A stretch of DNA of 64,000 nt from Deltaproteobacteria bacterium (lineage in GTDB: Bacteria; Bdellovibrionota_B; Oligoflexia; Oligoflexales; Bog-1112): the NCBI GenBank assembly GCA_016186945.1, contig JACPKR010000012.1:1-64000 (forward strand), given 5' to 3'. A program made the translations under genes and the position numbers. Under the pieces are notes generated by a model, which made no database searches, was not told the DNA's origin, and saw nothing but the letters and a program-made list of their open reading frames with translations. This document shows, piece by piece, positions 1 through 64,000 of this stretch; the first letter of the stretch is position 1; every line of letters starts with the position of its first letter.

Positions 1-1
1 A

Positions 2-265
2 TCCGAGTTGCCACAAACAACTCACCTTGCTTTGCGAAATGAGCTAGCTTTGACCCGTGTCTCTGAAGAGACGGTCTTTCTCAAAGCTGATCGCCCCTTA
101 GGAGAAGAGCGAATGGAGGAAATCATCAAGTCGGTCGAAAAGGATCGCCGGAGTAAGGGCTTTAAGGCGGGCATTATCAAATCCTTTGAGTTCATCCGCG
201 CAGGTGCCGCCTACGGAGAACATCGAGGCCCGCTTTATGTGGTTGAATATCTGGGGATCGGGTAG
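2..265 (+). CDS. C-terminal part of a truncated unknown protein
   Basis: The reading frame is open from the window edge to a TAG at 263-265, so the 5' end lies outside the window. About 87 residues are visible. They are moderately charged and end in a hydrophobic tail (GPLYVVEYLGIG). That tail loosely resembles the last strand of CAP/SCP-type secreted domains, but this is too little to assign a family. An internal TTG at 8 is not needed as a start because the frame continues upstream of it. Confidence 0.5.
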   Translation, partial: SELPQTTHLALRNELALTRVSEETVFLKADRPLGEERMEEIIKSVEKDRRSKGFKAGIIKSFEFIRAGAAYGEHRGPLYVVEYLGIG

Positions 266-355
266 CCATTCGGTATTTACCCAGGATTTTTTCACCGGGA
301 TATTCGGAAGAGGGCCTCCTTATGGGTGACATGTATGTAACTAACAAGGAACGGT

Positions 356-505
356 ATGGACGAAGAACATTGTACTCTGAAGCTCTTACAGCTTCTTAAG
401 TTCATCAAAGAACTCTCCAGGAAGGAGTTCTGGGGACAGGTGACGATCAGGTTCAAGAATGGGGAACCGATCATCATTCAACAGGAACAACAGATTAAGT
501 TGTAA
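356..505 (+). CDS. Small YezD/DUF2292-like protein
   Basis: A 49-residue protein starts at ATG 356, with AAGGAACGG just upstream as a plausible Shine-Dalgarno. Its second half (GQVTIRFKNGEPIIIQQEQQ, then IKL) has the layout of the DUF2292/YezD family: a short beta-hairpin 'G-x-V-T-I-x-(6)-G-x-P' followed by a polar strand ending in IKL or IRL. The family is small (50-60 aa), has no firmly known function, and often lies beside mobile or sulfur-related genes. Here it precedes a zinc-finger protein and a serine recombinase, so it is probably cargo or an accessory of that element. It is short, so identification rests on the C-terminal motif. Confidence 0.55.
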   Translation: MDEEHCTLKLLQLLKFIKELSRKEFWGQVTIRFKNGEPIIIQQEQQIKL

Positions 506-569
506 ATGGGGACATAAATAGCACTTTGCCGAGTAGGAAGGACCGCCGGCGCTGCGATCGGAGGTTTGC

Positions 570-917
570 ATGGCAGCAGTAGTCGAGCCTTCCTTGCATA
601 AGATATGCAAGAAGTGCCAGCGTTCAAAAACAATCGAGAACTTTTACAAAAAGAGGAAAGGACAACTTGGTGTTGATTCTTTATGTATCCCGTGTACCTC
701 GCTGAAAAAAAAACAGGCATACGTGATGCGAAAGAGGAAGAAGATACAAGAACAGGTTAGCTTACACCGCATTGATTATAATGCCTTTCCCTATTGTATA
801 AAGATGACTATTATAAAAGCAGAAAACGGGTATATGAATCAAACAATGGAGTTTCTCATCAGTTCTGTAAATGCGCGGAGAATCTGCCTAGAAAGAGAAA
901 TGGCGCGTGTCAGCTAA
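570..917 (+). CDS. Small zinc-ribbon protein upstream of the recombinase (possibly frameshifted)
   Basis: 115 residues. Residues 12-45 hold two CxxC pairs (CKKC and CIPC) about 25 residues apart, separated by 'xxFYKKRKGQLG'. This pattern is typical of the zinc ribbons in phage HNH-associated and small DNA-binding proteins. A very basic stretch follows (RKRKK). The second half looks unlike the family. From about 794 the alternative frame instead encodes a basic tail (YKDDYYKSRKRVYESN) like the family's usual 'KxxYYxxNKExxxE' extension, which suggests a frameshift near 780-794. The gene overlaps the recombinase start by 11 nt, so the two are probably translationally coupled. Likely role: DNA binding within the mobile element (inference). 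Confidence 0.5.
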   Translation: MAAVVEPSLHKICKKCQRSKTIENFYKKRKGQLGVDSLCIPCTSLKKKQAYVMRKRKKIQEQVSLHRIDYNAFPYCIKMTIIKAENGYMNQTMEFLISSVNARRICLEREMARVS

Positions 918-2655
918 GAATGGATCTCGATGTTGCTATGGTATTTCCTATGGTCGTGTTAGCACAGTTGGGCAACTGGTAAATTCAGATGGGTCTCGTC
1001 GTGAAGACGCCTCCCCTGAGGCGCAACGTGCTAGATGTCAAGAACATGCCCGCTATCTCAGTCAAAGAAAAGGGGTTGAACATAAGATCGTTGAACACAT
1101 TAGTGATGACGGATTTTCAGCAAAGAACGCCAATCGTCCTGGCTATCAAAGAATGTGGGATCTTGTCGCTTCGGGGTCGATTGATTTCATTCTGGCGAGT
1201 GAGCTGAGTCGCCTTAACCGATCAGTTCATGACTTTCTGGATCTTGTAGACCACTGCAAGAAACACGAGGTTAACCTTATTATCATTGGTCTTGAACTCG
1301 ACACATCGACTCCGTTTGGCAACGTCATCGTCGTAATTCTAGTAGCTCTTGCTCAATTTGAGCGGGAAATGACCAGCATGCGCGTACGGGAGAATGCACT
1401 AACCCGCCTCATCAGTGATGGGAAAATCAATGGAGGGGGAGAGATCCTTGGACTAGATCGAGATTCCGCACGACCCGGGCATTTCAAGAAAAATGAAGAA
1501 GAACTGGAACGTGTTCGCAAACTGCTGAGGCTGTTTCTAACCGTGTCGAGCAAGCGGAAATTGCTTCAAGAAGCATGCAAGCGAGGAATCACTGGCAAGC
1601 ATGGTAAAGAATTGAAGCAACATGCTTTAGACATCATGTTTGAGAACCTTAGCTGGAGATACCGCGGCCTATGGGAGGCGAATCGAGAAAACAAGGATAA
1701 GGACGCTGAAACCCTGCCGGAGAACAAGCGCTACCAGATTGTCAACTTACCACACGGAGCTTTACTCGAAGAAGATCTGTTGGATCAAGTGCAAGAGAAG
1801 CTCGCTGACACCTACAAAAAGAAGAAAAAATCCTGCGTTGACAACCACACCTACCTCTTGTCTGGCATCCTCTTCTTCGAGGACGGAACAAGGTTTTCTG
1901 GGCAACCTGCTAAGGAAAGGCAGTACCGATACTACTACAACAAAGAAAACAAGGTGCGTATTGATTGCTCAAGACTCGAAAGGCATGTCAAGGCGCTTGT
2001 GCGGGAGAACTTTTCCTCAATCGAGCGGTTTCAACGAATGGTGGAGGACGGGATTCGCCGGCTCCACTCAGATGTGCCTAAGATAGAAGCACGTATCCGA
2101 ATTTTGAACACAAGGATGGACGGGATCGAAGGCGAGGATCGGGAGCTTCAACAGAGTTTCGATGCTTCGAAACTCTCCGATCCCACTTATGCCTCATGGC
2201 TTAAGGAGCGGATAAAGACCATTGGCCAGCGACGGGAGGAGGCAAGAACCGAACTAGCGATTCTCGAAAAGAACCGAATTGAGATCACAAAAAAACGCGG
2301 GTTCCGAAGTTTGCAGAACGAAGTTCAATTTTACCTAGGTGTTGGGTTTGAAAATCTGAGCGGTGTCCAGCAGCGCGAGATCATCCAACGGATAGTGCAT
2401 TCTATAACCGTCAGGAAAAACAATGAAATCCAAATAAAGATGTATGGAGAACCGAAAAAGAAACAACGCGTCACAAGTGAGGCAAAAAGTTCGGGAAATG
2501 AATGGGATGGCGGGAGAGGAAAGTCTGAGTACCGGATTTATATCAATATAATTATGTTGTTATACCAATCTTCCAACTTGAAGTACCAAATTGGTACTTC
2601 AAAATCATCACTTGAATGTTTTCCGAAATTTCCCGATAATAAAATCGGTGAATGA
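907..2655 (+). CDS. Large serine recombinase
   Basis: 582 residues, GTG start inside the end of the upstream gene. The N-terminal resolvase domain (about 10-165) has the nucleophile motif YGRVST (Ser19), the SRLNRS arginine motif (101-106) and AQFERE (149-154), all hallmarks of serine integrases and transposases that make 2-bp staggered double-strand breaks. A Recombinase domain follows (about 175-300). At about 330-375 the usual zinc ribbon is degenerate: LLSGILFFEDG replaces the expected LLSGLLxCGxCG and no CxxC pair is present. Residues 380-455 form the expected coiled coil. The last 50 residues are low-complexity and may not be native. It probably mobilised this accessory region. Active-site residues look intact, but loss of zinc ligands may affect DNA binding. 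Confidence 0.9.
   Translation: MSAKNGSRCCYGISYGRVSTVGQLVNSDGSRREDASPEAQRARCQEHARYLSQRKGVEHKIVEHISDDGFSAKNANRPGYQRMWDLVASGSIDFILASELSRLNRSVHDFLDLVDHCKKHEVNLIIIGLELDTSTPFGNVIVVILVALAQFEREMTSMRVRENALTRLISDGKINGGGEILGLDRDSARPGHFKKNEEELERVRKLLRLFLTVSSKRKLLQEACKRGITGKHGKELKQHALDIMFENLSWRYRGLWEANRENKDKDAETLPENKRYQIVNLPHGALLEEDLLDQVQEKLADTYKKKKKSCVDNHTYLLSGILFFEDGTRFSGQPAKERQYRYYYNKENKVRIDCSRLERHVKALVRENFSSIERFQRMVEDGIRRLHSDVPKIEARIRILNTRMDGIEGEDRELQQSFDASKLSDPTYASWLKERIKTIGQRREEARTELAILEKNRIEITKKRGFRSLQNEVQFYLGVGFENLSGVQQREIIQRIVHSITVRKNNEIQIKMYGEPKKKQRVTSEAKSSGNEWDGGRGKSEYRIYINIIMLLYQSSNLKYQIGTSKSSLECFPKFPDNKIGE
2507..2518. other. 12-bp copy of the tRNA-Asp 3' end (possible attachment-site remnant)
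   Basis: The sequence ATGGCGGGAGAG here is identical to 9758-9769, which is the 3' end of the tRNA-Asp gene plus one flanking base, in the same orientation. The interval between the two copies (about 7.25 kb) contains the DUF3800 gene, the primase-helicase, the broken tyrosine integrase and the DUF2971 gene. Tyrosine integrases commonly use tRNA 3' ends as attachment sites. The match is short and lies inside the recombinase reading frame, so it may be chance. Confidence 0.25.
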
Positions 2656-2719
2656 GAGTGGATATCCCCATGGAAATCCCACCTGGCAAACAGGCTCGTT
2701 CGCCCCTTTTTTTTGCCCA

Positions 2720-3436
2720 CTACGGCCAGTCTTGAAGTAGATAATTGCATTTGGTTTTGAGCTTAGTCCATTCCTGTCCAAGTAGCGTGTCGTGATTGGT
2801 TTGTCTCTGAACGCCGCACTCGTAGCGCTGGCAAAGGTACAATGCGACATCAGCGGCTTGCAAAAACCTGCTGTAGTGGGAATGAGTGGCATATATCGTG
2901 TCGACCAAGCGTCCAAATGACCTTCCCCTGTATTTTGATCCCGACTGCGTTTTGAATTGAGAGAAATCAAGGACGGATCGAGCCACCTCATCATGCTCGT
3001 AGTCGCCATGAACTACTCCGAGATCGTCTTTCTGATCAAGATAGTCGCAACAACGCTCAAGAAACAACATTAACCCCAAATGATATTCAGGTTCGGGATA
3101 TTTGTACTTCTTTCTGTGAGAGGGGACATTGATTCTAACCCCTCTGAAGATTATCGAATTGCTAACCATGCAGTCGACAAGGTCTTTGAAAAGAGAAATT
3201 CGCCTATCTAAGCTTTTCCTGTCTTTTTTAAAATTTCCCTTCCCGTCAAAAATATGGGTTCCATGCAACTCAGTGTCCTTGTTTAAACTATTAGTTCGAA
3301 AATAGTTGTATTGAATTTGGGTTAGGGACGATTCAAATTGGGAAACACTCGATTCGGGAATAATGATTCCCCCAAGAAAAAAATATGGAGACTGATGTTC
3401 ATGGTATTTTGACTCGTCGAAGTAAATGAGATGCAT
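2720..3436 (-). CDS. DUF3800 family protein (RNase H-like fold)
   Basis: 238 residues from ATG 3436. This start is preferred because GTAGGAGC lies 9 nt upstream; an open frame runs 12 codons further but has no such signal. The protein opens with MHLIYFDES, the DUF3800 signature whose Asp/Glu sit at the start of an RNase H-like fold. It also has a central HGD segment and a C-terminal QAADVALYL motif with the conserved Asp. Family members are predicted metal-dependent nucleases often found on mobile elements and near defence genes. It converges on the serine recombinase (64 nt between stops). Role here is unproven; a nuclease cargo of the integrated element is the simplest reading. Confidence 0.8.
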   Translation of the reverse strand: MHLIYFDESKYHEHQSPYFFLGGIIIPESSVSQFESSLTQIQYNYFRTNSLNKDTELHGTHIFDGKGNFKKDRKSLDRRISLFKDLVDCMVSNSIIFRGVRINVPSHRKKYKYPEPEYHLGLMLFLERCCDYLDQKDDLGVVHGDYEHDEVARSVLDFSQFKTQSGSKYRGRSFGRLVDTIYATHSHYSRFLQAADVALYLCQRYECGVQRQTNHDTLLGQEWTKLKTKCNYLLQDWP

Positions 3437-3768
3437 GGCTTTTGCTCCTACAAAAAATATGCATTCGCCCACGATATTATTGCGTTACCTAGTGGGTTTT
3501 CGTTGGGGATCGTGCTTTTGTTACCCCCCAACCCCTAAAAGGGGGAGTTTTTTGTAACGGCGCACTGGTGCGCCGATTCCCTTTTTTCCTACCCCCTGGT
3601 AGGGCAATAAAAGGGGTACAAAAAGCAGGAGCCCGTTGAACTGACGATGCGAAAGAAATAGCTTCATCGAGCGAGTGCTTAGATTCGTTACAAACGTACT
3701 ATCGTTACAAAGCTCATATTTCTGCATGAAAGTGAGTTACACCGTGTTTGGACGTAGGTGTTACGTCG
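3437..3768. other. 332-base non-coding region with hairpins and GTTAC motifs
   Basis: No gene is supported here. The stretch contains, in order, a CCCC(TAAAA)GGGG hairpin followed by TTTTTT near 3533-3556, a perfect GGCGCAC/GTGCGCC hairpin at 3559-3574 followed by a T-run, and a CCTACC/GGTAGG hairpin near 3588-3604. It also carries repeated GTTAC motifs, described separately. It lies between the 3' end of the small minus-strand DNA-binding-like gene and the 5' end of the DUF3800 gene, so it should contain the latter's promoter and probably transcription terminators. Confidence 0.6.
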
Positions 3769-3773
3769 TTACA
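3483..3773. repeat. GTTAC/GTAAC motif cluster, left of the primase gene
   Basis: GTTAC occurs at 3483, 3520, 3687, 3704, 3736, 3760 and 3768, and the inverse GTAAC at 3554, so eight occurrences fall in about 290 bases. A 5-mer would be expected less than once on both strands in this length. Four of them extend to GTTACA. The same word clusters on the far side of the primase-helicase gene (7044-7130). These look like binding sites for an element-encoded protein, such as a replication initiator, excisionase or integrase arm sites. Confidence 0.5.
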
Positions 3774-4068
3774 ACCAAGGTTTGATATATGCTTTAGCCG
3801 CAATCTTCAACTCTTTAACTTTGAATCGTGCACGTGCTTTACCATTTTCAACTACGTGTTTCGGCTCTACGTTCAGTTTTTGCAAAAAGGATTTAACTGT
3901 GCGTGGATTCATATCCATGTGTTTGGCTATATCATAGGCATCAGTCCATAAACTATCTATCTTCAAATCAAGAAATTGATGCATCCATGGCGCAGGTGGA
4001 CGCCCCATTCTTTTATTTTTCATTTTTTCGTCCACAAGTATTTTCTTTTCGATTGACTTTATAATCAT
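3769..4068 (-). CDS. Small putative DNA-binding protein
   Basis: Up to 99 residues; an internal ATG at 4023 is an equally good start. The centre (DAYDIAKHMDMNPRTVKSFL and onward) has the spacing of a helix-turn-helix: 'IAxxMxxxxRTVxxxLxxL'. The surrounding sequence is basic (pI clearly high). It is divergent from the primase-helicase gene and bordered by GTTAC motifs, the position usually held by a regulator or excisionase in integrated elements. A TATAAT sits just upstream of 4068. With transcription starting about 4072, translation from 4068 would be almost leaderless, which favours 4023. No family is recognised with certainty. Confidence 0.55.
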   Translation of the reverse strand: MIIKSIEKKILVDEKMKNKRMGRPPAPWMHQFLDLKIDSLWTDAYDIAKHMDMNPRTVKSFLQKLNVEPKHVVENGKARARFKVKELKIAAKAYIKPWL

Positions 4069-4079
4069 GTAACTTCAAG

Positions 4080-4085
4080 ATTATA
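4080..4085 (-). promoter_or_regulatory. Candidate -10 box for the small DNA-binding gene
   Basis: A perfect TATAAT (minus strand) lies 12 nt upstream of the ATG at 4068. No good -35 box is seen at 16-18 nt spacing. The 250 bases between 4069 and 4320 otherwise show no gene and should carry divergent promoters. Confidence 0.35.
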
Positions 4086-4320
4086 GGAGATCATCAAAAA
4101 ATGAAAGTAAACTGTAAGTAAGGAGAGAAAAAAACTGAGGCAGTAAAACTTGAAAAAGAAAGAGGCTCAGCCGCTTTCGCAGTGAACCCCTAGTCTTACA
4201 ACTTGAGTCTACTGCGAAATACCGCGGAGTGTAAACAGGATTTCTTTGCCTGAAACGCTCGCGCCCTGCTGAATCCTTCTTTTTCGAGTTTCAAAAATAA
4301 CAAGTTTTGTTGGAGGAATC

Positions 4321-7047
4321 ATGGCAGACACTTCTGCAAGGGCGATGCTTCGCTCAGAGACGGCAATCGCGGACTTTGTTGCAACATTGAATGAGGGCAG
4401 CGGTACACTTACCGAAATCGCATTCGCTAAACCAGGGACTTCGCAATTCAATCGGGCGATCTACTACGAGCAAATCTGCGAAGCAGAGATTAACCGATTG
4501 TCGGCGGGAAAAGTAAACGTAAGTTTCTGCGGTGGGCTTAGTAAGGAGGCTATGCAACCACTGGCATTAGGATCGGAATCAAGCCGAAAAGGTGCAGATC
4601 GTTTCGTAAATGAAAAGCGAATTGTCAGCTTTGATTTGGACTTCAAGAGCAATGTAACTGATTACAAAATTGAGCAGAGAGAAGCCCTCATCTCGAATTT
4701 TGGGGAACAAATCAAAACTGCACTCCCAAAATCAAATATTCAGCCTTGGATGACGATTTTTTCGGGAAACGGGCTGCATCTTCATTTTAAATTGAAAATT
4801 CCCTATCGTATTGAATCGTTGCAGCGTTACAAGCAGGTCTACGATTCGGTTCGGAGCTATCTGGAGTGCCTAACAGATCTCAAATTTGATCGTGCTTGCT
4901 CAAACCCTTCACGCTTGATGCGCTTGCCTTTTTCCACCAATTGGAAGACCACAAATGACCCCGTTCAGTGTCGGGTACTTCAACATGATGCGGATTCAGA
5001 TTTTTCATCAGTCTTCGGGGGATTTTCTTCGATGGCGGCATTTGAATATAAAACCGAAAGGAAATTTGTAAAGGATAAACACGTTATCCTGGCAACACTA
5101 AGCCTCGAAAGGGTTTTAGAGCATTTTCAATACTCAAAAATGGCAACGATTCAGCAGAGAAACGGACAGAGCGTCTGTTCTAGCCCCTTCACCCAGGATT
5201 TCGACCCTAGTTTTTACTACGATTCGCAGAGGAAGCTTTTTTATGATTTTTCGTCAGGATTTGGCGGAGATATTTTTACTTTAATTGGCCGCTTAGCGAA
5301 CTTGAACACCAAGACTGAGTTTGGAAAGGTTCTTCACCTCGCGGCAAAAATTGGAGGTGTACAACTCTCAAAAACAGAGAGTGGTGGGTTTCGGGTTGAT
5401 GAAAAGGGGGTTTGGTACCAAGGAGGCAGCGACGGAGAGCCAATTTGGTTATCCTCTCCCATTTTTGTTGAAGCCTTGACCCGAGACGCATCTAGCCAAG
5501 CTTGGGGAAGGTTACTTACTCTCAAAGATCAAGACTCCGTGAGAAAACAATGGTCTATGCCCATGGAATTACTCGCAGGAGATGGTTCGGAGGTACGTCG
5601 CGCCCTTCTAAATCTCGGAGCTGAAATGGCAGTTGGAAAAAGAGAGCGGCAGCTCTTCCTTTCTTTTCTGCAAAGCTCTAGACCCTCAAAACGAGCACAT
5701 TGCGTCAATCGCGTAGGGTGGCATTCCAACAAGTACGTTCTTCCCGATCACGTTTTTGAGCAGGCCGGTGACGCCTCTTCGATCATGCTCCAAACGCTAA
5801 CACCTGACACGTCAATCTGTGTTCAAGGGAGTCTGGAAGATTGGCAAAGAAACGTGGGTGATCTTTGCATTGGAAATTCCAGGTTAGTCTTTGCTGTTTC
5901 AGTAGCCTTTGCTTCAGCATTGCTCAAGAGCAGCGGAGACGAAAATGGTGGTTTTCACTTGGTTGGGCCCTCTTCTATCGGCAAATCAATCACATTAAAA
6001 GTAGCGGCAAGTATCTGGGGAAATCCCGGGATCAATGGATTCATCAAACGTTGGCGATCCACCCTGAACGGACTAGAGGCAGTCGCAGCGTCTCGCTGCG
6101 ACTCTCTTCTTATTCTGGATGAACTCGGTGAGGTCACTGCGAAAGACGCTGGGACTGCTGCGTACATGTTGAGTGGGGGAATGAGTAAAAATCGAGCTAC
6201 GAAAAACTCTACCACAGCAAATAGCCTTGAATGGCGTTTACTTTTCCTTTCCTCGGGCGAAATTTCGCTTGGCCAGCATATTTCTCAAGGAGGATTTCAA
6301 GTCAACGCAGGCCAAGAAATCAGGATGCTGGAAATCTCTGCTGAGTGCCCTGGATCGAGTGGAATATTCGAAAACATATACTCGTTTGCTTCTGCCAGCT
6401 CATTCGCTGTAGCACTGGCAAATGGTTCCGAAAGTTGCTTTGGAACCCCAATCAGGCATTTTTTGGGGAAGGCCGTGAGCAACCCTTCTCTTTACAAAAC
6501 ATTGAACGAGAAACGCCGGGAGTTTCTTTCAATAGTGAGTACCAAGGGGAATCATTGCCAAATCCAAAGAGCATTAAACCGGTTCGCTCTTGTCGCGGCC
6601 GCAGGGGAGTTAGCAATCGAGCTTGGAACTTTAACTTGGGATCAGGGAGAAGCTTTCAGTGCGGCGCGTAGATGTTTTGAAGACTGGTTCCAAGCTTGGG
6701 GAGTAGGAGGATCAAGGGAAGGCCGACAACTCGCGCAGCAAATCAAAACTCTCCTCCAGGAATTTGGGCCATCACGCTTTCCGATTTTGCAGGAATTTAA
6801 AAAAAACGCGGACGACCATCACCAACAACTTTGGGGTTTCAGAAAAGAAAGCACCGAGAACAAATACGAATGGATAGTGCTAAGTGAAGTCTTCCGGACT
6901 CAATTATGCAAGGGGTACGACCTTCGTAGGGCTACGCGTGACCTCAGGGATGCAGGATTACTGCAAGGAGGGTCTTCACCGATGCGTCTTCCCCATCTAG
7001 GAGTGACGAGGGTCTTTCGTCTCAACCCTGAAATAGTCTCTATGTAA
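4321..7047 (+). CDS. DUF927-type primase-helicase replication protein of a mobile element
   Basis: 908 residues, ATG preceded by TTGGAGGAATC (strong Shine-Dalgarno). Residues about 100-240 resemble the archaeo-eukaryotic primase/RepB-like domain (VSFDLDF, SGNGLHLHFKL, then FDRACSNPSRLMRLP). Residues 280-325 look like a CHC2 primase zinc module that has kept the fold (SSPFTQDFDPSFYYD, FGGDIFTLIG) but lost most cysteines; Cys286 remains. A DUF927 helicase domain follows, with Walker A GPSSIGKS at 549-556 and Walker B LLILDELGE (Asp600, Glu601). Such proteins drive autonomous replication of phage satellites and integrative elements. It is flanked by GTAAC motif clusters that could be its origin. 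Its stop overlaps the first motif of the right cluster. Confidence 0.85.
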   Translation: MADTSARAMLRSETAIADFVATLNEGSGTLTEIAFAKPGTSQFNRAIYYEQICEAEINRLSAGKVNVSFCGGLSKEAMQPLALGSESSRKGADRFVNEKRIVSFDLDFKSNVTDYKIEQREALISNFGEQIKTALPKSNIQPWMTIFSGNGLHLHFKLKIPYRIESLQRYKQVYDSVRSYLECLTDLKFDRACSNPSRLMRLPFSTNWKTTNDPVQCRVLQHDADSDFSSVFGGFSSMAAFEYKTERKFVKDKHVILATLSLERVLEHFQYSKMATIQQRNGQSVCSSPFTQDFDPSFYYDSQRKLFYDFSSGFGGDIFTLIGRLANLNTKTEFGKVLHLAAKIGGVQLSKTESGGFRVDEKGVWYQGGSDGEPIWLSSPIFVEALTRDASSQAWGRLLTLKDQDSVRKQWSMPMELLAGDGSEVRRALLNLGAEMAVGKRERQLFLSFLQSSRPSKRAHCVNRVGWHSNKYVLPDHVFEQAGDASSIMLQTLTPDTSICVQGSLEDWQRNVGDLCIGNSRLVFAVSVAFASALLKSSGDENGGFHLVGPSSIGKSITLKVAASIWGNPGINGFIKRWRSTLNGLEAVAASRCDSLLILDELGEVTAKDAGTAAYMLSGGMSKNRATKNSTTANSLEWRLLFLSSGEISLGQHISQGGFQVNAGQEIRMLEISAECPGSSGIFENIYSFASASSFAVALANGSESCFGTPIRHFLGKAVSNPSLYKTLNEKRREFLSIVSTKGNHCQIQRALNRFALVAAAGELAIELGTLTWDQGEAFSAARRCFEDWFQAWGVGGSREGRQLAQQIKTLLQEFGPSRFPILQEFKKNADDHHQQLWGFRKESTENKYEWIVLSEVFRTQLCKGYDLRRATRDLRDAGLLQGGSSPMRLPHLGVTRVFRLNPEIVSM

Positions 7048-7130
7048 CAGATGTAACAATTTTCGATCCTGAAAGCGTAACAGAATTTTTCTGTCAATTT
7101 CAGTCTTGTAACAGAAGTAACCAAAGTAAC
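7044..7130 (+). repeat. Iteron-like GTAAC array right of the primase gene
   Basis: GTAAC occurs at 7044, 7053, 7077, 7108, 7117 and 7126. Neighbours are 9 bp apart in two groups (7044/7053 and 7108/7117/7126), giving units such as TGTAACAGA, AGTAACCAA and AGTAACTGG. Regularly spaced short direct repeats next to a replication protein are typical of iteron origins, and also of integrase or excisionase arm sites. The array fills almost the whole gap between the primase-helicase and the integrase. Confidence 0.6.
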
Positions 7131-7141
7131 TGGAGCGAATA

Positions 7142-8418
7142 ATGAAAATAGAGCTTCGAAAAAATAGCGATGGATCTCGGTACTATTCCCTTGTTTATTA
7201 TGATCGAATTGCAAAGAAACCCGTTAGGATCAGCAAGGCCGATATCCGCAAACGCTTCGGCAAGGATATCATTGAAGCGTCGGAGGCTTCAGAGATTTGC
7301 AAGATACTTGAAGCGGAGTCGGATTCCTTAAAGAACCGGATTGAGAAAAGGGTGAGGTGGGAGGAGGAGTTCTATAAATTTGGCCAGCTTTTGGAATTTT
7401 ATCAGACACACCAAAAGAAAAAGGCCCCCAACAGCTATAAGAATAACGTCCACTACCTTAAATACTACGTGCTCCCCTATTTTCTCAGCATTAGAAAATG
7501 CAACAATCTCGCGATGTGGTATGACTTTTACCCAGAATTTAAGGACTGGCTAGAAGATGAAGCCTGTTTGGTAAAACGTCCGGAACAGAGAATTTCTTAC
7601 GCTTCAAAGAACCATGCCGTCAAAGCCTTGAACACTTTTATGCACACCCTTTTTAGGCGAGGAATCATAGATCGTTTTTTCCTATGCGAGAGCTTTCCGA
7701 CTCATAAAATGAATGAGAAAGGTATTGATGACCTTATCTCTCCAGAAGAGATGGAACGGATCTACAATCAACTGATCCTTGATGGTAGCGAAAGAGAAGC
7801 GCTGTTTTTCAGATTCCTGTATTTCACGGGCCTCCGCTTCAACGAGGCACTGGGAATCCACCCTGCTAACCTCTACGATGGTGAAATTGAAGACAAGATG
7901 CTTGCCAAGCATTTGATCCAGGAAGGGATCAGCTACTACGGCTACGTTGTGTTCGATAGTCAACCTGCCCATGAGACACGTGGGCTGAGGGATAAGAATG
8001 GAGAGATTCAACGCAAGCCGCTCAAGGGAAAGAAGAAGATCGACGACAAATCAGCACGAACCGTTGTCATTACGGACAAATTACTCTGGAATGAGCTGGT
8101 GAAGCAGCATAACCAAACGCTGGAACAGTTTGAGAAGGGATATTTTGGCAAAGAGATTAACCAGTATCCACTGTTCGAAGGTGTCGACAAGTCGTCATCA
8201 GCGAATAAATTGAAGAAGGCGTATGAAAAATGCGGACTGCGATATCGTAGTTGGCACTGTTGCCGACATACACGGGCAACGCGCGGTTATGGCTCGGTCA
8301 TTCGTCGGAGAAAGTGTTAAACCGGTACGTACATATTTATGAGGCAATCGTGAGAGCAGCGAAGAAGAATGAACCAGAGGGTGGGACTAAGATCAAGAAA
8401 CTGAAACCGGTGACGTAG
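7142..8418 (+). pseudogene. Tyrosine recombinase (integrase), broken near its catalytic C-terminus
   Basis: Integrase of the mobile module. The first frame gives 392 residues. It has an N-terminal DNA-binding part, a SAM-like core-binding region (about 70-160), the first catalytic arginine in FTGLRFNEA (Arg232) and WHCCRHTRAT (His372, Arg375, His376). It then runs into unrelated residues and stops at 8320. A different frame, from 8278, encodes the missing tail: NARLWLGHSSEKVLNRYVHI, which contains the LGHSS motif and the nucleophilic tyrosine context, ending at TAG 8416-8418. Between RHT and LGH only about 8 residues are left where the family has about 20, so some 13 codons plus the frame were lost. 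The enzyme is almost certainly inactive. Confidence 0.85.
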
Positions 8419-8430
8419 CTTTCAAGCGAA

Positions 8431-9318
8431 CTAGCCAAGATCGAAGATTTCGACATGATCGAATCTGTCAAAAAAAACCATGGCTTGTTGAAATCGAACT
8501 CCTTGTGGCGCTATTTGTCGCACCCTATTCTTGAAACTGTCAGTTGCTCGATGCCCGAAGATTACAGTTTTTATCGAATGATCGGGTAAGGTCACCTTGA
8601 TTTGAGCGTTTCTCTCCTTATCCTCAACAAATTTTCCGTCGTCTTTTAACCTCGGAACCTTAAGCACTCTATATTCCTCTTCGTAGGCCCATGGGAGGGA
8701 TTTCGTCAAAATTTGACTTGTTATACGATCGTTGGTTCGCCTCGTGGTTCTCGTTCCAGTCTCTTCGATAAGAAATGGATCAGGTAGGTTTTGCGAATAT
8801 ATAACTCGCCCATCAGCAATGAGGATGGAATCGTTTTCACCAAAATGCTCGCGAATTTTCCCATAGTCGTAAGCGACACAGAACCCTTTGTGCTTATTTG
8901 AATAGTGAGACCACATTATTGCTGAGTTGTTTCTTTCTGAGAGACAGAGAATTCCGACTCTTTCTAAATGGTTCTGTATCACCCGGAACGGATTCGAAAT
9001 TTTGGGATCGATAGCTCTCAAGAAGACATCAATCCATCGCATGGTTACAATTCTCTCATCCAAAGCAAGTTGCAAATGGTCGGAGAGAACGCGTCCGCTT
9101 AATCGGGTAAAAATATCTGAAAATGATCTCATGAGCAGGTTCGTGTGGAAACGCGCTAAAAACTGCGGATTGCTTGAATTCCACCTCATTTGAAAGTCAC
9201 CTGGGTCGTTGAAGTCGTCGCGGTGGGAAAAGTACCAATAGTTATTCTGAAGAGCGTCCAAATGAAAATCACTTTTATCACTACAGTATTTATAAAGGAT
9301 TTGAGGCTCTCCAGCCAT
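8431..9318 (-). CDS. DUF2971 family protein
   Basis: 295 residues. It opens with 'LYKYCSDKSDFHLDALQNN' and 'DDFNDPGDF', the usual DUF2971 start (LYKY..., phenylalanine-asparagine-aspartate-proline). It continues with LCLSERNNSAIMWSHYSNKH and GFCVAYD, matching the family's 'CFS...N.lMW.hYa..H.G' core, and ends with EEYRVLK and a KTVIFGH segment. Function is not established; members are scattered on mobile elements and near restriction or abortive-infection genes. It converges on the broken integrase and sits between it and the tRNA-Asp gene, so it is probably cargo of the element. Confidence 0.85.
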   Translation of the reverse strand: MAGEPQILYKYCSDKSDFHLDALQNNYWYFSHRDDFNDPGDFQMRWNSSNPQFLARFHTNLLMRSFSDIFTRLSGRVLSDHLQLALDERIVTMRWIDVFLRAIDPKISNPFRVIQNHLERVGILCLSERNNSAIMWSHYSNKHKGFCVAYDYGKIREHFGENDSILIADGRVIYSQNLPDPFLIEETGTRTTRRTNDRITSQILTKSLPWAYEEEYRVLKVPRLKDDGKFVEDKERNAQIKVTLPDHSIKTVIFGHRATDSFKNRVRQIAPQGVRFQQAMVFFDRFDHVEIFDLG

Positions 9319-9402
9319 CTTTCCCCCTCTGCATTAAGCCTATCGGGTAGTTGTCTGGAGTATTGAGGTTTAAGGGAATCTGTTAGAAATAACTCATGGG
9401 AT

Positions 9403-9681
9403 TTAGACCAAAATGGCCATCGCTTTCTTAAAAGATGGCCCAATCTCCTCCATAGGGGTTTCGCGCAAAGCGTCAATAAAGGCGGAGCGAAGCGACGTCC
9501 TTAACGTAGATGCTCCCTCTAGGAACTGATTCCAGAATACGGGAAAATCGGACAATTCAATTTCAAAGGAAGTTTCGGTCAGAACAGCATCATTGGTGCG
9601 ATAGGACCATTGGTTGTATTTGGAAGTGGGCTTTTTCAAGCTTTCGTAGGATAACTTTGAAATTTTGATAGAAAGTTTCAC
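9403..9681 (-). CDS. Hypothetical protein
   Basis: 92 residues with a GTG start and no clear Shine-Dalgarno. The sequence mixes charged and aromatic residues (KISKLSYESLKKP, SFEIELSDFPVFW) and shows no signal peptide or membrane segment. I do not recognise the family. It lies between the DUF2971 gene and tRNA-Asp, on the same strand as both, and may be the last gene of the integrated module. Confidence 0.4.
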   Translation of the reverse strand: MKLSIKISKLSYESLKKPTSKYNQWSYRTNDAVLTETSFEIELSDFPVFWNQFLEGASTLRTSLRSAFIDALRETPMEEIGPSFKKAMAILV

Positions 9682-9758
9682 GGGTTTGTTCGGTACCGTC
9701 GGTTCCGTGCTGTCACCGTGGAAAGTTAATTATTTCAACGAGTTAAGCCTAATAAAAA

Positions 9759-9835
9759 TGGCGGGAGAGACGGGACTCGAACCCGCGGCCTCCGCCGTGA
9801 CAGGGCGGCGTTATAACCAACTTAACTACTCCCCC
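9759..9835 (-). tRNA. tRNA-Asp (GTC)
   Basis: Read on the minus strand, the 77 nt start GGGGGAG and end CTCTCCC-G-CCA. The acceptor stem pairs fully (one G-U). The anticodon arm is CCGCC-CTGTCAC-GGCGG, giving anticodon GTC (Asp). The T arm contains GGTTCGAGTCC. CCA is encoded. It lies 66 nt downstream of rplX on the same strand and may be co-transcribed with it. Its 3' end faces the integrase-bearing module, as expected for an attachment site. Confidence 0.97.
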
Positions 9836-9901
9836 GTTTGATTGGGTGTCAGAACGACGAAAGTGTTTCTACAAGATTGGTAGGAAAAAGCAATTTAAAT
9901 T

Positions 9902-10240
9902 TCAAAGCGTTGTTCCCGATACTTTGGCGAATCGGGTTTTCTTGCCTTCGGTGTCTTGCCTGAAACCGATACGAGTAGGCTTGTCGGTTTTGGGATCAAC
10001 CACCATGACGTTGCTAATATGGACTGGCATGGGTTTTTCAATAATCCCGCCGTCGGGATGTTTTGTATCCGGTTTTTGGTGACGCTTGTAGATATTAGCA
10101 CCGGAAACGTAGACGCAGTCGTTTTTTCGATCGACTCGCTCAACCTTTCCTGTCTTACCTTTCGAACGGCCAACCATGATCATGACGTTATCGCCTTTGA
10201 TAATCTTGCATTTTACCTGATACTTTGAGAGCTCTTTCAT
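9902..10240 (-). CDS. rplX: 50S ribosomal protein L24
   Basis: 112 residues. The KOW motif is clear (KIIKGDNVMIMVGRSKGKTG, then KVERV), followed by the conserved 'NIYKRHQKP', 'GGIIEKPMPVHISNVMVVDP' and a C-terminal RIGF segment. L24 is an early assembly protein of the large subunit, contacting 23S rRNA near the exit tunnel. It is normally in the spc operon between rplN and rplE. Here it stands alone beside tRNA-Asp and divergent from dsbD. The N-terminus is about 10 residues longer than in most homologues, and the region upstream of ATG 10240 has only a weak GGGAACC. Confidence 0.95.
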   Translation of the reverse strand: MKELSKYQVKCKIIKGDNVMIMVGRSKGKTGKVERVDRKNDCVYVSGANIYKRHQKPDTKHPDGGIIEKPMPVHISNVMVVDPKTDKPTRIGFRQDTEGKKTRFAKVSGTTL

Positions 10241-10255
10241 CGTGTGGTTCCCATA

Positions 10256-10345
10256 AAAAGTCTATAATTATTGCTCGTTGCCGATTGTGTGAGGCACTAT
10301 AATTAAGTAAATCAGGGGGGTTAGTCAACGAGTTTCTTTTAATTA
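10256..10345. promoter_or_regulatory. AT-rich divergent promoter region of rplX and dsbD
   Basis: The gap between the divergent rplX and dsbD starts contains TATAAT at 10263-10268 and again at 10298-10303 on the plus strand. Minus-strand TATAGT and TTGACT boxes lie at about 10296-10301 and 10323-10328, but their spacing (21 nt) is too long for a standard promoter. Exact start sites cannot be fixed from sequence. Confidence 0.3.
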
Positions 10346-10364
10346 AAGTAAAAAGGAGAGAATC

Positions 10365-12197
10365 ATGGGATTGTACGAGAGTCGGGGATACATGCTGAAA
10401 ACCTTCTTCCTTTGTCTGCTTTCGTTCCCCCTTTTCGCGAAAGCGGACCCGTTTGATTTCGACCAGGTCTCCAAGGAAAAAGTCGCCGTCGATATAGACC
10501 CTCCCGATGTGATTCACTGGCAAGTAGTTAGCAGCGATGCGTATCAGGATGGTTCTGTGGTGGTTTACCTGAGGCTCACGTCAGAGGGAGGATTCTCCCT
10601 CTATACTAGCCAGTTAAGGTTCAAAAGTACCTCTGGTTACCTGCTCAAAAGTTACCAGCCTCCCGAGGCAAGGGAAATCGTCGACCCTTTGACCGGGGGG
10701 AAGGTAAACGTATATGACGGCGGCGATTTTGTGCTGCATTTTCTTGGGGCGCTCCCTTACGATGGACATGAATTCCCGTTCGGAGTCCGTTATATTGCAT
10801 GCACTTCCCAGAAGTGCCTCTTCCCCTATACCGAAACACTGAGTGCCCCTAATTTTGTCAAGAAAGAACATGAGCCGCAGTTTTTGGATGAGGCAGGCAA
10901 ACAGGTTTTTCCCGGACAAGAGAAGATAGAAGAGCGGAAGGAGGATGAAGAAGAAACCTTCGAAGAAACCTTCGCTCGAAAAATCAGGGCGGGGCACTTA
11001 GGAATGGGACTCGTTCTTCTCGGGCTTTTTCTAGGCGGCTTGCTCACTAATCTGACTCCCTGCGTTTACCCCATGATTCCCATTACCGTCCGTCTTCTCG
11101 CGGGACAGGCGAGGTCTCCTGTCTGGGGGGCGCTTGCCTATTCGGGGGGGATCGTCGTTGTTTACACACTGCTAGGATTAACCGCTGCACTGTCAGGATC
11201 AGTCTTCGGACAATATATGGCTAACAAGGCTGTTAATATTGTCTTTGCGCTGATTATGTTTCTTCTCGGTATTTCCATGTTGGGTTATGGAGAGTGGCGG
11301 TGGTTTCAAAATCTCGGTACGAAATTTGGAGTCGGCAAGCCAGGCGTGAGAAAAGCGTTTTTTTGGGGTTGTGGAGCTGGTTTTATAGCATCGCCCTGCA
11401 CAGGCCCTATCTTAGCGACTTTGCTCGCCTACGTCATCGTTAACGAAACGATCTCCCGATCAATGCTTTACCTGTTTACTTACAGTTTAGGCTTTGCCCT
11501 GCCGTATGTACTCCTTGGCAGTATGTCGAACAAGTTAGCGCGCAAGCCAGTGTCACCTCTCGTGCAGACTTTTATAAAAGTCATGTTTTCTTCCGTCATG
11601 TTTGCACTCGCCATTTACTATTTGCGCATTCCGTTTTATGGATTTTTTTTGGAGTTAGCCCCTTACTGGGAACTTATTTTCTTCGCGTTGCTCATCGGTG
11701 CTTTTGTCACCTGGCTCAGTATCCGTGCTAGGCCACTTGAAAAACGGAAGTGGCTTATAATGATCCCCTCGTTACTTTTGGGTATTAGTTTTTTCGCGGG
11801 AGCTCAATGGTTCATGAACGGCGATACGAAAAAGATGCGTTTGGGCTTATACTGGTATAAGGACGAAGCAGAAGCGCTCTACGTAGCCCAACAGAGAGGA
11901 TCTCCGGTCCTCATCGACCTGTGGGCCGAATGGTGCGAGGCTTGTAAGAAAATGGAAGTCACAACCTTTGCAGACGTACGCGTGATCGAAAGGGCACAAA
12001 AAAACAGATGGGTTCTACTCAAACTCGATGTGACCGAAGATAGCGAAGTTAATGATGCCCTCCTAGGGAAATACGGTGTGCAGAGTCTACCCTCCACCAT
12101 CCTTCTCTCTCCTGGCCTTCAGAAGATCACTGTTCTTGCGGGTTACCAGAGCGCAGCAAAATTACTCAATCACATGAAACTTGTAGAAAGGGAGTGA
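10365..12197 (+). CDS. dsbD: Thiol:disulfide interchange protein DsbD
   Basis: 610 residues, ATG preceded by AAGGAGAG. A signal peptide follows (FFLCLLSFPLFAKA). It moves electrons from cytoplasmic thioredoxin across the inner membrane to periplasmic disulfide isomerases and cytochrome c maturation. The three expected modules are present. The periplasmic alpha domain has Cys146 and Cys151 (CTSQKC). The eight-helix membrane domain has Cys233 (NLTPCVYP) and Cys345 (ASPCTGP). The C-terminal thioredoxin domain has WCEAC (Cys524, Cys527). Length is close to the usual 560-600. Residues 180-200 form a Glu-rich linker. The next gene starts 3 nt after its stop, so they form an operon. Confidence 0.95.
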   Translation: MGLYESRGYMLKTFFLCLLSFPLFAKADPFDFDQVSKEKVAVDIDPPDVIHWQVVSSDAYQDGSVVVYLRLTSEGGFSLYTSQLRFKSTSGYLLKSYQPPEAREIVDPLTGGKVNVYDGGDFVLHFLGALPYDGHEFPFGVRYIACTSQKCLFPYTETLSAPNFVKKEHEPQFLDEAGKQVFPGQEKIEERKEDEEETFEETFARKIRAGHLGMGLVLLGLFLGGLLTNLTPCVYPMIPITVRLLAGQARSPVWGALAYSGGIVVVYTLLGLTAALSGSVFGQYMANKAVNIVFALIMFLLGISMLGYGEWRWFQNLGTKFGVGKPGVRKAFFWGCGAGFIASPCTGPILATLLAYVIVNETISRSMLYLFTYSLGFALPYVLLGSMSNKLARKPVSPLVQTFIKVMFSSVMFALAIYYLRIPFYGFFLELAPYWELIFFALLIGAFVTWLSIRARPLEKRKWLIMIPSLLLGISFFAGAQWFMNGDTKKMRLGLYWYKDEAEALYVAQQRGSPVLIDLWAEWCEACKKMEVTTFADVRVIERAQKNRWVLLKLDVTEDSEVNDALLGKYGVQSLPSTILLSPGLQKITVLAGYQSAAKLLNHMKLVERE

Positions 12198-12200
12198 CGA

Positions 12201-13721
12201 TTGCTTCACTATCTAACCTACGTCGGATCTTCTCATCAGATCGAACTCGCCAAGAAAAGCTTCGAAAAATTCCATGCGCAACCCCTGTCTTCCGACAACG
12301 AGAGGTTTAAGCTTTCACACTCCTACCTCGGGGACCTAGAACTTGTGGTCTCCCTATTGTCAGATATTGGTAAAGTGGGTCCCCACTTGAAAACCAATCA
12401 AATCGATCTTTTAATTTACGACGAACGAGAAGGGGGCCTTGACGCCTATGCTGCCATTCACAAGATCGAAAGTGATGTTGCAAGCCTGGCTCAGCAATGG
12501 GGACCGGATTTTGTTTTACCCAAGGGACGCATCATCGTCCTCCTGGAGAATGCAGTAGGGGTCGCCGAAAAAAGTTTCAAGCTGGGACGCCTTAATGTGA
12601 AAGATGTGCTGGTAGCTCCACAGAGTATTGCGAAAACTTTGCGATGGATCGCTCGCGTCTTACTCAAAGATCGTGAGAAACATGCTTACAAAGTTGGTGT
12701 CGCCTGCAACGGAGGGGCCGTGGAAGGCCACCTCTATCAGGCCGGCTGCATTCATGCGCTGAATAGAGCACTTAGGCATCGAACATTATACGATTGCGAT
12801 ATCTATTCAGGCGTCAGCAGTGGTTCTCTTCATGCGACAGCCCTTGCGAGTGGGATTCCCGAGGAGGAGATCATCCATTCGATCAAGGGAACATCTCAGC
12901 GCATTCCGCCCCTGAAAAGTTCAGTCATATACGATTTCGCGGGCCGAGAAATTTTCAGACGCTTCGCTCAACAAGCAAAAGACTGGGGCACACTCTCCCC
13001 CTTAAGTTGGCTTAGCAAAGCTATTAAAATTATCCCCACAGGTATTTTCAAAGGAGACGGCCTTCTGTCTTACATCACGGCCACACTGAATGAATGGGGC
13101 GGGCAAAACGATTTTCGATCCCTCCACAAGGAACTCTACATAGGGGCTACCCACCAGGACACTTTCGAGCACGTCATCATGGGCGCTCCCCCCTGGACTC
13201 ATGTTCCCATCAGCGACGCCATTCGTGCCTCATGCGCTATCCCTCCTTTTTTTGCTCCCCACAAGATTGATGGAACGACCTACTTGGATGGGCAGATTTC
13301 AAGCCCCTGCGATCTCGAACTCCTTGTGCGCCGAGGGTGTAATCTCATTGTAATTGTTGACCCCATTCTCCCGTATGCAGTTGAAGAAGCAGAAAATGCG
13401 GGCGGCCTTTTTAATCTTATCCAAAGCATTAAGTCTCTCATCAATACCCGTTTCCGCTCGGAGTTGGCCCACTCCACGGAAAGGTTTCCTGACGTTGACT
13501 TCATGGTTTTTCAGCCTTATGGCGCCTGCTCTTCTCTTATGCGCGGCTCCCCGCTCAAGTACAAAATTAATACGCAGATCGTGGATCTAGCTTACAAGAC
13601 GACCTTGGCACGCCTCCGTGACCGACATGAGGTTTACCACGCGAGGCTTTTGAAGTATGGCTTTGAACTCGCAGACGAAGAAACGCTCCAGGAACTCGAA
13701 GAAGCAGCACCAGTAAATTGA
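12201..13721 (+). CDS. Patatin-like phospholipase with an N-terminal receiver-like region
   Basis: 506 residues, TTG start with GGGAG about 6 nt upstream, 3 nt after dsbD. The C-terminal two thirds is a patatin lipase: the oxyanion region ACNGGAVEG, the nucleophile motif GVSSG (Ser206) and the catalytic DG (Asp363 in YLDGQ). The predicted activity is cleavage of acyl esters in phospholipids. Residues 1-160 look like a degraded response-regulator fold (IDLLIYDEREGGLDAYAAIH, KGRIIVLLENAV), an unusual fusion that may regulate the lipase. There is no signal peptide, so it probably acts in the cytoplasm or is exported by another route. Confidence 0.85.
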   Translation: MLHYLTYVGSSHQIELAKKSFEKFHAQPLSSDNERFKLSHSYLGDLELVVSLLSDIGKVGPHLKTNQIDLLIYDEREGGLDAYAAIHKIESDVASLAQQWGPDFVLPKGRIIVLLENAVGVAEKSFKLGRLNVKDVLVAPQSIAKTLRWIARVLLKDREKHAYKVGVACNGGAVEGHLYQAGCIHALNRALRHRTLYDCDIYSGVSSGSLHATALASGIPEEEIIHSIKGTSQRIPPLKSSVIYDFAGREIFRRFAQQAKDWGTLSPLSWLSKAIKIIPTGIFKGDGLLSYITATLNEWGGQNDFRSLHKELYIGATHQDTFEHVIMGAPPWTHVPISDAIRASCAIPPFFAPHKIDGTTYLDGQISSPCDLELLVRRGCNLIVIVDPILPYAVEEAENAGGLFNLIQSIKSLINTRFRSELAHSTERFPDVDFMVFQPYGACSSLMRGSPLKYKINTQIVDLAYKTTLARLRDRHEVYHARLLKYGFELADEETLQELEEAAPVN

Positions 13722-13723
13722 TG

Positions 13724-13757
13724 CGACCCTGTTGGGAGAGGGGTCGGGGAGTTTTTT
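13724..13757 (+). terminator. Putative rho-independent terminator after the patatin gene
   Basis: A perfect 6-bp stem CGACCC/GGGTCG (13724-13729 with 13741-13746, 11-nt loop) is followed by GGGAG and TTTTTT at 13752-13757. It lies immediately after the patatin stop codon. The gap before the T-run makes it imperfect. Confidence 0.5.
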
Positions 13758-13804
13758 GTCAACAAAGTTGAGTATATGAGTAATTTGGTAGGACAGGGTG
13801 ACTA

Positions 13805-14209
13805 ATGGCGAGTTTGAAGACAGAAAATGGGGTTTCCTTTAGCTTAGAAGCCGCTATGAAGGATCCTGGCATGAGTGGTTCTATTGGGTTCACCTGTGAA
13901 TTTGATAATGGAATGGTGAAGCTCAGTTTTCCCGTCGAAATCTGGTTCTATCTCGAAGATCTCGAAGCGTTTGTGTTGCAGTCTGCCGCTCATCCTTTCG
14001 ATGTACGCAAGCTCCAGCTAAAGCCATTCTCAGATCTCAAAGTAGAGTTTAAAAATGCGGAAGATGCAAGCCACATAGTCGTTTCGCTGATTTTTGTAAA
14101 TTACAATTATGAAACAGAACTGCGAACAAAGTTTGAGACTGATATCGCAAGCCTCAGCCTCTTTGCAAAAGAACTTGAAGCAGAGGCCTACCGCTTTTTG
14201 CAAGGTTAA
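13805..14209 (+). CDS. Hypothetical cytoplasmic protein
   Basis: 134 residues, ATG start, no signal peptide or membrane segment. The sequence alternates strands and short helices: an N-terminal polar strand, 'GFTCEFDNGMVKLSFPVEIW', then 'YLEDLEAFVLQS' and a C-terminal helix rich in Glu and Leu. The pattern is reminiscent of small single-domain immunity or chaperone-like folds, but I do not recognise a family. It converges on the flagellin gene with only 17 nt between stops. Confidence 0.6.
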   Translation: MASLKTENGVSFSLEAAMKDPGMSGSIGFTCEFDNGMVKLSFPVEIWFYLEDLEAFVLQSAAHPFDVRKLQLKPFSDLKVEFKNAEDASHIVVSLIFVNYNYETELRTKFETDIASLSLFAKELEAEAYRFLQG

Positions 14210-14226
14210 GTGCTGCAAACGGTGAG

Positions 14227-15138
14227 TTATTGTTGGAGAAGGCTGAGAGCAATCTTCGGCTGGGAATTCGCTGCCGCTAGAACGGATGTGCCGGCTTGTT
14301 GCAGGATGCTTGCCTGTGTCCAATTCGCAGTCTCAACAGCAAAGTCAGCATCTCTGATGCGGCTCCTCGATTCAGCTAGGCTTTCCGTCTGAATCGTCAA
14401 GAACGAAATAGTGGAAGAAAGACGACTCTGCATCGAACCAATCAAGGCTCGATGGTTACTAACCTGCTCGATCGCACCATCAAGCGCTGCGATGCTTTGC
14501 TGGGCATCCTGCTTGCGATTGACTCGAGTCCCGTCTTGTCCGCGACCTAGGTGGAGAGATTTTTCACCATCTGTGAATACGCTGATATCTGAGAAATCAA
14601 GGCGGATAATGTTAACAGGATTGGAAGTATTGTCCATTTCGGCGAAATATTCTTTGTTGACCTGAATATCCAAGGGAGATTTGTTCCCCGTCCTCATTTC
14701 TTCAGGAAGTTCTGTGTCACCGACAAGGAGATAGGTTCCGTTAAATTCCGTAGAGTTTGCAATCCGGTCCAACTCGTTTTTCAACTGCAAGAACTCACCA
14801 TCCAAATACTCACGCTCCCTGTTCCCAATGGTGTCGGAAGCCGCCTGTACAGCAAGTTCACGAAGGCGAATCAACATGTTGCTCGCTTCTGTAAGCCCAC
14901 CTTCGGCAGTCTGTAAAAGCGACACACCATCCAAAGCGTTCTTTCGTGCCATGTTCAGCGAGCGGATGTCGGCTAGTAAGTTCTCCGAAACCGCAAACCC
15001 GGCGGCATCATCAGCGGCTTTGTTGATGCGCTCACCGGACGCAAGTTTTATCATGGCGTCGTTGAGTTCGCGTGTGGATCGAGATAATTGTCTCTGGGCA
15101 TTTAACGATGTGACGTTGGTACGGATGCGCAAGCCCAT
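14227..15138 (-). CDS. fliC: Flagellin
   Basis: 303 residues, ATG with AGGAGGT 5 nt upstream, a very strong Shine-Dalgarno consistent with high expression. The N-terminal D0/D1 segment (GLRIRTNVTSLNAQRQLSRS, then SGERINKAADDAAG) and the C-terminal D0 segment (RIRDADFAVETANWTQASIL, ending ALSLLQQ) are typical of the filament subunit. The central variable domain is short (about 140-200). The N-terminal motif LIRLRELAVQAASDT is the usual TLR5/D1 core region. No sigma-28 promoter consensus could be found upstream. It stands alone rather than in a flagellar operon. Confidence 0.96.
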   Translation of the reverse strand: MGLRIRTNVTSLNAQRQLSRSTRELNDAMIKLASGERINKAADDAAGFAVSENLLADIRSLNMARKNALDGVSLLQTAEGGLTEASNMLIRLRELAVQAASDTIGNREREYLDGEFLQLKNELDRIANSTEFNGTYLLVGDTELPEEMRTGNKSPLDIQVNKEYFAEMDNTSNPVNIIRLDFSDISVFTDGEKSLHLGRGQDGTRVNRKQDAQQSIAALDGAIEQVSNHRALIGSMQSRLSSTISFLTIQTESLAESRSRIRDADFAVETANWTQASILQQAGTSVLAAANSQPKIALSLLQQ

Positions 15139-15284
15139 GCTGACCTCCTGTCATGCGGTTCCACGTCCTGTGAACTTGTGAACCGTTTCATTGATTGCAC
15201 ATCTTTCTTCGTCAAGAGATTAGGTAAGTTTAGCCTAGCATGAACAACTGAATGGCAACATGTTGATTGTACTGAAGTTTATTA

Positions 15285-15350
15285 TTGGAGGAACCAGCTG
15301 CGCAGTTTCCTCCAAACCACCTCCTTGCCGCAAGCACCACCTCCTTGCAA
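15285..15350 (+). repeat. Partial MITE-like repeat (hairpin part only)
   Basis: Starts TTGGAGGAACCAGCTGCGCA and includes the TTTCCTCCAA arm, then ACCACCTCCTTGCCGCAAG and a second copy of CACCTCCTTGC. It matches the right half of the full element without the G-rich part or terminal repeats. It lies between flagellin and the MutS-like gene, just past the stop codon of the latter. Confidence 0.85.
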
Positions 15351-15363
15351 GGGGTCCTTCTGC

Positions 15364-17115
15364 TTACTTGACAAGCCAGTCGATGAAAGCGTCTCGTTTC
15401 TCCCTATCTTTAAACCACCACTGCGCTGCGCCCCCTACAATTTTGTAACTTGGCTTGAATTCAAGCGACTCAAGTCCTTGCACTTCAGGTTGGAAGTTTT
15501 TAACCGTACCGCGAGTTTCAGCCTCTAGGGAAGATGGCTCTTCAAAGTGCGTTGCTAAAATTACCATCAAGTGGGGAACTTTACTTAAATCACGGAGGAA
15601 GTTCGTTACGCGAGGTTCTCCAATTGTTTGAATAGTCTTAGCGTAAGGTTCGTCTACCAACATGAGTATGCGATCGTTGCGGCCCAACGATTCCGCTACT
15701 TCGCGTAGTTCGGTCATGCGTTTGTGTTCGGACATGAAACTTGAAAGGCCTTCGCCAATCTTGTCTCCTATGTTGAAGTATGTCCTGATGCTTGAAAGCG
15801 GAACGAACGTAGCGGCTTCAGCAGGAACAATGGTGAGCGATTGCCCCAATATGTGAGCGAAAGCTATAGATTTCATGCTAGTCGTCTTGCCACATGCATG
15901 AGGACCTGTTAGGACCGCATGTCTTGCCTCAGTAAGTCCCAACTCGAAATCGTTGGGCACCGTCTTCTTAAGCAAAGGATTTCCGAGACTTTGGAAAGTG
16001 AATGCCGGCGCATCACCTTCTTTGTAACTGGCAAAACTCACAGCTAGCCCGTGTTCTCTGTATTCACGAATGAGACGAGCAACGGAAAGGTACGCGTCAA
16101 GAAGCGCACTTGCCTTCAACAGGATGGCAAGGCTACTTGGGAAACGACGGAGCGTATCGTAGTTCGTCAAGCTGTCGGTCATATACCAATAACGGAGGAA
16201 GGCGAAGCTCTTTTCTTCATAACTGGAACGTGTTTGCACCGCTTCTACAACGGATTTTAGGTTAGGATTGGACATGCTCCAGAATTCAGCAAACTTCTGC
16301 GCAAAGGGGCTGTCCTTCAAACGAGGATTGGCCTGCAAAGCGTCGTGAAGAGCCTTAAGACGTCCGAGCGCCTGACCCATCTTGACAACGAACCCATCGG
16401 CCTGAGGAAGTTTGTCAAGAAGAAGCTTTAAAGAAGCAAAGTTAAAATACACACCCACGCCGAGGCCAGATACTTGGCCAAGAAGATTGAAACCCAACCA
16501 TAGTTTTTTCACCCAGCGTTCTCCCGGTGCTCTCATCGCTCGCCAATCGAGCACAACGTGACGAGCCTCGATGGCTAGACCTTGGGTCAGCATAGCCGTC
16601 GACATGAGATGAACGGTAAGGAGGAATTTGAGCGAAGTGTTCTGATAAAGGCCCTTGAACATATCGGGGATCCCCTCAAGCAAGTCCCCTTGTGCCCCTA
16701 TTCTATCAATGATGTGCAGGAAAAGGCCCTCGTCTTTCGCAAACGCCTTTGAAAAAGCATCCAGCTGCGGAAAAAGTTCATCGTCCATCAGTGCTCGGAC
16801 AAGTTCTTGACGCTTTTTCAGCGCTGCGGTGTCGTCGATAGGTTCGAGCAGGGCCTCAAAAGTAAGTGCCCCAACCTGGCTTTTGGTGCGACGTACAGCT
16901 TCTAAGAGGAGGGGCATGTTGAGTTCCCCCCATTCTTTATCTGTTTCCCCGAGAATCTGATTTTTGCCTTTGTAACTTTCAAAAAGCGGGCTGGCTATTT
17001 GTCGAACCTCATCTAGGGTGTAAGTTCGAACGAAGGAATTCGCTGTCCCCGTATGCGGAAGGACTAATAGGAGGAGTATCAATATTCTTGATTTCACTTG
17101 TACGTATCGAAGCAT
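15364..17115 (-). CDS. Membrane-anchored MutS-like ATPase
   Basis: 583 residues from ATG 17115. The open frame extends 24 codons further, but those codons come from the neighbouring repeat and should not be counted. The N-terminus has a clear hydrophobic segment (ILILLLLVLPHTGTA), either a signal peptide or an anchor, and another hydrophobic stretch occurs near residue 220 (LGFNLLGQVSGLGVGVYF). The C-terminal third is a MutS ATPase: Walker A GPHACGKTT, then SSIRTYFNIGDKIGEGLSSF with the MutS-type glycine-rich segment, Walker B ILMLVDEP, and the switch histidine in ILATHFEE. No mismatch-binding domain is present. Why a MutS ATPase would be membrane-tethered or exported is unknown. It is not MutS1 or MutS2 proper (no Smr domain). 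Confidence 0.8.
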   Translation of the reverse strand: MLRYVQVKSRILILLLLVLPHTGTANSFVRTYTLDEVRQIASPLFESYKGKNQILGETDKEWGELNMPLLLEAVRRTKSQVGALTFEALLEPIDDTAALKKRQELVRALMDDELFPQLDAFSKAFAKDEGLFLHIIDRIGAQGDLLEGIPDMFKGLYQNTSLKFLLTVHLMSTAMLTQGLAIEARHVVLDWRAMRAPGERWVKKLWLGFNLLGQVSGLGVGVYFNFASLKLLLDKLPQADGFVVKMGQALGRLKALHDALQANPRLKDSPFAQKFAEFWSMSNPNLKSVVEAVQTRSSYEEKSFAFLRYWYMTDSLTNYDTLRRFPSSLAILLKASALLDAYLSVARLIREYREHGLAVSFASYKEGDAPAFTFQSLGNPLLKKTVPNDFELGLTEARHAVLTGPHACGKTTSMKSIAFAHILGQSLTIVPAEAATFVPLSSIRTYFNIGDKIGEGLSSFMSEHKRMTELREVAESLGRNDRILMLVDEPYAKTIQTIGEPRVTNFLRDLSKVPHLMVILATHFEEPSSLEAETRGTVKNFQPEVQGLESLEFKPSYKIVGGAAQWWFKDREKRDAFIDWLVK

Positions 17116-17138
17116 GAGGTTTCTCTTTGAAAGGTGTT

Positions 17139-17252
17139 TTGGGGCAAGGAGGTGGTTTGGAGGAAACTGAGCAGCTGGTTCCTCCAAGAATTACCTTGAG
17201 GGAAACCATCTGCGAAGTTTTCCCTCAAACTCCCTTCCTTGCTATTGCCCCT
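17139..17252. repeat. MITE-like repeat pair: one reverse copy plus a diverged forward copy
   Basis: 17139-17190 reads TTGGGGCAAGGAGGTGGTTT then the GGAGGAA/TTCCTCC hairpin, in reverse orientation to the full elements. At 17196-17228 a second hairpin follows, TTGAGGGAAA...TTTTCCCTCAA, then ACTCCCTTCCTTGC. This is recognisably the same element with both stem arms changed together (GGAGGAA to GAGGGAA, TTCCTCC to TTCCCTC). It supplies false upstream codons to the MutS-like gene. Confidence 0.8.
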
Positions 17253-17329
17253 ATTAATATAATGTGAGAAGAGTTTTCAAGCCTTTTGTGTAATACCTAA
17301 GCCCCCCCCCTCTCCTTAGTGGGAAAAAA

Positions 17330-18559
17330 ATGCGTAAAATTGAACTCTTAAGCCCAGCAGGTAGTCTTTCCAAAATGAATGTCAGCTTTCGTTACGGTGC
17401 AGATGCTGTCTACATCGGTGGAAAAGCGTTCAATCTTCGAGCGCGGTCCAGCAACTTCTCCCAGGAAGATTTGCGCGAAGCTAGTTCCTTTGCCCACAAG
17501 TTGGGGAAAAAGGTCTACGTAGCTCTCAACATCCTCGCCCATGATCGTGAGATCAAGGCTCTGCCGCGCTTCGTTAAATTCCTTGAAGAGATCGGGATTG
17601 ACGCCGTGATTGTTGCTGATTTGGGAATACTGGACCTTGTACAGGAACATTCTCAGCTCCGCATCCACATCAGCACTCAGGCAAGCGCCACGAATTGGCG
17701 AAGTGTGAAAATGTACGAGCGTTTGGGAGCAAAGCGCGTGGTTCTGGCAAGGGAAGTGAGCATTCCCGAAATCAGGAAGATAAAAGATGCTGTACCGGAC
17801 ATGGAACTGGAAGTGTTCGTCCACGGGGCTATGTGTATGACCTACTCAGGTCGATGCAATCTCAGCCAGTATTTCAGTGAGCGAGATGGGAACCGTGGCG
17901 TTTGCTCCAACACATGCCGGTGGAAATACCACATTGTTGAGGAGAAACGGCCAGGCGAGTTTTTCCCTGTCTATGAAGATGAAACTGGGACCTACATTTA
18001 TAATTCCAAAGATCTTTGTTCGATAGAATTTCTGGATAAGCTTCTCGACGCCGGGGTCGACGGGTTGAAAATCGAAGGGCGTATGAAGAGCCACTATTAC
18101 TGTGCCAATGCCACAAAGATTTACAGGCAGGCTCTTGATAGTTACCTTTCTGGCACCTACACGTACGATCCCCAGTGGAGGAGGGAACTGGAAAAGATGA
18201 GCCACAGGGGTTACACAAGCGGCTTTTATTTGGGTAAGCTGGACAAGGAGTCTGAGCAACAGAAGGGTGAAACCTTCGCCTCCCATCACTTTGCAGGACT
18301 CGTGAGAGAGAAACTTTCCGAGACGGAATACCTGATGGAATCAAGGGAGCGTTTCGACTTAGCCAAGGATATAGAAATCCTGAGACCTTTTGGGCAGAAT
18401 GAACGCCATCGGATTTCAAGAGCAATCAATCAGAAGACAGGGGAAGAGGTGCAACTTGTACAACCGAATATGATGTTGAAGATTCAGGTGGAGGTACCAC
18501 TGGCGCCCTTTGATATTTTGACAACTGATCAGAAGTTAATCGACTCGCAGGCCCCTTAA
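17330..18559 (+). CDS. trhP: U32 family peptidase-like protein, TrhP/YegQ type
   Basis: 409 residues, ATG start. The N-terminus ELLSPAGSLSKMNVSFRYGA and the signature EVFVHGAMCMTYSGRCNLS identify peptidase family U32. The conserved cysteines of the 4Fe-4S site (Cys in HGAMCM, GRCNLS, NRGVCSNTCRW) are present. YegQ/TrhP acts in prephenate-dependent hydroxylation of U34 in tRNA. Length and the C-terminal SHRGYTSGFYLG-type segment fit TrhP better than the shorter UbiU/UbiV or longer RlhA. Its stop lies 1 base before the duplicated target site of a repeat insertion that separates it from the convergent HAD gene. Confidence 0.85.
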   Translation: MRKIELLSPAGSLSKMNVSFRYGADAVYIGGKAFNLRARSSNFSQEDLREASSFAHKLGKKVYVALNILAHDREIKALPRFVKFLEEIGIDAVIVADLGILDLVQEHSQLRIHISTQASATNWRSVKMYERLGAKRVVLAREVSIPEIRKIKDAVPDMELEVFVHGAMCMTYSGRCNLSQYFSERDGNRGVCSNTCRWKYHIVEEKRPGEFFPVYEDETGTYIYNSKDLCSIEFLDKLLDAGVDGLKIEGRMKSHYYCANATKIYRQALDSYLSGTYTYDPQWRRELEKMSHRGYTSGFYLGKLDKESEQQKGETFASHHFAGLVREKLSETEYLMESRERFDLAKDIEILRPFGQNERHRISRAINQKTGEEVQLVQPNMMLKIQVEVPLAPFDILTTDQKLIDSQAP

Positions 18560-18567
18560 GTTAGTTG

Positions 18568-18710
18568 GTAATGCGTAAGCCACTTGGGGCAAATAGGGAG
18601 AGGGGGGGTTGGGGGGGCGAGTGAAGCGTCGCCTCCCCCGATTTCATGGAGGAACCAGCTGCGCAGTTTCCTCCAAACCACCTCCTTGCCCCAAGTGGCT
18701 TACGCATTAC
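18568..18710 (+). mobile_element. Full-length MITE with 8-bp target duplication (copy 1)
   Basis: 143 bp bounded by perfect 25-bp inverted repeats that begin GTAATGCGTAAGCCACTTGG. The direct repeat GTTAGTTG flanks it at 18560-18567 and 18711-18718. Inside are G-runs, the GGAGGAAC/GTTTCCTCC hairpin and CCACCTCCTTGCC. IS66-family elements have ends starting GTAA and make 8-bp duplications, so this is probably an IS66-mobilised non-autonomous element. Insertion was into the tiny gap between two convergent genes; the duplicated bases include the HAD stop codon. Confidence 0.93.
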
Positions 18711-18711
18711 G

Positions 18712-19347
18712 TTAGTTGAATCGGGAGGGAAGGACACGGCAATCGAGGTGGGAAAGGCGTTCGTAGGCCTGGTAGCCGTCGGCGACAAGAATAACTTCGA
18801 CCCCCAAAGCCTTGCCGACTTCGTAATCGTACTCCGTGTCACCGACAATCACGGTTTTTTCCCTATCGGCGGCAGTTTTTTCCAGCAATTCGTGTCCCCG
18901 ATCTATTTTCCCCTCTGTTGGATAGGCGCGGCAGCCATATATATGGGAAACGTATTTGCCCAAGCCGAAGTGGTTGACATAGTTCTTGAGGTCGTTTTCT
19001 CGCGTTAGCGAAAGGACGGACAAGGTTTTCCCTTGGTTAGCGAGAGTTTCCAGCAAGGACTCGGTCCCTTTGTAGAGCCTGGTCTTATGAAATTTCTCCT
19101 CATAACTTTCGTGAAAATGCTGGCTGAGTTCAACCAAGCGTTGATGATCCATCTGAAAGCCCAACTTTGCATAGTAGTCTATAAGAGGGAAGCAAAACTC
19201 TCTTCGATAGTCTTCCAAACTTACCTGGGCTAGGCCCGCTGCATCCGTCTGCTCGCAAAGGATTTCTACTACGACCTCCAGGTCCTCGATGAGTGTCCCG
19301 TTCCAGTCCCAGATGACGTGGGTAAAAGATTTTAGCTCATTAAGCAT
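18712..19347 (-). CDS. HAD-superfamily phosphatase
   Basis: 211 residues. Motif I is WDWNGTLIED (nucleophile Asp in DWNGT, with Asn at the second acid position as in many subfamily members). Motif II is SVLSLT, motif III is the Lys in PTEGKIDRG, and motif IV is IVGDTEYDYEVG. The helical cap lies between residues 18 and 85. It looks like a phosphoglycolate-phosphatase-type enzyme acting on a small phosphorylated metabolite, but the substrate cannot be deduced. Its last codons overlap the target duplication of the adjacent MITE. Confidence 0.85.
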   Translation of the reverse strand: MLNELKSFTHVIWDWNGTLIEDLEVVVEILCEQTDAAGLAQVSLEDYRREFCFPLIDYYAKLGFQMDHQRLVELSQHFHESYEEKFHKTRLYKGTESLLETLANQGKTLSVLSLTRENDLKNYVNHFGLGKYVSHIYGCRAYPTEGKIDRGHELLEKTAADREKTVIVGDTEYDYEVGKALGVEVILVADGYQAYERLSHLDCRVLPSRFN

Positions 19348-19498
19348 AAATTACCCCCCCTTTTTTATGAATTCTTTTACAATCACTGCCCTAATAATAT
19401 AAAGAAATTTCAAAATCACTAAATAAAGTGTTCATTATTTTACTTAACCTGCCGAATATTCCTGAAATGGCGGTTTATGAGGAAGGAGGAGAGCGCCC

Positions 19499-20776
19499 TT
19501 GCCAGAAGCTAAGATGCCAGAGAAAGTGCTCGTTGTCGACGATGATTCGCCTGTCGCCTATTTGATTGAACAAATTCTGCATGAGATCGGCATTAAGACA
19601 GTAAAGAATTTGCAGTCGTCAGTGGAAGCCTGGGATGAGGCGATGAAGGAGACCTATGACCTTGTTGTCCTAGATTGGAAAATTCCAGAAATAAGCGGTT
19701 TGGCTCTTCTCGGACGTTTTCGTGCTCACGAAATTTACGCAACAATTCCCATTCTTATAGTGTCAGGTTTCCTGTCCAAGGAAGATCTTGCCATTTTAGG
19801 AGAATACCTTTTGACCGGATTTCTCGAAAAGCCTGTGCAGAAGGGTTTCCTGCATCCGAAAGTCAGCGAGCTTTATAACGAATCGCTCTGGTTCAAAGAA
19901 AAGCAGGAAAGGTTGATCGAAGGATTCAAAGATCTGGAACAAGACGATGTTTCCGACGCAACTGATTCCCTCGAACGACTGTTGAAAGAATCAAGTAAGC
20001 CGGTCCCCCTTGGTGTAATCGCCACTAAAACGCTTATCGCAGGCAGGCACTTTGCAGAAGCTGAACGGATTCTCAATGTTCTTTTGAAAAAATCACCAGA
20101 TTCTATATTGGCTCTTCACCTTCTGGGAAAAGTGAAGCTTCTAACCAAGGATTACGACGGCGCGCTGGAGCTGCTCAAGAAGGCTTACACCAAATCACCC
20201 AAGAACCTGGAGAGGCTGAACCTTATAGGTAACGCTAACCTGCAGAAGCTGCAGTATGACGAAGCAGCAAAATATTTTGACAAGGCACTTAAAGTTGACG
20301 GAGGAAACACGGTTGCTCAGGATGGTGTGAAACTCGTGACCAACATTAGAACCTACATCAAGGACCAAGGTGTCGAACAAACTCCCAAGACTTTAGCCAG
20401 TCTTCTTAACGCGATTGGAATTTCAGAAGTTAAAAAGGAAGCATACGAAGATGCGGTTGAGCATTACGTGGCAGCCATTACACATCTCAATGACACCGAG
20501 GTGGAAGCCAAGGTAGAACTGAACCTCGGTCTCGCCTATATGCGTTGGAAACGGCCACAGGAAGCTTTGTATCACATGGAAAAGGCCCTAAAGTTAGATC
20601 CGAAATTCGAAAAAGCCCAGGGCCTCCAGAAGCGTATTCAGACCTTTATTGACAAGGGACCGAAGAAAAGCGCAGTTGAATTGGCGGAATTGGCGAAAGC
20701 AGCCCATCCCCCTGAAGAAAAAGATCTGTTTGAAGGTGAACCTGAGGAAATGATTGAGGACAAGAAAGCGTCCTAG
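19499..20776 (+). CDS. Response regulator with C-terminal TPR repeats
   Basis: 425 residues, TTG start with AAGGAGGA 8 nt upstream; an ATG five codons later is less well placed. Residues 9-125 are a CheY-like receiver: VLVVDDD, phosphoacceptor Asp59 in LVVLDWKIP, the conserved SGF (Ser) and EKPV (Lys). Residues 170-400 contain about six tetratricopeptide repeats (for example ALHLLGKVKLLTKDYDGALE, LGLAYMRWKRPQEALYHMEK). No DNA-binding or enzymatic output domain is present, so the output is probably protein-protein interaction. The acidic tail (EGEPEEMIED) ends the protein. It has no adjacent sensor kinase. Confidence 0.88.
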   Translation: MPEAKMPEKVLVVDDDSPVAYLIEQILHEIGIKTVKNLQSSVEAWDEAMKETYDLVVLDWKIPEISGLALLGRFRAHEIYATIPILIVSGFLSKEDLAILGEYLLTGFLEKPVQKGFLHPKVSELYNESLWFKEKQERLIEGFKDLEQDDVSDATDSLERLLKESSKPVPLGVIATKTLIAGRHFAEAERILNVLLKKSPDSILALHLLGKVKLLTKDYDGALELLKKAYTKSPKNLERLNLIGNANLQKLQYDEAAKYFDKALKVDGGNTVAQDGVKLVTNIRTYIKDQGVEQTPKTLASLLNAIGISEVKKEAYEDAVEHYVAAITHLNDTEVEAKVELNLGLAYMRWKRPQEALYHMEKALKLDPKFEKAQGLQKRIQTFIDKGPKKSAVELAELAKAAHPPEEKDLFEGEPEEMIEDKKAS

Positions 20777-20789
20777 CCTCCCGTAACTC

Positions 20790-21938
20790 CTACGCTCTCA
20801 GCCAAATGGGGATGAATTTGAAAAGCAGAATCAGAAAACCCAAGGTCCAAAACCCACTCCCGTAGTGCATGCTGCTGAGAAAGAAATTTGGTTCAAACAG
20901 AGGCACCCCGACCCTAATCAAAGCACCGATGAAGACACACAGAAAGGCAGCGACCAAAAAACCATCCGCTTTGATGGGCCTTTGTGTGTGGCCTAAAGAA
21001 ACTCTGCTCATCATCCCCATCGCAAAAAGGCCAAGCGTTCCCGCTCCAAAAGCATGGAGTGCGCTTTGCGCAAAGCCCCAAACGGGAAAGAGACGGACGC
21101 CTGCTTCAAGGGCAAAATGGAGGCCAAGCCACAAATAACCTAGCCAAAGAATCAACAGCATTGGTTCTGAAAAGAACTTCCTACGGGTCCAAAAGGAAAG
21201 GCGAAGGAACTGAAACAGAGCAGAGATGACAAAAAAAGTGGTAAGCACATTTCCCTCGACAACGAGTTGCAAAAACATGACTCCAAGCGCAGATGCGATT
21301 GCTCCACCATTGACCCAGGAGGGAACAGAGATGGGATAATCAGGAAATCGCTTTTTTGAAAAAAACGGAATGATACGTCCCGCAATTATCACTATCATGA
21401 CTTTGAAAGTTCCCAAACCAAGTGTCTTTGCATACATCAAATAGGAAACATCGTTTGTCCAGACATGAAGAATGTAGAAACTTTTTGATGCGAGAAGGCA
21501 ACTTAGAAGGAAGGAGAAGACGATCAAATTTTTTCGGCTCCCTCGTAACATGTGAATCATGTAAGCAAGAACCACGATGAGAAAAGGAAGCGTCATCGCT
21601 GTAAAGAGCCACAGATTCCCCAAGGGCAGAGCAAATGCCAAACGTTCTAAGATCCAGAGGCCAGCCAAACCGGCAAGGTGCTTGCCCTGGAGCGGAGGGT
21701 TCCCCGTCCAATGGCTGCCTGCTGTAAACAAAAAACCGACCACAAGTGCGAGGGTAAAGCCGAAAATCATTTCGTGACCGTGCCAAGCAAGCGCGTTGAT
21801 CATGAATCCGGAATAAGCCAAGGACCCTGTTGAAATGCTTGCCATCAGAGTCGGATATAAAATCGCGGCAAGCGCAGCCAGGGGAAAAAACGTTCTAAAA
21901 CTCATGGAAACGATGGGAAGGGAGGTCTGTATCTTCAT
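20790..21938 (-). CDS. nnrS: NnrS family membrane protein
   Basis: 382 residues, almost entirely hydrophobic with 10-12 predicted membrane helices. The family hallmark is WHGHEMIFGFTLALVVGFLF followed by TAGSHWTG, and a later 'GAGTLGLFAMGMMSRVSLGHT'. NnrS is a haem- and copper-containing inner-membrane protein linked to nitric oxide tolerance and denitrification. No other nitrogen-oxide gene is in the window, so a general nitrosative-stress role is more likely than denitrification. AGGA lies 9 nt before the ATG. It follows the mechanosensitive channel gene on the same strand with 11 nt between them. Confidence 0.88.
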   Translation of the reverse strand: MKIQTSLPIVSMSFRTFFPLAALAAILYPTLMASISTGSLAYSGFMINALAWHGHEMIFGFTLALVVGFLFTAGSHWTGNPPLQGKHLAGLAGLWILERLAFALPLGNLWLFTAMTLPFLIVVLAYMIHMLRGSRKNLIVFSFLLSCLLASKSFYILHVWTNDVSYLMYAKTLGLGTFKVMIVIIAGRIIPFFSKKRFPDYPISVPSWVNGGAIASALGVMFLQLVVEGNVLTTFFVISALFQFLRLSFWTRRKFFSEPMLLILWLGYLWLGLHFALEAGVRLFPVWGFAQSALHAFGAGTLGLFAMGMMSRVSLGHTQRPIKADGFLVAAFLCVFIGALIRVGVPLFEPNFFLSSMHYGSGFWTLGFLILLFKFIPIWLRA

Positions 21939-21949
21939 TGTGTATGGTC

Positions 21950-23257
21950 CTAATTATGTTTACCTAAGGCCTCTGTTAGAGATGAAAGGCTGTAAGAAGA
22001 CATTTTCTGGTAGGGGTGGAGTTCAAATGTCGGCATTGCTGCCAAAATGTGGTCGAAGATATCGGATTGTACGGCTTCATATTTTACCGAGTCGGTCTCG
22101 TTACAGAACGCGTAGATTTCGAGGGGAATTCCACTTTCCGTCGGCTGTAACTGGCGCACCATGAAAGTAAAGCTTGACATGTGAATATGCCGGTTTGCTT
22201 TCAGATATTCACTCACGTAAGCGCGGAACGTTCCCAGGTTGGTTAAAATGCGAAAATTTAGTGGCATGTCTTTGTCTGTTGTTTGAACCCCTCTGTTGCT
22301 TTCTTCAAGTTCCCGGAGTTTGTTGGCGAAATAAAGTTTCAAGCAGTCGATCTTCTTCAATGTCTCTAACAAGTCAGGAGAGCAGAATTTAACACTTTTC
22401 ATGTCTACGTTGATACTGCGTTTTATACGCCGTCCTCCGGATTCTCTCATACCACGCCAATTTTTAACGCCCGTCGATATGAAAGTGTAGGTGGGAATGG
22501 TCGTGATGGTATTATCCCAATTGCGAACTTTCACGGTTGTAAGCGAGATCTCGATAACTTCGCCATCGGCATTGTAGGAGGGGAGTTCGATCCAGTCGCC
22601 TAAGCGGATCATGTCGTAAGTTGACAAGTGGATACTAGCGACAAAACCAAGGATGACATCGCGAAAAACCAAAAGAAGGACAGCAGTTGCTGCTCCCAAC
22701 CCCGTGAGGAAACTCCACGGTGACTTGTCGAAAAGAATGGCGATAAAGAAAATCGAAACAAGGATGAATACGACCATGCGTCCCACTTGGATGTAACTCT
22801 TGATGGGACGTTTATGGGAATATTCGTACGTATCGTAAATGCCCTCAAAACTTTTCAAAAGAGAGTCGATGATGAGACCGATCACTATGGTTAGATAAAG
22901 ATTGGCTATGAGAATCACGGCAGAAACGATAGAGAGAGAAAAAGCTAGCTTCGTTGTGCCAAAAAGGGGAGCTGTGAGATATAAAACTAGAGTGGGTGCC
23001 AGGTAGGCTATTCGTCTTATGAGGTTGAATTTCGTGATGGCGACGCTCCATGGGGAATGGGCCTTGGAGATGAGAAGGTTGATGAAATTTGCCACGTAGC
23101 GCTTGGCAATGTAATGAGCAAGCCAGCAGAGCACGACTACAGAAATTGCCAGGATCAGATAGCCTATAAAGAGCGATAGGCCAGGGCCAGCATGGAGGGA
23201 AATGAATTGGTCTTGGATGAATTTTAGGATATTGAGTTCGCGGAGTCTTGAATTCAT
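21950..23257 (-). CDS. Miniconductance mechanosensitive channel (YbdG/MscM type)
   Basis: 435 residues. Five N-terminal helices precede the pore helix and upper beta domain: GLGAATAVLLLVFRDVILGF, then 'DMIRLGDWIELPSYNADGEV' and 'VRNWDNTITTIPTYTFISTG'. The NWRGMRESGGRRIKRSI segment and the long C-terminal soluble domain match YbdG/MscM rather than the shorter MscS. It opens under membrane tension to release solutes on hypo-osmotic shock. It probably shares a transcript with the small gene upstream (23268-23492) and nnrS downstream. Confidence 0.88.
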   Translation of the reverse strand: MNSRLRELNILKFIQDQFISLHAGPGLSLFIGYLILAISVVVLCWLAHYIAKRYVANFINLLISKAHSPWSVAITKFNLIRRIAYLAPTLVLYLTAPLFGTTKLAFSLSIVSAVILIANLYLTIVIGLIIDSLLKSFEGIYDTYEYSHKRPIKSYIQVGRMVVFILVSIFFIAILFDKSPWSFLTGLGAATAVLLLVFRDVILGFVASIHLSTYDMIRLGDWIELPSYNADGEVIEISLTTVKVRNWDNTITTIPTYTFISTGVKNWRGMRESGGRRIKRSINVDMKSVKFCSPDLLETLKKIDCLKLYFANKLRELEESNRGVQTTDKDMPLNFRILTNLGTFRAYVSEYLKANRHIHMSSFTFMVRQLQPTESGIPLEIYAFCNETDSVKYEAVQSDIFDHILAAMPTFELHPYQKMSSYSLSSLTEALGKHN

Positions 23258-23267
23258 GAGATAACTT

Positions 23268-23492
23268 CTATGAATCCTTCCTATCTACAGGGCTAAGGTT
23301 TGCTTCCGTCTCTTTTTCTTCTCCGTATAGCCGGGCAAGTTCCTTTTTATCTTTTTTGATAACGGGTCGTGGGGGGTACCAACTGGTCTGCGCATCGTAG
23401 GTGTGCAGAACGTCTCCACGTCTCATGCGTTTGATCAGCTCTTCGTTACGCTTTTTCCGGCGGAATTTTATATTCAGATTTAGTTTCTTCAT
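23268..23492 (-). CDS. Small basic hypothetical protein
   Basis: 74 residues, strongly basic N-terminus (KLNLNIKFRRKKRNEELIKR, MRRGD) and a mixed-charge C-terminus. No membrane segment or recognisable domain. It lies 10 nt upstream of the mechanosensitive channel gene on the same strand, so it is probably the first gene of that transcript. The sequence alone does not suggest a function; binding to nucleic acid or membrane surfaces would fit its charge. Confidence 0.5.
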   Translation of the reverse strand: MKKLNLNIKFRRKKRNEELIKRMRRGDVLHTYDAQTSWYPPRPVIKKDKKELARLYGEEKETEANLSPVDRKDS

Positions 23493-23640
23493 TGTTTTTA
23501 TCCTTTTCAGCCGTACCTATTTTAGTTTCGGCACTTTTCTTCGATTTGTTGACTGATTGGCTAGAAAAAGAAGGAGTAACAGATGCTTACATAAGCTTCT
23601 TTAGATCAGAACCAGCTTATATCCTATACCATTTGCCTGC

Positions 23641-25866
23641 TTAGTAAAAGGTCTTCCCTCCGTTTGCCATATCGACGAGAAGGGGGCAGGGGGCGAAGCG
23701 TTCGCCGAAGATTTCTGCGAAGCGTTTCATTTCGTCAGCGACTTTTTTCACCCCTTTTGTATCTACATAGCGGAAGGGGCCTCCGGTGAAAGGGGGAAAG
23801 CCGAGGCCAAAGACTGCTCCTGCATCTCCGTCGGTGGGGGTAGACAGGATTCCTTCCTGTAGGCAAAAGATGGCTTCGTTGACCATTCGGTAGGCAACTC
23901 GTTTCTGAGTGTCGCTTAGGTCCGCTGCCATTTTTTGGGGTTTTACCTTGAATTTTTCTACAAGTTCGAGGGCTTCGAGGTTCACGGTCCGGCTGGATTT
24001 CTTTGTCAGGGCTGCCAGGGCTCCTTTTTTATCTTGGTAGAGGTAGAAACCTTTTCCTGATTTCCGTCCCAACCATTTATTCTTGATAAATTCTTGGAGC
24101 AGTGTGGGTTCCTGAGCTGACATTCGTTTTCCGAATGCTTTGCCGAGGCTATCTCCCACATGGAAAGCCACGTCTATTCCGACCTCGTCGATCAATTTGA
24201 TGGGGCCAACTGGGTAACCAAAGAGCTGCATGGCGTCGTCGAGTTCCCGAATTCCATAGCCTTCGCGGATAAGTAGAGCGGCTTCGTCCATGTAGGGTCC
24301 GAGGATGCGGGTGGTGTAGAAGCCGGGGCCATCTTTCACCACGATCACTGTTTTTCCCTGGCGTAGGCCTGTGTCAACAGCTAGGGCGGTTGCTTCTTTG
24401 GAAGTTTCATCAGTAACGATGATTTCAAGCAGAGGCATTTTGGGGACAGGGGAAAAATAGTGCATGCCAAGGATGCGATCTTTGCGGTTTGAGTATTTTG
24501 CGATCTCGGAGATAGGAAGAGCAGAGGTATTGGAAGCGAACACTGCATCATCGCGCAGGGCAGGTTCCACTTCTTTGAGAACTCTGTGTTTGAGCTCCAT
24601 TTCCTCAAAGACGGCTTCTACGATCAGGTCGCATGTCTCGAAACGATGAAGGTCTGTTTGTAAGCAAAGGTGGGAGAGGGTCTGGTCTCGCTGGAATGCT
24701 GTCAGGCTTTTTCTTTGAACTTTGCTGTCCAGTTCTTTCCAAATTTGCTTTTTTCCCTTGCCAAGCGCGTTTAAGCTTATGTCTTTGATACGCGCGGTCA
24801 TCCCTTTTTGAATGCTCACCGAGGCGATGCCTGCGCCCATAAGGCCTGCGCCTAGGACACCGATTGTTTTCACAGGCTGAGCGGGTTTACCGAACCTGTT
24901 TTTCTTAAGTTCCGTCTGGGCAAAGTACAGGGAAATAAGGCCGCGGGCTTCTGGCGTTTGAGAGAGTTTTCCAAACTCTTCTGCTTCTTTCTGAAGCCCT
25001 TGTTCAAAGGAATTGACCAGGCCATATTCGATAACTTTAAGCAGCACAAGGGGGGCTGGGTAGAGACCTCTGGTTTTTGCTTCGACGCTTTCTTTCGCTT
25101 TTTTCAGGATGAATTTTTGTCCAAAGGATGAACTTTCTAGAAGTCCGCTAAGCCCTTTTTTCTTTTTTTGGCGTCTGACCAGATTTTTCTTTGCCAGGCG
25201 TTGGGCTGCTTGGATAGCGAGAGCTTCGAGGTCTTCTGCGTAGCTGACGTAGTCGACGAGGCCCATGCGCAGAGCTTTGGACGCTTTTACAGGCGATCCT
25301 GTCAGCATCATCGAGAGTGCCTTTTCCAATCCGAGCAGGCGTGGAAGTCGTTGAGTTCCCCTTGCGCCCGGAAGGAGTCCGAGCATGACTTCGGGGGCGC
25401 CGAGTACCGTTGATGGTATGTCGCTCGCGATGCGGTAATGGCAGGCGAGGGCGAGTTCCAAGCCACCTCCCAGGCAGGCACCGGAGATAGCAGCGACGAC
25501 GGGTTTCTTGGAATTCTCTATGCGGGTGAAGACTTCCTGGCCTTTGCGGCTGAGGGATTCCACTTCTTTTGCATTTTTCGCACTTCGTAGTTCTTCTATA
25601 TCTGCACCCGCAATGAAGCATCCTTTTTTCCGCGAAAGGATGACAGCTCCTTGGATCGATGGGGAGGATTCGATTTCCTTCAGAAACTCACCAATCAAGG
25701 GGATCAGCTTTGAGTTGAGCGTATTGACTTTCTTATCGGGATCGTCGAAGGCGATAACGGCGATTCCATCTTTAACGCTCATGGTTAAAGCACGAGCATC
25801 TGGTGACTTGTTTTGGTCCAGGGTGTTTTGATTTTTTCGATTTGTTGTTTCCATCACTTTTTCCAT
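23641..25866 (-). CDS. fadJ: Fatty-acid oxidation complex alpha subunit (enoyl-CoA hydratase / 3-hydroxyacyl-CoA dehydrogenase)
   Basis: 741 residues from ATG 25866 (AAGGA upstream); an open frame runs further but has no start signal and overlaps fadI. Residues about 30-220 are a crotonase domain (GCFIAGADIEELRS, ACLGGGLELALACHYRIASD, and the catalytic Glu in GAPEVMLGLLPGARGTQRLP). The dehydrogenase follows with its NAD site GVLGAGLMGAGIA near 333, catalytic HYFSPVPKMPLLEI, and two C-terminal 3HCDH repeats. It hydrates trans-2-enoyl-CoA and oxidises the 3-hydroxy product. It lies 32 nt downstream of the thiolase gene; together they form the trifunctional complex, in the fadI-fadJ order of the anaerobic-type operon. 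Confidence 0.93.
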   Translation of the reverse strand: MEKVMETTNRKNQNTLDQNKSPDARALTMSVKDGIAVIAFDDPDKKVNTLNSKLIPLIGEFLKEIESSPSIQGAVILSRKKGCFIAGADIEELRSAKNAKEVESLSRKGQEVFTRIENSKKPVVAAISGACLGGGLELALACHYRIASDIPSTVLGAPEVMLGLLPGARGTQRLPRLLGLEKALSMMLTGSPVKASKALRMGLVDYVSYAEDLEALAIQAAQRLAKKNLVRRQKKKKGLSGLLESSSFGQKFILKKAKESVEAKTRGLYPAPLVLLKVIEYGLVNSFEQGLQKEAEEFGKLSQTPEARGLISLYFAQTELKKNRFGKPAQPVKTIGVLGAGLMGAGIASVSIQKGMTARIKDISLNALGKGKKQIWKELDSKVQRKSLTAFQRDQTLSHLCLQTDLHRFETCDLIVEAVFEEMELKHRVLKEVEPALRDDAVFASNTSALPISEIAKYSNRKDRILGMHYFSPVPKMPLLEIIVTDETSKEATALAVDTGLRQGKTVIVVKDGPGFYTTRILGPYMDEAALLIREGYGIRELDDAMQLFGYPVGPIKLIDEVGIDVAFHVGDSLGKAFGKRMSAQEPTLLQEFIKNKWLGRKSGKGFYLYQDKKGALAALTKKSSRTVNLEALELVEKFKVKPQKMAADLSDTQKRVAYRMVNEAIFCLQEGILSTPTDGDAGAVFGLGFPPFTGGPFRYVDTKGVKKVADEMKRFAEIFGERFAPCPLLVDMANGGKTFY

Positions 25867-25898
25867 GGGATCGGTCCTTCGTTTAGCGTCGGTGATTG

Positions 25899-27209
25899 TT
25901 ATGTGAAGTTTGGGTTTTCGAGAAGTATGGCTGAGCCATGTCCCCCCGCAGCGCAACCAGCGACAACGGCGTAGCGCGCATTTTGTTCTTGCAGGCGTTT
26001 TGCTGCTGTGAAGAGGAGGCGCACGCCAGTCGCTCCGAAGGGGTGGCCTAGGGAGAGGGAGCCTCCCCATACGTTCAGTTTCTCCAAGGGAATTTCGCCC
26101 AGTGTTTTCGAGAAGCCCAGTCGTTCCTGAAGGAAGCGTGGTGATTTGAGAAGTTTCATGTTGGCGACCATCTGCGATGCAAAGGCCTCATGAATTTCCC
26201 ACACGTCGATGTCGTCGATTTTCAGTTTATTCTTGTTCAAGAGGACGGGAATCGTGAAGGCTGGTCCCGTTAACATTTCCTGCAAGACGTTTCCGGCCTG
26301 GTAGACGTAATCAGCGAGGATGGCTTTTGCCTGGAAGCCCAGCTCTTTCGCACGTTTCACACTGGTCATGAGCATGGCACTGGCGCCGTCAGTCAGGAAT
26401 GAAGAATTTCCGGCAGTGTTCACCCCAAAGGTGCGGTCAAAAGCGGGCGAGAGTTTCGCAAGTTTTTCAGGTGTGGTATCAGCCCGAGGACCGTCATCCT
26501 GATCTATGGTTTTGAAAGCGGGAGGAATTTGAACAGGGACAATGTTGTCTGCGAAAACTTTATCTTTAAGTGCCTTGACCGCAAGGATGTGGCTGCGGGC
26601 GGCATAGCGGTCGCTTTCTTCACGGTTGACCCCGGCAATCTGTGCAAGGATTTCACATCCTTCTCCCATGGTTTTCCCGTTGGAGAACTCGGCAACACTC
26701 GGTGCATCTAATGCAAGGTCTGCAAGCTCGAAATTCTTGAGGTGCATCAATTCCTGGGCAATCTGAGCAGGCTTCTTTAGCTTCTGCCAGCGCACCAGAG
26801 CATGACGGAAGCCTGGTGATAAACGAATGGGAGGATCCGAACAAGTGTCAACGCCCGCGGCAATGCCCACTTCGATTCTTCCCAGGCGGATCATGTCGGC
26901 AATGTTTGTGGACGCCATGTTTGAAGAAATACAGGCTAAAGACACCGTGTGGGCAGGTATAGTGGCACGCAAGCCGGCTGCCAGCAAACACTCTCTCGCT
27001 ATGTTCGGAGTGTGGGGGTCGTGGATGACAGTACCCATGGCAAGATGCTCAACATAGGAATCGTCTATTCCCAATCTGTCCATCAGGCCGCTAAGGGCAA
27101 AACGGCCCAAGTCACAGGCCCGCAGATCAACATACGCTTTGTGACTTCTCATAAATGGTGTGCGTACACCATCTATAATGGCGGGCATCGTGTCTGTTTT
27201 TTCCGTCAT
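25899..27209 (-). CDS. fadI: Acetyl-CoA acyltransferase (thiolase) FadI
   Basis: 436 residues from ATG 27209; upstream codons in the same frame are not supported. The thiolase nucleophile is in SLACISSN. The other catalytic motifs are IHEAFASQ, NVWGGSLSLGHPFGATG and the second active cysteine in VAGCAAGGHGSA. It cleaves 3-ketoacyl-CoA with CoA, the last step of beta-oxidation. The 'GGSLSLGHPFGATG' wording fits the FadI/mitochondrial trifunctional beta type. It is the first gene of the fad pair. A MITE lies 128 nt upstream of its start and could contribute to or block its promoter. Confidence 0.93.
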   Translation of the reverse strand: MTEKTDTMPAIIDGVRTPFMRSHKAYVDLRACDLGRFALSGLMDRLGIDDSYVEHLAMGTVIHDPHTPNIARECLLAAGLRATIPAHTVSLACISSNMASTNIADMIRLGRIEVGIAAGVDTCSDPPIRLSPGFRHALVRWQKLKKPAQIAQELMHLKNFELADLALDAPSVAEFSNGKTMGEGCEILAQIAGVNREESDRYAARSHILAVKALKDKVFADNIVPVQIPPAFKTIDQDDGPRADTTPEKLAKLSPAFDRTFGVNTAGNSSFLTDGASAMLMTSVKRAKELGFQAKAILADYVYQAGNVLQEMLTGPAFTIPVLLNKNKLKIDDIDVWEIHEAFASQMVANMKLLKSPRFLQERLGFSKTLGEIPLEKLNVWGGSLSLGHPFGATGVRLLFTAAKRLQEQNARYAVVAGCAAGGHGSAILLENPNFT

Positions 27210-27336
27210 AACCTTATTCCTATGCAGTGAGATTGAACCAAATAAAATTGGCAATTCGCAAATAATTTTAGAGAACTATAAGAGAATTATCCTCTCTTGT
27301 CCATTGACTTTGCGCAACGATTCATTAAAACAGTTC

Positions 27337-27482
27337 GTAATGCGTAAGCCACTTGGGGCAAATAGGGAGAGGGGGGTTTGGGGGGGCGAGGGAACCGTCG
27401 CTCCCCCAAGGGATCTCTTGGAGGAACCAGCTGCGCAGTTTCCTCCAAACCACCTCCTTGCCCCAAGTGGCTTACGCATTAC
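27337..27482 (+). mobile_element. Full-length MITE with perfect 8-bp target duplication (copy 2)
   Basis: 146 bp with perfect 25-bp inverted ends starting GTAATGCG. AACAGTTC flanks it on both sides (27329-27336 and 27483-27490). Removing the element and one duplication restores a continuous sequence leading into the cotH-like ribosome-binding site. The G tract runs GGGAGA, GGGGGG, TTT, GGGGGGG, CGA, GGG. This is the best reference copy. Confidence 0.95.
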
Positions 27483-27517
27483 AACAGTTCTCGCTAACCT
27501 TTCAAGGAGAATGCTCA

Positions 27518-28864
27518 GTGAACTGGAAAAAATTATGCCTCATAAAAATGATCGGTGTGACTTCCCTCCTGCCGTCTGTTTCTTTTGCAGACGAGAATTG
27601 CAAGGGTTCGTCGGTACCGCTTCTTGTCATATGTACGGACGGACAAGAGGTGCAGAAGTCGGAAACAATCAATGCAAGGATCTTGCTGGAAAGTCCCGAG
27701 ACGGTCTTTGCTCGTTCCTGCAAAGATGAAGCGGACTGGCATACGGTTCTCATAAAACGTCGGGGCAATTCTTCTGATTGGTTCGATAAGAAGCAATTCA
27801 AGATTGAAGTTGTTGACAAGGACGGTAAGGACAAGGAAATCAGCTTAGCTGGTTTGCCTGAGAACTCCGAGTTTGCACTTCATAGTTCCTACGTCGATCG
27901 TAGTTTTATGCGTAACGCGTTCATCTACCGCTTGGGTCGCAAAGTGGGAGAGGAGCGAGGGGAGCGCTGGGCTGCTCCGCGTACCGTCTATCTGGAGCTG
28001 GTCCTTAACGGACAGTACAACGGTCTTTATGTTCTGGTGGAGACGGTGGGACGGGACAAGAACCGTGTAGATTTGCCCAAGCTGGATCAATCGAATTTTG
28101 CTAACTTCTCTTACATTCTGGAAGTGTCTGCTGCTGACGGTTACCTTAGTTCAGACAAGGGGACGAGGTTTAGAAATGTGTATCCGTCTCGTAAAAAAAT
28201 TGAAGAACTTAAGGACGTGAACCTGCTTCTGCATAACCTGGTCGTAGAGACCATGAATAGGGATCTAAACGGCTTTGAAAAGGCTTTAGCATCCAAGAAT
28301 TTCAAAGATCCTGAGCGTGGTTATCGACCTTTCGTGAATTTGGATTCATTCGTGGATTATTTCATCATCCAGGAGGTGATGAAAAATCTCGATGGTTTCC
28401 GACGTAGCATGTATTTCCACAAGGACCAGGGGAAATTGGTGATGGGCCCGATTTGGGATTTCGACTTAGCTTTAGGCAACCTTCGTTTCTATGGCATGGA
28501 GCGTTACAAGGGGTGGGTACACAGAGACCTCTATGTCGTTTATCCTTCAGTCATTTGGTTCCGGCGCATGATGGAGGATCCCTATTTCAAGGCGCAGGTG
28601 AAGGTACGTTATCAGAAGCTTCGTAAGCCTGGTGGTCTCTTGGATCCTGACACCATAGTAGCTGAGATCGAACAATTGAATACGGAATTGGGGATGGCGC
28701 CTGAGCGAGACCAGTGTCGATGGGTGGGGACTCGCAATTTCATTGAGGAGCATTTCATGAAAACGAAAGAAACCTCGTCGACTCATGATGGAAACGTGGA
28801 TATTATGAAACGATGGTTCTTTATGCGCTTAGGCTGGCTCGATAGAAAGATTGCGAAGTTTTAG
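27518..28864 (+). CDS. Secreted CotH-family kinase-like protein
   Basis: 448 residues from GTG 27518, chosen because AAGGAGA lies 7 nt upstream and a signal peptide follows (LCLIKMIGVTSLLPSVSFA). Upstream in-frame codons come from the MITE. CotH features are the KRRGNSS segment with a downstream KKQFKIEV, 'RTVYLELVLNGQYNGLYVLV' and the C-terminal 'DYFIIQEVMKNLDGFRRSMY' and MGPIWDFDLALGN, where the last Asp-x-Asp is the metal site. CotH enzymes phosphorylate secreted proteins (spore coat in Bacillus); in Gram-negative bacteria the targets are unknown. nnr follows after one base, so the two are co-transcribed. Confidence 0.88.
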   Translation: MNWKKLCLIKMIGVTSLLPSVSFADENCKGSSVPLLVICTDGQEVQKSETINARILLESPETVFARSCKDEADWHTVLIKRRGNSSDWFDKKQFKIEVVDKDGKDKEISLAGLPENSEFALHSSYVDRSFMRNAFIYRLGRKVGEERGERWAAPRTVYLELVLNGQYNGLYVLVETVGRDKNRVDLPKLDQSNFANFSYILEVSAADGYLSSDKGTRFRNVYPSRKKIEELKDVNLLLHNLVVETMNRDLNGFEKALASKNFKDPERGYRPFVNLDSFVDYFIIQEVMKNLDGFRRSMYFHKDQGKLVMGPIWDFDLALGNLRFYGMERYKGWVHRDLYVVYPSVIWFRRMMEDPYFKAQVKVRYQKLRKPGGLLDPDTIVAEIEQLNTELGMAPERDQCRWVGTRNFIEEHFMKTKETSSTHDGNVDIMKRWFFMRLGWLDRKIAKF

Positions 28865-28865
28865 T

Positions 28866-30389
28866 ATGAAAGTAGTCAATGCACAGGAAATGGTCCGTAT
28901 TGAAAATCTTTCCTACGCTGACCATGGAAAGAAGCAAGAGGCTGCGTTCATGGAGCAGGCTGGTCTTGGTGTGGCCAAGATCATTCAAGACCGTGTTCCT
29001 GAAGAGGAGCCAGTCATACTGCTCTGTGCGAAGGGGAACAACTCGGGTGATGCTTACGTTGCCGGGCGTCACCTTTTGAAATGGGGTTACAAGGTAAGTG
29101 CCCTTCAGGTTCTTGATTTGAAGGAAGCTTCTTCCCTTTGTAAAAGAAACAACGAGCGTTTTGTCAAAGCGGGCGGCAAGGTAGTTTCTCCGCGCAAGTC
29201 TTTGGAGTTTGTTTATCCTGACAGTGGAATCGTTGTTGATGGCTTGTTGGGTACCGGTTTTAAGGGCACGGTGCAAGAGCCTCTTTCAACGATTATTTCC
29301 AATGCCAATGTTTGTGGCCTTCCTATTTTTGCGATTGATATACCGTCGGGGATGAATGCAAGCGAGGGGATTACCGACGAGAAGGCGGTCGTTATAGGTG
29401 CGGAACTTACCATAGCGCTAGGTCTTCCTAAGGCCGGGTTTTTTCTTGGCTCGTCTTGGAATGTTCTAGGCCACCTGGCTCTGGTCGATTTTGGTCTGGA
29501 GCAGAGTTACGTCGATCGGGCGAAGGAGGATCTTCTCCTCCTTCATGAGGGGGAGGCATCTATGTATTTGCCCTCCATCAGACGTAACCGGCACAAGTAC
29601 GAGGCTGGCTCCCTTGCGATTCTCGCGGGATCCTCCGGATACAGTGGTGCCGCATTGCTGGCAAGTCATGCAGCTTTGCGTGCAGGAGCGGGCCTGGTGC
29701 GGCTGCTTCATCCGGAAACTATCAGGCAAGAGCTTTCTCGAGGACCTTTGGAACTTGTGAAGCATGCGTATGATCCGCAGACTGGTGAGGAGGGGCGTCG
29801 CAGAATTTTGGATATCCTCAATCAAAGTAAGGCTGTCTTAATTGGCCCTGGGCTGGGACAAGAGCAAAGTACACGCGAGCTGTTGCGCTTTCTTGTTCCC
29901 AAGATTGAACGCCCTCTTGTTTTAGATGCGGATGGGTTGAATATACTGGCGCAAGATCATTTTACGCTTCCTCCGCAGACCGTCCTGACCCCCCATACGG
30001 GGGAGATGAAGCGTCTTCTGGGTGCCTCTCACGTTCCTCCTTTAAGTCTTTCCTATCTTCGGGAATGTGGGGCGTACGCACACGAGCGTAAGGCTGTTTT
30101 GATTTTGAAGGGAGGTCCGAGCTTTGTACTTGGGGCTGGGCCTGCTCCTTATGTTTGCCCTGTTGGTGACCCAGGGATGGCCACCGCGGGAAGTGGGGAT
30201 GTCTTGTCCGGAATTCTCGTCGCTATGTTGGCGCAGGGCCTTTCTCCTCAGAAGGCTTCCTTGCTGGGAACCTACCTGCATGGTGTGGCAGGGGAGCTGG
30301 CTGCGCAGGAAAAGACGAGTTACGGAATGATAGCTTCCGATATTGTCGAACAGCTTCCCGACGCCTTCCGTGCTCTCTCCGGTTCTTAA
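28866..30389 (+). CDS. nnr: Bifunctional NAD(P)H-hydrate epimerase / ADP-dependent dehydratase
   Basis: 507 residues; ATG 28866 is preferred over a TTG five codons earlier. Residues 1-210 are the YjeF_N epimerase (LLCAKGNNSGDAYVAGRHL, VDGLLGTGFKG, AIDIPSGMNA). Residues 225-505 are the ribokinase-like dehydratase (LAGSSGYSGAALLASHAALR, LVLDADGLN, and GDPGMATAGSGDVLSGI with the catalytic Asp). It repairs hydrated NADH and NADPH, using ADP. It is co-transcribed with the cotH-like gene and converges on the helicase gene with a 4-nt overlap of the stops. Confidence 0.93.
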   Translation: MKVVNAQEMVRIENLSYADHGKKQEAAFMEQAGLGVAKIIQDRVPEEEPVILLCAKGNNSGDAYVAGRHLLKWGYKVSALQVLDLKEASSLCKRNNERFVKAGGKVVSPRKSLEFVYPDSGIVVDGLLGTGFKGTVQEPLSTIISNANVCGLPIFAIDIPSGMNASEGITDEKAVVIGAELTIALGLPKAGFFLGSSWNVLGHLALVDFGLEQSYVDRAKEDLLLLHEGEASMYLPSIRRNRHKYEAGSLAILAGSSGYSGAALLASHAALRAGAGLVRLLHPETIRQELSRGPLELVKHAYDPQTGEEGRRRILDILNQSKAVLIGPGLGQEQSTRELLRFLVPKIERPLVLDADGLNILAQDHFTLPPQTVLTPHTGEMKRLLGASHVPPLSLSYLRECGAYAHERKAVLILKGGPSFVLGAGPAPYVCPVGDPGMATAGSGDVLSGILVAMLAQGLSPQKASLLGTYLHGVAGELAAQEKTSYGMIASDIVEQLPDAFRALSGS

Positions 30390-32587
30390 AACGCTACGGG
30401 TTCTCTCATCATTTCGGCTCTGAGGTCCAGTGCAGTTCGTGCAAGAACGGGAAAAGAATCCATCAGACCTGCGAAAGATTGAAGGTAGGATGTTGTTCGG
30501 TAAATGAGGGCCGTCAAATCCCCGTCGCTAAACTGCTCGGTGATCACTTGATTTGTGAGAGTGTCCCACGAAGCGCCCATCGCCCATTCCCTTATAATAA
30601 AGCCGGCCACCGGGTTGAAGTCGCGAAAGACAAAGTGTCGACGTTGTCCAAAGGGGGGATCGTAGAATTCGGGAAAAAGTTCCTTCGGGTAGAGTAAAGA
30701 TAATCGCTTGTCCACGTGCTGAAGAGAGAAGGGGAAGTCATAGGACGAGTCAACTCCAGGTTTTTTGAACCGAGCAAGAGATAGCGCAGCAAGAAGTTGC
30801 GAGGCTTTTAGAAGATTGCTGTCGTTGATGTTTCCCTGGTCAATCATCTGAGCGATGAGCATGCCTCCATTTTGGGGGAAAAGGCGAGCGATCAGTCCGT
30901 AGCTGCTAAGTTTGTCTTCAGAGTTGAGGGCACCCATCCTGTGAAGATGAAAATGAAGGCGCGACAATTCTCCGCGCTGCATGCTTCGTGTCCAGTTATG
31001 ACATTTCTTTCGGAAAGGGCAGTTGTAGCAGAGTGAGTCTGCATTTCGGGAAAATGCGTCCAGTTCGTGGACGGGGCTTGTGCAGGGGATATCTTTGGAA
31101 ATCTGTTTGAACAGCTTTTCTTTCGTGAGCAAGTTCATGTCGACTTGCGGATTTTTGTATTTGAGGAAGCTTTTGCGATAGACTTTTTCGATTTGGGTGA
31201 GCGAGTATCCGCGGCTAATAAGGCCAAGAAACGTGGTTTGGTCTTTTCGCAAGTTTGAAAAGCCTGGTTCGCGACGTGTCGTTGCGAATTTCTTGTAGCT
31301 TGTCCACGTAGGCCAAAGGCTGAAGCCTACGGCGTCTTTGCCTCGTCGACCGGCGCGGCCTTTCATTTGAAGGACCTCGGACGGGCTGTAGGTGGTCATT
31401 CCTTTTTCACCGGGTCGCACGTTGTCGCTGATGAGAGTTGAGCGCACGGAGAAATTGATCCCGAGGCTGAGTCCCATTGTGGCAAAGCAGAAGCGGATGA
31501 TCCCGTCTTTTACCAGGCTTTCCACCGCCATGCGTGCGGGGGGAGTCAGACCTGAATGATGGTAGGCGATGCCGTGCATCTGGATCAGTTCGCGTGTCCA
31601 TTTGTCCATGTAGGAAAGGCTTTTCCACTCGTTTTCACAAGCAGTGAGGTGGTCTTCAATACGCACCTTCTGTGCGGCAGTAAGGGGAGAAAGGTAGTGT
31701 TTCAATGCCTCTGCAAGCTCCATACAGGAGGCTCGTTTTCCTGCGTAAACGATGCAGGGGGTCAGCTCCCAGTCTTCAAGTTTAGCAATGCGCTCGCAGA
31801 GTTTGTCAACGGGAAGATTGGCGGGTCGGGGGCCTCCCTGACTTCGGGGGATGCTTTTTGTCGGGATCGCTTCCGGCACGTACCAGTGGTCTTTGAACCA
31901 GACGAGGTCTTTTAAAGGGACTGGGCGTTTTTCCACCGTAATCAAGCGCGAGGGTCTTGTGCTCAAGGTTTCAAGCCAGCCAGCAAAGTCACGGGCGTTG
32001 TCAACGGATGCGGAAAGAAGCAGAATTTGAGAATTGGGGGGAGTGAGAATCATGGCTTCCTCCCAGGCGCTTCCCCTGCTTTCATCCTGTATGAAATGGT
32101 ACTCGTCGAAAACGACCAGATGGCGGTCGAGGTCGGGTTCTGTGCCAAGAAGGGAGTTACGGTAAGTTTCCAGGGTCGCGACGACGATGGGTGCTTGGAT
32201 GTTTTCCTTCACGTCACCGGTAGCGATGCCTACCTGTTGGTGGCCGAACATGGTGCGAAATTCGCGCAGTTTATCGTTTGACAGGCTTTTCACGGGGCAG
32301 GTGTAGCAGGCGCGGAAGTCGGGCCTGTGAATATTCTCTGCGAAAAATTCTTCGACTACCCTTGTTTTTCCTGCGGTAGTGGGAGCATCGACGACAACAT
32401 TGTTACCGGCAATCAGGGCTTCCAGAGCGTCCTGTTGCCAGGGGTCCATGTGGGGGGCAGCTTCGTGTTCGTGATGGAGGATTTCTTCGACGTGCAGAAG
32501 TTCTTTTAAGGTTTTCTGTGTCTGATTCCAGGCTTTCTGCATAATCCCAGAAGAGGGGGGGCCGTTATGGTTTCTCCTTTTCGGCAT
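30386..32587 (-). CDS. Ski2-like DExH RNA helicase
   Basis: 733 residues. Walker A is APTTAGKT (68-75). The DExH box is DEYH (161-164). SAS-type motif III is LLLSASV, and motif VI is QMKGRAGRRG. The order and wording match the Ski2/Mtr4 branch of superfamily 2. After the helicase core there is a four-cysteine cluster (CTSP, then CYNCPFRKKCHNW) that may bind zinc or an Fe-S cluster, and a C-terminal helical region like the DSHCT domain. In eukaryotes and archaea these enzymes feed RNA to exonucleases. The role in this bacterium is probably RNA surveillance. The start overlaps coaE by 23 nt; ATG 32542 is an alternative start. Confidence 0.85.
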   Translation of the reverse strand: MPKRRNHNGPPSSGIMQKAWNQTQKTLKELLHVEEILHHEHEAAPHMDPWQQDALEALIAGNNVVVDAPTTAGKTRVVEEFFAENIHRPDFRACYTCPVKSLSNDKLREFRTMFGHQQVGIATGDVKENIQAPIVVATLETYRNSLLGTEPDLDRHLVVFDEYHFIQDESRGSAWEEAMILTPPNSQILLLSASVDNARDFAGWLETLSTRPSRLITVEKRPVPLKDLVWFKDHWYVPEAIPTKSIPRSQGGPRPANLPVDKLCERIAKLEDWELTPCIVYAGKRASCMELAEALKHYLSPLTAAQKVRIEDHLTACENEWKSLSYMDKWTRELIQMHGIAYHHSGLTPPARMAVESLVKDGIIRFCFATMGLSLGINFSVRSTLISDNVRPGEKGMTTYSPSEVLQMKGRAGRRGKDAVGFSLWPTWTSYKKFATTRREPGFSNLRKDQTTFLGLISRGYSLTQIEKVYRKSFLKYKNPQVDMNLLTKEKLFKQISKDIPCTSPVHELDAFSRNADSLCYNCPFRKKCHNWTRSMQRGELSRLHFHLHRMGALNSEDKLSSYGLIARLFPQNGGMLIAQMIDQGNINDSNLLKASQLLAALSLARFKKPGVDSSYDFPFSLQHVDKRLSLLYPKELFPEFYDPPFGQRRHFVFRDFNPVAGFIIREWAMGASWDTLTNQVITEQFSDGDLTALIYRTTSYLQSFAGLMDSFPVLARTALDLRAEMMREPVAF

Positions 32588-33224
32588 TCATGTCTCCTAT
32601 AAGTCCCTCTGGCAGGTGACTTATTAATGTTTTCAGGGTCTGTTCCAGCTCTTTTTGACCAGCGGTATTTTCAATAACAACGTCGGCCAGTTTCTTTTTT
32701 TCCTGCTCGGGCATTTGGGAACTTACAATGCGCTCGGCGTCTTCCCAGGACACTTTATCTCTCTCTATGACTCTGGCGATTTGGGTTTGCCTGTCGCAAG
32801 TGACCAAACAGTTGGCGAGAAAATTCTTGTAAGCCCCGGTCTCAAACAAGAGGGCAGCTTCGTAGAACCATAGTCTAGGGTTGGCTAGTAGATCGACGTT
32901 CTGCAACTCGACGGCGAGGAGTCTTCGGATTTCAGGGTGAACGATTGTTTCTAGTTTTTTCCTCAACTCAACGTCGCGGAAAACAAGATCCCGCATAAAT
33001 TTTCGGTCTAACGAACCTTGGTCCGTCAAGACGTTTCTACCAAATTCTCGGGCGATTGCCGACAAAACTTTTGACCCTGGCGCCACCGCACCGCGCGCGA
33101 GTTTGTCGGCGTCAATGCAAACGTAGCCCCAGGACGACAAAATCCGCGTTACCGTGCTTTTGCCTGCTGCAATTCCACCGGTAATACCCACGCCATATCG
33201 TTTACATAATGTATCTGTATCCAT
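32565..33224 (-). CDS. coaE: Dephospho-CoA kinase
   Basis: 219 residues. The P-loop is GITGGIAAGKST, followed by the conserved DADKLAR, HPEIRR, and the AALLFETG and CDRQTQIARVIERD segments of the lid and substrate site. It phosphorylates the 3'-hydroxyl of dephospho-CoA, the last step of CoA synthesis. Length is normal. The 3' end overlaps the helicase gene, so the two are translationally coupled. A partial repeat lies just upstream of its start and no strong Shine-Dalgarno is visible. Confidence 0.93.
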   Translation of the reverse strand: MDTDTLCKRYGVGITGGIAAGKSTVTRILSSWGYVCIDADKLARGAVAPGSKVLSAIAREFGRNVLTDQGSLDRKFMRDLVFRDVELRKKLETIVHPEIRRLLAVELQNVDLLANPRLWFYEAALLFETGAYKNFLANCLVTCDRQTQIARVIERDKVSWEDAERIVSSQMPEQEKKKLADVVIENTAGQKELEQTLKTLISHLPEGLIGDMNAEKEKP

Positions 33225-33246
33225 CGTACGCTAAAAAGAAAGCTGC

Positions 33247-33340
33247 TTGTGGCAAGGAGGTGGTTTGGAGGAAACTGCGCAGCTGGTTCCTCCAAGAAAT
33301 CCGGGGGAGGCGACGCTTCCCTCTCCACCCCTCTCTATTT
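33247..33340 (-). repeat. Partial MITE, reverse orientation, between coaE and an unknown gene
   Basis: Starts TTGTGGCAAGGAGGTGGTTT, then the GGAGGAAACTGCGCAG hairpin and a shortened CCGGGGGAGGCGACGCTTCC region ending near CTATTT. Both terminal repeats are missing and the G/C tract is partly deleted, so this is a decayed copy. It lies upstream of coaE and probably in its leader. Confidence 0.85.
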
Positions 33341-33352
33341 ACGAGACGGCTT

Positions 33353-34081
33353 CTATTGGTCGGATTCGATGTAATTGATGATCGAATTTCCGTTGGAAAC
33401 ACGAACGTGCATGACCCCCTCACCGACAAAGTGCTCAGGAACAACCGTTTTGACACTGAAGTAATGCTTGTAATTTCTGTCGCATTCATCGTTTTCTAGA
33501 ATTTTCACGATGGGCTGAACTACGAGCACGTCCTTCGGATTTATGGACATTCTCACATCTTCCATGACCATGCAACCTACGTAAAGGCGGGGATAGTGGC
33601 CGCTAAGAACTACAACCTGTTCATCTGCCTCAACTTTAAACTCAGCGGTGGACACGGGCGCGTAGTGATACTCGTCTGGCGTGTTGGTAGTCGCACGGCT
33701 GACAGAGAACTTGGTTTTAAGTGACGAATCGTCTTCCAGAAGGATCGTGTAGTCACCTGTCTCCAGGACGCCGACAGCGATTTTCTGAACAAATGGATTG
33801 AGAACCTGAGCGCAGAAACCTGAGTTTTGGTCATGCATGAGAGCTGTTGCCCAAACTTTGATCTCATGTTTCGCCTCGTCGAGGGTGAAGCCAATGCGGC
33901 CTACTTTGTAGCAGAGGTTGGGAAATTTCCCCACCAGGGTGATTTCTACGTTGTCGTTGTTGTCGAATCCGACGGGCATTACTATTTTTTTGATGGGTGC
34001 GGGAACTTCAGCTACCTCAGAATAGGCTGTGTAACTGAATACTGCCAATAAGCTCATGACTAGTCGTGCGACGCGTTTCAT
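33353..34081 (-). CDS. Secreted hypothetical protein with two related domains
   Basis: 242 residues from ATG 34081 with AAGGAGGT just upstream. A signal peptide is present (LVMSLLAVFSYTAYS). The mature protein appears to contain two similar beta-rich halves. Each has an 'EITLVGKFPNLCYKVG' or 'VVLSGHYPRLYVGCMV'-like segment with a cysteine, then a long strand region containing a second cysteine (SGFCAQVLNP; NDECDRNYKHY). The four cysteines suggest one disulfide per domain in the periplasm or outside. No family is recognised. It is followed by a decayed repeat. Confidence 0.7.
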   Translation of the reverse strand: MKRVARLVMSLLAVFSYTAYSEVAEVPAPIKKIVMPVGFDNNDNVEITLVGKFPNLCYKVGRIGFTLDEAKHEIKVWATALMHDQNSGFCAQVLNPFVQKIAVGVLETGDYTILLEDDSSLKTKFSVSRATTNTPDEYHYAPVSTAEFKVEADEQVVVLSGHYPRLYVGCMVMEDVRMSINPKDVLVVQPIVKILENDECDRNYKHYFSVKTVVPEHFVGEGVMHVRVSNGNSIINYIESDQ

Positions 34082-34151
34082 AATCACCTCCTTGTTTGGG
34101 AATTATTCTACCACATGTTTTTTGGGGGAGGGCGACTCTGCGGTTCTGGGG

Positions 34152-35339
34152 TCAGAACTTTGTTTGCATGGTAATTGCAAACGTACCGTTAGGGATCCAG
34201 ACAGGCTGCCAGGACCATGATGGCTTGTTCACTGGGTTTAGGAAGCCTTCGAGAATGCTGGCACCGTAAGCTGTTCCCAATAAGGCAAGGCCGAGGAGGG
34301 CTTCATTTCGCATCTGGCTAATCTTTGCATTTTCTTCATCAAAGATGGCGTCTGTTTCCGCAGCGTAGCGGTTCCGTTCATCTGGATCTGTAATTGTGTC
34401 CTCCTGGGCCAGCCGTTCATCGACGCTTGTGTTCAAGTCATCCACGGCTCGGTCAGCCGAGAGTGTGCGTAAGGTGAAAAATCCGAGGCCTGCCACTTGG
34501 CTGGCCGTAAAAACGAGGCCCCATACTGGCTTCTCGTTCATGTACTGTCCGATGCCCAGAGGTAGGAAGTTCACCCATGCGGGTTGCGTTTCGATCGAGG
34601 GAATCGCTGTGGGGATCTCGCGTTTCTCAGGTAGCTGTCTTCTTCTTTCGGGTTTTTCAGGTTTAGGCGCAGGGCTTGGTTCCTCCGGCTTTTTTTCAGG
34701 TTCAGGTTCTCGGACTTTGACATCGACTTGTTCTTTTTTAGGCTTGGACGCCCGGTCGAGTCGAAAGGTGAACTTATTGAGTCCCTTAGCCTGGACGTTG
34801 AATTTGGCAGTGCGACTTTCGTAGCCTACCGCATATACCTCAACGGTCCGTTCACCTGGTTCTACCGTGAGAAGGTCTCCTACCTTGCCTCTGTGAATTC
34901 CGTCGACGACCACTTGTCCTTCTACGGCGTTGGAGAGAATGATGACCTGCGTTAGGCGCGGATGTTCCTTCGGTTTTTCCTTTGGGAGAAGGGGAGTAGG
35001 GGACGGGCTTTCAATAGAGTCAAAAAAGTCCAGCACAGACTTATCAATGACCTCTGCGGCTTCAATTTTGATGTTGGGCTGAAGTTTTTTTGCATTTTCA
35101 AAGCTTTTCGCGGCTTCCAGTCTTTTCCCTTGCATGTATTGGGAAATTCCGAGCATCTTGTAAAGTTTAGCTTGTTCCCCTTGGGCCTGCGTTCGATTGA
35201 GGGCTTGCGTAAACGCACGCTCAGCACCTTCGAAGTCGTGAGCCAAGTACAAGTTTAGACCTGCTTCATAGCTCTGTGCCTGCAAATTTGGCGCACTTGC
35301 ATAAATACAAAAAAAAAGTAGAAAAAAGAGAAGCTTCAC
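34152..35339 (-). CDS. Secreted TPR and PEGA domain protein
   Basis: 395 residues with a signal peptide (LLFFLLFFCIYASAPNLQA). Residues 24-90 carry about two TPR-like repeats (YEAGLNLYLAHDFEGAERAF, LGISQYMQGKRLEAAKSFEN). A PEGA domain follows at about 130-195 (EGQVVVDGIHRGKVGDLLTV, then PGERTVEVYAVGYES). A Pro/Glu/Lys-rich linker (205-250) leads to a C-terminal part with two hydrophobic helices (YMNEKPVWGLVFTASQVAG; EALLGLALLGTAYGASILEG). PEGA domains bind peptidoglycan-proximal or surface structures, so an envelope role is likely. The gene's 3' neighbour is the secreted unknown at 33353, on the same strand. Confidence 0.8.
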   Translation of the reverse strand: MKLLFFLLFFCIYASAPNLQAQSYEAGLNLYLAHDFEGAERAFTQALNRTQAQGEQAKLYKMLGISQYMQGKRLEAAKSFENAKKLQPNIKIEAAEVIDKSVLDFFDSIESPSPTPLLPKEKPKEHPRLTQVIILSNAVEGQVVVDGIHRGKVGDLLTVEPGERTVEVYAVGYESRTAKFNVQAKGLNKFTFRLDRASKPKKEQVDVKVREPEPEKKPEEPSPAPKPEKPERRRQLPEKREIPTAIPSIETQPAWVNFLPLGIGQYMNEKPVWGLVFTASQVAGLGFFTLRTLSADRAVDDLNTSVDERLAQEDTITDPDERNRYAAETDAIFDEENAKISQMRNEALLGLALLGTAYGASILEGFLNPVNKPSWSWQPVWIPNGTFAITMQTKF

Positions 35340-35440
35340 CTAAACCTCTATGCAACGCAAGGATTCAACGTAGGTATCGGAGATTTTAGCGTTTTCCTTA
35401 GGCAGGGCCTGTTCATATGAGAAAAGGTTAAGAGAATTTC

Positions 35441-35546
35441 CGTCATTGCGAGCGAATGCGAAGCAATCCAGGCTGAAATTTGCCCACCTTGTAAGCGGCA
35501 GACAACCTGGATTGCTTCGTCGGGCTTCGCCCTTCTCGCAATGACG
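35441..35546. repeat. Long palindromic intergenic repeat (CGTCATTGCGAG type)
   Basis: Left arm 35441-35472 begins CGTCATTGCGAGCGAATGCG; right arm 35506-35546 ends CTTCTCGCAATGACG. The arms share CCTGGATTGCTTCG and are complementary apart from a few bases. Repeats with the same wording (CGTCATTGCGAG...GCAATCCAG) are widespread in diverse bacterial genomes as intergenic palindromes. Here it lies between the PEGA protein gene and the 5'-nucleotidase gene, both on the minus strand, so it is transcribed if they share a message. Confidence 0.85.
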
Positions 35547-35556
35547 TTACTGTTCA

Positions 35557-37029
35557 TTAGGCGCCCGGGCTGACATCGTGGGGTAAAACTTCGTGGAATG
35601 AGATGAACTTCTTAAAGGGGCTGTAATAGCGGAGGTTGGAAACTCTTGACGTATATAGGCAGGCGTAGGCGTTCACTTGGTTGGCAAAACGGGAACGCTC
35701 GAGACCGACTTTCATAAGTTCCCCCCAGACGGGATGAAATTTGGCCTCTCTGTTCTGCATCAGAGTTTTGATGTTTTTATCGAGGTCCTTGAGAGATTGT
35801 TTGCCCTCTTCAAGGCTTTTGATCAGTTTTTCATTTTCGTTAAGCAGGTGGTTGATTTTCTTCATATCCTCTCGGTGTTCCGCTTTCTGGACCTGGCGTT
35901 TGTTAGCTGCGATCATGGAGCGGATTTTTTGCAGGCGTTCGTCGAGAGTTTCTTTCTCCTGGAGTTTTTCAAATATTTTCTCAAGGTCCTCTGTCAGTTC
36001 CTCAAGTTTAGGGATTTCCTGTTCCAGCTCCTCGATGATTAGCATCGTGCGCCAGTTGAGTGTATCTTTTGTCCGGATGATATCGACGTAGATGTGGTCA
36101 CCGACATAGAGGATTTCATCGCCACTATAGCCTGTCACCTCTTCGAAAAGTTGCGCGTTGCCTCCGTAGTAGACCCGTTTGGGATGCAGGGGGCCGGAGT
36201 GCAGTTTAAGCAGGTTGGGTTCCTCGACGACTTCGAGGAAAGGTTGGCTGCCTATGAAAAACCCAGGTTTACCTGCCCCGACGATCATATATTCAAAGTA
36301 GTCTTTCCAATTGGCGAAGCCTTCGTAGGAGTTATCCAAAACATAGCCCAGGATAATTTTCGTATAGTCGTAGAGAGAGTTTGTCAGGAGGAAAAGTTTT
36401 TTCCCTGCGTCGATCAATCGGACGAGTGTTGTGGAAAGGTACTTGTCGCGCTGGATATATTTTTCAGGTTCCTTGAACACGTGGTTTTTGATCGTTCCAT
36501 CTTTGTGACAGAGGTCGATGAAGGTTCTCACATCGAGGTGAACCTCCTCAAAGGTTTTCTTCACTCGCCCTGGGTGCATATTCATGAAATGCACAATTTC
36601 TGCATAGAGCTGAACTTCACTGAGTTCGAAAAACATGTCGATGGAGAGGAAATTTTCAGGATCGATACCTTGCGCGTTGTAAAGGGAGTAGCGTTCTTCC
36701 TTACTGAGGCGGCGGTAGCCGTGGTAGGCGTTCTTAACATATTTGTGAGTGTCGACTTTGAGGATGTTGCCATTCTTTTTGTCCACAAGTAGGCCGCGGA
36801 TAAGGAAGTTGGGTTTGAATTCAAGTTCCAGTAGCTCTTCGGGGTAGCCCGCTTCGATGAACTTCTTGATTGTTTCGCGAAAGGCCAGTCCCTCGAACGC
36901 ATCTCGTTTATAGATCGCAAGGGTGTGATCCATGTCGAAACCGACGAGCTTCGTGTTGGCAAAGTTTAGCGAGCGGTTTACGAAAACTCTCTTGAAGAGG
37001 GGCAGCCCTGTTTTGCTTTCGTCACGCAA
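35557..37029 (-). CDS. HAD-IG family 5'-nucleotidase (cN-II type)
   Basis: 490 residues, TTG start preceded by TAGGAGGT at ideal spacing. The nucleophile motif is VGFDMDHTLAIY, motif II is FLLTNS, and motif IV is EILYVGDHIYVDI. The sequences EGLAFR, KVDTHKYVKNAYHGYR and MIVGAGKPGFF match the purine 5'-nucleotidase cN-II/HAD-IG family, which dephosphorylates IMP and GMP in the cytoplasm. Residues 335-430 form a long coiled coil (EELEQEIPKLEELTEDLEKI and onward), typical of the bacterial members. It follows an outer-membrane protein gene on the same strand. Confidence 0.9.
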   Translation of the reverse strand: MRDESKTGLPLFKRVFVNRSLNFANTKLVGFDMDHTLAIYKRDAFEGLAFRETIKKFIEAGYPEELLELEFKPNFLIRGLLVDKKNGNILKVDTHKYVKNAYHGYRRLSKEERYSLYNAQGIDPENFLSIDMFFELSEVQLYAEIVHFMNMHPGRVKKTFEEVHLDVRTFIDLCHKDGTIKNHVFKEPEKYIQRDKYLSTTLVRLIDAGKKLFLLTNSLYDYTKIILGYVLDNSYEGFANWKDYFEYMIVGAGKPGFFIGSQPFLEVVEEPNLLKLHSGPLHPKRVYYGGNAQLFEEVTGYSGDEILYVGDHIYVDIIRTKDTLNWRTMLIIEELEQEIPKLEELTEDLEKIFEKLQEKETLDERLQKIRSMIAANKRQVQKAEHREDMKKINHLLNENEKLIKSLEEGKQSLKDLDKNIKTLMQNREAKFHPVWGELMKVGLERSRFANQVNAYACLYTSRVSNLRYYSPFKKFISFHEVLPHDVSPGA

Positions 37030-37038
37030 GCGTACCTC

Positions 37039-38166
37039 CTAAAAACCTTGTCGGTCAAATTGTCGCCTGTCGTAAGGCAGGAACTCAAGGATGGAGGGAA
37101 GGCTTGTTTTCCCTCCCATCTGCCAGACGAGGGAAGCTTCGATCCAGGTTGTGGAAGTGTCAAATTCCTTGAGGTCTGCAACTTTCGTCTCAGCAACGAA
37201 ATAACGTAAGCTGAAGCGCAAGGGAGGTTTCGGGTCCCAGTGCGCCTGAACCTGGTAGAAGGTTTCAGTTTCATTCCTGCTGCAATTCAGGGGATCATTC
37301 GCGTAGTATGCGGAACGTACGTTGCTACCTGATTGACATGAACCCATGCGTTTCCATGGAAGCTCGAAAATCCGACGCGCCCCCTCGAAGCGCCCTTCTA
37401 AGTAAACTTCAGAAAAGGGGTGGATGCCTAGTCTCAGAATAGCTCCCCGTTTAGTGTGGTCAAACCAGGGGTCGTTTGCAAGCAAACTTTCCTGCACATA
37501 GGCGGCACCAAGAGTAGTATGGGCATTGACTGACCACTGATGGGCCATGCCTCCGCTGACATTGAACCAGTGTGGGACGGAGCTTTCAACGGAATTTTCA
37601 GGTGCGCTCGCGTCCCATTCCCTGCGATTGAAAAGAAAGACGTGACTTTCATGACCCGCAGTCCAATGCCAAGTGATCCAAGGGAGGAGAAATGCATTCA
37701 CGCGTGGTTGATTCCTGGTCGCTAACAACTCGCTGCGAACGATTCCTCCACGAACAAGGAACCCGGCAGTTCCCTGTCCCAGCTCCATTCTAACATAGCC
37801 TGTCATGTCATGACGTTCGGTTTTATGAGCAGACGTCGTGCCTGCGTTGAGTAGGTCCCCCTCTCCTTTGACAGAAATAGCTTCATTCTCCGGCAGCCAG
37901 CTAAAACGGAAGGCATACAAGGTTCCTATCTCCATCATTGCCTGCGGTGAAAAACTGAGCGTAAAGCCTAACTCGGGGACAAAACCTGAGACCGATTCAT
38001 AGGAACGTTCTTTTCCCCCCAATGTCGTAGGGTCAAAACTGAGAGCCTGGTGAGAGAATGCGGAAAGGGAAAGACTTAGCGAAACATTGTCCGAAAAGGC
38101 ATTTGCTCCACATAGAAAACAAGAGAGGACTAGGAATTTCAACTTTGAGCTTGGACATCGCAACAT
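37039..38166 (-). CDS. Predicted outer-membrane beta-barrel protein
   Basis: 375 residues from ATG 38166; the frame is open for another 108 codons but these overlap the PP2C gene and have no signal. A signal peptide follows (LKFLVLSCFLCGANAFS). The rest is alternating amphipathic strands rich in aromatic residues and Gly (YVRMELGQGTAGFLVRGGIV, WITWHWTAGHESHVFLF, RGAILRLGIHPFSEVYLEGR), and the C-terminal residue is Phe, the usual end of proteins assembled by BamA. Function is unknown. Its last strands precede the 5'-nucleotidase start by only 9 nt. Confidence 0.75.
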   Translation of the reverse strand: MLRCPSSKLKFLVLSCFLCGANAFSDNVSLSLSLSAFSHQALSFDPTTLGGKERSYESVSGFVPELGFTLSFSPQAMMEIGTLYAFRFSWLPENEAISVKGEGDLLNAGTTSAHKTERHDMTGYVRMELGQGTAGFLVRGGIVRSELLATRNQPRVNAFLLPWITWHWTAGHESHVFLFNRREWDASAPENSVESSVPHWFNVSGGMAHQWSVNAHTTLGAAYVQESLLANDPWFDHTKRGAILRLGIHPFSEVYLEGRFEGARRIFELPWKRMGSCQSGSNVRSAYYANDPLNCSRNETETFYQVQAHWDPKPPLRFSLRYFVAETKVADLKEFDTSTTWIEASLVWQMGGKTSLPSILEFLPYDRRQFDRQGF

Positions 38167-38245
38167 CGCACGATCCTTTCGGTGCGCTACTCGTGCTAAA
38201 CTTGGAAAAGGATACTTGAAAGTCGAGTGGAAAAAAGGAGTTTCT

Positions 38246-38962
38246 GTGCAGATAGAAATGGCGGGGGTAAGTGACTTAGGTCGCGTGCGGAAAAACAACG
38301 AGGACTTTTTGCTGTTCGACGAAACTCTGAGCCTCGGTATCGTCTGTGATGGGATTGGAGGTAGGGAAGGGGGAGAAGTTGCGTCAAAACTTGCTGCTGA
38401 GACAATGAAAGATGCGTTGAGGGAAGCCCCCGACAACGGCCTAGTTAGCTTTCTCAAAGCTGCCGGACAAAAAACAAACAAGGCGATCATCGCTGTAGGT
38501 GAACAAAACCCAACTCTTTACGGAATGGGAACGACGATGGAATGCTTGCTGTTCCGTGATAAGGAACTTTACCTCACCCACATTGGTGACAGCCGCACCT
38601 ATCTTTTCCATGAAGGCAACTTTTGGCAACTTACGATTGATCATAATGTGCGAACTCTGGCGTTCTACGGAGATATCCCCGAGGAAATGGGAAAACTCGC
38701 AGGAGGCGACGCGTTGGTCCGCGCTCTGGGGATAGATAAGAAAGCAGAAGTGGACGTCTATACAATCAAGCTTGTTCCAGGACAGGTGTTTCTTACAGCC
38801 TCGGACGGACTTTTCGATATGATTCCCGACACCGACCTTGCGGAGATGATCGCAAAAGGAAAGCATGACAAGCAAGCTCTGCTCCAAACGCTGCTTGCAG
38901 AAGCTAACAAACGAGGCGGTAACGATAACATCACTGCACTTATTTCTCAGGTTATCCCATGA
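38246..38962 (+). CDS. PP2C-family Ser/Thr protein phosphatase
   Basis: 238 residues from GTG 38246, with AAGGAG 5 nt upstream; a longer frame exists but overlaps the divergent gene. PP2C motifs are all present: SDLGRVRKNNEDF, VCDGIGGREGGEVAS (metal Asp), GMGTTMECLLF, HIGDSRTYLF, ASDGLFDMI and GGNDNITALI. It is a stand-alone Mn/Mg-dependent phosphatase like Stp/PrpC and would reverse Ser/Thr phosphorylation. No kinase gene lies next to it. The small downstream gene overlaps its stop by 4 nt and is translationally coupled. Confidence 0.92.
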   Translation: MQIEMAGVSDLGRVRKNNEDFLLFDETLSLGIVCDGIGGREGGEVASKLAAETMKDALREAPDNGLVSFLKAAGQKTNKAIIAVGEQNPTLYGMGTTMECLLFRDKELYLTHIGDSRTYLFHEGNFWQLTIDHNVRTLAFYGDIPEEMGKLAGGDALVRALGIDKKAEVDVYTIKLVPGQVFLTASDGLFDMIPDTDLAEMIAKGKHDKQALLQTLLAEANKRGGNDNITALISQVIP

Positions 38963-39195
38963 AAACACGCTATCTCATCCGTAAACGACGTCAAGACATT
39001 GAAGGCCCTTACGACGGAAAGGAACTTCTCCCTATCATTCAAAACGGACAGTCGGACTGGGAAATTGCAGGGCATCTGAAACCATGGATTTTTCTGGGCA
39101 ATGAGTATCTTCTCAACAAAACATATCCGGAAATCAGTGCCGCTGCTAAGGAGTCGTTGTGGGGGAGAGTGAGACGGCGCCTGCTCTTGAAGTAG
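38959..39195 (+). CDS. Small GYF-like domain protein coupled to the phosphatase
   Basis: 78 residues, ATG overlapping the phosphatase stop (ATGA). Its core 'YLIRKRRQDIEGPYDGKELL' and 'WEIAGHLKPWIFL' resembles the bacterial GYF_2 layout: a strand, GPYD/S, a short helix, then a strand with Trp. GYF domains bind proline-rich peptides. The overlap suggests a partner or regulator of the phosphatase (inference). The C-terminus ends directly at the left border of a truncated MITE. Confidence 0.55.
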   Translation: MKTRYLIRKRRQDIEGPYDGKELLPIIQNGQSDWEIAGHLKPWIFLGNEYLLNKTYPEISAAAKESLWGRVRRRLLLK

Positions 39196-39325
39196 CTTGG
39201 GGCAAAATAGGGAGAGGGGGGTTTGGGGGGGCGAGTGAAGCGTCGCCTCCCCCGGATTTCTTGGAGGAACCAGCTGCGCAGTTTCCTCCAAACCACCTCC
39301 TTGCCCCAAGTGGCTTACGGGTTAC
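39196..39325 (+). mobile_element. MITE truncated at its left end (copy 3)
   Basis: 130 bp. The left inverted repeat is cut to CTTGGGGCAA, starting right at the stop codon of the upstream gene. The right end is complete, with one changed triplet (CTTACGGGTTAC instead of CTTACGCATTAC). The G tract and hairpin are intact. No target duplication is visible, consistent with loss of the left end. Confidence 0.88.
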
Positions 39326-39399
39326 TTTAGAAAGATGTAAGTGCTTTATTATATTGAATAAATCTGATATTCCAGACTAAGAACAAAAGGGAGAAGGAG

Positions 39400-40908
39400 A
39401 TGAAAGTCTGGAAAGCAGTCGCCGGCGGCTTATGCCTCGTGTGGGGAAGCGGACCCCTTAAGGCTGACGCCCTGGAAACAATGACAGCAGGTGTTGCCAA
39501 GAAACTCCCAGCTCTTCCCGGGAGCTTGGGTCGGGAATACGATGAGCTTCATCCTTATTATGTAAAGTATTGCACGACCACAAAATTAAGTCCCATGCCC
39601 GGGAAGGGGAAAGCGGGAGGCATCCCTGGTCATGCAGTGTTTTATCTGAAAGGTGTTTGCCCTGACAAAAGCGTAGGCCCCTCTGGTTTAAATCTTTGCC
39701 CTGACGATCGTGACTATACTGACCCCGACCTGGGACTTGGTCTGTCCACTGACAGATTTCTCAAGAATGCGAATTTTTTTGTAATTCCCACACGCAAATT
39801 GTTTCTATCTGCCGACCTTTCCGTAGGAGAGACTTTTGATGATGCTGTTAAGGAGCGGATGATAAAACAGGTGGAAGAAGAGAAGCTCTTCCAGGATTTT
39901 GAATTTCACGAAGACGCTTTCCCCAAGGACTTGCCTGAAGCAGAGCGGGAACACTACATGGCAGGAATCTCCTTAGGTACAGACTTTGGGGTTGGAATGG
40001 GGCGAAACTTGTACTGCATCAACGTACCCGTACCTCGCCCCGTAATGGGCTTGATCGTTGGGTATTTGAACGAGCTTAACTGTTCCTACAAAAAATCAGA
40101 GGGGATTCCTTATCGAGGACTTGTCAAGACGGACAATGATTATCACTGGGACGGGTTGTGGGATAACTGTACACACACGCCTATCAATGCAATGGCGGCT
40201 GTGGGGATTATGGAGCCGCGCAAGACAAATCTGCCGTTTTTCCAACAGCTCGCTCAGCTTGCAATCCCTTCTCACACTTTTCTCGATATCAATGACGCGC
40301 TGAACAAACCTGAGATTGATGTTGATGCGATCTACGAACACCCTATGCGACGGAAAATGTTTCGCGAGTTCGAGTGGATTCCCCTACAGGATGGGGTTAT
40401 CAGCGAATTTATACAGATGTATCAGCCCAACACCGTGTTTGAAGAAGACGATCGGATGTATGTTGCTCCTGATTTCGCCCGAAACTTGGGGAAAGAAATC
40501 CGAGATCTTACACGTGACCTTAGATTCAGCTACCATGGAAAAGGAAAGCTCGGGTATGTGCCCCACATGTTTCACATGTACAAACGGTACCGCAATGCGT
40601 TGGCTGGTGTCCTAAAAAAAGAGGCGAGTCGTGCGTTCAAAGCGCATCAGGAGAGTGCAGACAAAGTGATGATCGCAGTGCTTCAAAGTACACTCACAAA
40701 CTTTAAAGCGAAGCAAGGCAGGCAGGAACCAAAAAGCAAGGAATGGAAGGATTTGCAACGGGAGATAGAACATTTGGAAGCGGAGTTTTTGCCGCGGCAG
40801 AAATCACTCGACTATGTTGAGTTTGTGGAAAAATTTAAGAAATTCTTACAGAGGAAAATGTTCCTTCTGGAAGTGAGGATCGCCAACTTTATAGAGTATT
40901 CAAGATAA
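39400..40908 (+). CDS. Secreted protein of unknown function
   Basis: 502 residues, ATG with AGGGAGAAGGAG upstream and a signal peptide (VAGGLCLVWGSGPLKA). I do not recognise a family. Notable features are several cysteines in the first half (YCTTTKL, GVCPDKS, LNLCPDD, LYCINVP, LNCSYKK), the segment DNCTHTPINAMAAVGIMEP, whose Cys-Thr-His resembles the active-site surroundings of papain-like cysteine proteins, and a C-terminal helical part (QREIEHLEAEFLPRQKSLDY) that may be a coiled coil. It is probably periplasmic or secreted. A palindromic repeat begins just after the stop codon. Confidence 0.65.
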   Translation: MKVWKAVAGGLCLVWGSGPLKADALETMTAGVAKKLPALPGSLGREYDELHPYYVKYCTTTKLSPMPGKGKAGGIPGHAVFYLKGVCPDKSVGPSGLNLCPDDRDYTDPDLGLGLSTDRFLKNANFFVIPTRKLFLSADLSVGETFDDAVKERMIKQVEEEKLFQDFEFHEDAFPKDLPEAEREHYMAGISLGTDFGVGMGRNLYCINVPVPRPVMGLIVGYLNELNCSYKKSEGIPYRGLVKTDNDYHWDGLWDNCTHTPINAMAAVGIMEPRKTNLPFFQQLAQLAIPSHTFLDINDALNKPEIDVDAIYEHPMRRKMFREFEWIPLQDGVISEFIQMYQPNTVFEEDDRMYVAPDFARNLGKEIRDLTRDLRFSYHGKGKLGYVPHMFHMYKRYRNALAGVLKKEASRAFKAHQESADKVMIAVLQSTLTNFKAKQGRQEPKSKEWKDLQREIEHLEAEFLPRQKSLDYVEFVEKFKKFLQRKMFLLEVRIANFIEYSR

Positions 40909-40996
40909 TCAATTTTGGGAAAAACTTTTTGAAAAAAGTTATTTCCCCAAGCCCCTTTTCAAAAACTTCAATATCTAAAGTTTTTTGGGGGGAGGC
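40907..40996. repeat. Double-palindrome repeat, copy 1
   Basis: TTCAAGATAATCAATTTTGGG starts a segment with AACTTTTT-G-AAAAAAGTT flanked by GGGA/TTCCC, then CCCC...AAAAACTT and AAAGTTTTTTGGGG, that is, two palindromes in tandem. Nearly the same 90 bases recur at 43507-43600. It fills the space after the secreted protein gene and provides the last codons (PPPKKL) of nadK on the other strand. It could act as a bidirectional terminator. Confidence 0.8.
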
Positions 40997-41898
40997 GTGG
41001 AGGGGAGCTGCTGTAAAAAGGAGGGGGGGGCAAGATACAGGTCCGAGCCTCGAATAAATTCCACAGAATCGCCGAAGCTTAGAGAGACGGCACCGTGGTG
41101 GCCGTCGAGGGCTAGGATGGCCCGCTCAGAGAAATTTTCGATTTTTAGAAGCACCTTGTCAGGGTCGAATATGCCTTGATGAACTTGGGGTGTATAGGTG
41201 GAACTGAAGAAGTAGAGTTCCCTCACCATATATTGGAAGAGTCGGCTGCGCAGGTCCATTTCCTTGCCACCTGCGGCCAGGACAGCACCCGTACTTCCAC
41301 TGGCCGTGCTTACCCAGACGCCACTGGACTTATGTTCTTCTTCCTTGTCGCCTATGTAAATTTTATATCGTGTCGTTGCTGCTGGGGATTGGTTGGCATA
41401 GAGGAAGTCGTTGAGAACGGGTTCAGTGAGGGAGCTGCCTCGGGTTGCTGTGAACTGGATGCGCGCCTGAAGCCGGGCGACTTTCACGGGTTCCAGCTTC
41501 TGTTCATAGAAACTTTCCAATTTTTCGCGCAAATGTTCGTAACTGCAGTGACAGAGCCTTCCGACGCTTGTGGAGGCAGATCGGACACCGAAGAGGATGA
41601 CGTCCTTATTCTCGATATGATGGCTCGCTTCGAGGATGGTACCGTCTCCTCCGACGGTGAACACTGCGGATACGTCGGAAAGATCGGGCCAATAAAGCCC
41701 TCTGCCGATCGTTGTGTAGGGGATGGAATATTCGTCGAGGAGGGAAAAGAGAAGATCCAGTGTGTTGTAATGTTCCTTATGAGTTTTTTCAACCCGCGCC
41801 AGGTAGCGTGGGTTGATTTGCCCTGCCTTGACTCGTTTGCGAATCGTCTCACCGTGTAATTCCAGGTTTGTCTTTTTCGCTACGACTAGGACTTTCAT
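40975..41898 (-). CDS. nadK: NAD kinase
   Basis: 307 residues from ATG 41898, 10 nt after the ppiD stop; upstream in-frame codons overlap ppiD and are not needed. The kinase motif is FTVGGDGTILEA, and the NAD-binding segments are LNDFLYAN (Asn-Asp) and SGVWVSTASGSTGA. It phosphorylates NAD to NADP in the cytoplasm. The insertion-rich middle and the GRGLYWPD region are unlike the E. coli protein but the active-site blocks are intact. The last residues (PPPKKL) come from a dispersed palindromic repeat that has replaced or extended the native end. Confidence 0.88.
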   Translation of the reverse strand: MKVLVVAKKTNLELHGETIRKRVKAGQINPRYLARVEKTHKEHYNTLDLLFSLLDEYSIPYTTIGRGLYWPDLSDVSAVFTVGGDGTILEASHHIENKDVILFGVRSASTSVGRLCHCSYEHLREKLESFYEQKLEPVKVARLQARIQFTATRGSSLTEPVLNDFLYANQSPAATTRYKIYIGDKEEEHKSSGVWVSTASGSTGAVLAAGGKEMDLRSRLFQYMVRELYFFSSTYTPQVHQGIFDPDKVLLKIENFSERAILALDGHHGAVSLSFGDSVEFIRGSDLYLAPPSFLQQLPSTPPPKKL

Positions 41899-41908
41899 GG
41901 ATTTGCCT

Positions 41909-43483
41909 TTACTGCTCAGCGACTGCCTTATCGAGTGCCAGGTATTGTGGGTTGAGGTAGACAGCGTTACGTTTTTCAAATTTTTCTCGTATCATCCCCT
42001 CAAAGTGGCTGAGGAAAGCGTAGCCAGTGCGAAATTCCAAGGATCTCGCCATCTCTTGTTTCTTTTGGGCCTCAATTTGCCCGATGGTCACTTCCTTGCG
42101 GGATTTGAGACGGATCACGTAGTAGTTTTTATTCAGCTCTTCTACGGCAGGGGCGGTTTCACCGACTTTTCGCAAGGGCAGCAGATTGCTAAGCATTGTC
42201 GGTTTGCTCCCTAGGCCGGGGATGTAGGTAGCGTTGAACGAGAAGGGAGCGGTACTTTTCCACTGCACGTTATGTTTTTTCAGAAGGGGTTCGGTGGGTG
42301 TGCCAGCTTTCAGGGCGTCGAGAACTTCCTGTGCTGCTGCATGTGCGAGCGTCGGGGCTTTTTCGCGCTTGAGCAGTTTGAGGGCGATATCCTTTTGAGC
42401 CTCTTCGAGTGGTGTGTTTTTCGCGTTTTGTTTTTCAAGTGTTTTTATGATGTGGAAGCCGAAGGGGCTTTCTACCACGTCGCTGACGGTGTTATTGGCG
42501 AGGGCAAAGGCGGCGTCACTGAATTCCTTCACCATCATGTCTCTCGTGAAGAATCCTAGGTCACCCCCGGTGTTTTTCCCCGAAGCTTCGTCGGTATTTT
42601 CTTTTGCGATTTTTTGAAAGTCGTTGTCTTGTTTGACTTTCACGAGGATGTTTTCAGCGCGTTTGCGTGCTTCTTCCTTGCTGCGTTGCAGGGCGTCTCC
42701 TGTTGGGTTACGTGCATCTTTATGGGAGACGAGGATGTGGTGTGCGTGAATTTTTTCGGGGGTCTTGTATTCGCTTTCGTGGGACGTGTAGTAGTCTGTC
42801 ACTTGGGCGCGGCCTGCGTCGCTTGTAAGGAAAGTGTTCACATCTGCATCACTTACAGTCAGAGGTGTAGTTTCGGGATCAAATTTCAGGTATTCGACCT
42901 CCAGTTTGCTTTCACCGAGGGTGTGGTCTAACGCGACGGCGTTTTCAGAAGCGTAGGCGGTCGTTGTAACCAGGTCTCGCAATCGGTCGACGGAAATGTT
43001 TCTCTGAATTTCAGACAGGAAGGTGGTTTCAGAGTAGCGATTGTTACGAAGGAAGTTGCGGAAGGCTGTGTCCGAAAACTGAGCGTCCTTATCGCGGAAG
43101 GCTTTTATTTTGTTAAGATAAGAGATCGCCTCGTCCTCTGTCGCATCCAGGCCGAGCTTTTGAGATTCCAAGTACATAATACGGTAGTTGATAAGCTGGT
43201 CGAGGACTTGGCCGGCGATCTTCATCTCGCCAGCATTTTCGCCGTAACGGCGACGGATTCTTTCTTGTTCAGACGAATAGGCTCTGGAAAATTCGATTTG
43301 TGTGATTTCCTCACCGTCGACAGAACCTGCAACGTTGTCAAGTTGTTGGATGAAACCTGTTGGGCTACATATGCCGAAAAAAACCATAGCTCCCAGAGCG
43401 AGGGCTAGGACAAGATAGGTCCCCAAGTTTTTTTCAATTTTCGGCCCACCGCCGACGCCCATCAGACTTTTATTGTTTGCCAT
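41909..43483 (-). CDS. ppiD: Membrane-anchored parvulin-type peptidyl-prolyl isomerase (PpiD/SurA-like)
   Basis: 524 residues. A single N-terminal membrane helix (TYLVLALALGAMVFFGI) anchors it in the inner membrane facing the periplasm. A SurA_N-type chaperone region follows (VDGEEITQIEFSRAYSSEQE, GQVLDQLINYRIMYLESQKL). The parvulin domain lies at about 240-345 (HAHHILVSHKDA, GGDLGFFTRDMMVKEFSDAA, VVESPFGFHIIKTLE). It would assist folding of outer-membrane and periplasmic proteins. nadK follows in the same operon. A dispersed palindrome lies upstream of its start. Confidence 0.88.
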   Translation of the reverse strand: MANNKSLMGVGGGPKIEKNLGTYLVLALALGAMVFFGICSPTGFIQQLDNVAGSVDGEEITQIEFSRAYSSEQERIRRRYGENAGEMKIAGQVLDQLINYRIMYLESQKLGLDATEDEAISYLNKIKAFRDKDAQFSDTAFRNFLRNNRYSETTFLSEIQRNISVDRLRDLVTTTAYASENAVALDHTLGESKLEVEYLKFDPETTPLTVSDADVNTFLTSDAGRAQVTDYYTSHESEYKTPEKIHAHHILVSHKDARNPTGDALQRSKEEARKRAENILVKVKQDNDFQKIAKENTDEASGKNTGGDLGFFTRDMMVKEFSDAAFALANNTVSDVVESPFGFHIIKTLEKQNAKNTPLEEAQKDIALKLLKREKAPTLAHAAAQEVLDALKAGTPTEPLLKKHNVQWKSTAPFSFNATYIPGLGSKPTMLSNLLPLRKVGETAPAVEELNKNYYVIRLKSRKEVTIGQIEAQKKQEMARSLEFRTGYAFLSHFEGMIREKFEKRNAVYLNPQYLALDKAVAEQ

Positions 43484-43506
43484 CGTGTCCTCAAAGTTAG
43501 CTATAG

Positions 43507-43605
43507 TTCAAGATAATCAATTTGGGGACAAACTTTTTGAAAAAAGTTATTTCCCCAAGCCCCTTTTTAAAAACTTCAGTATTTAAAGTTTTTTGGGGGA
43601 AGGCG
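43507..43605. repeat. Double-palindrome repeat, copy 2
   Basis: Same organisation as 40907-40996: TTCAAGATAATCAATTTGGGG, then AACTTTTTGAAAAAAGTT between GGGGA and TTCCCC, then AAAAACTT/AAAGTTTTTT ending in GGGGG. The two copies flank the ppiD-nadK pair, in direct orientation about 2.6 kb apart, and could recombine. It lies upstream of ppiD, in its promoter/leader region. Confidence 0.8.
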
Positions 43606-43707
43606 CCCTCTCCCCATTTTGGCGTTAGTGGGAAAAAAAGAGGGATAGCAAATGTAGCACAAAATTTATTTCGTGATAAATCCATTTGAAGACTTATAAT
43701 GTCCTAA

Positions 43708-44823
<1,116 letters not shown>

Positions 44824-44826
44824 GTC

Positions 44827-45714
44827 ATGTCATGGCAGCCTAGGCGTAAACTTTGGATAGGGCTGATCATTAGCACCTTGGTTTCGCCTTTTCTCTTTTT
44901 CTCGACAAAGCGAATGCCATGGGGTGAAAATACCCCTTTTTTCCTCCGCTGGGGTCAGGAACTTCTTTACCCGATGGAGGCAGCTTGGCACACTGGCGTA
45001 CTTTTTTTGAACGATACCTGGCGTAACTATTTTTACCTTGTGGGTTTGCGGGAAGAAAATCAGAAGCTCCAAAAGGAGCTAACCCTCTTGCAAACCAAAA
45101 TTCTGGACTATGATCACCAGGTGAATGAAGTGAAGAGGTTGCGTAAACTTCTGAACTTCGCAACACCTCTCGGGAAGCAGATCGTCCTGGCGGAAATTGT
45201 GGGTATAGTTGGCCACCCACCCTTTCAAAGCATTCGAGTTGAAAAGGGTGCTGACGCTGGTGTTCGCATCGGCATGCCCGTTGTCTCTTCAAAGGGTGTT
45301 GTCGGTCGCGTGCTCCGTGTAAACGCTAAGTTTTCCGACATCCAGCGTTTGGGGGACAGCAACTTCAACCTCGACGTCTTCATTGAGCGCAACCGCATAC
45401 GGGGTATTTTGAAGGGCATCGACAACAACCGCTGTCTCCTCCAGCTTCATCGTCGAGCAGACGTTCGGATCGGTGATACGATCGTCAGTTCTGGGATTTC
45501 GGGGGGCTTTCCGCAAGGCTTACCTGTGGGCGTTGTGGTCCGCATCAGCTACGAGATGGATAATGTCGCGCAAGTTGTCACGATCAAACCTTGGGTGGAG
45601 ACTCAAAGTCTGGACGAAGTTATGATCTTGCAACAGACGAGCGATGAGGTTGAAACATTGGTGGAAACGGTTGGCAAGGAATGGTTGGATAACATTACAA
45701 AGATGGATGAATGA
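44827..45714 (+). CDS. mreC: Rod-shape determining protein MreC
   Basis: 295 residues. One N-terminal membrane helix (LWIGLIISTLVSPFLFFS) is followed by a coiled coil (about 70-105: LREENQKLQKELTLLQTKIL, EVKRLRKLLNF) and the two beta barrels of the periplasmic domain (VEKGADAGVRIGMPVVSSKG, VGRVLRVN, DTIVSSGISGGFPQGLPVG). It couples MreB to the periplasmic wall synthases. Its stop overlaps an ATG (ATGA) that opens the mreD reading frame. Confidence 0.95.
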   Translation: MSWQPRRKLWIGLIISTLVSPFLFFSTKRMPWGENTPFFLRWGQELLYPMEAAWHTGVLFLNDTWRNYFYLVGLREENQKLQKELTLLQTKILDYDHQVNEVKRLRKLLNFATPLGKQIVLAEIVGIVGHPPFQSIRVEKGADAGVRIGMPVVSSKGVVGRVLRVNAKFSDIQRLGDSNFNLDVFIERNRIRGILKGIDNNRCLLQLHRRADVRIGDTIVSSGISGGFPQGLPVGVVVRISYEMDNVAQVVTIKPWVETQSLDEVMILQQTSDEVETLVETVGKEWLDNITKMDE

Positions 45715-46505
45715 GCGATGAGCAAGGAAGGGAGGTAATGCGTAAGCCACTTAGCGCAAATAGGGAGAGGGGGGTTTGGGGGGGCGAGGGAACCGTCGCT
45801 CCCCCAAGGGATTTCTTGGAGGAACCAGCTGCGCAGTTTCCTCCAAACCACCTCCTTGCCCCAAGTGGCTTACGCATTACGGAAGGGAGCAGCCCTCTTC
45901 TCAGGTTCCTCCGAAGCAGATCCTTGCCGCGAGTGGGCTACACGCTTCATCCCAAAAAAGATAGAGTTGCCAAACTTATCAGGGCCATCTTGCCTCATCC
46001 TCTTCCTCAACGATTGAGTTTGGACCTTTTTTTTGTCATTCAGCTTTTAGTGTTTCAGGATTTTGTGCTTCCGCAGATGATGGGGCATTTTTTTTTCGTT
46101 GACTTACTGAGTCCCTGGTTGCTTGTTATATGTGTGTTCGGCCACTGGGGGCGGGTGCTTCCTGTCTTTTTATTTGCGATCGTTCTTTTGGAATCACACG
46201 CATCGGCTCCGATCGGTCTGTTTTTTTGCTTCTATTGGATGATTGGTGTTTTACTCTTTTCGTTTCGCCACCATATTTCATGGCAAAACATGGCTCCCTG
46301 GCTTGCAGCTTTTTTCCTCAGCCAGGTTTTATTGGTGGTTCTCGAATATCTTGCGAGTGTGTCCGGGGGGGCTGTACTACCATTTGTGGATCGCCAGTCT
46401 TGGTTTACCCTTGTAGCACGAGTTTTGAGTACGACAGCGCTGGGAGCGGTGCTTGTTTGGCGTTTTGGCCTTCTCCACTGGCAGGAGCTTGCCCGTGCTA
46501 GGTAG
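45711..46505 (+). CDS. mreD: Rod-shape determining protein MreD, 5' end disrupted by a MITE
   Basis: The frame opens at ATG 45711 (overlapping the mreC stop) and runs 264 residues. Its first ~75 residues come from a MITE and an older repeat relic. The MreD part starts at about residue 90 (LPHPLPQRLSLDLFFVIQLL) and has five membrane helices (VVLEYLASVSGG and others). MreD is a small inner-membrane partner of MreC. No ATG lies near the true N-terminus; TTG codons at 45990, 46014 and 46020 are possible starts. Either the MITE encodes an N-terminal extension or translation begins at one of these. The 3' end overlaps mrdA by 11 nt. Confidence 0.75.
   Translation: MSDEQGREVMRKPLSANRERGVWGGEGTVAPPRDFLEEPAAQFPPNHLLAPSGLRITEGSSPLLRFLRSRSLPRVGYTLHPKKDRVAKLIRAILPHPLPQRLSLDLFFVIQLLVFQDFVLPQMMGHFFFVDLLSPWLLVICVFGHWGRVLPVFLFAIVLLESHASAPIGLFFCFYWMIGVLLFSFRHHISWQNMAPWLAAFFLSQVLLVVLEYLASVSGGAVLPFVDRQSWFTLVARVLSTTALGAVLVWRFGLLHWQELARAR
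45735..45880 (+). mobile_element. Full-length MITE inside the mreC-mreD junction (copy 4)
   Basis: 146 bp, right inverted repeat complete, left one with two mismatches (CTTAGCGCAA). GGAAGGGAG flanks it on both sides (45726-45734 and 45881-45889), a 9-bp duplication or 8 bp plus a chance match. It lies within the transcribed mre operon, downstream of the mreC stop, and is stop-free in the mreD frame. Its G tract, hairpin and anti-Shine-Dalgarno-like CACCTCCTT are therefore in the mRNA. Confidence 0.93.
45899..45950 (+). repeat. Decayed older copy of the same repeat
   Basis: CAGGTTCCTCCGAAGCAGAT, then CCTTGCCGCGAGTGGGCTAC and ACGCTTC, aligns with the right half of the MITE (CAGTTTCCTCC, CACCTCCTTGCCCCAAGTGG, CTTACGCATTAC) at perhaps 75 percent identity. 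So this spot was hit at least twice, with the intact copy inserted next to an old one. Confidence 0.65.
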
Positions 46506-48417
46506 ACGCCATGTGGACAGCCCCATTGAGGAGAGCCGTTTTATCACGGGCAGCATATTTCTTGTCTTCTTGGCCACTATGCTTCTCATCCGCCTTTGGT
46601 ACTTGCAGATATACAGAAGTGAATATTACTTGCGCCTTTCTGAAAGCAATCGCATCCGGCGCATAGAGATACCTGCTCCCCGGGGGGTGATTTTTGACCG
46701 GAAGGGAAGGGTTATACTTGGCAACCGTCCTTTTTTCGACCTGGTTCTGATTCCTCAGTATGTGAATGACGAGGAGAAGACTCTCGCCATCATTTCCCAA
46801 CTTCTCCATCTGTCGATAACGGACTTGCGGAGGGACGCTCGCAATTCGCGAGGGCAGCCCAAGTTTCTCCCGATAACACTGAAGCGCAACTTGACGATTC
46901 ACGAAGTGGCCATTATCGAAGCACAGAAGTCATTCCTTCCGGGGGTCGAAATAAACATCGCCCCGCGCCGGGATTACAAGGAGGATGCGCCTCCTCATAT
47001 CCTTGGCTATGTTGGGGAAATCAGCCCTGAAGAATTGAAAGCGCGCAACGAGCAGGAAGCAGACAATCCCTACTTTCCAGGGGAACTAGTCGGCAAACAT
47101 GGGTTGGAAGCACAGTGGGAATCGCTTTTGCGCGGAAGACGAGGATACAAGTATATTCAGGTTGACGCTCACGGCCGCCAGACGCGTTTTGCGGAAGACT
47201 TGGGGTGGAAATTTCCTACAAAACCGGCTATCCCCGGTGTAGACCTTGTCCTTACACTCGACATGGATCTGCAACGGGAAGCGATTAATGCCTTTCAGGG
47301 GAAATACGGGGCTGTCGTTGTTATGGACCCCCGAAATGGAGAAATCCTCGCCATGGTGAGTTCTCCCTCTTACAATCCGGAAATTTATCAAGAGGGCATT
47401 AGCCACGACAAGTGGCAGGCTCTCGTCAACGACCCCTTCAAACCTCTATTCGATAAAACTACAGGAGGTGCTTTTGCTCCGGGGAGTGTTTACAAGCCGG
47501 TGGTCGCTCTTGCTGCTTTGGAGGAAGGCATCATCCGTCCCGAAAAAACGTTTCCCTGTCATGGAGTGTTTACCCTAGGGCGAGATACGTTCCGCTGTCA
47601 TAACCGCTGGGGTCATGGTCTGATTAACTTGGAACAGGCTCTCGTTCTTTCGTGCGATGTCTATTTCTACCACCTGGGTGTCGAGCTGGGGGTCGATCGC
47701 ATTGCAAAATATGCTCAAGCCCTTGGCCTTGGGAAAAAGTTGGGAGTGCGCCTTAATAAGGAAGAAGCGGGTCTGGTGCCTACAACCGCCTGGCGCAAAC
47801 AGTTTTACAAAACACCTTTCACTTTAGGGGACGCGCCCTCCCTGGCCATCGGGCAGGGTGCCAACTTGCTGACCCCGCTGCAACTTGCCAGTGTGTACGC
47901 AAGCATTGCCAACGGTGGGAAAGTTTGGCGACCGATCATCGTGAAAAAGGCAAGCAACCATATTGGAGAGACGATACGCGAACACGGCCCGGAGCAAATT
48001 CAGGAGGTCAAGGTGATCAGTGCGAAAAGTTTCCGCATCATACGTCACATGCTTCAAGCAGTTGTAGAAGACCCCCGAGGGACAGGGCGGCGCGTGCGTG
48101 TCCCCGGACATACGGTTGCTGGGAAAACAGGGTCGGCACAGGTTGTCAGTTTAAAGAAGGCTCGGGATCGTAAGGAAGCCATGAGCATGAAGTGGCAGGA
48201 ACATGCCCTCTTTGCTGCGTTTTCGCCAGTGGAAAATGCGGAGATTGTGGTAGCAGTCGTGAGCGAAAATGACCCCGTCGCAGGAGGAGGGCGTGAGGCC
48301 GCACCCGTTGCCCAGAGAATTATCAAAAAGTACTGGGAGTCTCAGGAGGGGTCCTTAGAGGCGAGCGGCGGGTTACCTCGTGAAGAGAGTGTCTCGAACG
48401 TTCTGGAGAGCCGATGA
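46495..48417 (+). CDS. mrdA: Penicillin-binding protein 2 (peptidoglycan transpeptidase)
   Basis: 640 residues from GTG 46495, with AGGAG 7 nt upstream; a TTG at 46453 is weaker. An N-terminal membrane helix (GSIFLVFLATMLLIRLWYL) precedes the PBP dimerisation domain (APRGVIFDRKGRVILGNRP) and the transpeptidase domain with SVYK (Ser331 to Lys334), SCD (Ser386) and KTG (544-546). It crosslinks the lateral wall during elongation and pairs with RodA, encoded next. The start overlaps mreD by 11 nt and the stop overlaps rodA by 4 nt. Confidence 0.95.
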   Translation: MLGRRHVDSPIEESRFITGSIFLVFLATMLLIRLWYLQIYRSEYYLRLSESNRIRRIEIPAPRGVIFDRKGRVILGNRPFFDLVLIPQYVNDEEKTLAIISQLLHLSITDLRRDARNSRGQPKFLPITLKRNLTIHEVAIIEAQKSFLPGVEINIAPRRDYKEDAPPHILGYVGEISPEELKARNEQEADNPYFPGELVGKHGLEAQWESLLRGRRGYKYIQVDAHGRQTRFAEDLGWKFPTKPAIPGVDLVLTLDMDLQREAINAFQGKYGAVVVMDPRNGEILAMVSSPSYNPEIYQEGISHDKWQALVNDPFKPLFDKTTGGAFAPGSVYKPVVALAALEEGIIRPEKTFPCHGVFTLGRDTFRCHNRWGHGLINLEQALVLSCDVYFYHLGVELGVDRIAKYAQALGLGKKLGVRLNKEEAGLVPTTAWRKQFYKTPFTLGDAPSLAIGQGANLLTPLQLASVYASIANGGKVWRPIIVKKASNHIGETIREHGPEQIQEVKVISAKSFRIIRHMLQAVVEDPRGTGRRVRVPGHTVAGKTGSAQVVSLKKARDRKEAMSMKWQEHALFAAFSPVENAEIVVAVVSENDPVAGGGREAAPVAQRIIKKYWESQEGSLEASGGLPREESVSNVLESR

Positions 48418-49529
48418 AAGCCATTGTCGAACAAACCAGGATCCGTAAGAGACGGACCTCAACAAGGCTACTCGTCACGCTCGTTGTCTTTGCTATCCTC
48501 CTGACCCTCGGTCTCATCAACCTCTACAGTGCTGCTGGGGAAGCAACTTTAAGGACACAACTCCGTCACCTCATCCCGGCTTTGCTTCTTTTTGTAGGCA
48601 TCGGTTGGGTGATCCCCTTGCGGATGATCAACACTTACTCTTACATTTTCTATTCGTTGACCGTATTTTTCCTCATTGCTGTCCTGGTCTTGGGTTATAT
48701 TGCGGGGGGGGCGCAGCGTTGGTTGATACTGGGTCCCCTGCGTTTTCAACCTTCGGAGCTTGCGAAACTTAGTATTGCCTTATTTGTAGCAAAGCATTTC
48801 TACAACAACCGTACGAAACTTTCCTACCAGCTTACGGAACTTTGGCCCGTGTTGATTGCCGTGGGAGCCTACTTTGTTTTGATTTTCATTCAGCCTGATT
48901 TTGGAACAGCGGGGGTTTGTCTGCTGATAGCACTGACGCAGGTCGCTTTTATAAAGGTATCTATCAGTCGCGGGATGCTCCTTTCTCTTCTCTTTTCAGG
49001 CTTGGGAATGATTGCAATGGGGTGGCAATTTCTCTTAAGACCGTATCAGAAACTTCGTATTCTCAACCTTTTCAACCCGGCTCTCGATCCTTCCGGTTCG
49101 GGCTACAACTCACTCCAGTCCCTTGTCGCTGTGGGTAGTGGAGGACAGTGGGGAAAGGGGTTTCTCCACGGAACGCAGGCGCAGTTGCAGTTCTTGCCTG
49201 CACGGCAGACGGACTTCATATTCAGCGTCTTTGCGGAGGAACAGGGTTTTTGGGGGGGAGCTTTGATCTTCGTTCTCTTTGCGATTTTAAGTTATGCAGC
49301 TCTGGAAATCGCACGGGAAGCAAAGGATACCTTCAACACCTTACTGGCGATCGGTATCGGAGCACTTATCTTTCTCGAATTTTTTATAAACGTTGCGATG
49401 GTGATCGGCATTTTTCCGGTCGTCGGTATGCCCCTTCCTTTCTTCTCATACGGGGGATCTTTTCTCCTCACCATCTGCGCAGCAATGGGTTTGCTGGTAG
49501 CGGTAGAACGAGACACCTTGCGTAGCTAG
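48414..49529 (+). CDS. rodA: Rod-shape glycosyltransferase RodA (SEDS family)
   Basis: 371 residues, ten membrane helices. Conserved blocks include GGAQRWLILGPLRFQPSELA, FIQPDFGTAGV, QSLVAVGSGGQWGKGFLHGT, LPARQTDFIFSVFAEEQGFW and the C-terminal GMPLPFFSYGGSF. It polymerises lipid II into glycan strands together with PBP2. It is the last gene of the mre/rod operon. The next gene starts about 70 nt later with its own -10 box. Confidence 0.96.
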   Translation: MKAIVEQTRIRKRRTSTRLLVTLVVFAILLTLGLINLYSAAGEATLRTQLRHLIPALLLFVGIGWVIPLRMINTYSYIFYSLTVFFLIAVLVLGYIAGGAQRWLILGPLRFQPSELAKLSIALFVAKHFYNNRTKLSYQLTELWPVLIAVGAYFVLIFIQPDFGTAGVCLLIALTQVAFIKVSISRGMLLSLLFSGLGMIAMGWQFLLRPYQKLRILNLFNPALDPSGSGYNSLQSLVAVGSGGQWGKGFLHGTQAQLQFLPARQTDFIFSVFAEEQGFWGGALIFVLFAILSYAALEIAREAKDTFNTLLAIGIGALIFLEFFINVAMVIGIFPVVGMPLPFFSYGGSFLLTICAAMGLLVAVERDTLRS

Positions 49530-49565
49530 GTAAAAGCTGCCTCTCCTCCTCCTTTTTCCTTCCTT

Positions 49566-49571
49566 TATAAT
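49566..49571 (+). promoter_or_regulatory. Candidate -10 box for the paralogous gene pair
   Basis: TATAAT at 49566-49571, 26 nt upstream of the GTG at 49597, at a good distance for a start site near 49578. No convincing -35 hexamer precedes it (the region is C/T-rich). It would separate the following genes from the mre operon. Confidence 0.4.
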
Positions 49572-49596
49572 GGAACTAGGCGTAGAGGAGACCACT

Positions 49597-49983
49597 GTGC
49601 CCGCTAAAGTAGGTGACCCGATTTTTAATTCGCAAGGCTTCCCTCATGTCTTGAAGGGGAAAGAAGAGGAGAGCGCAAAATTCATCGCTGAAGCCGACCC
49701 GGAAAAGGTTCAAGAGGCAACACGTCACGGTTACATCAAAGGTCTTCAACCGGAAATGCGCGAGACCTTCAACAAGGTCATGGACAAAGTCAAAAGTACG
49801 GAAGACCCCAGGGAGAAGTTAGCCTTTCTTCAGGAACAAATTGCCTCCCTCGAAACGAAAAGCCATATCAAGGAAAACCAGATCTTAGCGCGTTATCTGA
49901 AATCGGAACTCTTCCACGTCATGCAAGTTTATCACGTAGAACCCAGGACTTTTGAAATTCCCTTCCATGACGTTCTATCGTGA
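49597..49983 (+). CDS. Hypothetical helical protein, paralogue of the next gene
   Basis: 128 residues from GTG 49597 with GAGGAGA at ideal distance; an ATG at 49570 overlaps the -10 box and is unlikely. The second half is helical (FNKVMDKVKSTEDPREKLAF, LQEQIASLETKSHIKENQIL, ARYLKSELFHVMQVY) and aligns with the next gene's FNAILDEIYKTD, EIQQQIDRLR and VRYLRNQQSILIREV. So the two are tandem duplicates. There is no signal peptide. Function unknown. Confidence 0.7.
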   Translation: MPAKVGDPIFNSQGFPHVLKGKEEESAKFIAEADPEKVQEATRHGYIKGLQPEMRETFNKVMDKVKSTEDPREKLAFLQEQIASLETKSHIKENQILARYLKSELFHVMQVYHVEPRTFEIPFHDVLS

Positions 49984-50002
49984 GCTTTAAAGGAGGATTA
50001 AC

Positions 50003-50380
50003 ATGGCACATATCGGTGATCTTGTCCCCAAGTCGGGGATTTATACCGAACCTGGCGTCATCGTCGAAAAGAAGGAAGACGGAACGGCTGTAGTCGACAC
50101 AGAACCGCTTGAGATTCATAAATACCACCGCTACAGCAACACGACGGGCCTGAATCAAGAAGAAAAGATGCAATTTAACGCGATCCTCGATGAAATCTAC
50201 AAAACCGACAACGGGGTGGAACGACTGAACGAGATTCAACAGCAGATCGACCGGCTACGCCTCGAACCGCAGAATAAAAATATCGTCCGCTACCTTCGCA
50301 ACCAGCAATCGATCCTCATCCGCGAAGTGAAAACCCTCCCCCGCTACTACACACAAGATACCGACCGTTTAAATGTTTAG
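50003..50380 (+). CDS. Hypothetical helical protein, paralogue of the previous gene
   Basis: 125 residues, ATG with AAAGGAGG upstream, 19 nt after its paralogue. The N-terminus (GDLVPKSGIYTEPGVIVEKK) is different from the paralogue's, but the C-terminal half is related: FNAILDEIYKT, LNEIQQQIDRLRLE, NIVRYLRNQQSILIREV. The last 59 bases of this region (50310-50368) are duplicated at 50973-51032, so a recombination has copied the 3' end downstream of the toxin-antitoxin segment. Function unknown. Confidence 0.7.
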   Translation: MAHIGDLVPKSGIYTEPGVIVEKKEDGTAVVDTEPLEIHKYHRYSNTTGLNQEEKMQFNAILDEIYKTDNGVERLNEIQQQIDRLRLEPQNKNIVRYLRNQQSILIREVKTLPRYYTQDTDRLNV

Positions 50381-50384
50381 CCAA

Positions 50385-50448
50385 TTGTGGCAAGGAGGTG
50401 GTTTGGAGGAAACTGCGCAGCATTTGCCGCAAGTGGCTTACGCATTAG
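50385..50448 (-). repeat. Internally deleted MITE, reverse orientation
   Basis: 64 bp: TTGTGGCAAGGAGGTGGTTT, GGAGGAAACTGCGCAG, then directly the terminal repeat TTGCCGCAAGTGGCTTACGC and ATTAG. The central G-rich part and one hairpin arm are deleted. It lies between the paralogous pair and the antitoxin gene, in the antitoxin's upstream region. Confidence 0.85.
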
Positions 50449-50533
50449 CTCCCTGCCCCAAAGACCTTTGCCGTAGTTTGTGAGCCGTGATAACATACAT
50501 ACGAAAATAAAAAGTTGTACATATGGAGTCTGC

Positions 50534-50734
50534 ATGCAAGTGCGCAAGACGATGAATCTTCCCAAGGAACTTCTTGAAGAGGCAGTCAAGGCGACCGGGG
50601 CGAGCACCCAAACTATGGCTGTTGTGATTGCACTTAAGGAGATCGTTCGCAAAAAAAAGTTTGCCGATCTTTCCAAGTTGAGAGGAAAAGTTAATATCGA
50701 TGCACTCATTTTGAGGGAAAACCGGAGAAGATAA
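50534..50734 (+). CDS. vapB: VapB-type antitoxin (DUF2191-like)
   Basis: 66 residues from ATG 50534, with TGGAG upstream. The N-terminal ribbon-helix-helix (MQVRKTMNLPKELLEEAVKA, TGASTQTMAVVIALKEIVRK) and the C-terminal 'LSKLRGKVNIDALILREN' match the short VapB antitoxins that repress their own promoter and block a PIN-domain toxin. The toxin gene follows immediately but is cut short, so the antitoxin is probably an orphan. Confidence 0.8.
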   Translation: MQVRKTMNLPKELLEEAVKATGASTQTMAVVIALKEIVRKKKFADLSKLRGKVNIDALILRENRRR

Positions 50735-50989
50735 TTGAACAACATTGTATTGATCGATACGAGCGTGTGGGCCGAGTATTGGAAATCAAAAAAGCATGAA
50801 TTCACAAGTGCAGTCGAAATCCTTCTTTTTGAAGGAAATATAGCATCATGCTATCTGATCAAGGCCGAACTGGCCTCAGCGCAAATAGCAAGAAGACAAG
50901 TTCTTAGAATACTCGATAGCTTGGACTATGCAGTGTCTGCTGATCTGGACTACAACCAAGAGGGCGTGGCATACGATCCTCATCCGTGA
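50735..50989 (+). pseudogene. vapC: VapC PIN-domain toxin, truncated
   Basis: 84 residues, TTG start right after the antitoxin stop. The N-terminal PIN motif (LIDTSVWAEYWKS) and the second conserved acid context (CYLIKAELASAQ) are present. The normal protein is about 130 aa and needs two more acidic residues near the C-terminus. The frame is cut off at 50973 by a 60-bp copy of the 3' end of the upstream gene, after which only a few codons follow. RNase activity is almost certainly lost. Confidence 0.8.
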
Positions 50990-51032
50990 AGTGAAAACCC
51001 TCCCCCGCTACTACACATAAGATACCGACCGT
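50973..51032 (+). repeat. Duplicated 3' end of the upstream gene (59/60 bp)
   Basis: CGATCCTCATCCGTGAAGTG to ACCGACCGT matches 50310-50368 with two substitutions and one inserted T. In the upstream gene these bases encode ILIREVKTLPRYYTQDTDR. The copy lies exactly where the truncated vapC ends, so the vapBC segment together with a MITE was inserted by an event that copied this target, or a duplication and deletion later joined them. Confidence 0.9.
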
Positions 51033-51046
51033 CTGAATCTCTGACC

Positions 51047-51186
51047 GTAATGCGTAAGCCACTTGGGGCAAGGAGGTGGTTTGGAGGAAACTGCGCAGCT
51101 GGTTCCTCCAAGAAATGCCTTTGGGGGAGCGACGGTTCCTTCGCCCCCCCAACCCCCCCTCTCCCTATTTGCCCCAAGTGGCTTAG
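51047..51186 (-). mobile_element. Near-full-length MITE in reverse orientation (copy 5)
   Basis: 140 bp. It begins with the complete terminal repeat GTAATGCGTAAGCCACTTGG, then the hairpin and the C-rich complement of the G tract, and ends GCCCCAAGTGGCTTA; the last seven bases of the right repeat are missing. No target duplication is visible. It separates the truncated vapC from the fused antitoxin gene. Confidence 0.92.
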
Positions 51187-51195
51187 GATCTGAGA

Positions 51196-51546
51196 ATGGT
51201 AAAATGGCAGGTCAATGAGGCAAAAGCCAAATTTTCCGAACTCATCAAGAAGGGGCAGGAAGGCCCCCAAATCATAGTAAGTCGTAACAAAGAAGTTGGC
51301 GTCCTGATAAGTTTTGAAGAATTTCAGGAGTTTCAAAAATACAAGGTGCAGTTGAAGAAACCGAGTTTGCTTGAATTTGTAGATAGTTTGCGCGATGTTA
51401 GAGAAACACAGACTGACATTAGAATTCCTCCTCGCAAGAATCGCAAGACAGCTGCGAGGATCCATGACTGCACTCTGGTCACAAGAAACGAAAAGGATTT
51501 CCTGGGAACCAAAATTGCCATCCTAAATCCATTTTATTGTAGTTGA
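51196..51546 (+). CDS. Phd/YefM-type antitoxin fused to the tail of a PIN toxin
   Basis: 116 residues. Residues 1-75 are a Phd/YefM antitoxin (KWQVNEAKAKFSELIKKGQE, GPQIIVSRNKEVGVLISFEE, F). From about residue 85 the sequence is the C-terminal end of a VapC PIN domain (ARIHDCTLVTRNEKDFLGTK, then AILNPF), where 'LVTRNxxDF' carries the last conserved Asp. This is a relic: deletion of most of the toxin joined the antitoxin to the toxin's end. It may still bind DNA as an orphan repressor. The start has weak context right after a MITE. Confidence 0.75.
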   Translation: MVKWQVNEAKAKFSELIKKGQEGPQIIVSRNKEVGVLISFEEFQEFQKYKVQLKKPSLLEFVDSLRDVRETQTDIRIPPRKNRKTAARIHDCTLVTRNEKDFLGTKIAILNPFYCS

Positions 51547-51556
51547 GAAAAAGATT

Positions 51557-51595
51557 TTGTGGAGAGAATTTTTTTTAAAAAAAAGTTCCCCTCCA
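51557..51595. repeat. A/T-cored palindrome
   Basis: GTGGAGAGAA, then T8A8, then AGTTCCCCTCCAC forms an imperfect hairpin with GTGGA/TCCAC at its base. It resembles the double-palindrome family near nadK in having long T- and A-runs. It could terminate the upstream antitoxin transcript. Confidence 0.5.
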
Positions 51596-51680
51596 CTGTC
51601 ATCCCACGGCTTGACCGCGGGATCCAACGGCAGCCTTCCTCGAAAAAGTTGGATCCCGCGGTCAAGCCGTGGGATGACAG
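51596..51680. repeat. Perfect 33-bp inverted repeat (GTCATCCCACGGCTTGACCG type)
   Basis: Arms 51596-51628 and 51648-51680 are exact reverse complements (33 of 33). The left arm starts CTGTCATCCCACGGCTTGAC; the loop is 19 nt. Sequences with this wording (ATCCCGCGGTCAAGCCG) are a widespread intergenic palindrome in many bacterial genomes. Perfect pairing implies recent arrival or gene conversion between the arms. Confidence 0.92.
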
Positions 51681-51732
51681 ACTCGTAGAATTTTTTCCCC
51701 AAATCTCTTATCTTGAATAAGAGAGAGATAGT

Positions 51733-53634
51733 CTAGAGACGAGCCTCGGTCTGTATCGCCTCATTGATGCTGGCATCATGCTTAACAATCGCATCCTTGT
51801 CGGCGTCGATCTGCGGCCCCCACTTCGCAAGTAGCGCCTCCAACGCCTCCGTCGGTGAAGCGGCAAGACCTACTACCCCACTTGTGATCAAAGCTCCCAT
51901 CGTCACCATCGCTAGACCTGCAAGAAGCCCAGAGTAGCGAGCAAGTTTGGCGCTCCGGGAGCGGGTAAGAGAAGGTCCTTCCCAATCGACCTTTGAGCGG
52001 GTAGTAGACCAGTCGCCCGGTTCATCGAACCGATCCCACCTACCATATACCGGCGACATTGCTGATTTTGGAACTTCGATTCTGCTAGCCAAGCGTCGGA
52101 AACCCGTAGCGGGAGCTGCTGCTGCCGCCCCCAGATACACCCCGACTTTTTTCAGAAATCCAGCTTCCGCATGAGGTTTCAAACTCACCTCTGCTTGAAT
52201 CTTGTTGATTTTAGCCTGAAGTTCCGGACTGATCCTAGAACCTGTTTCGCTGCTCATCTGCATTCTAAGGTCAGCAATAGCAGCGACTTGCGTCCTCGTC
52301 ATCAGCGCCTTGTTCACCATCGGCTCGACAAGGTACGAGGCGGTCAGAAAGCCCCCGACGGCCATGAGGGAGATGCCGACCGCGTAGCGCCATTCTTCAC
52401 GCGAGGGTTCCGGTGCGGGGGGTGCTGGAGGAGTCGGTGCTGCGGACGGTGTTGGTTCTTCGTACGCAACGTCGTAGGCCCCGGAGGGGCTGGAGGTGCA
52501 GGCCCAGGAGCCATCTTCGTCTTGGACCCAGTACGAGCCTTCGCCCCTTTGGAGGCAGCTCAGTTCGTCCTCTGCCTGGTCAGCTTGTGCGGACGCTGCT
52601 TTCGCTTCTTCCTCTGCTTGTGCGGCTGCTTGGGCGTCGGAGGCAGCTTTTGCTTCTGCTTCCTTGGCTGCTGCCTCTTGACGTGCTTGTCCTGCCTGGG
52701 CTTCGAGTTCTTTGATGCGGGCCTGTTGTTCCTCGGAGGCTTCGGGAGCTAGGGGAGGAGCTTCTGCCATCGCCTCTTCAGGAGGGGTGCAGGCGTTAGG
52801 ATCGGCAGCTTCTTCAGCGAGTCCGAGACCTGCTTTTGTTTTTGCCCTTCTTGCGCCGACGGCTTGAGCAGCCATGGCTTCGAATGCTGCTCCGTCGACG
52901 AGAAGATTGTAAGTGTCACGCAGGTACAGGATGTTGGAAATTTTCAATTTGAGTTTGTCGGGCAAGTTTGCCGTTTGGAACGTTTTCAATCCATCTTTGA
53001 AACGATAGATATCTTCATGAAGGGCGTCGCCGAGCTTCAAACGTGTGGCGAAGAGGCTTCGGTAATTTTGATTGTTCCCTGGGAAGACGAACCTGGCCTT
53101 TGCTGACTCGCCGCAATAGAACTTGCGCCCTCCGTGGTTGGGGTAGGCCATTGTTGATTTGCCTTTGGGGCTAGCTTCGAGGTCGGCCCAGACGCAGGAG
53201 CGGGCTGTGGCTTCAAATTCGCCTCGTGTGTAGCGCCCGTCGAGGGCTGCAACCAGGTGTATGTCTCCGTCTTTGTTATCCTCATCGGGCGCAAGGTCTC
53301 TGAGGATGGCTTCGTAGCATTCGTCACCTTTGCAGGCTTTGTAGAAGACGAAGTCAGCGTTGTCATCTCTTCTTGCAAGGATTTTCGCAAGGACCAGGGA
53401 GGTCCCGCTAATGGGGATATTTTCAACAGAAAATTTGGTGGTGCGTAAGGCGCTTGAGTTCAGAGGTTCGGGTGGGGGAAGTTCGAACAGGTTGAGCTTT
53501 TGCGCGCAGTCCGCCACCCCAATTTCAGGAGCGGGTGGGGGAGGGGGGGGCGCTCCTTTTTTCTTAGCTGTTTTGCAGGAAAGAAGAGCAATGCTGACGA
53601 ACAGGTAAGGAAGAAATAGTTTGAACCTAGGCAT
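51733..53634 (-). CDS. Large lipoprotein with Ala-rich coiled coil and C-terminal membrane helices
   Basis: 633 residues. The lipobox is IALLSC (Cys20). Residues 30-250 form a unique folded part with paired cysteines (CKGDECYEAI, SCVWADLE, FYCGES). Residues 290-360 are a Glu/Ala/Gln-rich coiled coil (EQQARIKELEAQAGQARQEA). A Pro-rich linker (PSAAPTPPAPPAPEPSRE) precedes two or three hydrophobic segments (VGISLMAVGGFLTASYLV, GLLAGLAMVTMGALITSGVV). A lipoprotein with additional membrane helices is unusual and suggests it bridges two membranes or is processed. No family is recognised. Confidence 0.7.
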   Translation of the reverse strand: MPRFKLFLPYLFVSIALLSCKTAKKKGAPPPPPPAPEIGVADCAQKLNLFELPPPEPLNSSALRTTKFSVENIPISGTSLVLAKILARRDDNADFVFYKACKGDECYEAILRDLAPDEDNKDGDIHLVAALDGRYTRGEFEATARSCVWADLEASPKGKSTMAYPNHGGRKFYCGESAKARFVFPGNNQNYRSLFATRLKLGDALHEDIYRFKDGLKTFQTANLPDKLKLKISNILYLRDTYNLLVDGAAFEAMAAQAVGARRAKTKAGLGLAEEAADPNACTPPEEAMAEAPPLAPEASEEQQARIKELEAQAGQARQEAAAKEAEAKAASDAQAAAQAEEEAKAASAQADQAEDELSCLQRGEGSYWVQDEDGSWACTSSPSGAYDVAYEEPTPSAAPTPPAPPAPEPSREEWRYAVGISLMAVGGFLTASYLVEPMVNKALMTRTQVAAIADLRMQMSSETGSRISPELQAKINKIQAEVSLKPHAEAGFLKKVGVYLGAAAAAPATGFRRLASRIEVPKSAMSPVYGRWDRFDEPGDWSTTRSKVDWEGPSLTRSRSAKLARYSGLLAGLAMVTMGALITSGVVGLAASPTEALEALLAKWGPQIDADKDAIVKHDASINEAIQTEARL

Positions 53635-53715
53635 GGACGTCCCCTATTTCAGATTTTGGAATTCTTGCTAATAGTCTAACACATTTTTCTTTTTTGGTAG
53701 CAATGGACTCTGGCT

Positions 53716-53790
53716 TTCTTGGAGGAACCAGCTGCGCAGTTTCCTCCAAACCACCTCCTTGCAGGGAGGCCAAACCACCTCCTTGCCGCA
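53716..53790 (+). repeat. Partial MITE hairpin upstream of a toxin-antitoxin pair
   Basis: TTTCTTGGAGGAACCAGCTG, TTTCCTCCAA, CCACCTCCTTGCAGGGAGGC and a second ACCACCTCCTTGCCGCA. It has the hairpin and the anti-Shine-Dalgarno-like part twice, without G tract or terminal repeats. It lies between the divergent lipoprotein and antitoxin genes and probably in both leaders. Confidence 0.85.
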
Positions 53791-53842
53791 CATCTGTATA
53801 CGTATTACAATTACACATGAGTAATGATGGAGATAAAACGCG

Positions 53843-54103
53843 ATGGCTGTACGTATACAGGTGATCCTTACGGAGGAGGAAGCTGCGGAGTTTAAAAATC
53901 AAGCAGTCAAGGAATCCAAGTCCCTAAGCTCATGGCTTAAGGAGGCTGCTAAGAAGAGGCTGAAAGAGGTACGTGTAAAACTGCGAAGCTCCAAGCAACT
54001 AGCTCTTTTTTTCGAAGAGTGCGACAAACGGGAAATGGGCAGCGAACCAGAATGGGAAGAACACAAGCGTATGATTGCGCAAGGCAAGGGAGCGTTCTTA
54101 TGA
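53843..54103 (+). CDS. Ribbon-helix-helix antitoxin
   Basis: 86 residues, ATG with GGAGATAAAACG upstream. The N-terminus (AVRIQVILTEEEAAEFKNQA, VKESKSLSSWLKEAAKKRLK) is the strand-helix-helix of CopG/MetJ-type antitoxins, where the first strand contacts DNA. The second half is acidic and would bind the toxin. The toxin gene overlaps its stop by 4 nt (ATGA), the usual coupled arrangement. This pair looks intact, unlike the two degraded systems 3 kb away. Confidence 0.8.
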   Translation: MAVRIQVILTEEEAAEFKNQAVKESKSLSSWLKEAAKKRLKEVRVKLRSSKQLALFFEECDKREMGSEPEWEEHKRMIAQGKGAFL

Positions 54104-54495
54104 TTTTTGTCGATTCGAACGTCATTATATATGCTGTGGGACGAAAGCATCAGTTGCAGCACGAAGCGAGGGATTTTTTTTTGAAAGCAGCGGATAAGGG
54201 AGCCAATCTTGTAACTTCTGCGGAAGTTTTACAAGAGTTGATTCACGTTTATTTGCCGGTGAATCGTGTGGAGACAATGGAGGCTGCCTTTGAATTGGTG
54301 ATCGGTAATATTCAGAAAGTTCTCCCGGTATCGGAAGAGAGTGTTTTAATTGCAAAGTCCCTCAGCTATGATAACCCGGGGTTGGAAGCTCGGGACCTAA
54401 TTCACGCAGCAATATGCAAAATTCATAACATTAAAGAGATAAAAACTTTTGATAGAAAACTTGCCAGTTTTTTTAAGAGCGCCAAAAGGCGTTAG
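54100..54495 (+). CDS. PIN-domain toxin (VapC-like)
   Basis: 131 residues from ATG 54100, overlapping the antitoxin. The four acidic positions expected for a PIN RNase are present: Asp in MIFVDSNVIIY, Glu in SAEVLQELIHVY, and Asp in GLEARDLIHAAI and KTFDRKLASF. The length is normal, so it should be active and cleave tRNA or mRNA when freed from its antitoxin. It ends 6 nt before the dnaE stop on the other strand. Confidence 0.88.
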   Translation: MIFVDSNVIIYAVGRKHQLQHEARDFFLKAADKGANLVTSAEVLQELIHVYLPVNRVETMEAAFELVIGNIQKVLPVSEESVLIAKSLSYDNPGLEARDLIHAAICKIHNIKEIKTFDRKLASFFKSAKRR

Positions 54496-54501
54496 TCGGC
54501 T

Positions 54502-57500
54502 TCAAATGTATGTGAAGCTCAGACTGTGAATCTTCGACAGATCTTGAATGAAGGCATCGCTCAGAACGACCCGACGGTGGGTGATGGACAGGCGCACCTT
54601 GCAGTCTTTCAGTGCCAATTGGGCGCGAAGGGGGGTATTGCCGGGGTGTTTCTCAAGGATGCGTCGGAGACTTTGCAGCGCTTGTGGGGTGGGTTCGTCT
54701 TCTTTTCCGTTAAGGGTCAGCAGGAGGCTTTTGACACGTTCACGTCGGATGGACTCGACGGGGATCAATGTTTCGATATTGAAACGAGCGGGCATTTCCT
54801 CATTCATGCGCTCGATTGTACCTTCTGCCAGGACGAAGGAGTTGGCGGGCGGGAGTGTTTTTCCTTCCAATGCGGACGAGAACATGATGCCTTCGTGGGT
54901 ATCGTCTTCCTGTTCCAGGCGGACGTAAGCCATGAGGGAGCCTTTTTTGCTTCGCCGGAATTCAAGTTTCCCCAGGAGGGCAAGCACGGAGACTTTGTGT
55001 TTACCTTGTTTTTCCCCAAGTTTTGCTAAATCCCCAAGCTTGGTGCTTCCCCAGTTCTCGACATCTTGACGGAAGAACGAGAGTGGGTGATGCGTAAGGA
55101 AGTTGCCGAGCAGTTTTCGTTCCCAGAAAAGATCTCGTATATCCCAACCTTTCTCTCCTTTCTTGAGTGGTGGGAAGCTCTGATCGTTAACCCAATTGGG
55201 TTCCTTCACACGGGGGCCTGAGCTGGTGAAGAGTGAGCGTTGGCCTGACGAGGATGCGTCGTGAAGGTCGGTGCTGTATGCCACCAGGGAGGGGACCATA
55301 GCATCCATGACTTGCCTGCTGTAGTTCAGGCCATCAAGGGCGCCACTGTAGATGAGGAGTTGAAGGGTTTTTTTCCCGAACTTCCCGAGGTGGACTCTTG
55401 TGGCGAGTTCGGTCAGGCTTTTGAAAGGACCGTTCTTTTCCCGTTCTTCGAGCACCGGTAGCAGGGGGCCTTCACCCATCCCCTTGATTGCGCTCAGAGC
55501 GAAGTCTACTTCACCTTCCTGCGGAACTTGAAACGTCAGGCCGCTGCGGTTGATGTGGGGGGTGAGGAGTTTGATTCCCAGGCGTCTGCATTCCTCGGCA
55601 TAGCGCACGAGCTTATCGGTGTTATCTTTGTCGCAGGTCAAACATGCAGCAAGGTAGCATTCTGGATAGTAGCATTTCAGGTAGGCCGTCTGATAGCTCA
55701 GCAGGCCGTAGGTTGCCGAGTGGGACTTATTGAATCCGTACTTGGCGAATTCTGCCATGAGGTCGAAGATTTCTTCAGCTGTCTCTCTGGGGATTTTATT
55801 TTGTTCGGCACCGGAGAGGAAACGTTCTTTCTGTTGGGCCATTTCTTCGGGAATTTTCTTTCCCATCGCGCGTCGCAGGAGGTCAGCTTCACCGAGTGAG
55901 TAATGGGCGAGGACGGCCGCTGTTTTTTGAACTTGCTCCTGGTAGAGGATCATTCCGTAGGTATCTTTGAGAATCGGTTCAAGGTCAGGGTGCAGGTAGG
56001 AAATCTTCTGCTGTCCGTGTTTTCTCTTCACGAAGTCATCGACCATCCCTGAGCCGAGGGGGCCTGGGCGAAAGAGGGCGACGAGTGCGATGATGTCTTC
56101 GAAGGTGGACGGCTTCAGTTTACGGATGAGTTGGGTCATGCCCGAACTTTCACACTGGAACACGCCTACAGTGTGTCCTTGTGAAAGCATGGCAAAAACT
56201 TTTGCGTTGTCGAGGGGGATCGTTTCAATCGCAAAGTCGCTCATGCCGCGTTGTCGAACAAGTTTGACAGCCTGGTCGATGACGGTCAGGGTTTTGAGTC
56301 CGAGGAAGTCGAATTTCACAAGCCCTGCTTTTTCCGTGGGCTTCATTTCATATTGTGTGATGTAGGAGGCTCCATCGGTTGTGTAGATGGGCACGTAGTT
56401 GGTCATATCTCCGTCTGAGATGACCACCCCGGCTGCGTGGACGGAGGTGTGGGAGCTGAGGCCTTCCAGTTTCATCGCCTGGTCCATGCAGTCTCGCAGC
56501 GAGTCGTCTTTTTCCATTTCCTCGCGTATGCGGGGTTCCTGGTCGAGCGCTTGTTGAAGCGTGATTCCCAGTTCCATGGGAAAGAGTTTCGTGAATTGAT
56601 CGACTCGGTTGAAACCCAGGTTCATGGCTCGACCTACGGCTTTCACGACCCCTTTCGCGTTGAGTTTTCCAAAGGTGGTGATCTGGGCAACGTTTTGTTT
56701 GCCGTAGGTTTTGACGCAGTACTGGATCACTTCATCACGGCGCCACTGGCAGAAGTCAATGTCGAAGTCGGGCAACGAAACGCGTTCTGGGTTGAGGAAG
56801 CGCTCGAAGATGAGGTTGTAGGGTAAGGGGTCGAGGTCTGTGATTTGGAGTGCGTAGGCGACCAGCGATCCTGCGCCGGAGCCTCGGCCGGGGCCTACGG
56901 GGATGCCTTGCCGTTTCGCCCAGGCGATGAAGTCCTGCACAATGAGGAAGTAGTCCGGGAAACCCATGTTTGCGATCACATCAAGCTCGAAGAAGAGGCG
57001 TTTTCTGTACTCTTCTTTTTCCCAGCTGCCTCGTTCCTTCAACCCCTTTTCAGCGAGGCGCCTTAACGTTTGTTCAGCACTTTCGTTACCGTGCAGTTTG
57101 ATACGCGGGAGATAGTATTTGCCTGTGGGAATGTGTACCTGCGAGCATTTTTCCGCGATTTTCAGAGTGTTCTCCAGTGCGAAGGGGTAGTCTCGGAATC
57201 TCTCGGCCATCTCTTCGTTGTCCATGACGTGAAGGTGAACGTTGGCAAGTCGGTTGCGAATATCCGCTAAAGTCAGACTGTTCTTTATGGCCACAGCGAG
57301 AGCATGGGTTTCAGCAAAGTCTTTCGTGAGATAGTGAGCGTTAGCGGTGGCCACGACGTCCACGCTAAGTTCTTGCGCTGTTTCTACGACTTTGCGCGCT
57401 AGTTCTTTTTGCCCGGGAAGGTCATTGTCAGTAATTTCCACGTAGAAGTCTTCGCTGAACAAAGCCCGCATCTGCTCGACAAAGGAACTCAAGCTTAGCT

Positions 57501-57924
57501 TGTTTTGCACCTTGACCATTTCTGAGAAGGCACCTCGCGAAAATGAGGAGATGGCGACAAGATCACTGGCATTTTCGCGCAGGGTCTTTGAGCAAATCAC
57601 GGGTGCGTCAGGATTCAAATCGCCCACATAGGCACTGGAAACGATTCGTAGCAGGTTTTTGTAACCTTGCTGGTTCTTAGCAAGCAGCACCAATTGGTAA
57701 AAACTGTCTTGCCATCGAAAAAACACCTCGCATCCCACGATGGGGATGATCCCCGCTTCTTTGGCCTTCTGGTAGAACTCCATCGCGCCGTGCATCTTGC
57801 TGTGATCTGTCAGGGCAAGGTGGGTGTGTCCTAAGTTCTTCACATGCGCGATGAGCTGAGGAATGCGGATGCTGCCGTCGACAAAGGAGTATTCGCTGTG
57901 AACATGGAGGTGTACGAAGCTCAT
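54502..57924 (-). CDS. dnaE: DNA polymerase III alpha subunit
   Basis: 1140 residues, near the usual 1,150. The PHP domain starts FVHLHVHSEYSFVDG and continues with HLALTDHSKMHGAMEFY. The catalytic palm has GPGRGSGAGSLVAYAL and PDFDIDFC (catalytic aspartates), with FVKRKHGQ, YQEQVQ and GFNKSHSATYGLLSYQTAYL further on. It is the replicative polymerase of the chromosome. The C-terminal OB-fold and tau-binding region (LLGKLEFRRSKKGSLMAYVR) are present. It stands alone, convergent with a toxin-antitoxin pair. Confidence 0.97.
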   Translation of the reverse strand: MSFVHLHVHSEYSFVDGSIRIPQLIAHVKNLGHTHLALTDHSKMHGAMEFYQKAKEAGIIPIVGCEVFFRWQDSFYQLVLLAKNQQGYKNLLRIVSSAYVGDLNPDAPVICSKTLRENASDLVAISSFSRGAFSEMVKVQNKLSLSSFVEQMRALFSEDFYVEITDNDLPGQKELARKVVETAQELSVDVVATANAHYLTKDFAETHALAVAIKNSLTLADIRNRLANVHLHVMDNEEMAERFRDYPFALENTLKIAEKCSQVHIPTGKYYLPRIKLHGNESAEQTLRRLAEKGLKERGSWEKEEYRKRLFFELDVIANMGFPDYFLIVQDFIAWAKRQGIPVGPGRGSGAGSLVAYALQITDLDPLPYNLIFERFLNPERVSLPDFDIDFCQWRRDEVIQYCVKTYGKQNVAQITTFGKLNAKGVVKAVGRAMNLGFNRVDQFTKLFPMELGITLQQALDQEPRIREEMEKDDSLRDCMDQAMKLEGLSSHTSVHAAGVVISDGDMTNYVPIYTTDGASYITQYEMKPTEKAGLVKFDFLGLKTLTVIDQAVKLVRQRGMSDFAIETIPLDNAKVFAMLSQGHTVGVFQCESSGMTQLIRKLKPSTFEDIIALVALFRPGPLGSGMVDDFVKRKHGQQKISYLHPDLEPILKDTYGMILYQEQVQKTAAVLAHYSLGEADLLRRAMGKKIPEEMAQQKERFLSGAEQNKIPRETAEEIFDLMAEFAKYGFNKSHSATYGLLSYQTAYLKCYYPECYLAACLTCDKDNTDKLVRYAEECRRLGIKLLTPHINRSGLTFQVPQEGEVDFALSAIKGMGEGPLLPVLEEREKNGPFKSLTELATRVHLGKFGKKTLQLLIYSGALDGLNYSRQVMDAMVPSLVAYSTDLHDASSSGQRSLFTSSGPRVKEPNWVNDQSFPPLKKGEKGWDIRDLFWERKLLGNFLTHHPLSFFRQDVENWGSTKLGDLAKLGEKQGKHKVSVLALLGKLEFRRSKKGSLMAYVRLEQEDDTHEGIMFSSALEGKTLPPANSFVLAEGTIERMNEEMPARFNIETLIPVESIRRERVKSLLLTLNGKEDEPTPQALQSLRRILEKHPGNTPLRAQLALKDCKVRLSITHRRVVLSDAFIQDLSKIHSLSFTYI

Positions 57925-58120
57925 GAATTTCTTTCTCTTTAAAAAACAGGAGATTGGGATAATGACAAGTAAACTTTTATTCCTCTGTTCCGTTAAGGGG
58001 TTGTGAATTTAAGTCTCACGAGAGAAGGCCACCGCGAGGGAGCGATGATCAATACGTTTCTTATAGCAGACTGTCCGCTCGGGGAGAAGGATCAGGGCAA
58101 GCTATTCCCTCGCCCGTTCA

Positions 58121-58150
58121 GCCCCCTTGCCTTCCTTTTTAAAAGGGGGC
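58121..58150 (+). promoter_or_regulatory. Hairpin that covers the Shine-Dalgarno of the sensor kinase gene
   Basis: GCCCCCTT (58121-58128) pairs perfectly with AAGGGGGC (58143-58150) across a 14-nt loop. The second arm is the Shine-Dalgarno of the next gene (ATG 58157). In the folded mRNA the ribosome site is buried, so translation may depend on temperature, a ligand or an upstream factor. The 230 bases before it show no gene. Confidence 0.5.
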
Positions 58151-58156
58151 CAAGCT

Positions 58157-59695
58157 ATGAGACCTAAGATCCTTGTCGTTGAGGATGACCTTCTTTTTGC
58201 CCTGGACATGCAGGAAAAACTGAACAGTCTGGGTTTTGAGGTTCCCGAGATCGCCGTGAATGCTGAGGATGCCATCCGCTTAGCGCGTCTTATTCAGCCT
58301 GATTTGATCCTGATGGACATCCATCTGCCAGGAGCTTGGGACGGGATTCAAGTCGCACAAGTTATTGAGGAAGAGTTAGCCGTACCCATCATCTACAGTA
58401 CATCGCACACTGATCGCAAACACATGGAAAGGGCGAAACTCACGCATCCTTACGCTATTCTTAGCAAACCTTACAACGAGAAGGAATTACTGAGAACAAT
58501 CGAAATTTCCCTTGATCGAGCGGAATTGCAGCGGATGAGTGTTGAAAATGAGAAGAAATTCAAGCGTATCTTTGAGAACGCTGCGGACTCTCTTTTTCTG
58601 CTCGACGGTAAGGGGGACATCATAGATTGCAATTCGGAGGCAATGCGGGAGCTGGGATATGCCCGTGAGGAACTGGCAAAGGTGGAATTTCACAAGTTAG
58701 CATCTATCGACAGCGACCAATTCAGATCTCATCTCACCCGCTGCGTGGTTGATGAGAGCACTATAAGTTTCGAGAGCGAATTTGTGAGGAAGGACGCTAC
58801 TATGTTTCCTTGCGAAGTCCGCATGGGGGTGTTCGAGAACGACAGTCAGTGGCTATACATTGCCACAGCTCGAAACGTTGGGGAACGGCGGAAAGCGGAA
58901 AATGACCGTCGTAACATGATGATGCAGCTCACTCATGCGGGAAAGCTCGCTATATTGGGAACAATGAGCGCCGGTGTTATTCACGAGTTGAAAAACCCCC
59001 TTGCCTCGATCCTTGGGATTTTGGGCCTTCTGGAGGACAAGGAACAATGGAACGAAGGGATGGAAGAAAAGCTCGCACTGATTCGCTCAGCAACAACACG
59101 AATGAAAGACTTTGTGGATCACCTCCGCGTATTCTCCCGTCAGGATTCTTTCAACGACTTGAGTGAAGTAAACTTAAACGAAGCTATCGACGAATCTCTC
59201 AAGTTGCTCAAGACAAAAATCGGGAGCGCGGAGTTAAAGCTCACAAAATCACCAGAGATTCCTTTGATAATGGGGAATATCAGCCAGCTCCAAAGCGTCG
59301 TGCAGAATTTTATACTCAATAGCTCTGATGCTTTTCTGTATAGTTCGCAGACCGAACCCACCATTGTTATCAAAACGTATGCTTCTGGGGAGGCTGTTTA
59401 CCTTGAATACGAGGACAATGCCGGAGGCATTGCCAAGGAGCACATAGGTCAGATTTTCAACCCATTCTTCACTACCAAAAAGGCCGGAGTGGGCACGGGG
59501 CTGGGTTTGTCGATCGTGAAATACGTCATGCAACATCACAAAGGGCACATACAGGTTAGTGTGAAGAAAAAGCGTGGCACAAAGTTTGTTTTGAAATTTC
59601 CAATCAAGGAACATTTTGCAGGGAAACAAGTCGATTCGGCTGGGATGGTTACATGGAAGTTTGACGATGAGCAAGAGGCACTGGTCGGAAGTTGA
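58157..59695 (+). CDS. Receiver-PAS-histidine kinase hybrid
   Basis: 512 residues from ATG 58157. Residues 3-125 are a receiver (ILVVEDD, phosphoacceptor Asp in LILMDIHLPGAWDG, SKPY lysine). Residues 140-250 are a PAS domain (FKRIFENAADSLFLLDGKGD, AMRELGYAREEL) with a PAC end. The histidine kinase follows: H-box GVIHELKNPLASILG, N-box VVQNFILNSSDAF, G1 YEDNAGGI, G2 GVGTGLGLSIV. The receiver comes before the kinase, as in hybrids that take phosphate from another kinase. No output regulator gene lies next to it. No transmembrane helix, so it senses in the cytoplasm. Confidence 0.92.
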   Translation: MRPKILVVEDDLLFALDMQEKLNSLGFEVPEIAVNAEDAIRLARLIQPDLILMDIHLPGAWDGIQVAQVIEEELAVPIIYSTSHTDRKHMERAKLTHPYAILSKPYNEKELLRTIEISLDRAELQRMSVENEKKFKRIFENAADSLFLLDGKGDIIDCNSEAMRELGYAREELAKVEFHKLASIDSDQFRSHLTRCVVDESTISFESEFVRKDATMFPCEVRMGVFENDSQWLYIATARNVGERRKAENDRRNMMMQLTHAGKLAILGTMSAGVIHELKNPLASILGILGLLEDKEQWNEGMEEKLALIRSATTRMKDFVDHLRVFSRQDSFNDLSEVNLNEAIDESLKLLKTKIGSAELKLTKSPEIPLIMGNISQLQSVVQNFILNSSDAFLYSSQTEPTIVIKTYASGEAVYLEYEDNAGGIAKEHIGQIFNPFFTTKKAGVGTGLGLSIVKYVMQHHKGHIQVSVKKKRGTKFVLKFPIKEHFAGKQVDSAGMVTWKFDDEQEALVGS

Positions 59696-59700
59696 GAATC

Positions 59701-60684
59701 TTACCGCTTACCGGGACTTAGCACTTCCGTCACGCGTACAGCTCGTTGGCCCCGCAAGACACCAGGCACACAACGAAATTTCGGAATCCCTTCCACTTCC
59801 AGTTCGAGCAAGGTGGAAGCATCCTTGTTAAGCTGGATGATGTCACCGACCTCGAGGTTTAGAAGGTCATTGACAGTGATGTCGGCGTCTCCCAATTTGA
59901 TATGTACATCCACTGTCGTGCCGACAATGTGTTCCTTAATACGATTGATCCAGATGTAGTCGACTTCCAATTGCTCAGATTGAAATCCTACCGATAGTTT
60001 TGACTTGATAGGCTCGAGGGTGGCATAGGGGATGACGATTTTGATTGTTCCACTCACCTTCTCAAGCTCAACATCAAAGGTAGTAGCAATGACCACATCG
60101 GACGGAGGAACGACTGCTACGAACTGGGGGTTGATTTCTGTCCTGCTGTAGCCAATGCGGAGTGGATAGACAGGTTCCCAAGCCTTTTCGAGATCATCCA
60201 GGGCGGCCAATACAACTTTACGCGCAATCCGGATCTCTATTTGAGTGAAATCTTTGCCTTCAATCTTCGTGTAGGGAACATCGTTTCCTCCGAAGAAGCT
60301 GTCGACGAGTGCATAGAGCAACTTTGATTCGATCACCATGATGGACGGTCCACGGAGGGGGTCGAGGCGGAGGATGTTCAAGCAAGAGGGAAGAGGGAGG
60401 GAGTTCATGAACTCCGAAAATTTCAGAGGCCCTGTGGAGTTCACAGACAAGTTAGCCATCTTGCGAAGCGCGTTTGATAGCGTTACGCGGAAAATGCGGA
60501 TGAAACGGTCGTGGATGATGTCCAGTGTCGGCAGACGACCGCGAATGATCCGGTCCTGGTTGGCAAGGTCGTAATGGACAATGCTGGAGTCGCTAGGCTC
60601 AACGCTTTCACCCAAGTCTAACTTACTGTCGGAGACAGCGGAAAGAAGGGCGTCGACCTCGTTTTGTGACAAGACCTGATTCAT
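59701..60684 (-). CDS. fliM: Flagellar motor switch protein FliM
   Basis: 327 residues from ATG 60684. The N-terminal LSQNEVDALLSAV is the CheY-P binding peptide, and the family motifs LVDSFFGG, GRLPTLDIIHDRFIRIFRVT and the C-terminal SpoA domain (LGDADITVNDLLNLEVGDII, VEGIPKFRCVPGVLRGQRAV) follow. It forms the C-ring that reverses rotation. It stands alone, without fliN or fliG beside it. The MITE upstream ends within a few bases of its Shine-Dalgarno (GAGAGG), so its promoter is either inside or beyond the MITE. Confidence 0.95.
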   Translation of the reverse strand: MNQVLSQNEVDALLSAVSDSKLDLGESVEPSDSSIVHYDLANQDRIIRGRLPTLDIIHDRFIRIFRVTLSNALRKMANLSVNSTGPLKFSEFMNSLPLPSCLNILRLDPLRGPSIMVIESKLLYALVDSFFGGNDVPYTKIEGKDFTQIEIRIARKVVLAALDDLEKAWEPVYPLRIGYSRTEINPQFVAVVPPSDVVIATTFDVELEKVSGTIKIVIPYATLEPIKSKLSVGFQSEQLEVDYIWINRIKEHIVGTTVDVHIKLGDADITVNDLLNLEVGDIIQLNKDASTLLELEVEGIPKFRCVPGVLRGQRAVRVTEVLSPGKR

Positions 60685-60697
60685 AGAACCTCTCTTC

Positions 60698-60823
60698 GTA
60701 AGCCACTTGGGGCAAATAGGGAGAGGGGGGTTTGGGGGGGCGAGGGAACCGTCGCCTCCCCCAAGGGATTTCTTGGAGGAACCAGCTGCGCAGTTTCCTC
60801 CAAACCACCTCCTTGCCCCAAGT
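60698..60823 (+). mobile_element. MITE immediately upstream of fliM (copy 6, shortened ends)
   Basis: 126 bp from GTAAGCCACTTGGGGCAA to TTGCCCCAAGT. The outer seven bases of the left repeat and fourteen of the right are absent. CTCTCTTC (60690-60697) and CTCTCTTT (60824-60831) flank it, a 7-of-8 match consistent with a target duplication of a shorter variant. The left end again begins GTAA. In the fliM mRNA it reads AAGGAGGTGG upstream of the true start. Confidence 0.85.
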
Positions 60824-60981
60824 CTCTCTTTTCCTTTTATTATAGAGAGCAACAGCCAGCCGAGGGAGTGGGCAAAAACGTTCCCCTTGTTTGGACACCT
60901 TGTCTATACGTTAAGATTCCCCAAAACAAGCCGATCACATTAACGAAGTTCTCTCATTTTGGACAAGGGAGATGTCCGTTT

Positions 60982-62232
60982 ATGAAGCTTGGGGGTGTCA
61001 AGAATTCAAGTTCCTGGTTTCTTTTGACACTCTTTGTATTTTCTACAATTTTCGGAACTCTTTCCTTCGCACAGGAGGAGACAAAAAAGGAGGAGAAGTT
61101 TGACGAGCTAAAATATCTGTCGGAACTTAAGAAAAAGCAGGAGGAGGAAGAAGACGACGATTCATCAACAAGAATCCGTCGCTTCCACGAGGTTCTGGAC
61201 GAGTTGCTTGCAGAATTCGGTTACGACGTCAAGCTTGGGCAGCTCAATGGACTTACAAACTTGGCGATCCGACGAGTAGAAGTGTCCGACGCTTTACCTG
61301 GTACTTACCGGGACTACGTCAAGCTTCTTATCAGCGAACGCCTTCGAGAGAATTCGCAGCTAAAGATCATCAATTGCCTTCCCTGCCAGAGCAGGACATC
61401 GAAAGTTGTCGATGGAAAGATTGTCATTACATCTCCGGTTACGAACATCTACCAACTTCAAACTGCCGCAGATCAACTTGGAATCGAGAACTTTCTTGAT
61501 ATAGTCTTAGTCTATCATTCTACACATATGGTGCTTGCTTTCCAGATTTTCAAGACAAAAACGAACGAAATGATATGGGCAAGAACTTACAACAGCGAGA
61601 CGATCAGGAGTCGATTTCAAAAACTTGCTGTGGACTACAGCCAGGTGGCCAAGTCGCGGGTCGGGGAAGAATACCAGCCTGAGTACAAACTTCTCGTCGG
61701 TATCGGAGCTGCAGGTATACCCAACGTAGGGGGAGAAACCGTTGACCGCACGATGATCGAATTCCAGTTTCGGGGGACGGAACGATTCGACAACCGACAG
61801 ATGGAGTTTGGTCTGATGATGGGTGTGCATGTTACGATGGCCACCATCCTTCAGCAATATCCCACGGAATCTGGCACGACAAGCACAACAAGCAGCCCAT
61901 CATCTTCCACAACAACTACAGGAGAGACTCCGGACCTACAACCGTACCAGTTTGCTTTATCGCTCTATGGTTTGTACGTAAACAACTTTCTAGGAAAGAT
62001 CGAATCGTACGACGAAGTCCGTCACGGTCTCCATCTAGGTGTTGGGGTTCTCCTTACGGCATCCTATCTTGCCCCAATTTTTCGGATTGGCTGGGATGCA
62101 TACTTCGGACGACGCTTTACGTTTTCTCTCGGGGGGGTGTACATCACCCCGTCACGGGTTCTCGTAGGGAGTGAATTCTTAGAAACAAAAGGAGGGATGG
62201 GAGCCGATGCCATACTTTCCTTTAATTTCTAG
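60982..62232 (+). CDS. Secreted protein with C-terminal beta-barrel-like region
   Basis: 416 residues from ATG 60982 (GGGAG upstream); 38 earlier in-frame codons lack a signal. A signal peptide follows (FLLTLFVFSTIFGTLSFA), then an acidic/basic helical segment (KKKQEEEEDDDSS). Residues 60-230 resemble a FlgO/CsgG-like periplasmic domain: VKLLISERLRENSQLKIINC, TAADQLGIENFLDIVLVYHS, LAFQIFKTKTNEMIWARTYN. A Ser/Thr-rich linker leads to strand-rich repeats ending in ILSFNF, a C-terminal Phe as in outer-membrane proteins. Function unknown; its neighbour encodes a TPR lipoprotein and overlaps its stop by 26 nt. Confidence 0.65.
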   Translation: MKLGGVKNSSSWFLLTLFVFSTIFGTLSFAQEETKKEEKFDELKYLSELKKKQEEEEDDDSSTRIRRFHEVLDELLAEFGYDVKLGQLNGLTNLAIRRVEVSDALPGTYRDYVKLLISERLRENSQLKIINCLPCQSRTSKVVDGKIVITSPVTNIYQLQTAADQLGIENFLDIVLVYHSTHMVLAFQIFKTKTNEMIWARTYNSETIRSRFQKLAVDYSQVAKSRVGEEYQPEYKLLVGIGAAGIPNVGGETVDRTMIEFQFRGTERFDNRQMEFGLMMGVHVTMATILQQYPTESGTTSTTSSPSSSTTTTGETPDLQPYQFALSLYGLYVNNFLGKIESYDEVRHGLHLGVGVLLTASYLAPIFRIGWDAYFGRRFTFSLGGVYITPSRVLVGSEFLETKGGMGADAILSFNF

Positions 62233-62887
62233 CCTGGTCCTGCTTGCGTTGTCGGGCTGCAGGCATTCGCGGAACGATTCGATTGACGAAAAACTAAGCG
62301 GGCTTATCTCCTACCCCTTCCTTCCCGAACGCCCTCTCGGCGTGAACGGAAAGAAAGAGCCATTCGTCATCCGTTCCCGCATGGGTGCGACTGAATATGC
62401 AATTGAAATTCCTGACGCAGGGGAAGAGTACGACATAGAAATCCCCCTAGCTGCTCTCCAGCCTGATACGGACGAAGCTCGCCCGCAAGACCTTCCTCCT
62501 CCGACCAAGACGGACCGCGAGCTTGTGGGAACTCTTCCCCAAGTGACGGCAAAACATCCGGACCAAGCGCAACTTATGGATAAGGCGTTCGGTGTGGGAG
62601 AGATCGAGGGGTCAAAAGGAGGGCCAAGTTATGTGCTTGGACTTGCAAAAATAAAATCGTTCTATCAAAAGAAACAATTTGAATACGCTCTCATCGCCAT
62701 TGATGACATGTTGTCTTTCTACCCCAATAGCCCCAGGCTTCACAAGATGAAGGGGACTATATTCATCCACATGAATGATCTTCCTCTCGCCGAACGAGCG
62801 TGGCACAAGGCGCTTGAACTCGACCCGGAAGACAAGACTTTGCGCAGAAGCCTAGCGAGATTGCGTGACCGGATGAAAGATCAATGA
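62207..62887 (+). CDS. TPR-containing lipoprotein
   Basis: 226 residues, starting inside the previous gene. The lipobox is LALSGC (Cys18). A low-complexity Pro/Asp/Glu region (85-125) is followed by two or three TPR motifs (GPSYVLGLAKIKSFYQKKQF, EYALIAIDDMLSFYPNSPRL, NDLPLAERAWHKALELDPED). It is probably an outer-membrane-anchored partner of the barrel-like protein encoded upstream, to which it is translationally coupled. A tandem of partial MITEs starts directly after its stop codon. Confidence 0.75.
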   Translation: MPYFPLISSLVLLALSGCRHSRNDSIDEKLSGLISYPFLPERPLGVNGKKEPFVIRSRMGATEYAIEIPDAGEEYDIEIPLAALQPDTDEARPQDLPPPTKTDRELVGTLPQVTAKHPDQAQLMDKAFGVGEIEGSKGGPSYVLGLAKIKSFYQKKQFEYALIAIDDMLSFYPNSPRLHKMKGTIFIHMNDLPLAERAWHKALELDPEDKTLRRSLARLRDRMKDQ

Positions 62888-63093
<206 letters not shown>

Positions 63094-64000
63094 TCACCCC
63101 CCAATCTGGTACATATCTTGCTGGATATCGGGAAGGCGCGCACGCGGTTTCATGTGGAGAACCTGTTGTAGCAACGGTAGATAGTCGTCCTTCAGCACGC
63201 CGCGCAGGTTCACCCCTTTTTCAGCCATCAGACAGGCGCGCAAGAAGCCGTCAGCAGAGAGTCGCCAGCGTGAACATGAGCCACAGAAGGGTCGGCTTTC
63301 CGATGCGATGAAGCCTATCCGTGCGCCGTTGGCGAGTTTGAAGTTGAAAGAGGTCGAGTCGTTTTCCGCCAACTCAGGAGCAAGAGAGAAGCTTTCTTGC
63401 AAACGAGCAACGAGTGTTCCTGCGTCCATAAAACGTGCGGTTTGCCATTTACATGCCTGCCCGATTTTCATTAGCTCAAGGAAGCGGACTGCGATTCCGT
63501 GCTCACTGGAGAAGGCGACGAAGTCGAGGAGTTCGTCGTCGTTCACTCCTTTCATAAGAACGACATTTAACTTCACGTTAAAACCAAGTTCCTGAGCTTG
63601 AAGGATGGACGATCTAACTTGCTTGAACACACTCGTTCGGGTGATTTTATGAAAGCGTTCCTCGTTCAAGCTATCCAGGCTTATGTTGATATGTTGGCAA
63701 CGGGTATCTTTCAAGAAGGGTAAGTGTTTTGCGAGTAGAAATCCGTTTGTGGTCAGCCCGAGTTTTGTGACAGGAAGTTTCGACAGACGTGTCACGATGT
63801 CACGAAAATCGCGGCGAAAGGTCGGTTCCCCGCCAGTCAGCCGAACTTGCTCGATGCCAAACTGGACAAGGTTTTGACAGATGGACTCTATCTCGTCAGG
63901 GCGCAACCATTTCGCAGCAGGCATGAACTTGACATTCACCGGCATGCAGTAGAAACAACGGAAATTACAGGCGTCCAGGAGAGACACCCGAAGTTTTCGT
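63094..64000 (-). CDS. moaA: GTP 3',8-cyclase MoaA (5' end outside the window)
   Basis: About 300 residues visible; the frame is still open at the window edge, with KLRVSLLDACNFRC near the start, so some N-terminal residues are missing. The N-terminal radical-SAM cluster is CNFRCFYC (CxxxCxxC). The LTGGEPTFRRDF and ISLDSL motifs follow. The C-terminal second cluster is in FCGSCSRWRLSADGFLRACL, and the protein ends in GG as MoaA should. It makes the first intermediate of molybdenum cofactor. The stop codon lies at the edge of a repeat copy. Confidence 0.93.
   Translation of the reverse strand, partial: RKLRVSLLDACNFRCFYCMPVNVKFMPAAKWLRPDEIESICQNLVQFGIEQVRLTGGEPTFRRDFRDIVTRLSKLPVTKLGLTTNGFLLAKHLPFLKDTRCQHINISLDSLNEERFHKITRTSVFKQVRSSILQAQELGFNVKLNVVLMKGVNDDELLDFVAFSSEHGIAVRFLELMKIGQACKWQTARFMDAGTLVARLQESFSLAPELAENDSTSFNFKLANGARIGFIASESRPFCGSCSRWRLSADGFLRACLMAEKGVNLRGVLKDDYLPLLQQVLHMKPRARLPDIQQDMYQIGG

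What the first reader, a model, noticed from the sequence alone, without database searches (positions are those of the whole stretch)
18560..18718. IS66-like MITE family with clean 8-bp target duplications
Seen: about a dozen copies share 25-bp terminal inverted repeats beginning GTAA around a 143-146 bp body. Copy 18568-18710 is flanked by GTTAGTTG on both sides and copy 27337-27482 by AACAGTTC on both sides. Established: IS66-family elements have ends starting GTAA and produce 8-bp duplications. Inference: this is a non-autonomous IS66-mobilised element, still recently active (perfect ends and duplications). Copy 1 entered the 1-2 base gap between two convergent genes and duplicated the HAD stop codon.
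Basis: partly seen in the sequence, partly recalled or inferred. Interest (0 to 1): 0.85.

Follow-up and report, generated by a model that had tools for sequence, protein, structure and literature searches.

The report
REP-containing MITE invaded by IS110-like element
A very abundant 146-base mobile DNA hairpin (about 2-3% of this bacterium's DNA) has spread with clean 8- or 9-base target duplications and has itself become the fixed landing site of a second jumping element of the IS110 type, while the enzyme that moves the hairpin is not found in the assembly.

Summary
The 146-bp element at 18568-18710, 27337-27482 and 45735-45880 has 25-bp inverted ends (GTAATGCGTAAGCCACTTGGGGCAA) and 8/8/9-bp target duplications. 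Genome-wide there are 221 such ends (<=3 mismatches). Of 41 sampled copies with both ends complete, 26 have an exact 8-9 bp duplication and 4 a near one; about 0.1 are expected from re-paired flanks. A scan that knew only 'GTAA...TTAC between 8-bp duplicates' returned 19 elements, all 143-147 bp and of this family. So it is a true, recently active MITE.

The IS66 label is only partly supported: tip and duplication length fit, but the assembly has no IS66 transposase, IS66 elements of the same family have other ends, and among 149 contig ends only copies broken by another element carry these ends.

Two things were missed. One hairpin is an older REP-like repeat, dispersed alone here (411 core matches) and in two relatives (95, 124) that lack the ends. 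And an IS110-like element sits at one fixed dinucleotide of the MITE in at least 8 copies (8 left, 6 right junctions); two junction pairs are rejoined by the MITE's own duplications. About half of the youngest copies have one nibbled end and no duplication, unexplained.

The parts
18568..18710 (+). complete MITE copy (143 bp) between convergent U32 peptidase and HAD genes
18560..18567 (.). target duplication GTTAGTTG, left copy
18711..18718 (.). target duplication GTTAGTTG, right copy (contains the HAD stop codon)
27337..27482 (+). complete MITE copy (146 bp), perfect 25-bp ends
27329..27336 (.). target duplication AACAGTTC, left copy
27483..27490 (.). target duplication AACAGTTC, right copy
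27384..27396 (+). intact site GGGCGAGGGAACC used by the IS110-like element in other copies (dinucleotide AG at 27389-27390)
   Evidence: junctions
27417..27461 (+). REP-like hairpin TTGGAGGAACCAGCTGCGCAGTTTCCTCCAA plus conserved ACCACCTCCTTGC tail
45735..45880 (+). complete MITE copy (146 bp)
45726..45734 (.). 9-bp target duplication GGAAGGGAG, left copy
45881..45889 (.). 9-bp target duplication GGAAGGGAG, right copy
51047..51185 (-). MITE copy, right end complete, left end cut by 8 bp, no duplication
60697..60823 (+). MITE copy with both ends cut (6 and 14 bp) but flanked by CTCTCTT on both sides
39196..39325 (+). MITE copy, left end cut
33240..33331 (-). partial copy (element positions 44-137)
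17139..17203 (-). partial copy (right arm)
15285..15334 (+). solo REP-like hairpin
50379..50447 (-). rearranged copy: both arms, middle deleted
53712..53808 (+). solo REP-like hairpin plus a second partial arm
62901..63102 (-). cluster of three REP-like hairpin pieces, one interrupted by a long G/C homopolymer

Best explanation
A family of non-autonomous DNA transposons (MITEs). Each 146-bp unit is two 25-bp inverted ends (GTAATGCGTAAGCCACTTGGGGCAA) around two hairpins; the right-hand hairpin is a REP-like repeat that exists independently and is probably older than the MITE. SHOWN: ends, 8- or 9-bp target duplications, hundreds of copies, near-identity of the youngest copies, a unit too short to encode a transposase, and at least 8 copies invaded, always at the same dinucleotide (GGGCG^AG^GGAACC of the left hairpin), by a multicopy element whose protein start is IS110-like. 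INFERRED: a DDE transposase supplied in trans cuts at the ends and makes staggered 8-9 bp cuts at the target; its most likely family is IS66 (about 50%); that transposase is absent from the assembly (lost, or in the missing part). INFERRED: the IS110-like element is a site-specific, probably RNA-guided recombinase that uses the MITE hairpin as a safe, multicopy target, as IS621 uses REP elements. INFERRED: copies with one nibbled end and no duplication are products of single-end cleavage followed by end joining, or of aborted insertion.
For: Ends and duplications: (41 both-end copies: 20 exact 8-bp, 6 exact 9-bp, 4 near, 11 none; about 0.1 repeats of 8 bp or more expected per set from re-paired flanks). 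De novo scan returns only 143-147 bp members. Copy number; 2.6% of 224 kb sampled. Confined to this genome among 56 searched. Mostly between genes: 38 of 44 classified pieces, although about 89% of the DNA is coding. The whole element folds as one long hairpin, z about -10 on either strand. REP-like core shared with G005 and G007, with compensatory stem changes. IS110-like occupant: 8 left and 6 right junctions, identical insertion point and AG duplication; MRVSYQGKTVNVGIDVHK aligns with the start of a G011 protein that hits PF01548 (62% over 21 columns); contig ends C46/C30 and C59/C16 rejoin through the MITE's 8-bp duplications GGGTGGAA and GAAGGGCC, C22/C76 7 of 8, so the MITE came first and the IS110-like element second.
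Against: No transposase with these ends was found: PF03050 none; every 19-bp end match tested for a third type of interior continues as a MITE arm. IS66 ends in the literature start GTAAGCG, not GTAATGCG. About half (14 of 26) of the copies at 98% identity or more have a cut end, and 3 of the 12 such copies with both ends lack duplications, which a plain cut-and-paste story does not predict. Only about 19 residues of the IS110-like protein are visible, because its interior is missing from the assembly; no bridge RNA was identified.
Confidence: 0.8

Rival explanations
1. The MITE is moved by a DDE transposase of another family that makes 8-9 bp duplications (for example IS1, IS256 or IS1595), not IS66.
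For: 9-bp duplications occur in 6 of 26 exact cases; no IS66 transposase in the assembly; the end reads GTAATGCG, not GTAAGCG.
Against: From general knowledge of these families, none has GTAA tips (IS1 GGT.., IS256 and IS1595 G/GG..); GTAA + 8 bp is the IS66 signature. IS66 elements with GTAAGCG ends exist in the same family, G005. Those other families were not searched for in this genome.
Confidence: 0.4
2. It is a REP/BIME system moved by a REP-associated tyrosine transposase (RAYT).
For: The inner hairpin is REP-like: hundreds of dispersed copies, solo and paired, mostly between genes; Y1 transposases exist in this genome and in G005 and G007.
Against: Transposition by Y1 enzymes makes no target duplications (general knowledge), whereas the 146-bp unit does. 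At the Y1 loci examined in G005, G007 and at two of three in this genome the hairpin is absent or below recognition within about 1.5 kb; the third (C76) has one only as part of a MITE. It can still apply to the solo hairpins.
Confidence: 0.07
3. The IS110-like element is the mobiliser, and the MITE is its internal-deletion derivative.
For: In the interrupted copies the IS110-like element lies inside the MITE ends.
Against: MITEs without the element have their own 8-bp duplications and an uninterrupted GGGCGAGGGAACC; the interrupted copies show a 2-bp AG duplication at a constant site inside MITEs of differing states, some already truncated (C49, C64, C73). No apparent direct repeat was seen at an IS110 insertion in PMC11946415.
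Confidence: 0.03
4. The repeats serve mainly as bidirectional terminators or another RNA/DNA structure under selection, and mobility is incidental.
For: Very stable hairpin; conserved hairpin across three genera with covariation; G007 copies flanked by T and A runs at gene ends.
Against: Pieces are spread over convergent, tandem and divergent gaps in proportion to gap length (6/19/13 pieces against 3.0/11.3/8.1 kb), with no bias to convergent gaps; the MITE has no T run.
Confidence: 0.1

Closest known systems
IS66 family (ends 20-30 bp starting GTAAGCG, 8-bp duplications; PMC11946415, PMC3281130)
   Same: GTAA tip, 25-bp inverted ends, 8-bp duplications
   Different: tip reads GTAATGCG; 6 of 26 exact duplications are 9 bp; no tnpA/B/C in the element, no PF03050 in the genome; IS66 elements of relatives have other ends
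MITECca01 of Cardinium (169 copies, 3.5% of the chromosome; PMC9769881)
   Same: one MITE dominating a genome at similar density, mostly between genes
   Different: that MITE has a known IS982 parent still present; here no parent is found; here a REP-like hairpin and an IS110-like occupant
IS621, ISPpu9, ISPpu10 and other elements inserting into REP sequences (PMC1525189, PMC11208160)
   Same: an element always inserted at one position of a dispersed palindrome; dinucleotide core as in IS621
   Different: the target hairpin is part of a transposable MITE with its own duplications, and the site is the left, non-REP hairpin
Elements with subterminal inverted repeats that target Tn21-family terminal inverted repeats (J. 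Bacteriol. 185:6371, title as cited in PMC11208160)
   Same: an IS110/IS1111-type element parasitising a fixed site of another transposon family
   Different: there the target is the transposon end; here an inner hairpin of a MITE
REP/BIME and RAYT systems (PMC2817692)
   Same: the inner hairpin: hundreds of copies, solo or in inverted pairs
   Different: no associated Y1 transposase found next to it; the composite unit makes target duplications

Membership tests
MITE (non-autonomous DNA transposon) | short, no transposase gene, terminal inverted repeats | tested here: met
   143-147 bp, 25-bp ends
MITE (non-autonomous DNA transposon) | target-site duplications | tested here: met
   26 of 41 exact 8-9 bp; control about 0.1
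MITE (non-autonomous DNA transposon) | autonomous partner with the same ends (usual but not required) | tested here: inconclusive
   none found: no third type of end in the assembly or at 149 contig ends; assembly only 91% complete
IS66-derived | ends starting GTAA (typically GTAAGCG) | tested here: inconclusive
   GTAA met, GTAAGCG not (GTAATGCG)
IS66-derived | 8-bp duplications | tested here: met
   20 of 26 exact duplications are 8 bp, 6 are 9 bp
IS66-derived | IS66 transposase (PF03050) with the same ends in the genome or relatives | tested here: not met
   0 in G000; G001 and G005 elements have other ends
REP/RAYT | dispersed short hairpin, over 100 copies, mostly extragenic | tested here: met
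   inner hairpin: 411 core matches here, 95 in G005, 124 in G007
REP/RAYT | Y1 transposase gene flanked by the REP | tested here: not met
   no close core at the Y1 loci examined except inside a MITE on C76
IS110 family (occupant) | DEDD recombinase (PF01548/PF02371) | tested here: inconclusive
   only the first ~19 residues visible; they match the start of a PF01548 protein of G011
IS110 family (occupant) | insertion at one fixed sequence with a short core | tested here: met
   14 of 14 MITE junctions at GGGCG^AG^GGAACC, AG on both sides
IS110 family (occupant) | bridge or seek RNA in the non-coding ends | tested here: inconclusive
   only short chance-like pairings of end sequences with the target; interior missing

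The most novel reading that the evidence does not exclude
A co-adapted two-layer system: a MITE amplifies and spreads, mostly between genes, the hairpin target of an RNA-guided IS110-type recombinase, which thereby gains hundreds of safe landing sites, while the MITE itself moves by an end chemistry that often leaves one end nibbled.
Probability: 0.25. Interest if true: 0.6.

Novelty: new variant of a known kind. Interest (0 to 1): 0.42.

Why it matters
It gives a clean natural case of one mobile element building the target of another: a MITE at 2-3% of a genome with readable insertion history, a REP-like hairpin captured inside a transposable unit, and an IS110-type element that always enters at the same base pair. 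It could help explain how REP-like repeats spread without their own enzyme, and supplies a new natural target for IS110 bridge-RNA work. The MITE by itself would be an ordinary, if abundant, member of a known kind.

Tried and rejected
TIR pattern in GTDB contigs: no exact match. In IMG/VR one match, a chance hit inside a coding gene of an unrelated contig. 146-mer against plasmids: only weak G-rich matches in Paracoccus. Occupant's left end against plasmids and a degenerate pattern for its N-terminus in IMG/VR: nothing. Rfam on the window: one tRNA only. HAD next to the peptidase in relatives: no hit, so no empty site could be shown for copy 1; the peptidase was not found in the seven same-family genomes. 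Guide-like pairing between the occupant's ends and its target: nothing convincing. The idea that the MITE is a terminator array is not supported by gap orientation. The host could not be named beyond best peptidase matches in records labelled Pseudomonadota/proteobacterium.

Full report
OBSERVATION. A third complete copy, 45735-45880, has a 9-bp duplication. The rest of the window's 'dozen' are damaged copies or fragments, mostly of the inner hairpin. Copy 1 lies between the stop codons of a U32 peptidase (stop 18557-18559) and a HAD phosphatase-like gene (stop 18712-18714 on the minus strand), which would be one base apart without it.

GENOME SCALE. The window is contig C20 of a 2.66-Mb, 76-contig, 91%-complete assembly. 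The 24-bp end occurs 221 times within 3 mismatches, 0 times when read backwards. In 55 relatives the 18-bp end core (up to 1 mismatch) is absent. In 224 kb (window plus eight 20-kb stretches, some chosen because they held copies) family DNA makes up 2.6%, and 2.2% of the window alone. A scan that used no element sequence, only GTAA...TTAC flanked by an identical 8-mer within 4 kb, found 19 elements, every one 143-147 bp and carrying the inner hairpin; nine other tetramers, run on the 224 kb where GTAA gives 5, gave 0-4 hits of irregular length. Of 41 distinct copies with both ends complete, 20 have an exact 8-bp duplication, 6 an exact 9-bp one, 4 a near one, 11 none. Re-pairing left and right flanks among the 90 long copies gives about 0.1-0.2 repeats of 8 bp or more per set, against 30 observed. 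The best copies are 98-99% identical over the full length. The sampled copies came mainly from places with a well-preserved end, so the proportions describe well-preserved copies.

ANATOMY. The unit folds as one long hairpin with two inner hairpins, z about -10 on either strand. The right inner hairpin, TTGGAGGAACCAGCTGCGCAGTTTCCTCCAA followed by ACCACCTCCTTGC, is an independent repeat: 411 matches here, 95 in G005, 124 in G007, which lack the MITE ends, and a single match in the 53 other genomes. In those relatives the stem reads GGGG/CCCC instead of GGAGG/CCTCC; four of nine pairs show changes on both sides and the covariation score exceeds all shuffles and slid controls (small, related sample). 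So the MITE is a composite: transposon ends around a REP-like hairpin. No Y1 (RAYT) gene was found flanked by the hairpin.

WHO MOVES IT. GTAA tips and 8-bp duplications are IS66 traits (PMC11946415, PMC3281130); an 8-9 bp range for IS66 is my recollection of the ISfinder table. But PF03050 is absent from the assembly. IS66 elements in the same family have ends GTAAGCGCTTAGGAAACC (G005) or GTGTCCTTTCC (G001). Searches for a perfect 19-bp end followed by bases that neither MITE arm has found only two places, both MITE copies. Because multicopy elements collapse, I surveyed 149 of 152 contig ends: 88 fall into repeat-boundary clusters with several other insertion-sequence tips, but none carries the MITE ends except MITE copies, nearly all of them the interrupted ones described next. 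IS66 in trans is therefore an inference at about 50%, not a shown fact.

THE OCCUPANT. The survey exposed a second element. Eight contig ends (C2, C19, C22, C46, C49, C59, C64, C73) run from a MITE left arm ...GGGGGGGCGAG into TTACTATGTTGAATAGTAGTAGCG..., and six (C16, C30, C48, C66, C70, C76) run from ...GGGATATTCACATAACAG into GGAACCGTCGC... of a MITE right arm. Every junction is at the same place, GGGCG^AG^GGAACC, with AG on both sides. The left part opens a reading frame MRVSYQGKTVNVGIDVHK..., which aligns with the start of a G011 protein that hits PF01548, DEDD_Tnp_IS110 (62% over 21 columns). Two pairs of contig ends can be matched through the MITE's own 8-bp duplications, C46/C30 by GGGTGGAA and C59/C16 by GAAGGGCC; a third, C22/C76, matches in 7 of 8. 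So the MITE landed first and the IS110-like element entered it later. IS110-family elements that enter REP palindromes are known (PMC1525189, PMC11208160). That this one is RNA-guided is inference; its interior is not in the assembly and no guide could be identified.

UNEXPLAINED. Among 26 copies at 98% identity or more, 10 have only the right end cut, 3 only the left, 1 both, within the last 30 bp and nearly always with no duplication. Later decay would not be expected to concentrate in the terminal bases of otherwise near-perfect copies, although the sampling favoured copies with one good end. Single-end cleavage with end joining, or aborted insertion, would do it; neither was tested. A few cut copies still have direct repeats (60697-60823 with CTCTCTT; L035; L237).

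VERDICT.

Noticed in passing
L105 (G000:C76 start) 18-126: Two IS110-like right ends in tandem, the first joined at CATAAC^AG^GTTGTTG: the element seems to have entered its own kind at an AG resembling its junction.
   Followed up: partly
window 62932-62963: A run of about 30 C (G on the other strand) inside a REP-like hairpin copy; may be an assembly artefact.
   Followed up: no
G007 loci L111-L116: About 290-500 bp elements bounded by inverted REP-like hairpins with further nested inverted repeats inside, at gene ends with T and A runs outside.
   Followed up: partly
L118 (G005:C69): Tandem array of TGTTCCACGTGGAACA (parS-like) units, some carrying the REP-like hairpin.
   Followed up: no
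G000 contig ends: Several other collapsed insertion sequences, tips such as TGAACCTATCTCACTAAA, ACTGATGTTACGCAC, ACTAGGGCGTGTCGTCAAATT and TATAGTGGACCCC.
   Followed up: no
window 51603 and 51656: A second palindromic repeat (CCGCGGTCAAGCCGCGGG type), also found at several contig ends.
   Followed up: no
L122 (G000:C16:56669-56745) and L120 (C23:18222-18298): Very short versions, about 77 bp, with both ends facing inward and most of the body missing.
   Followed up: no
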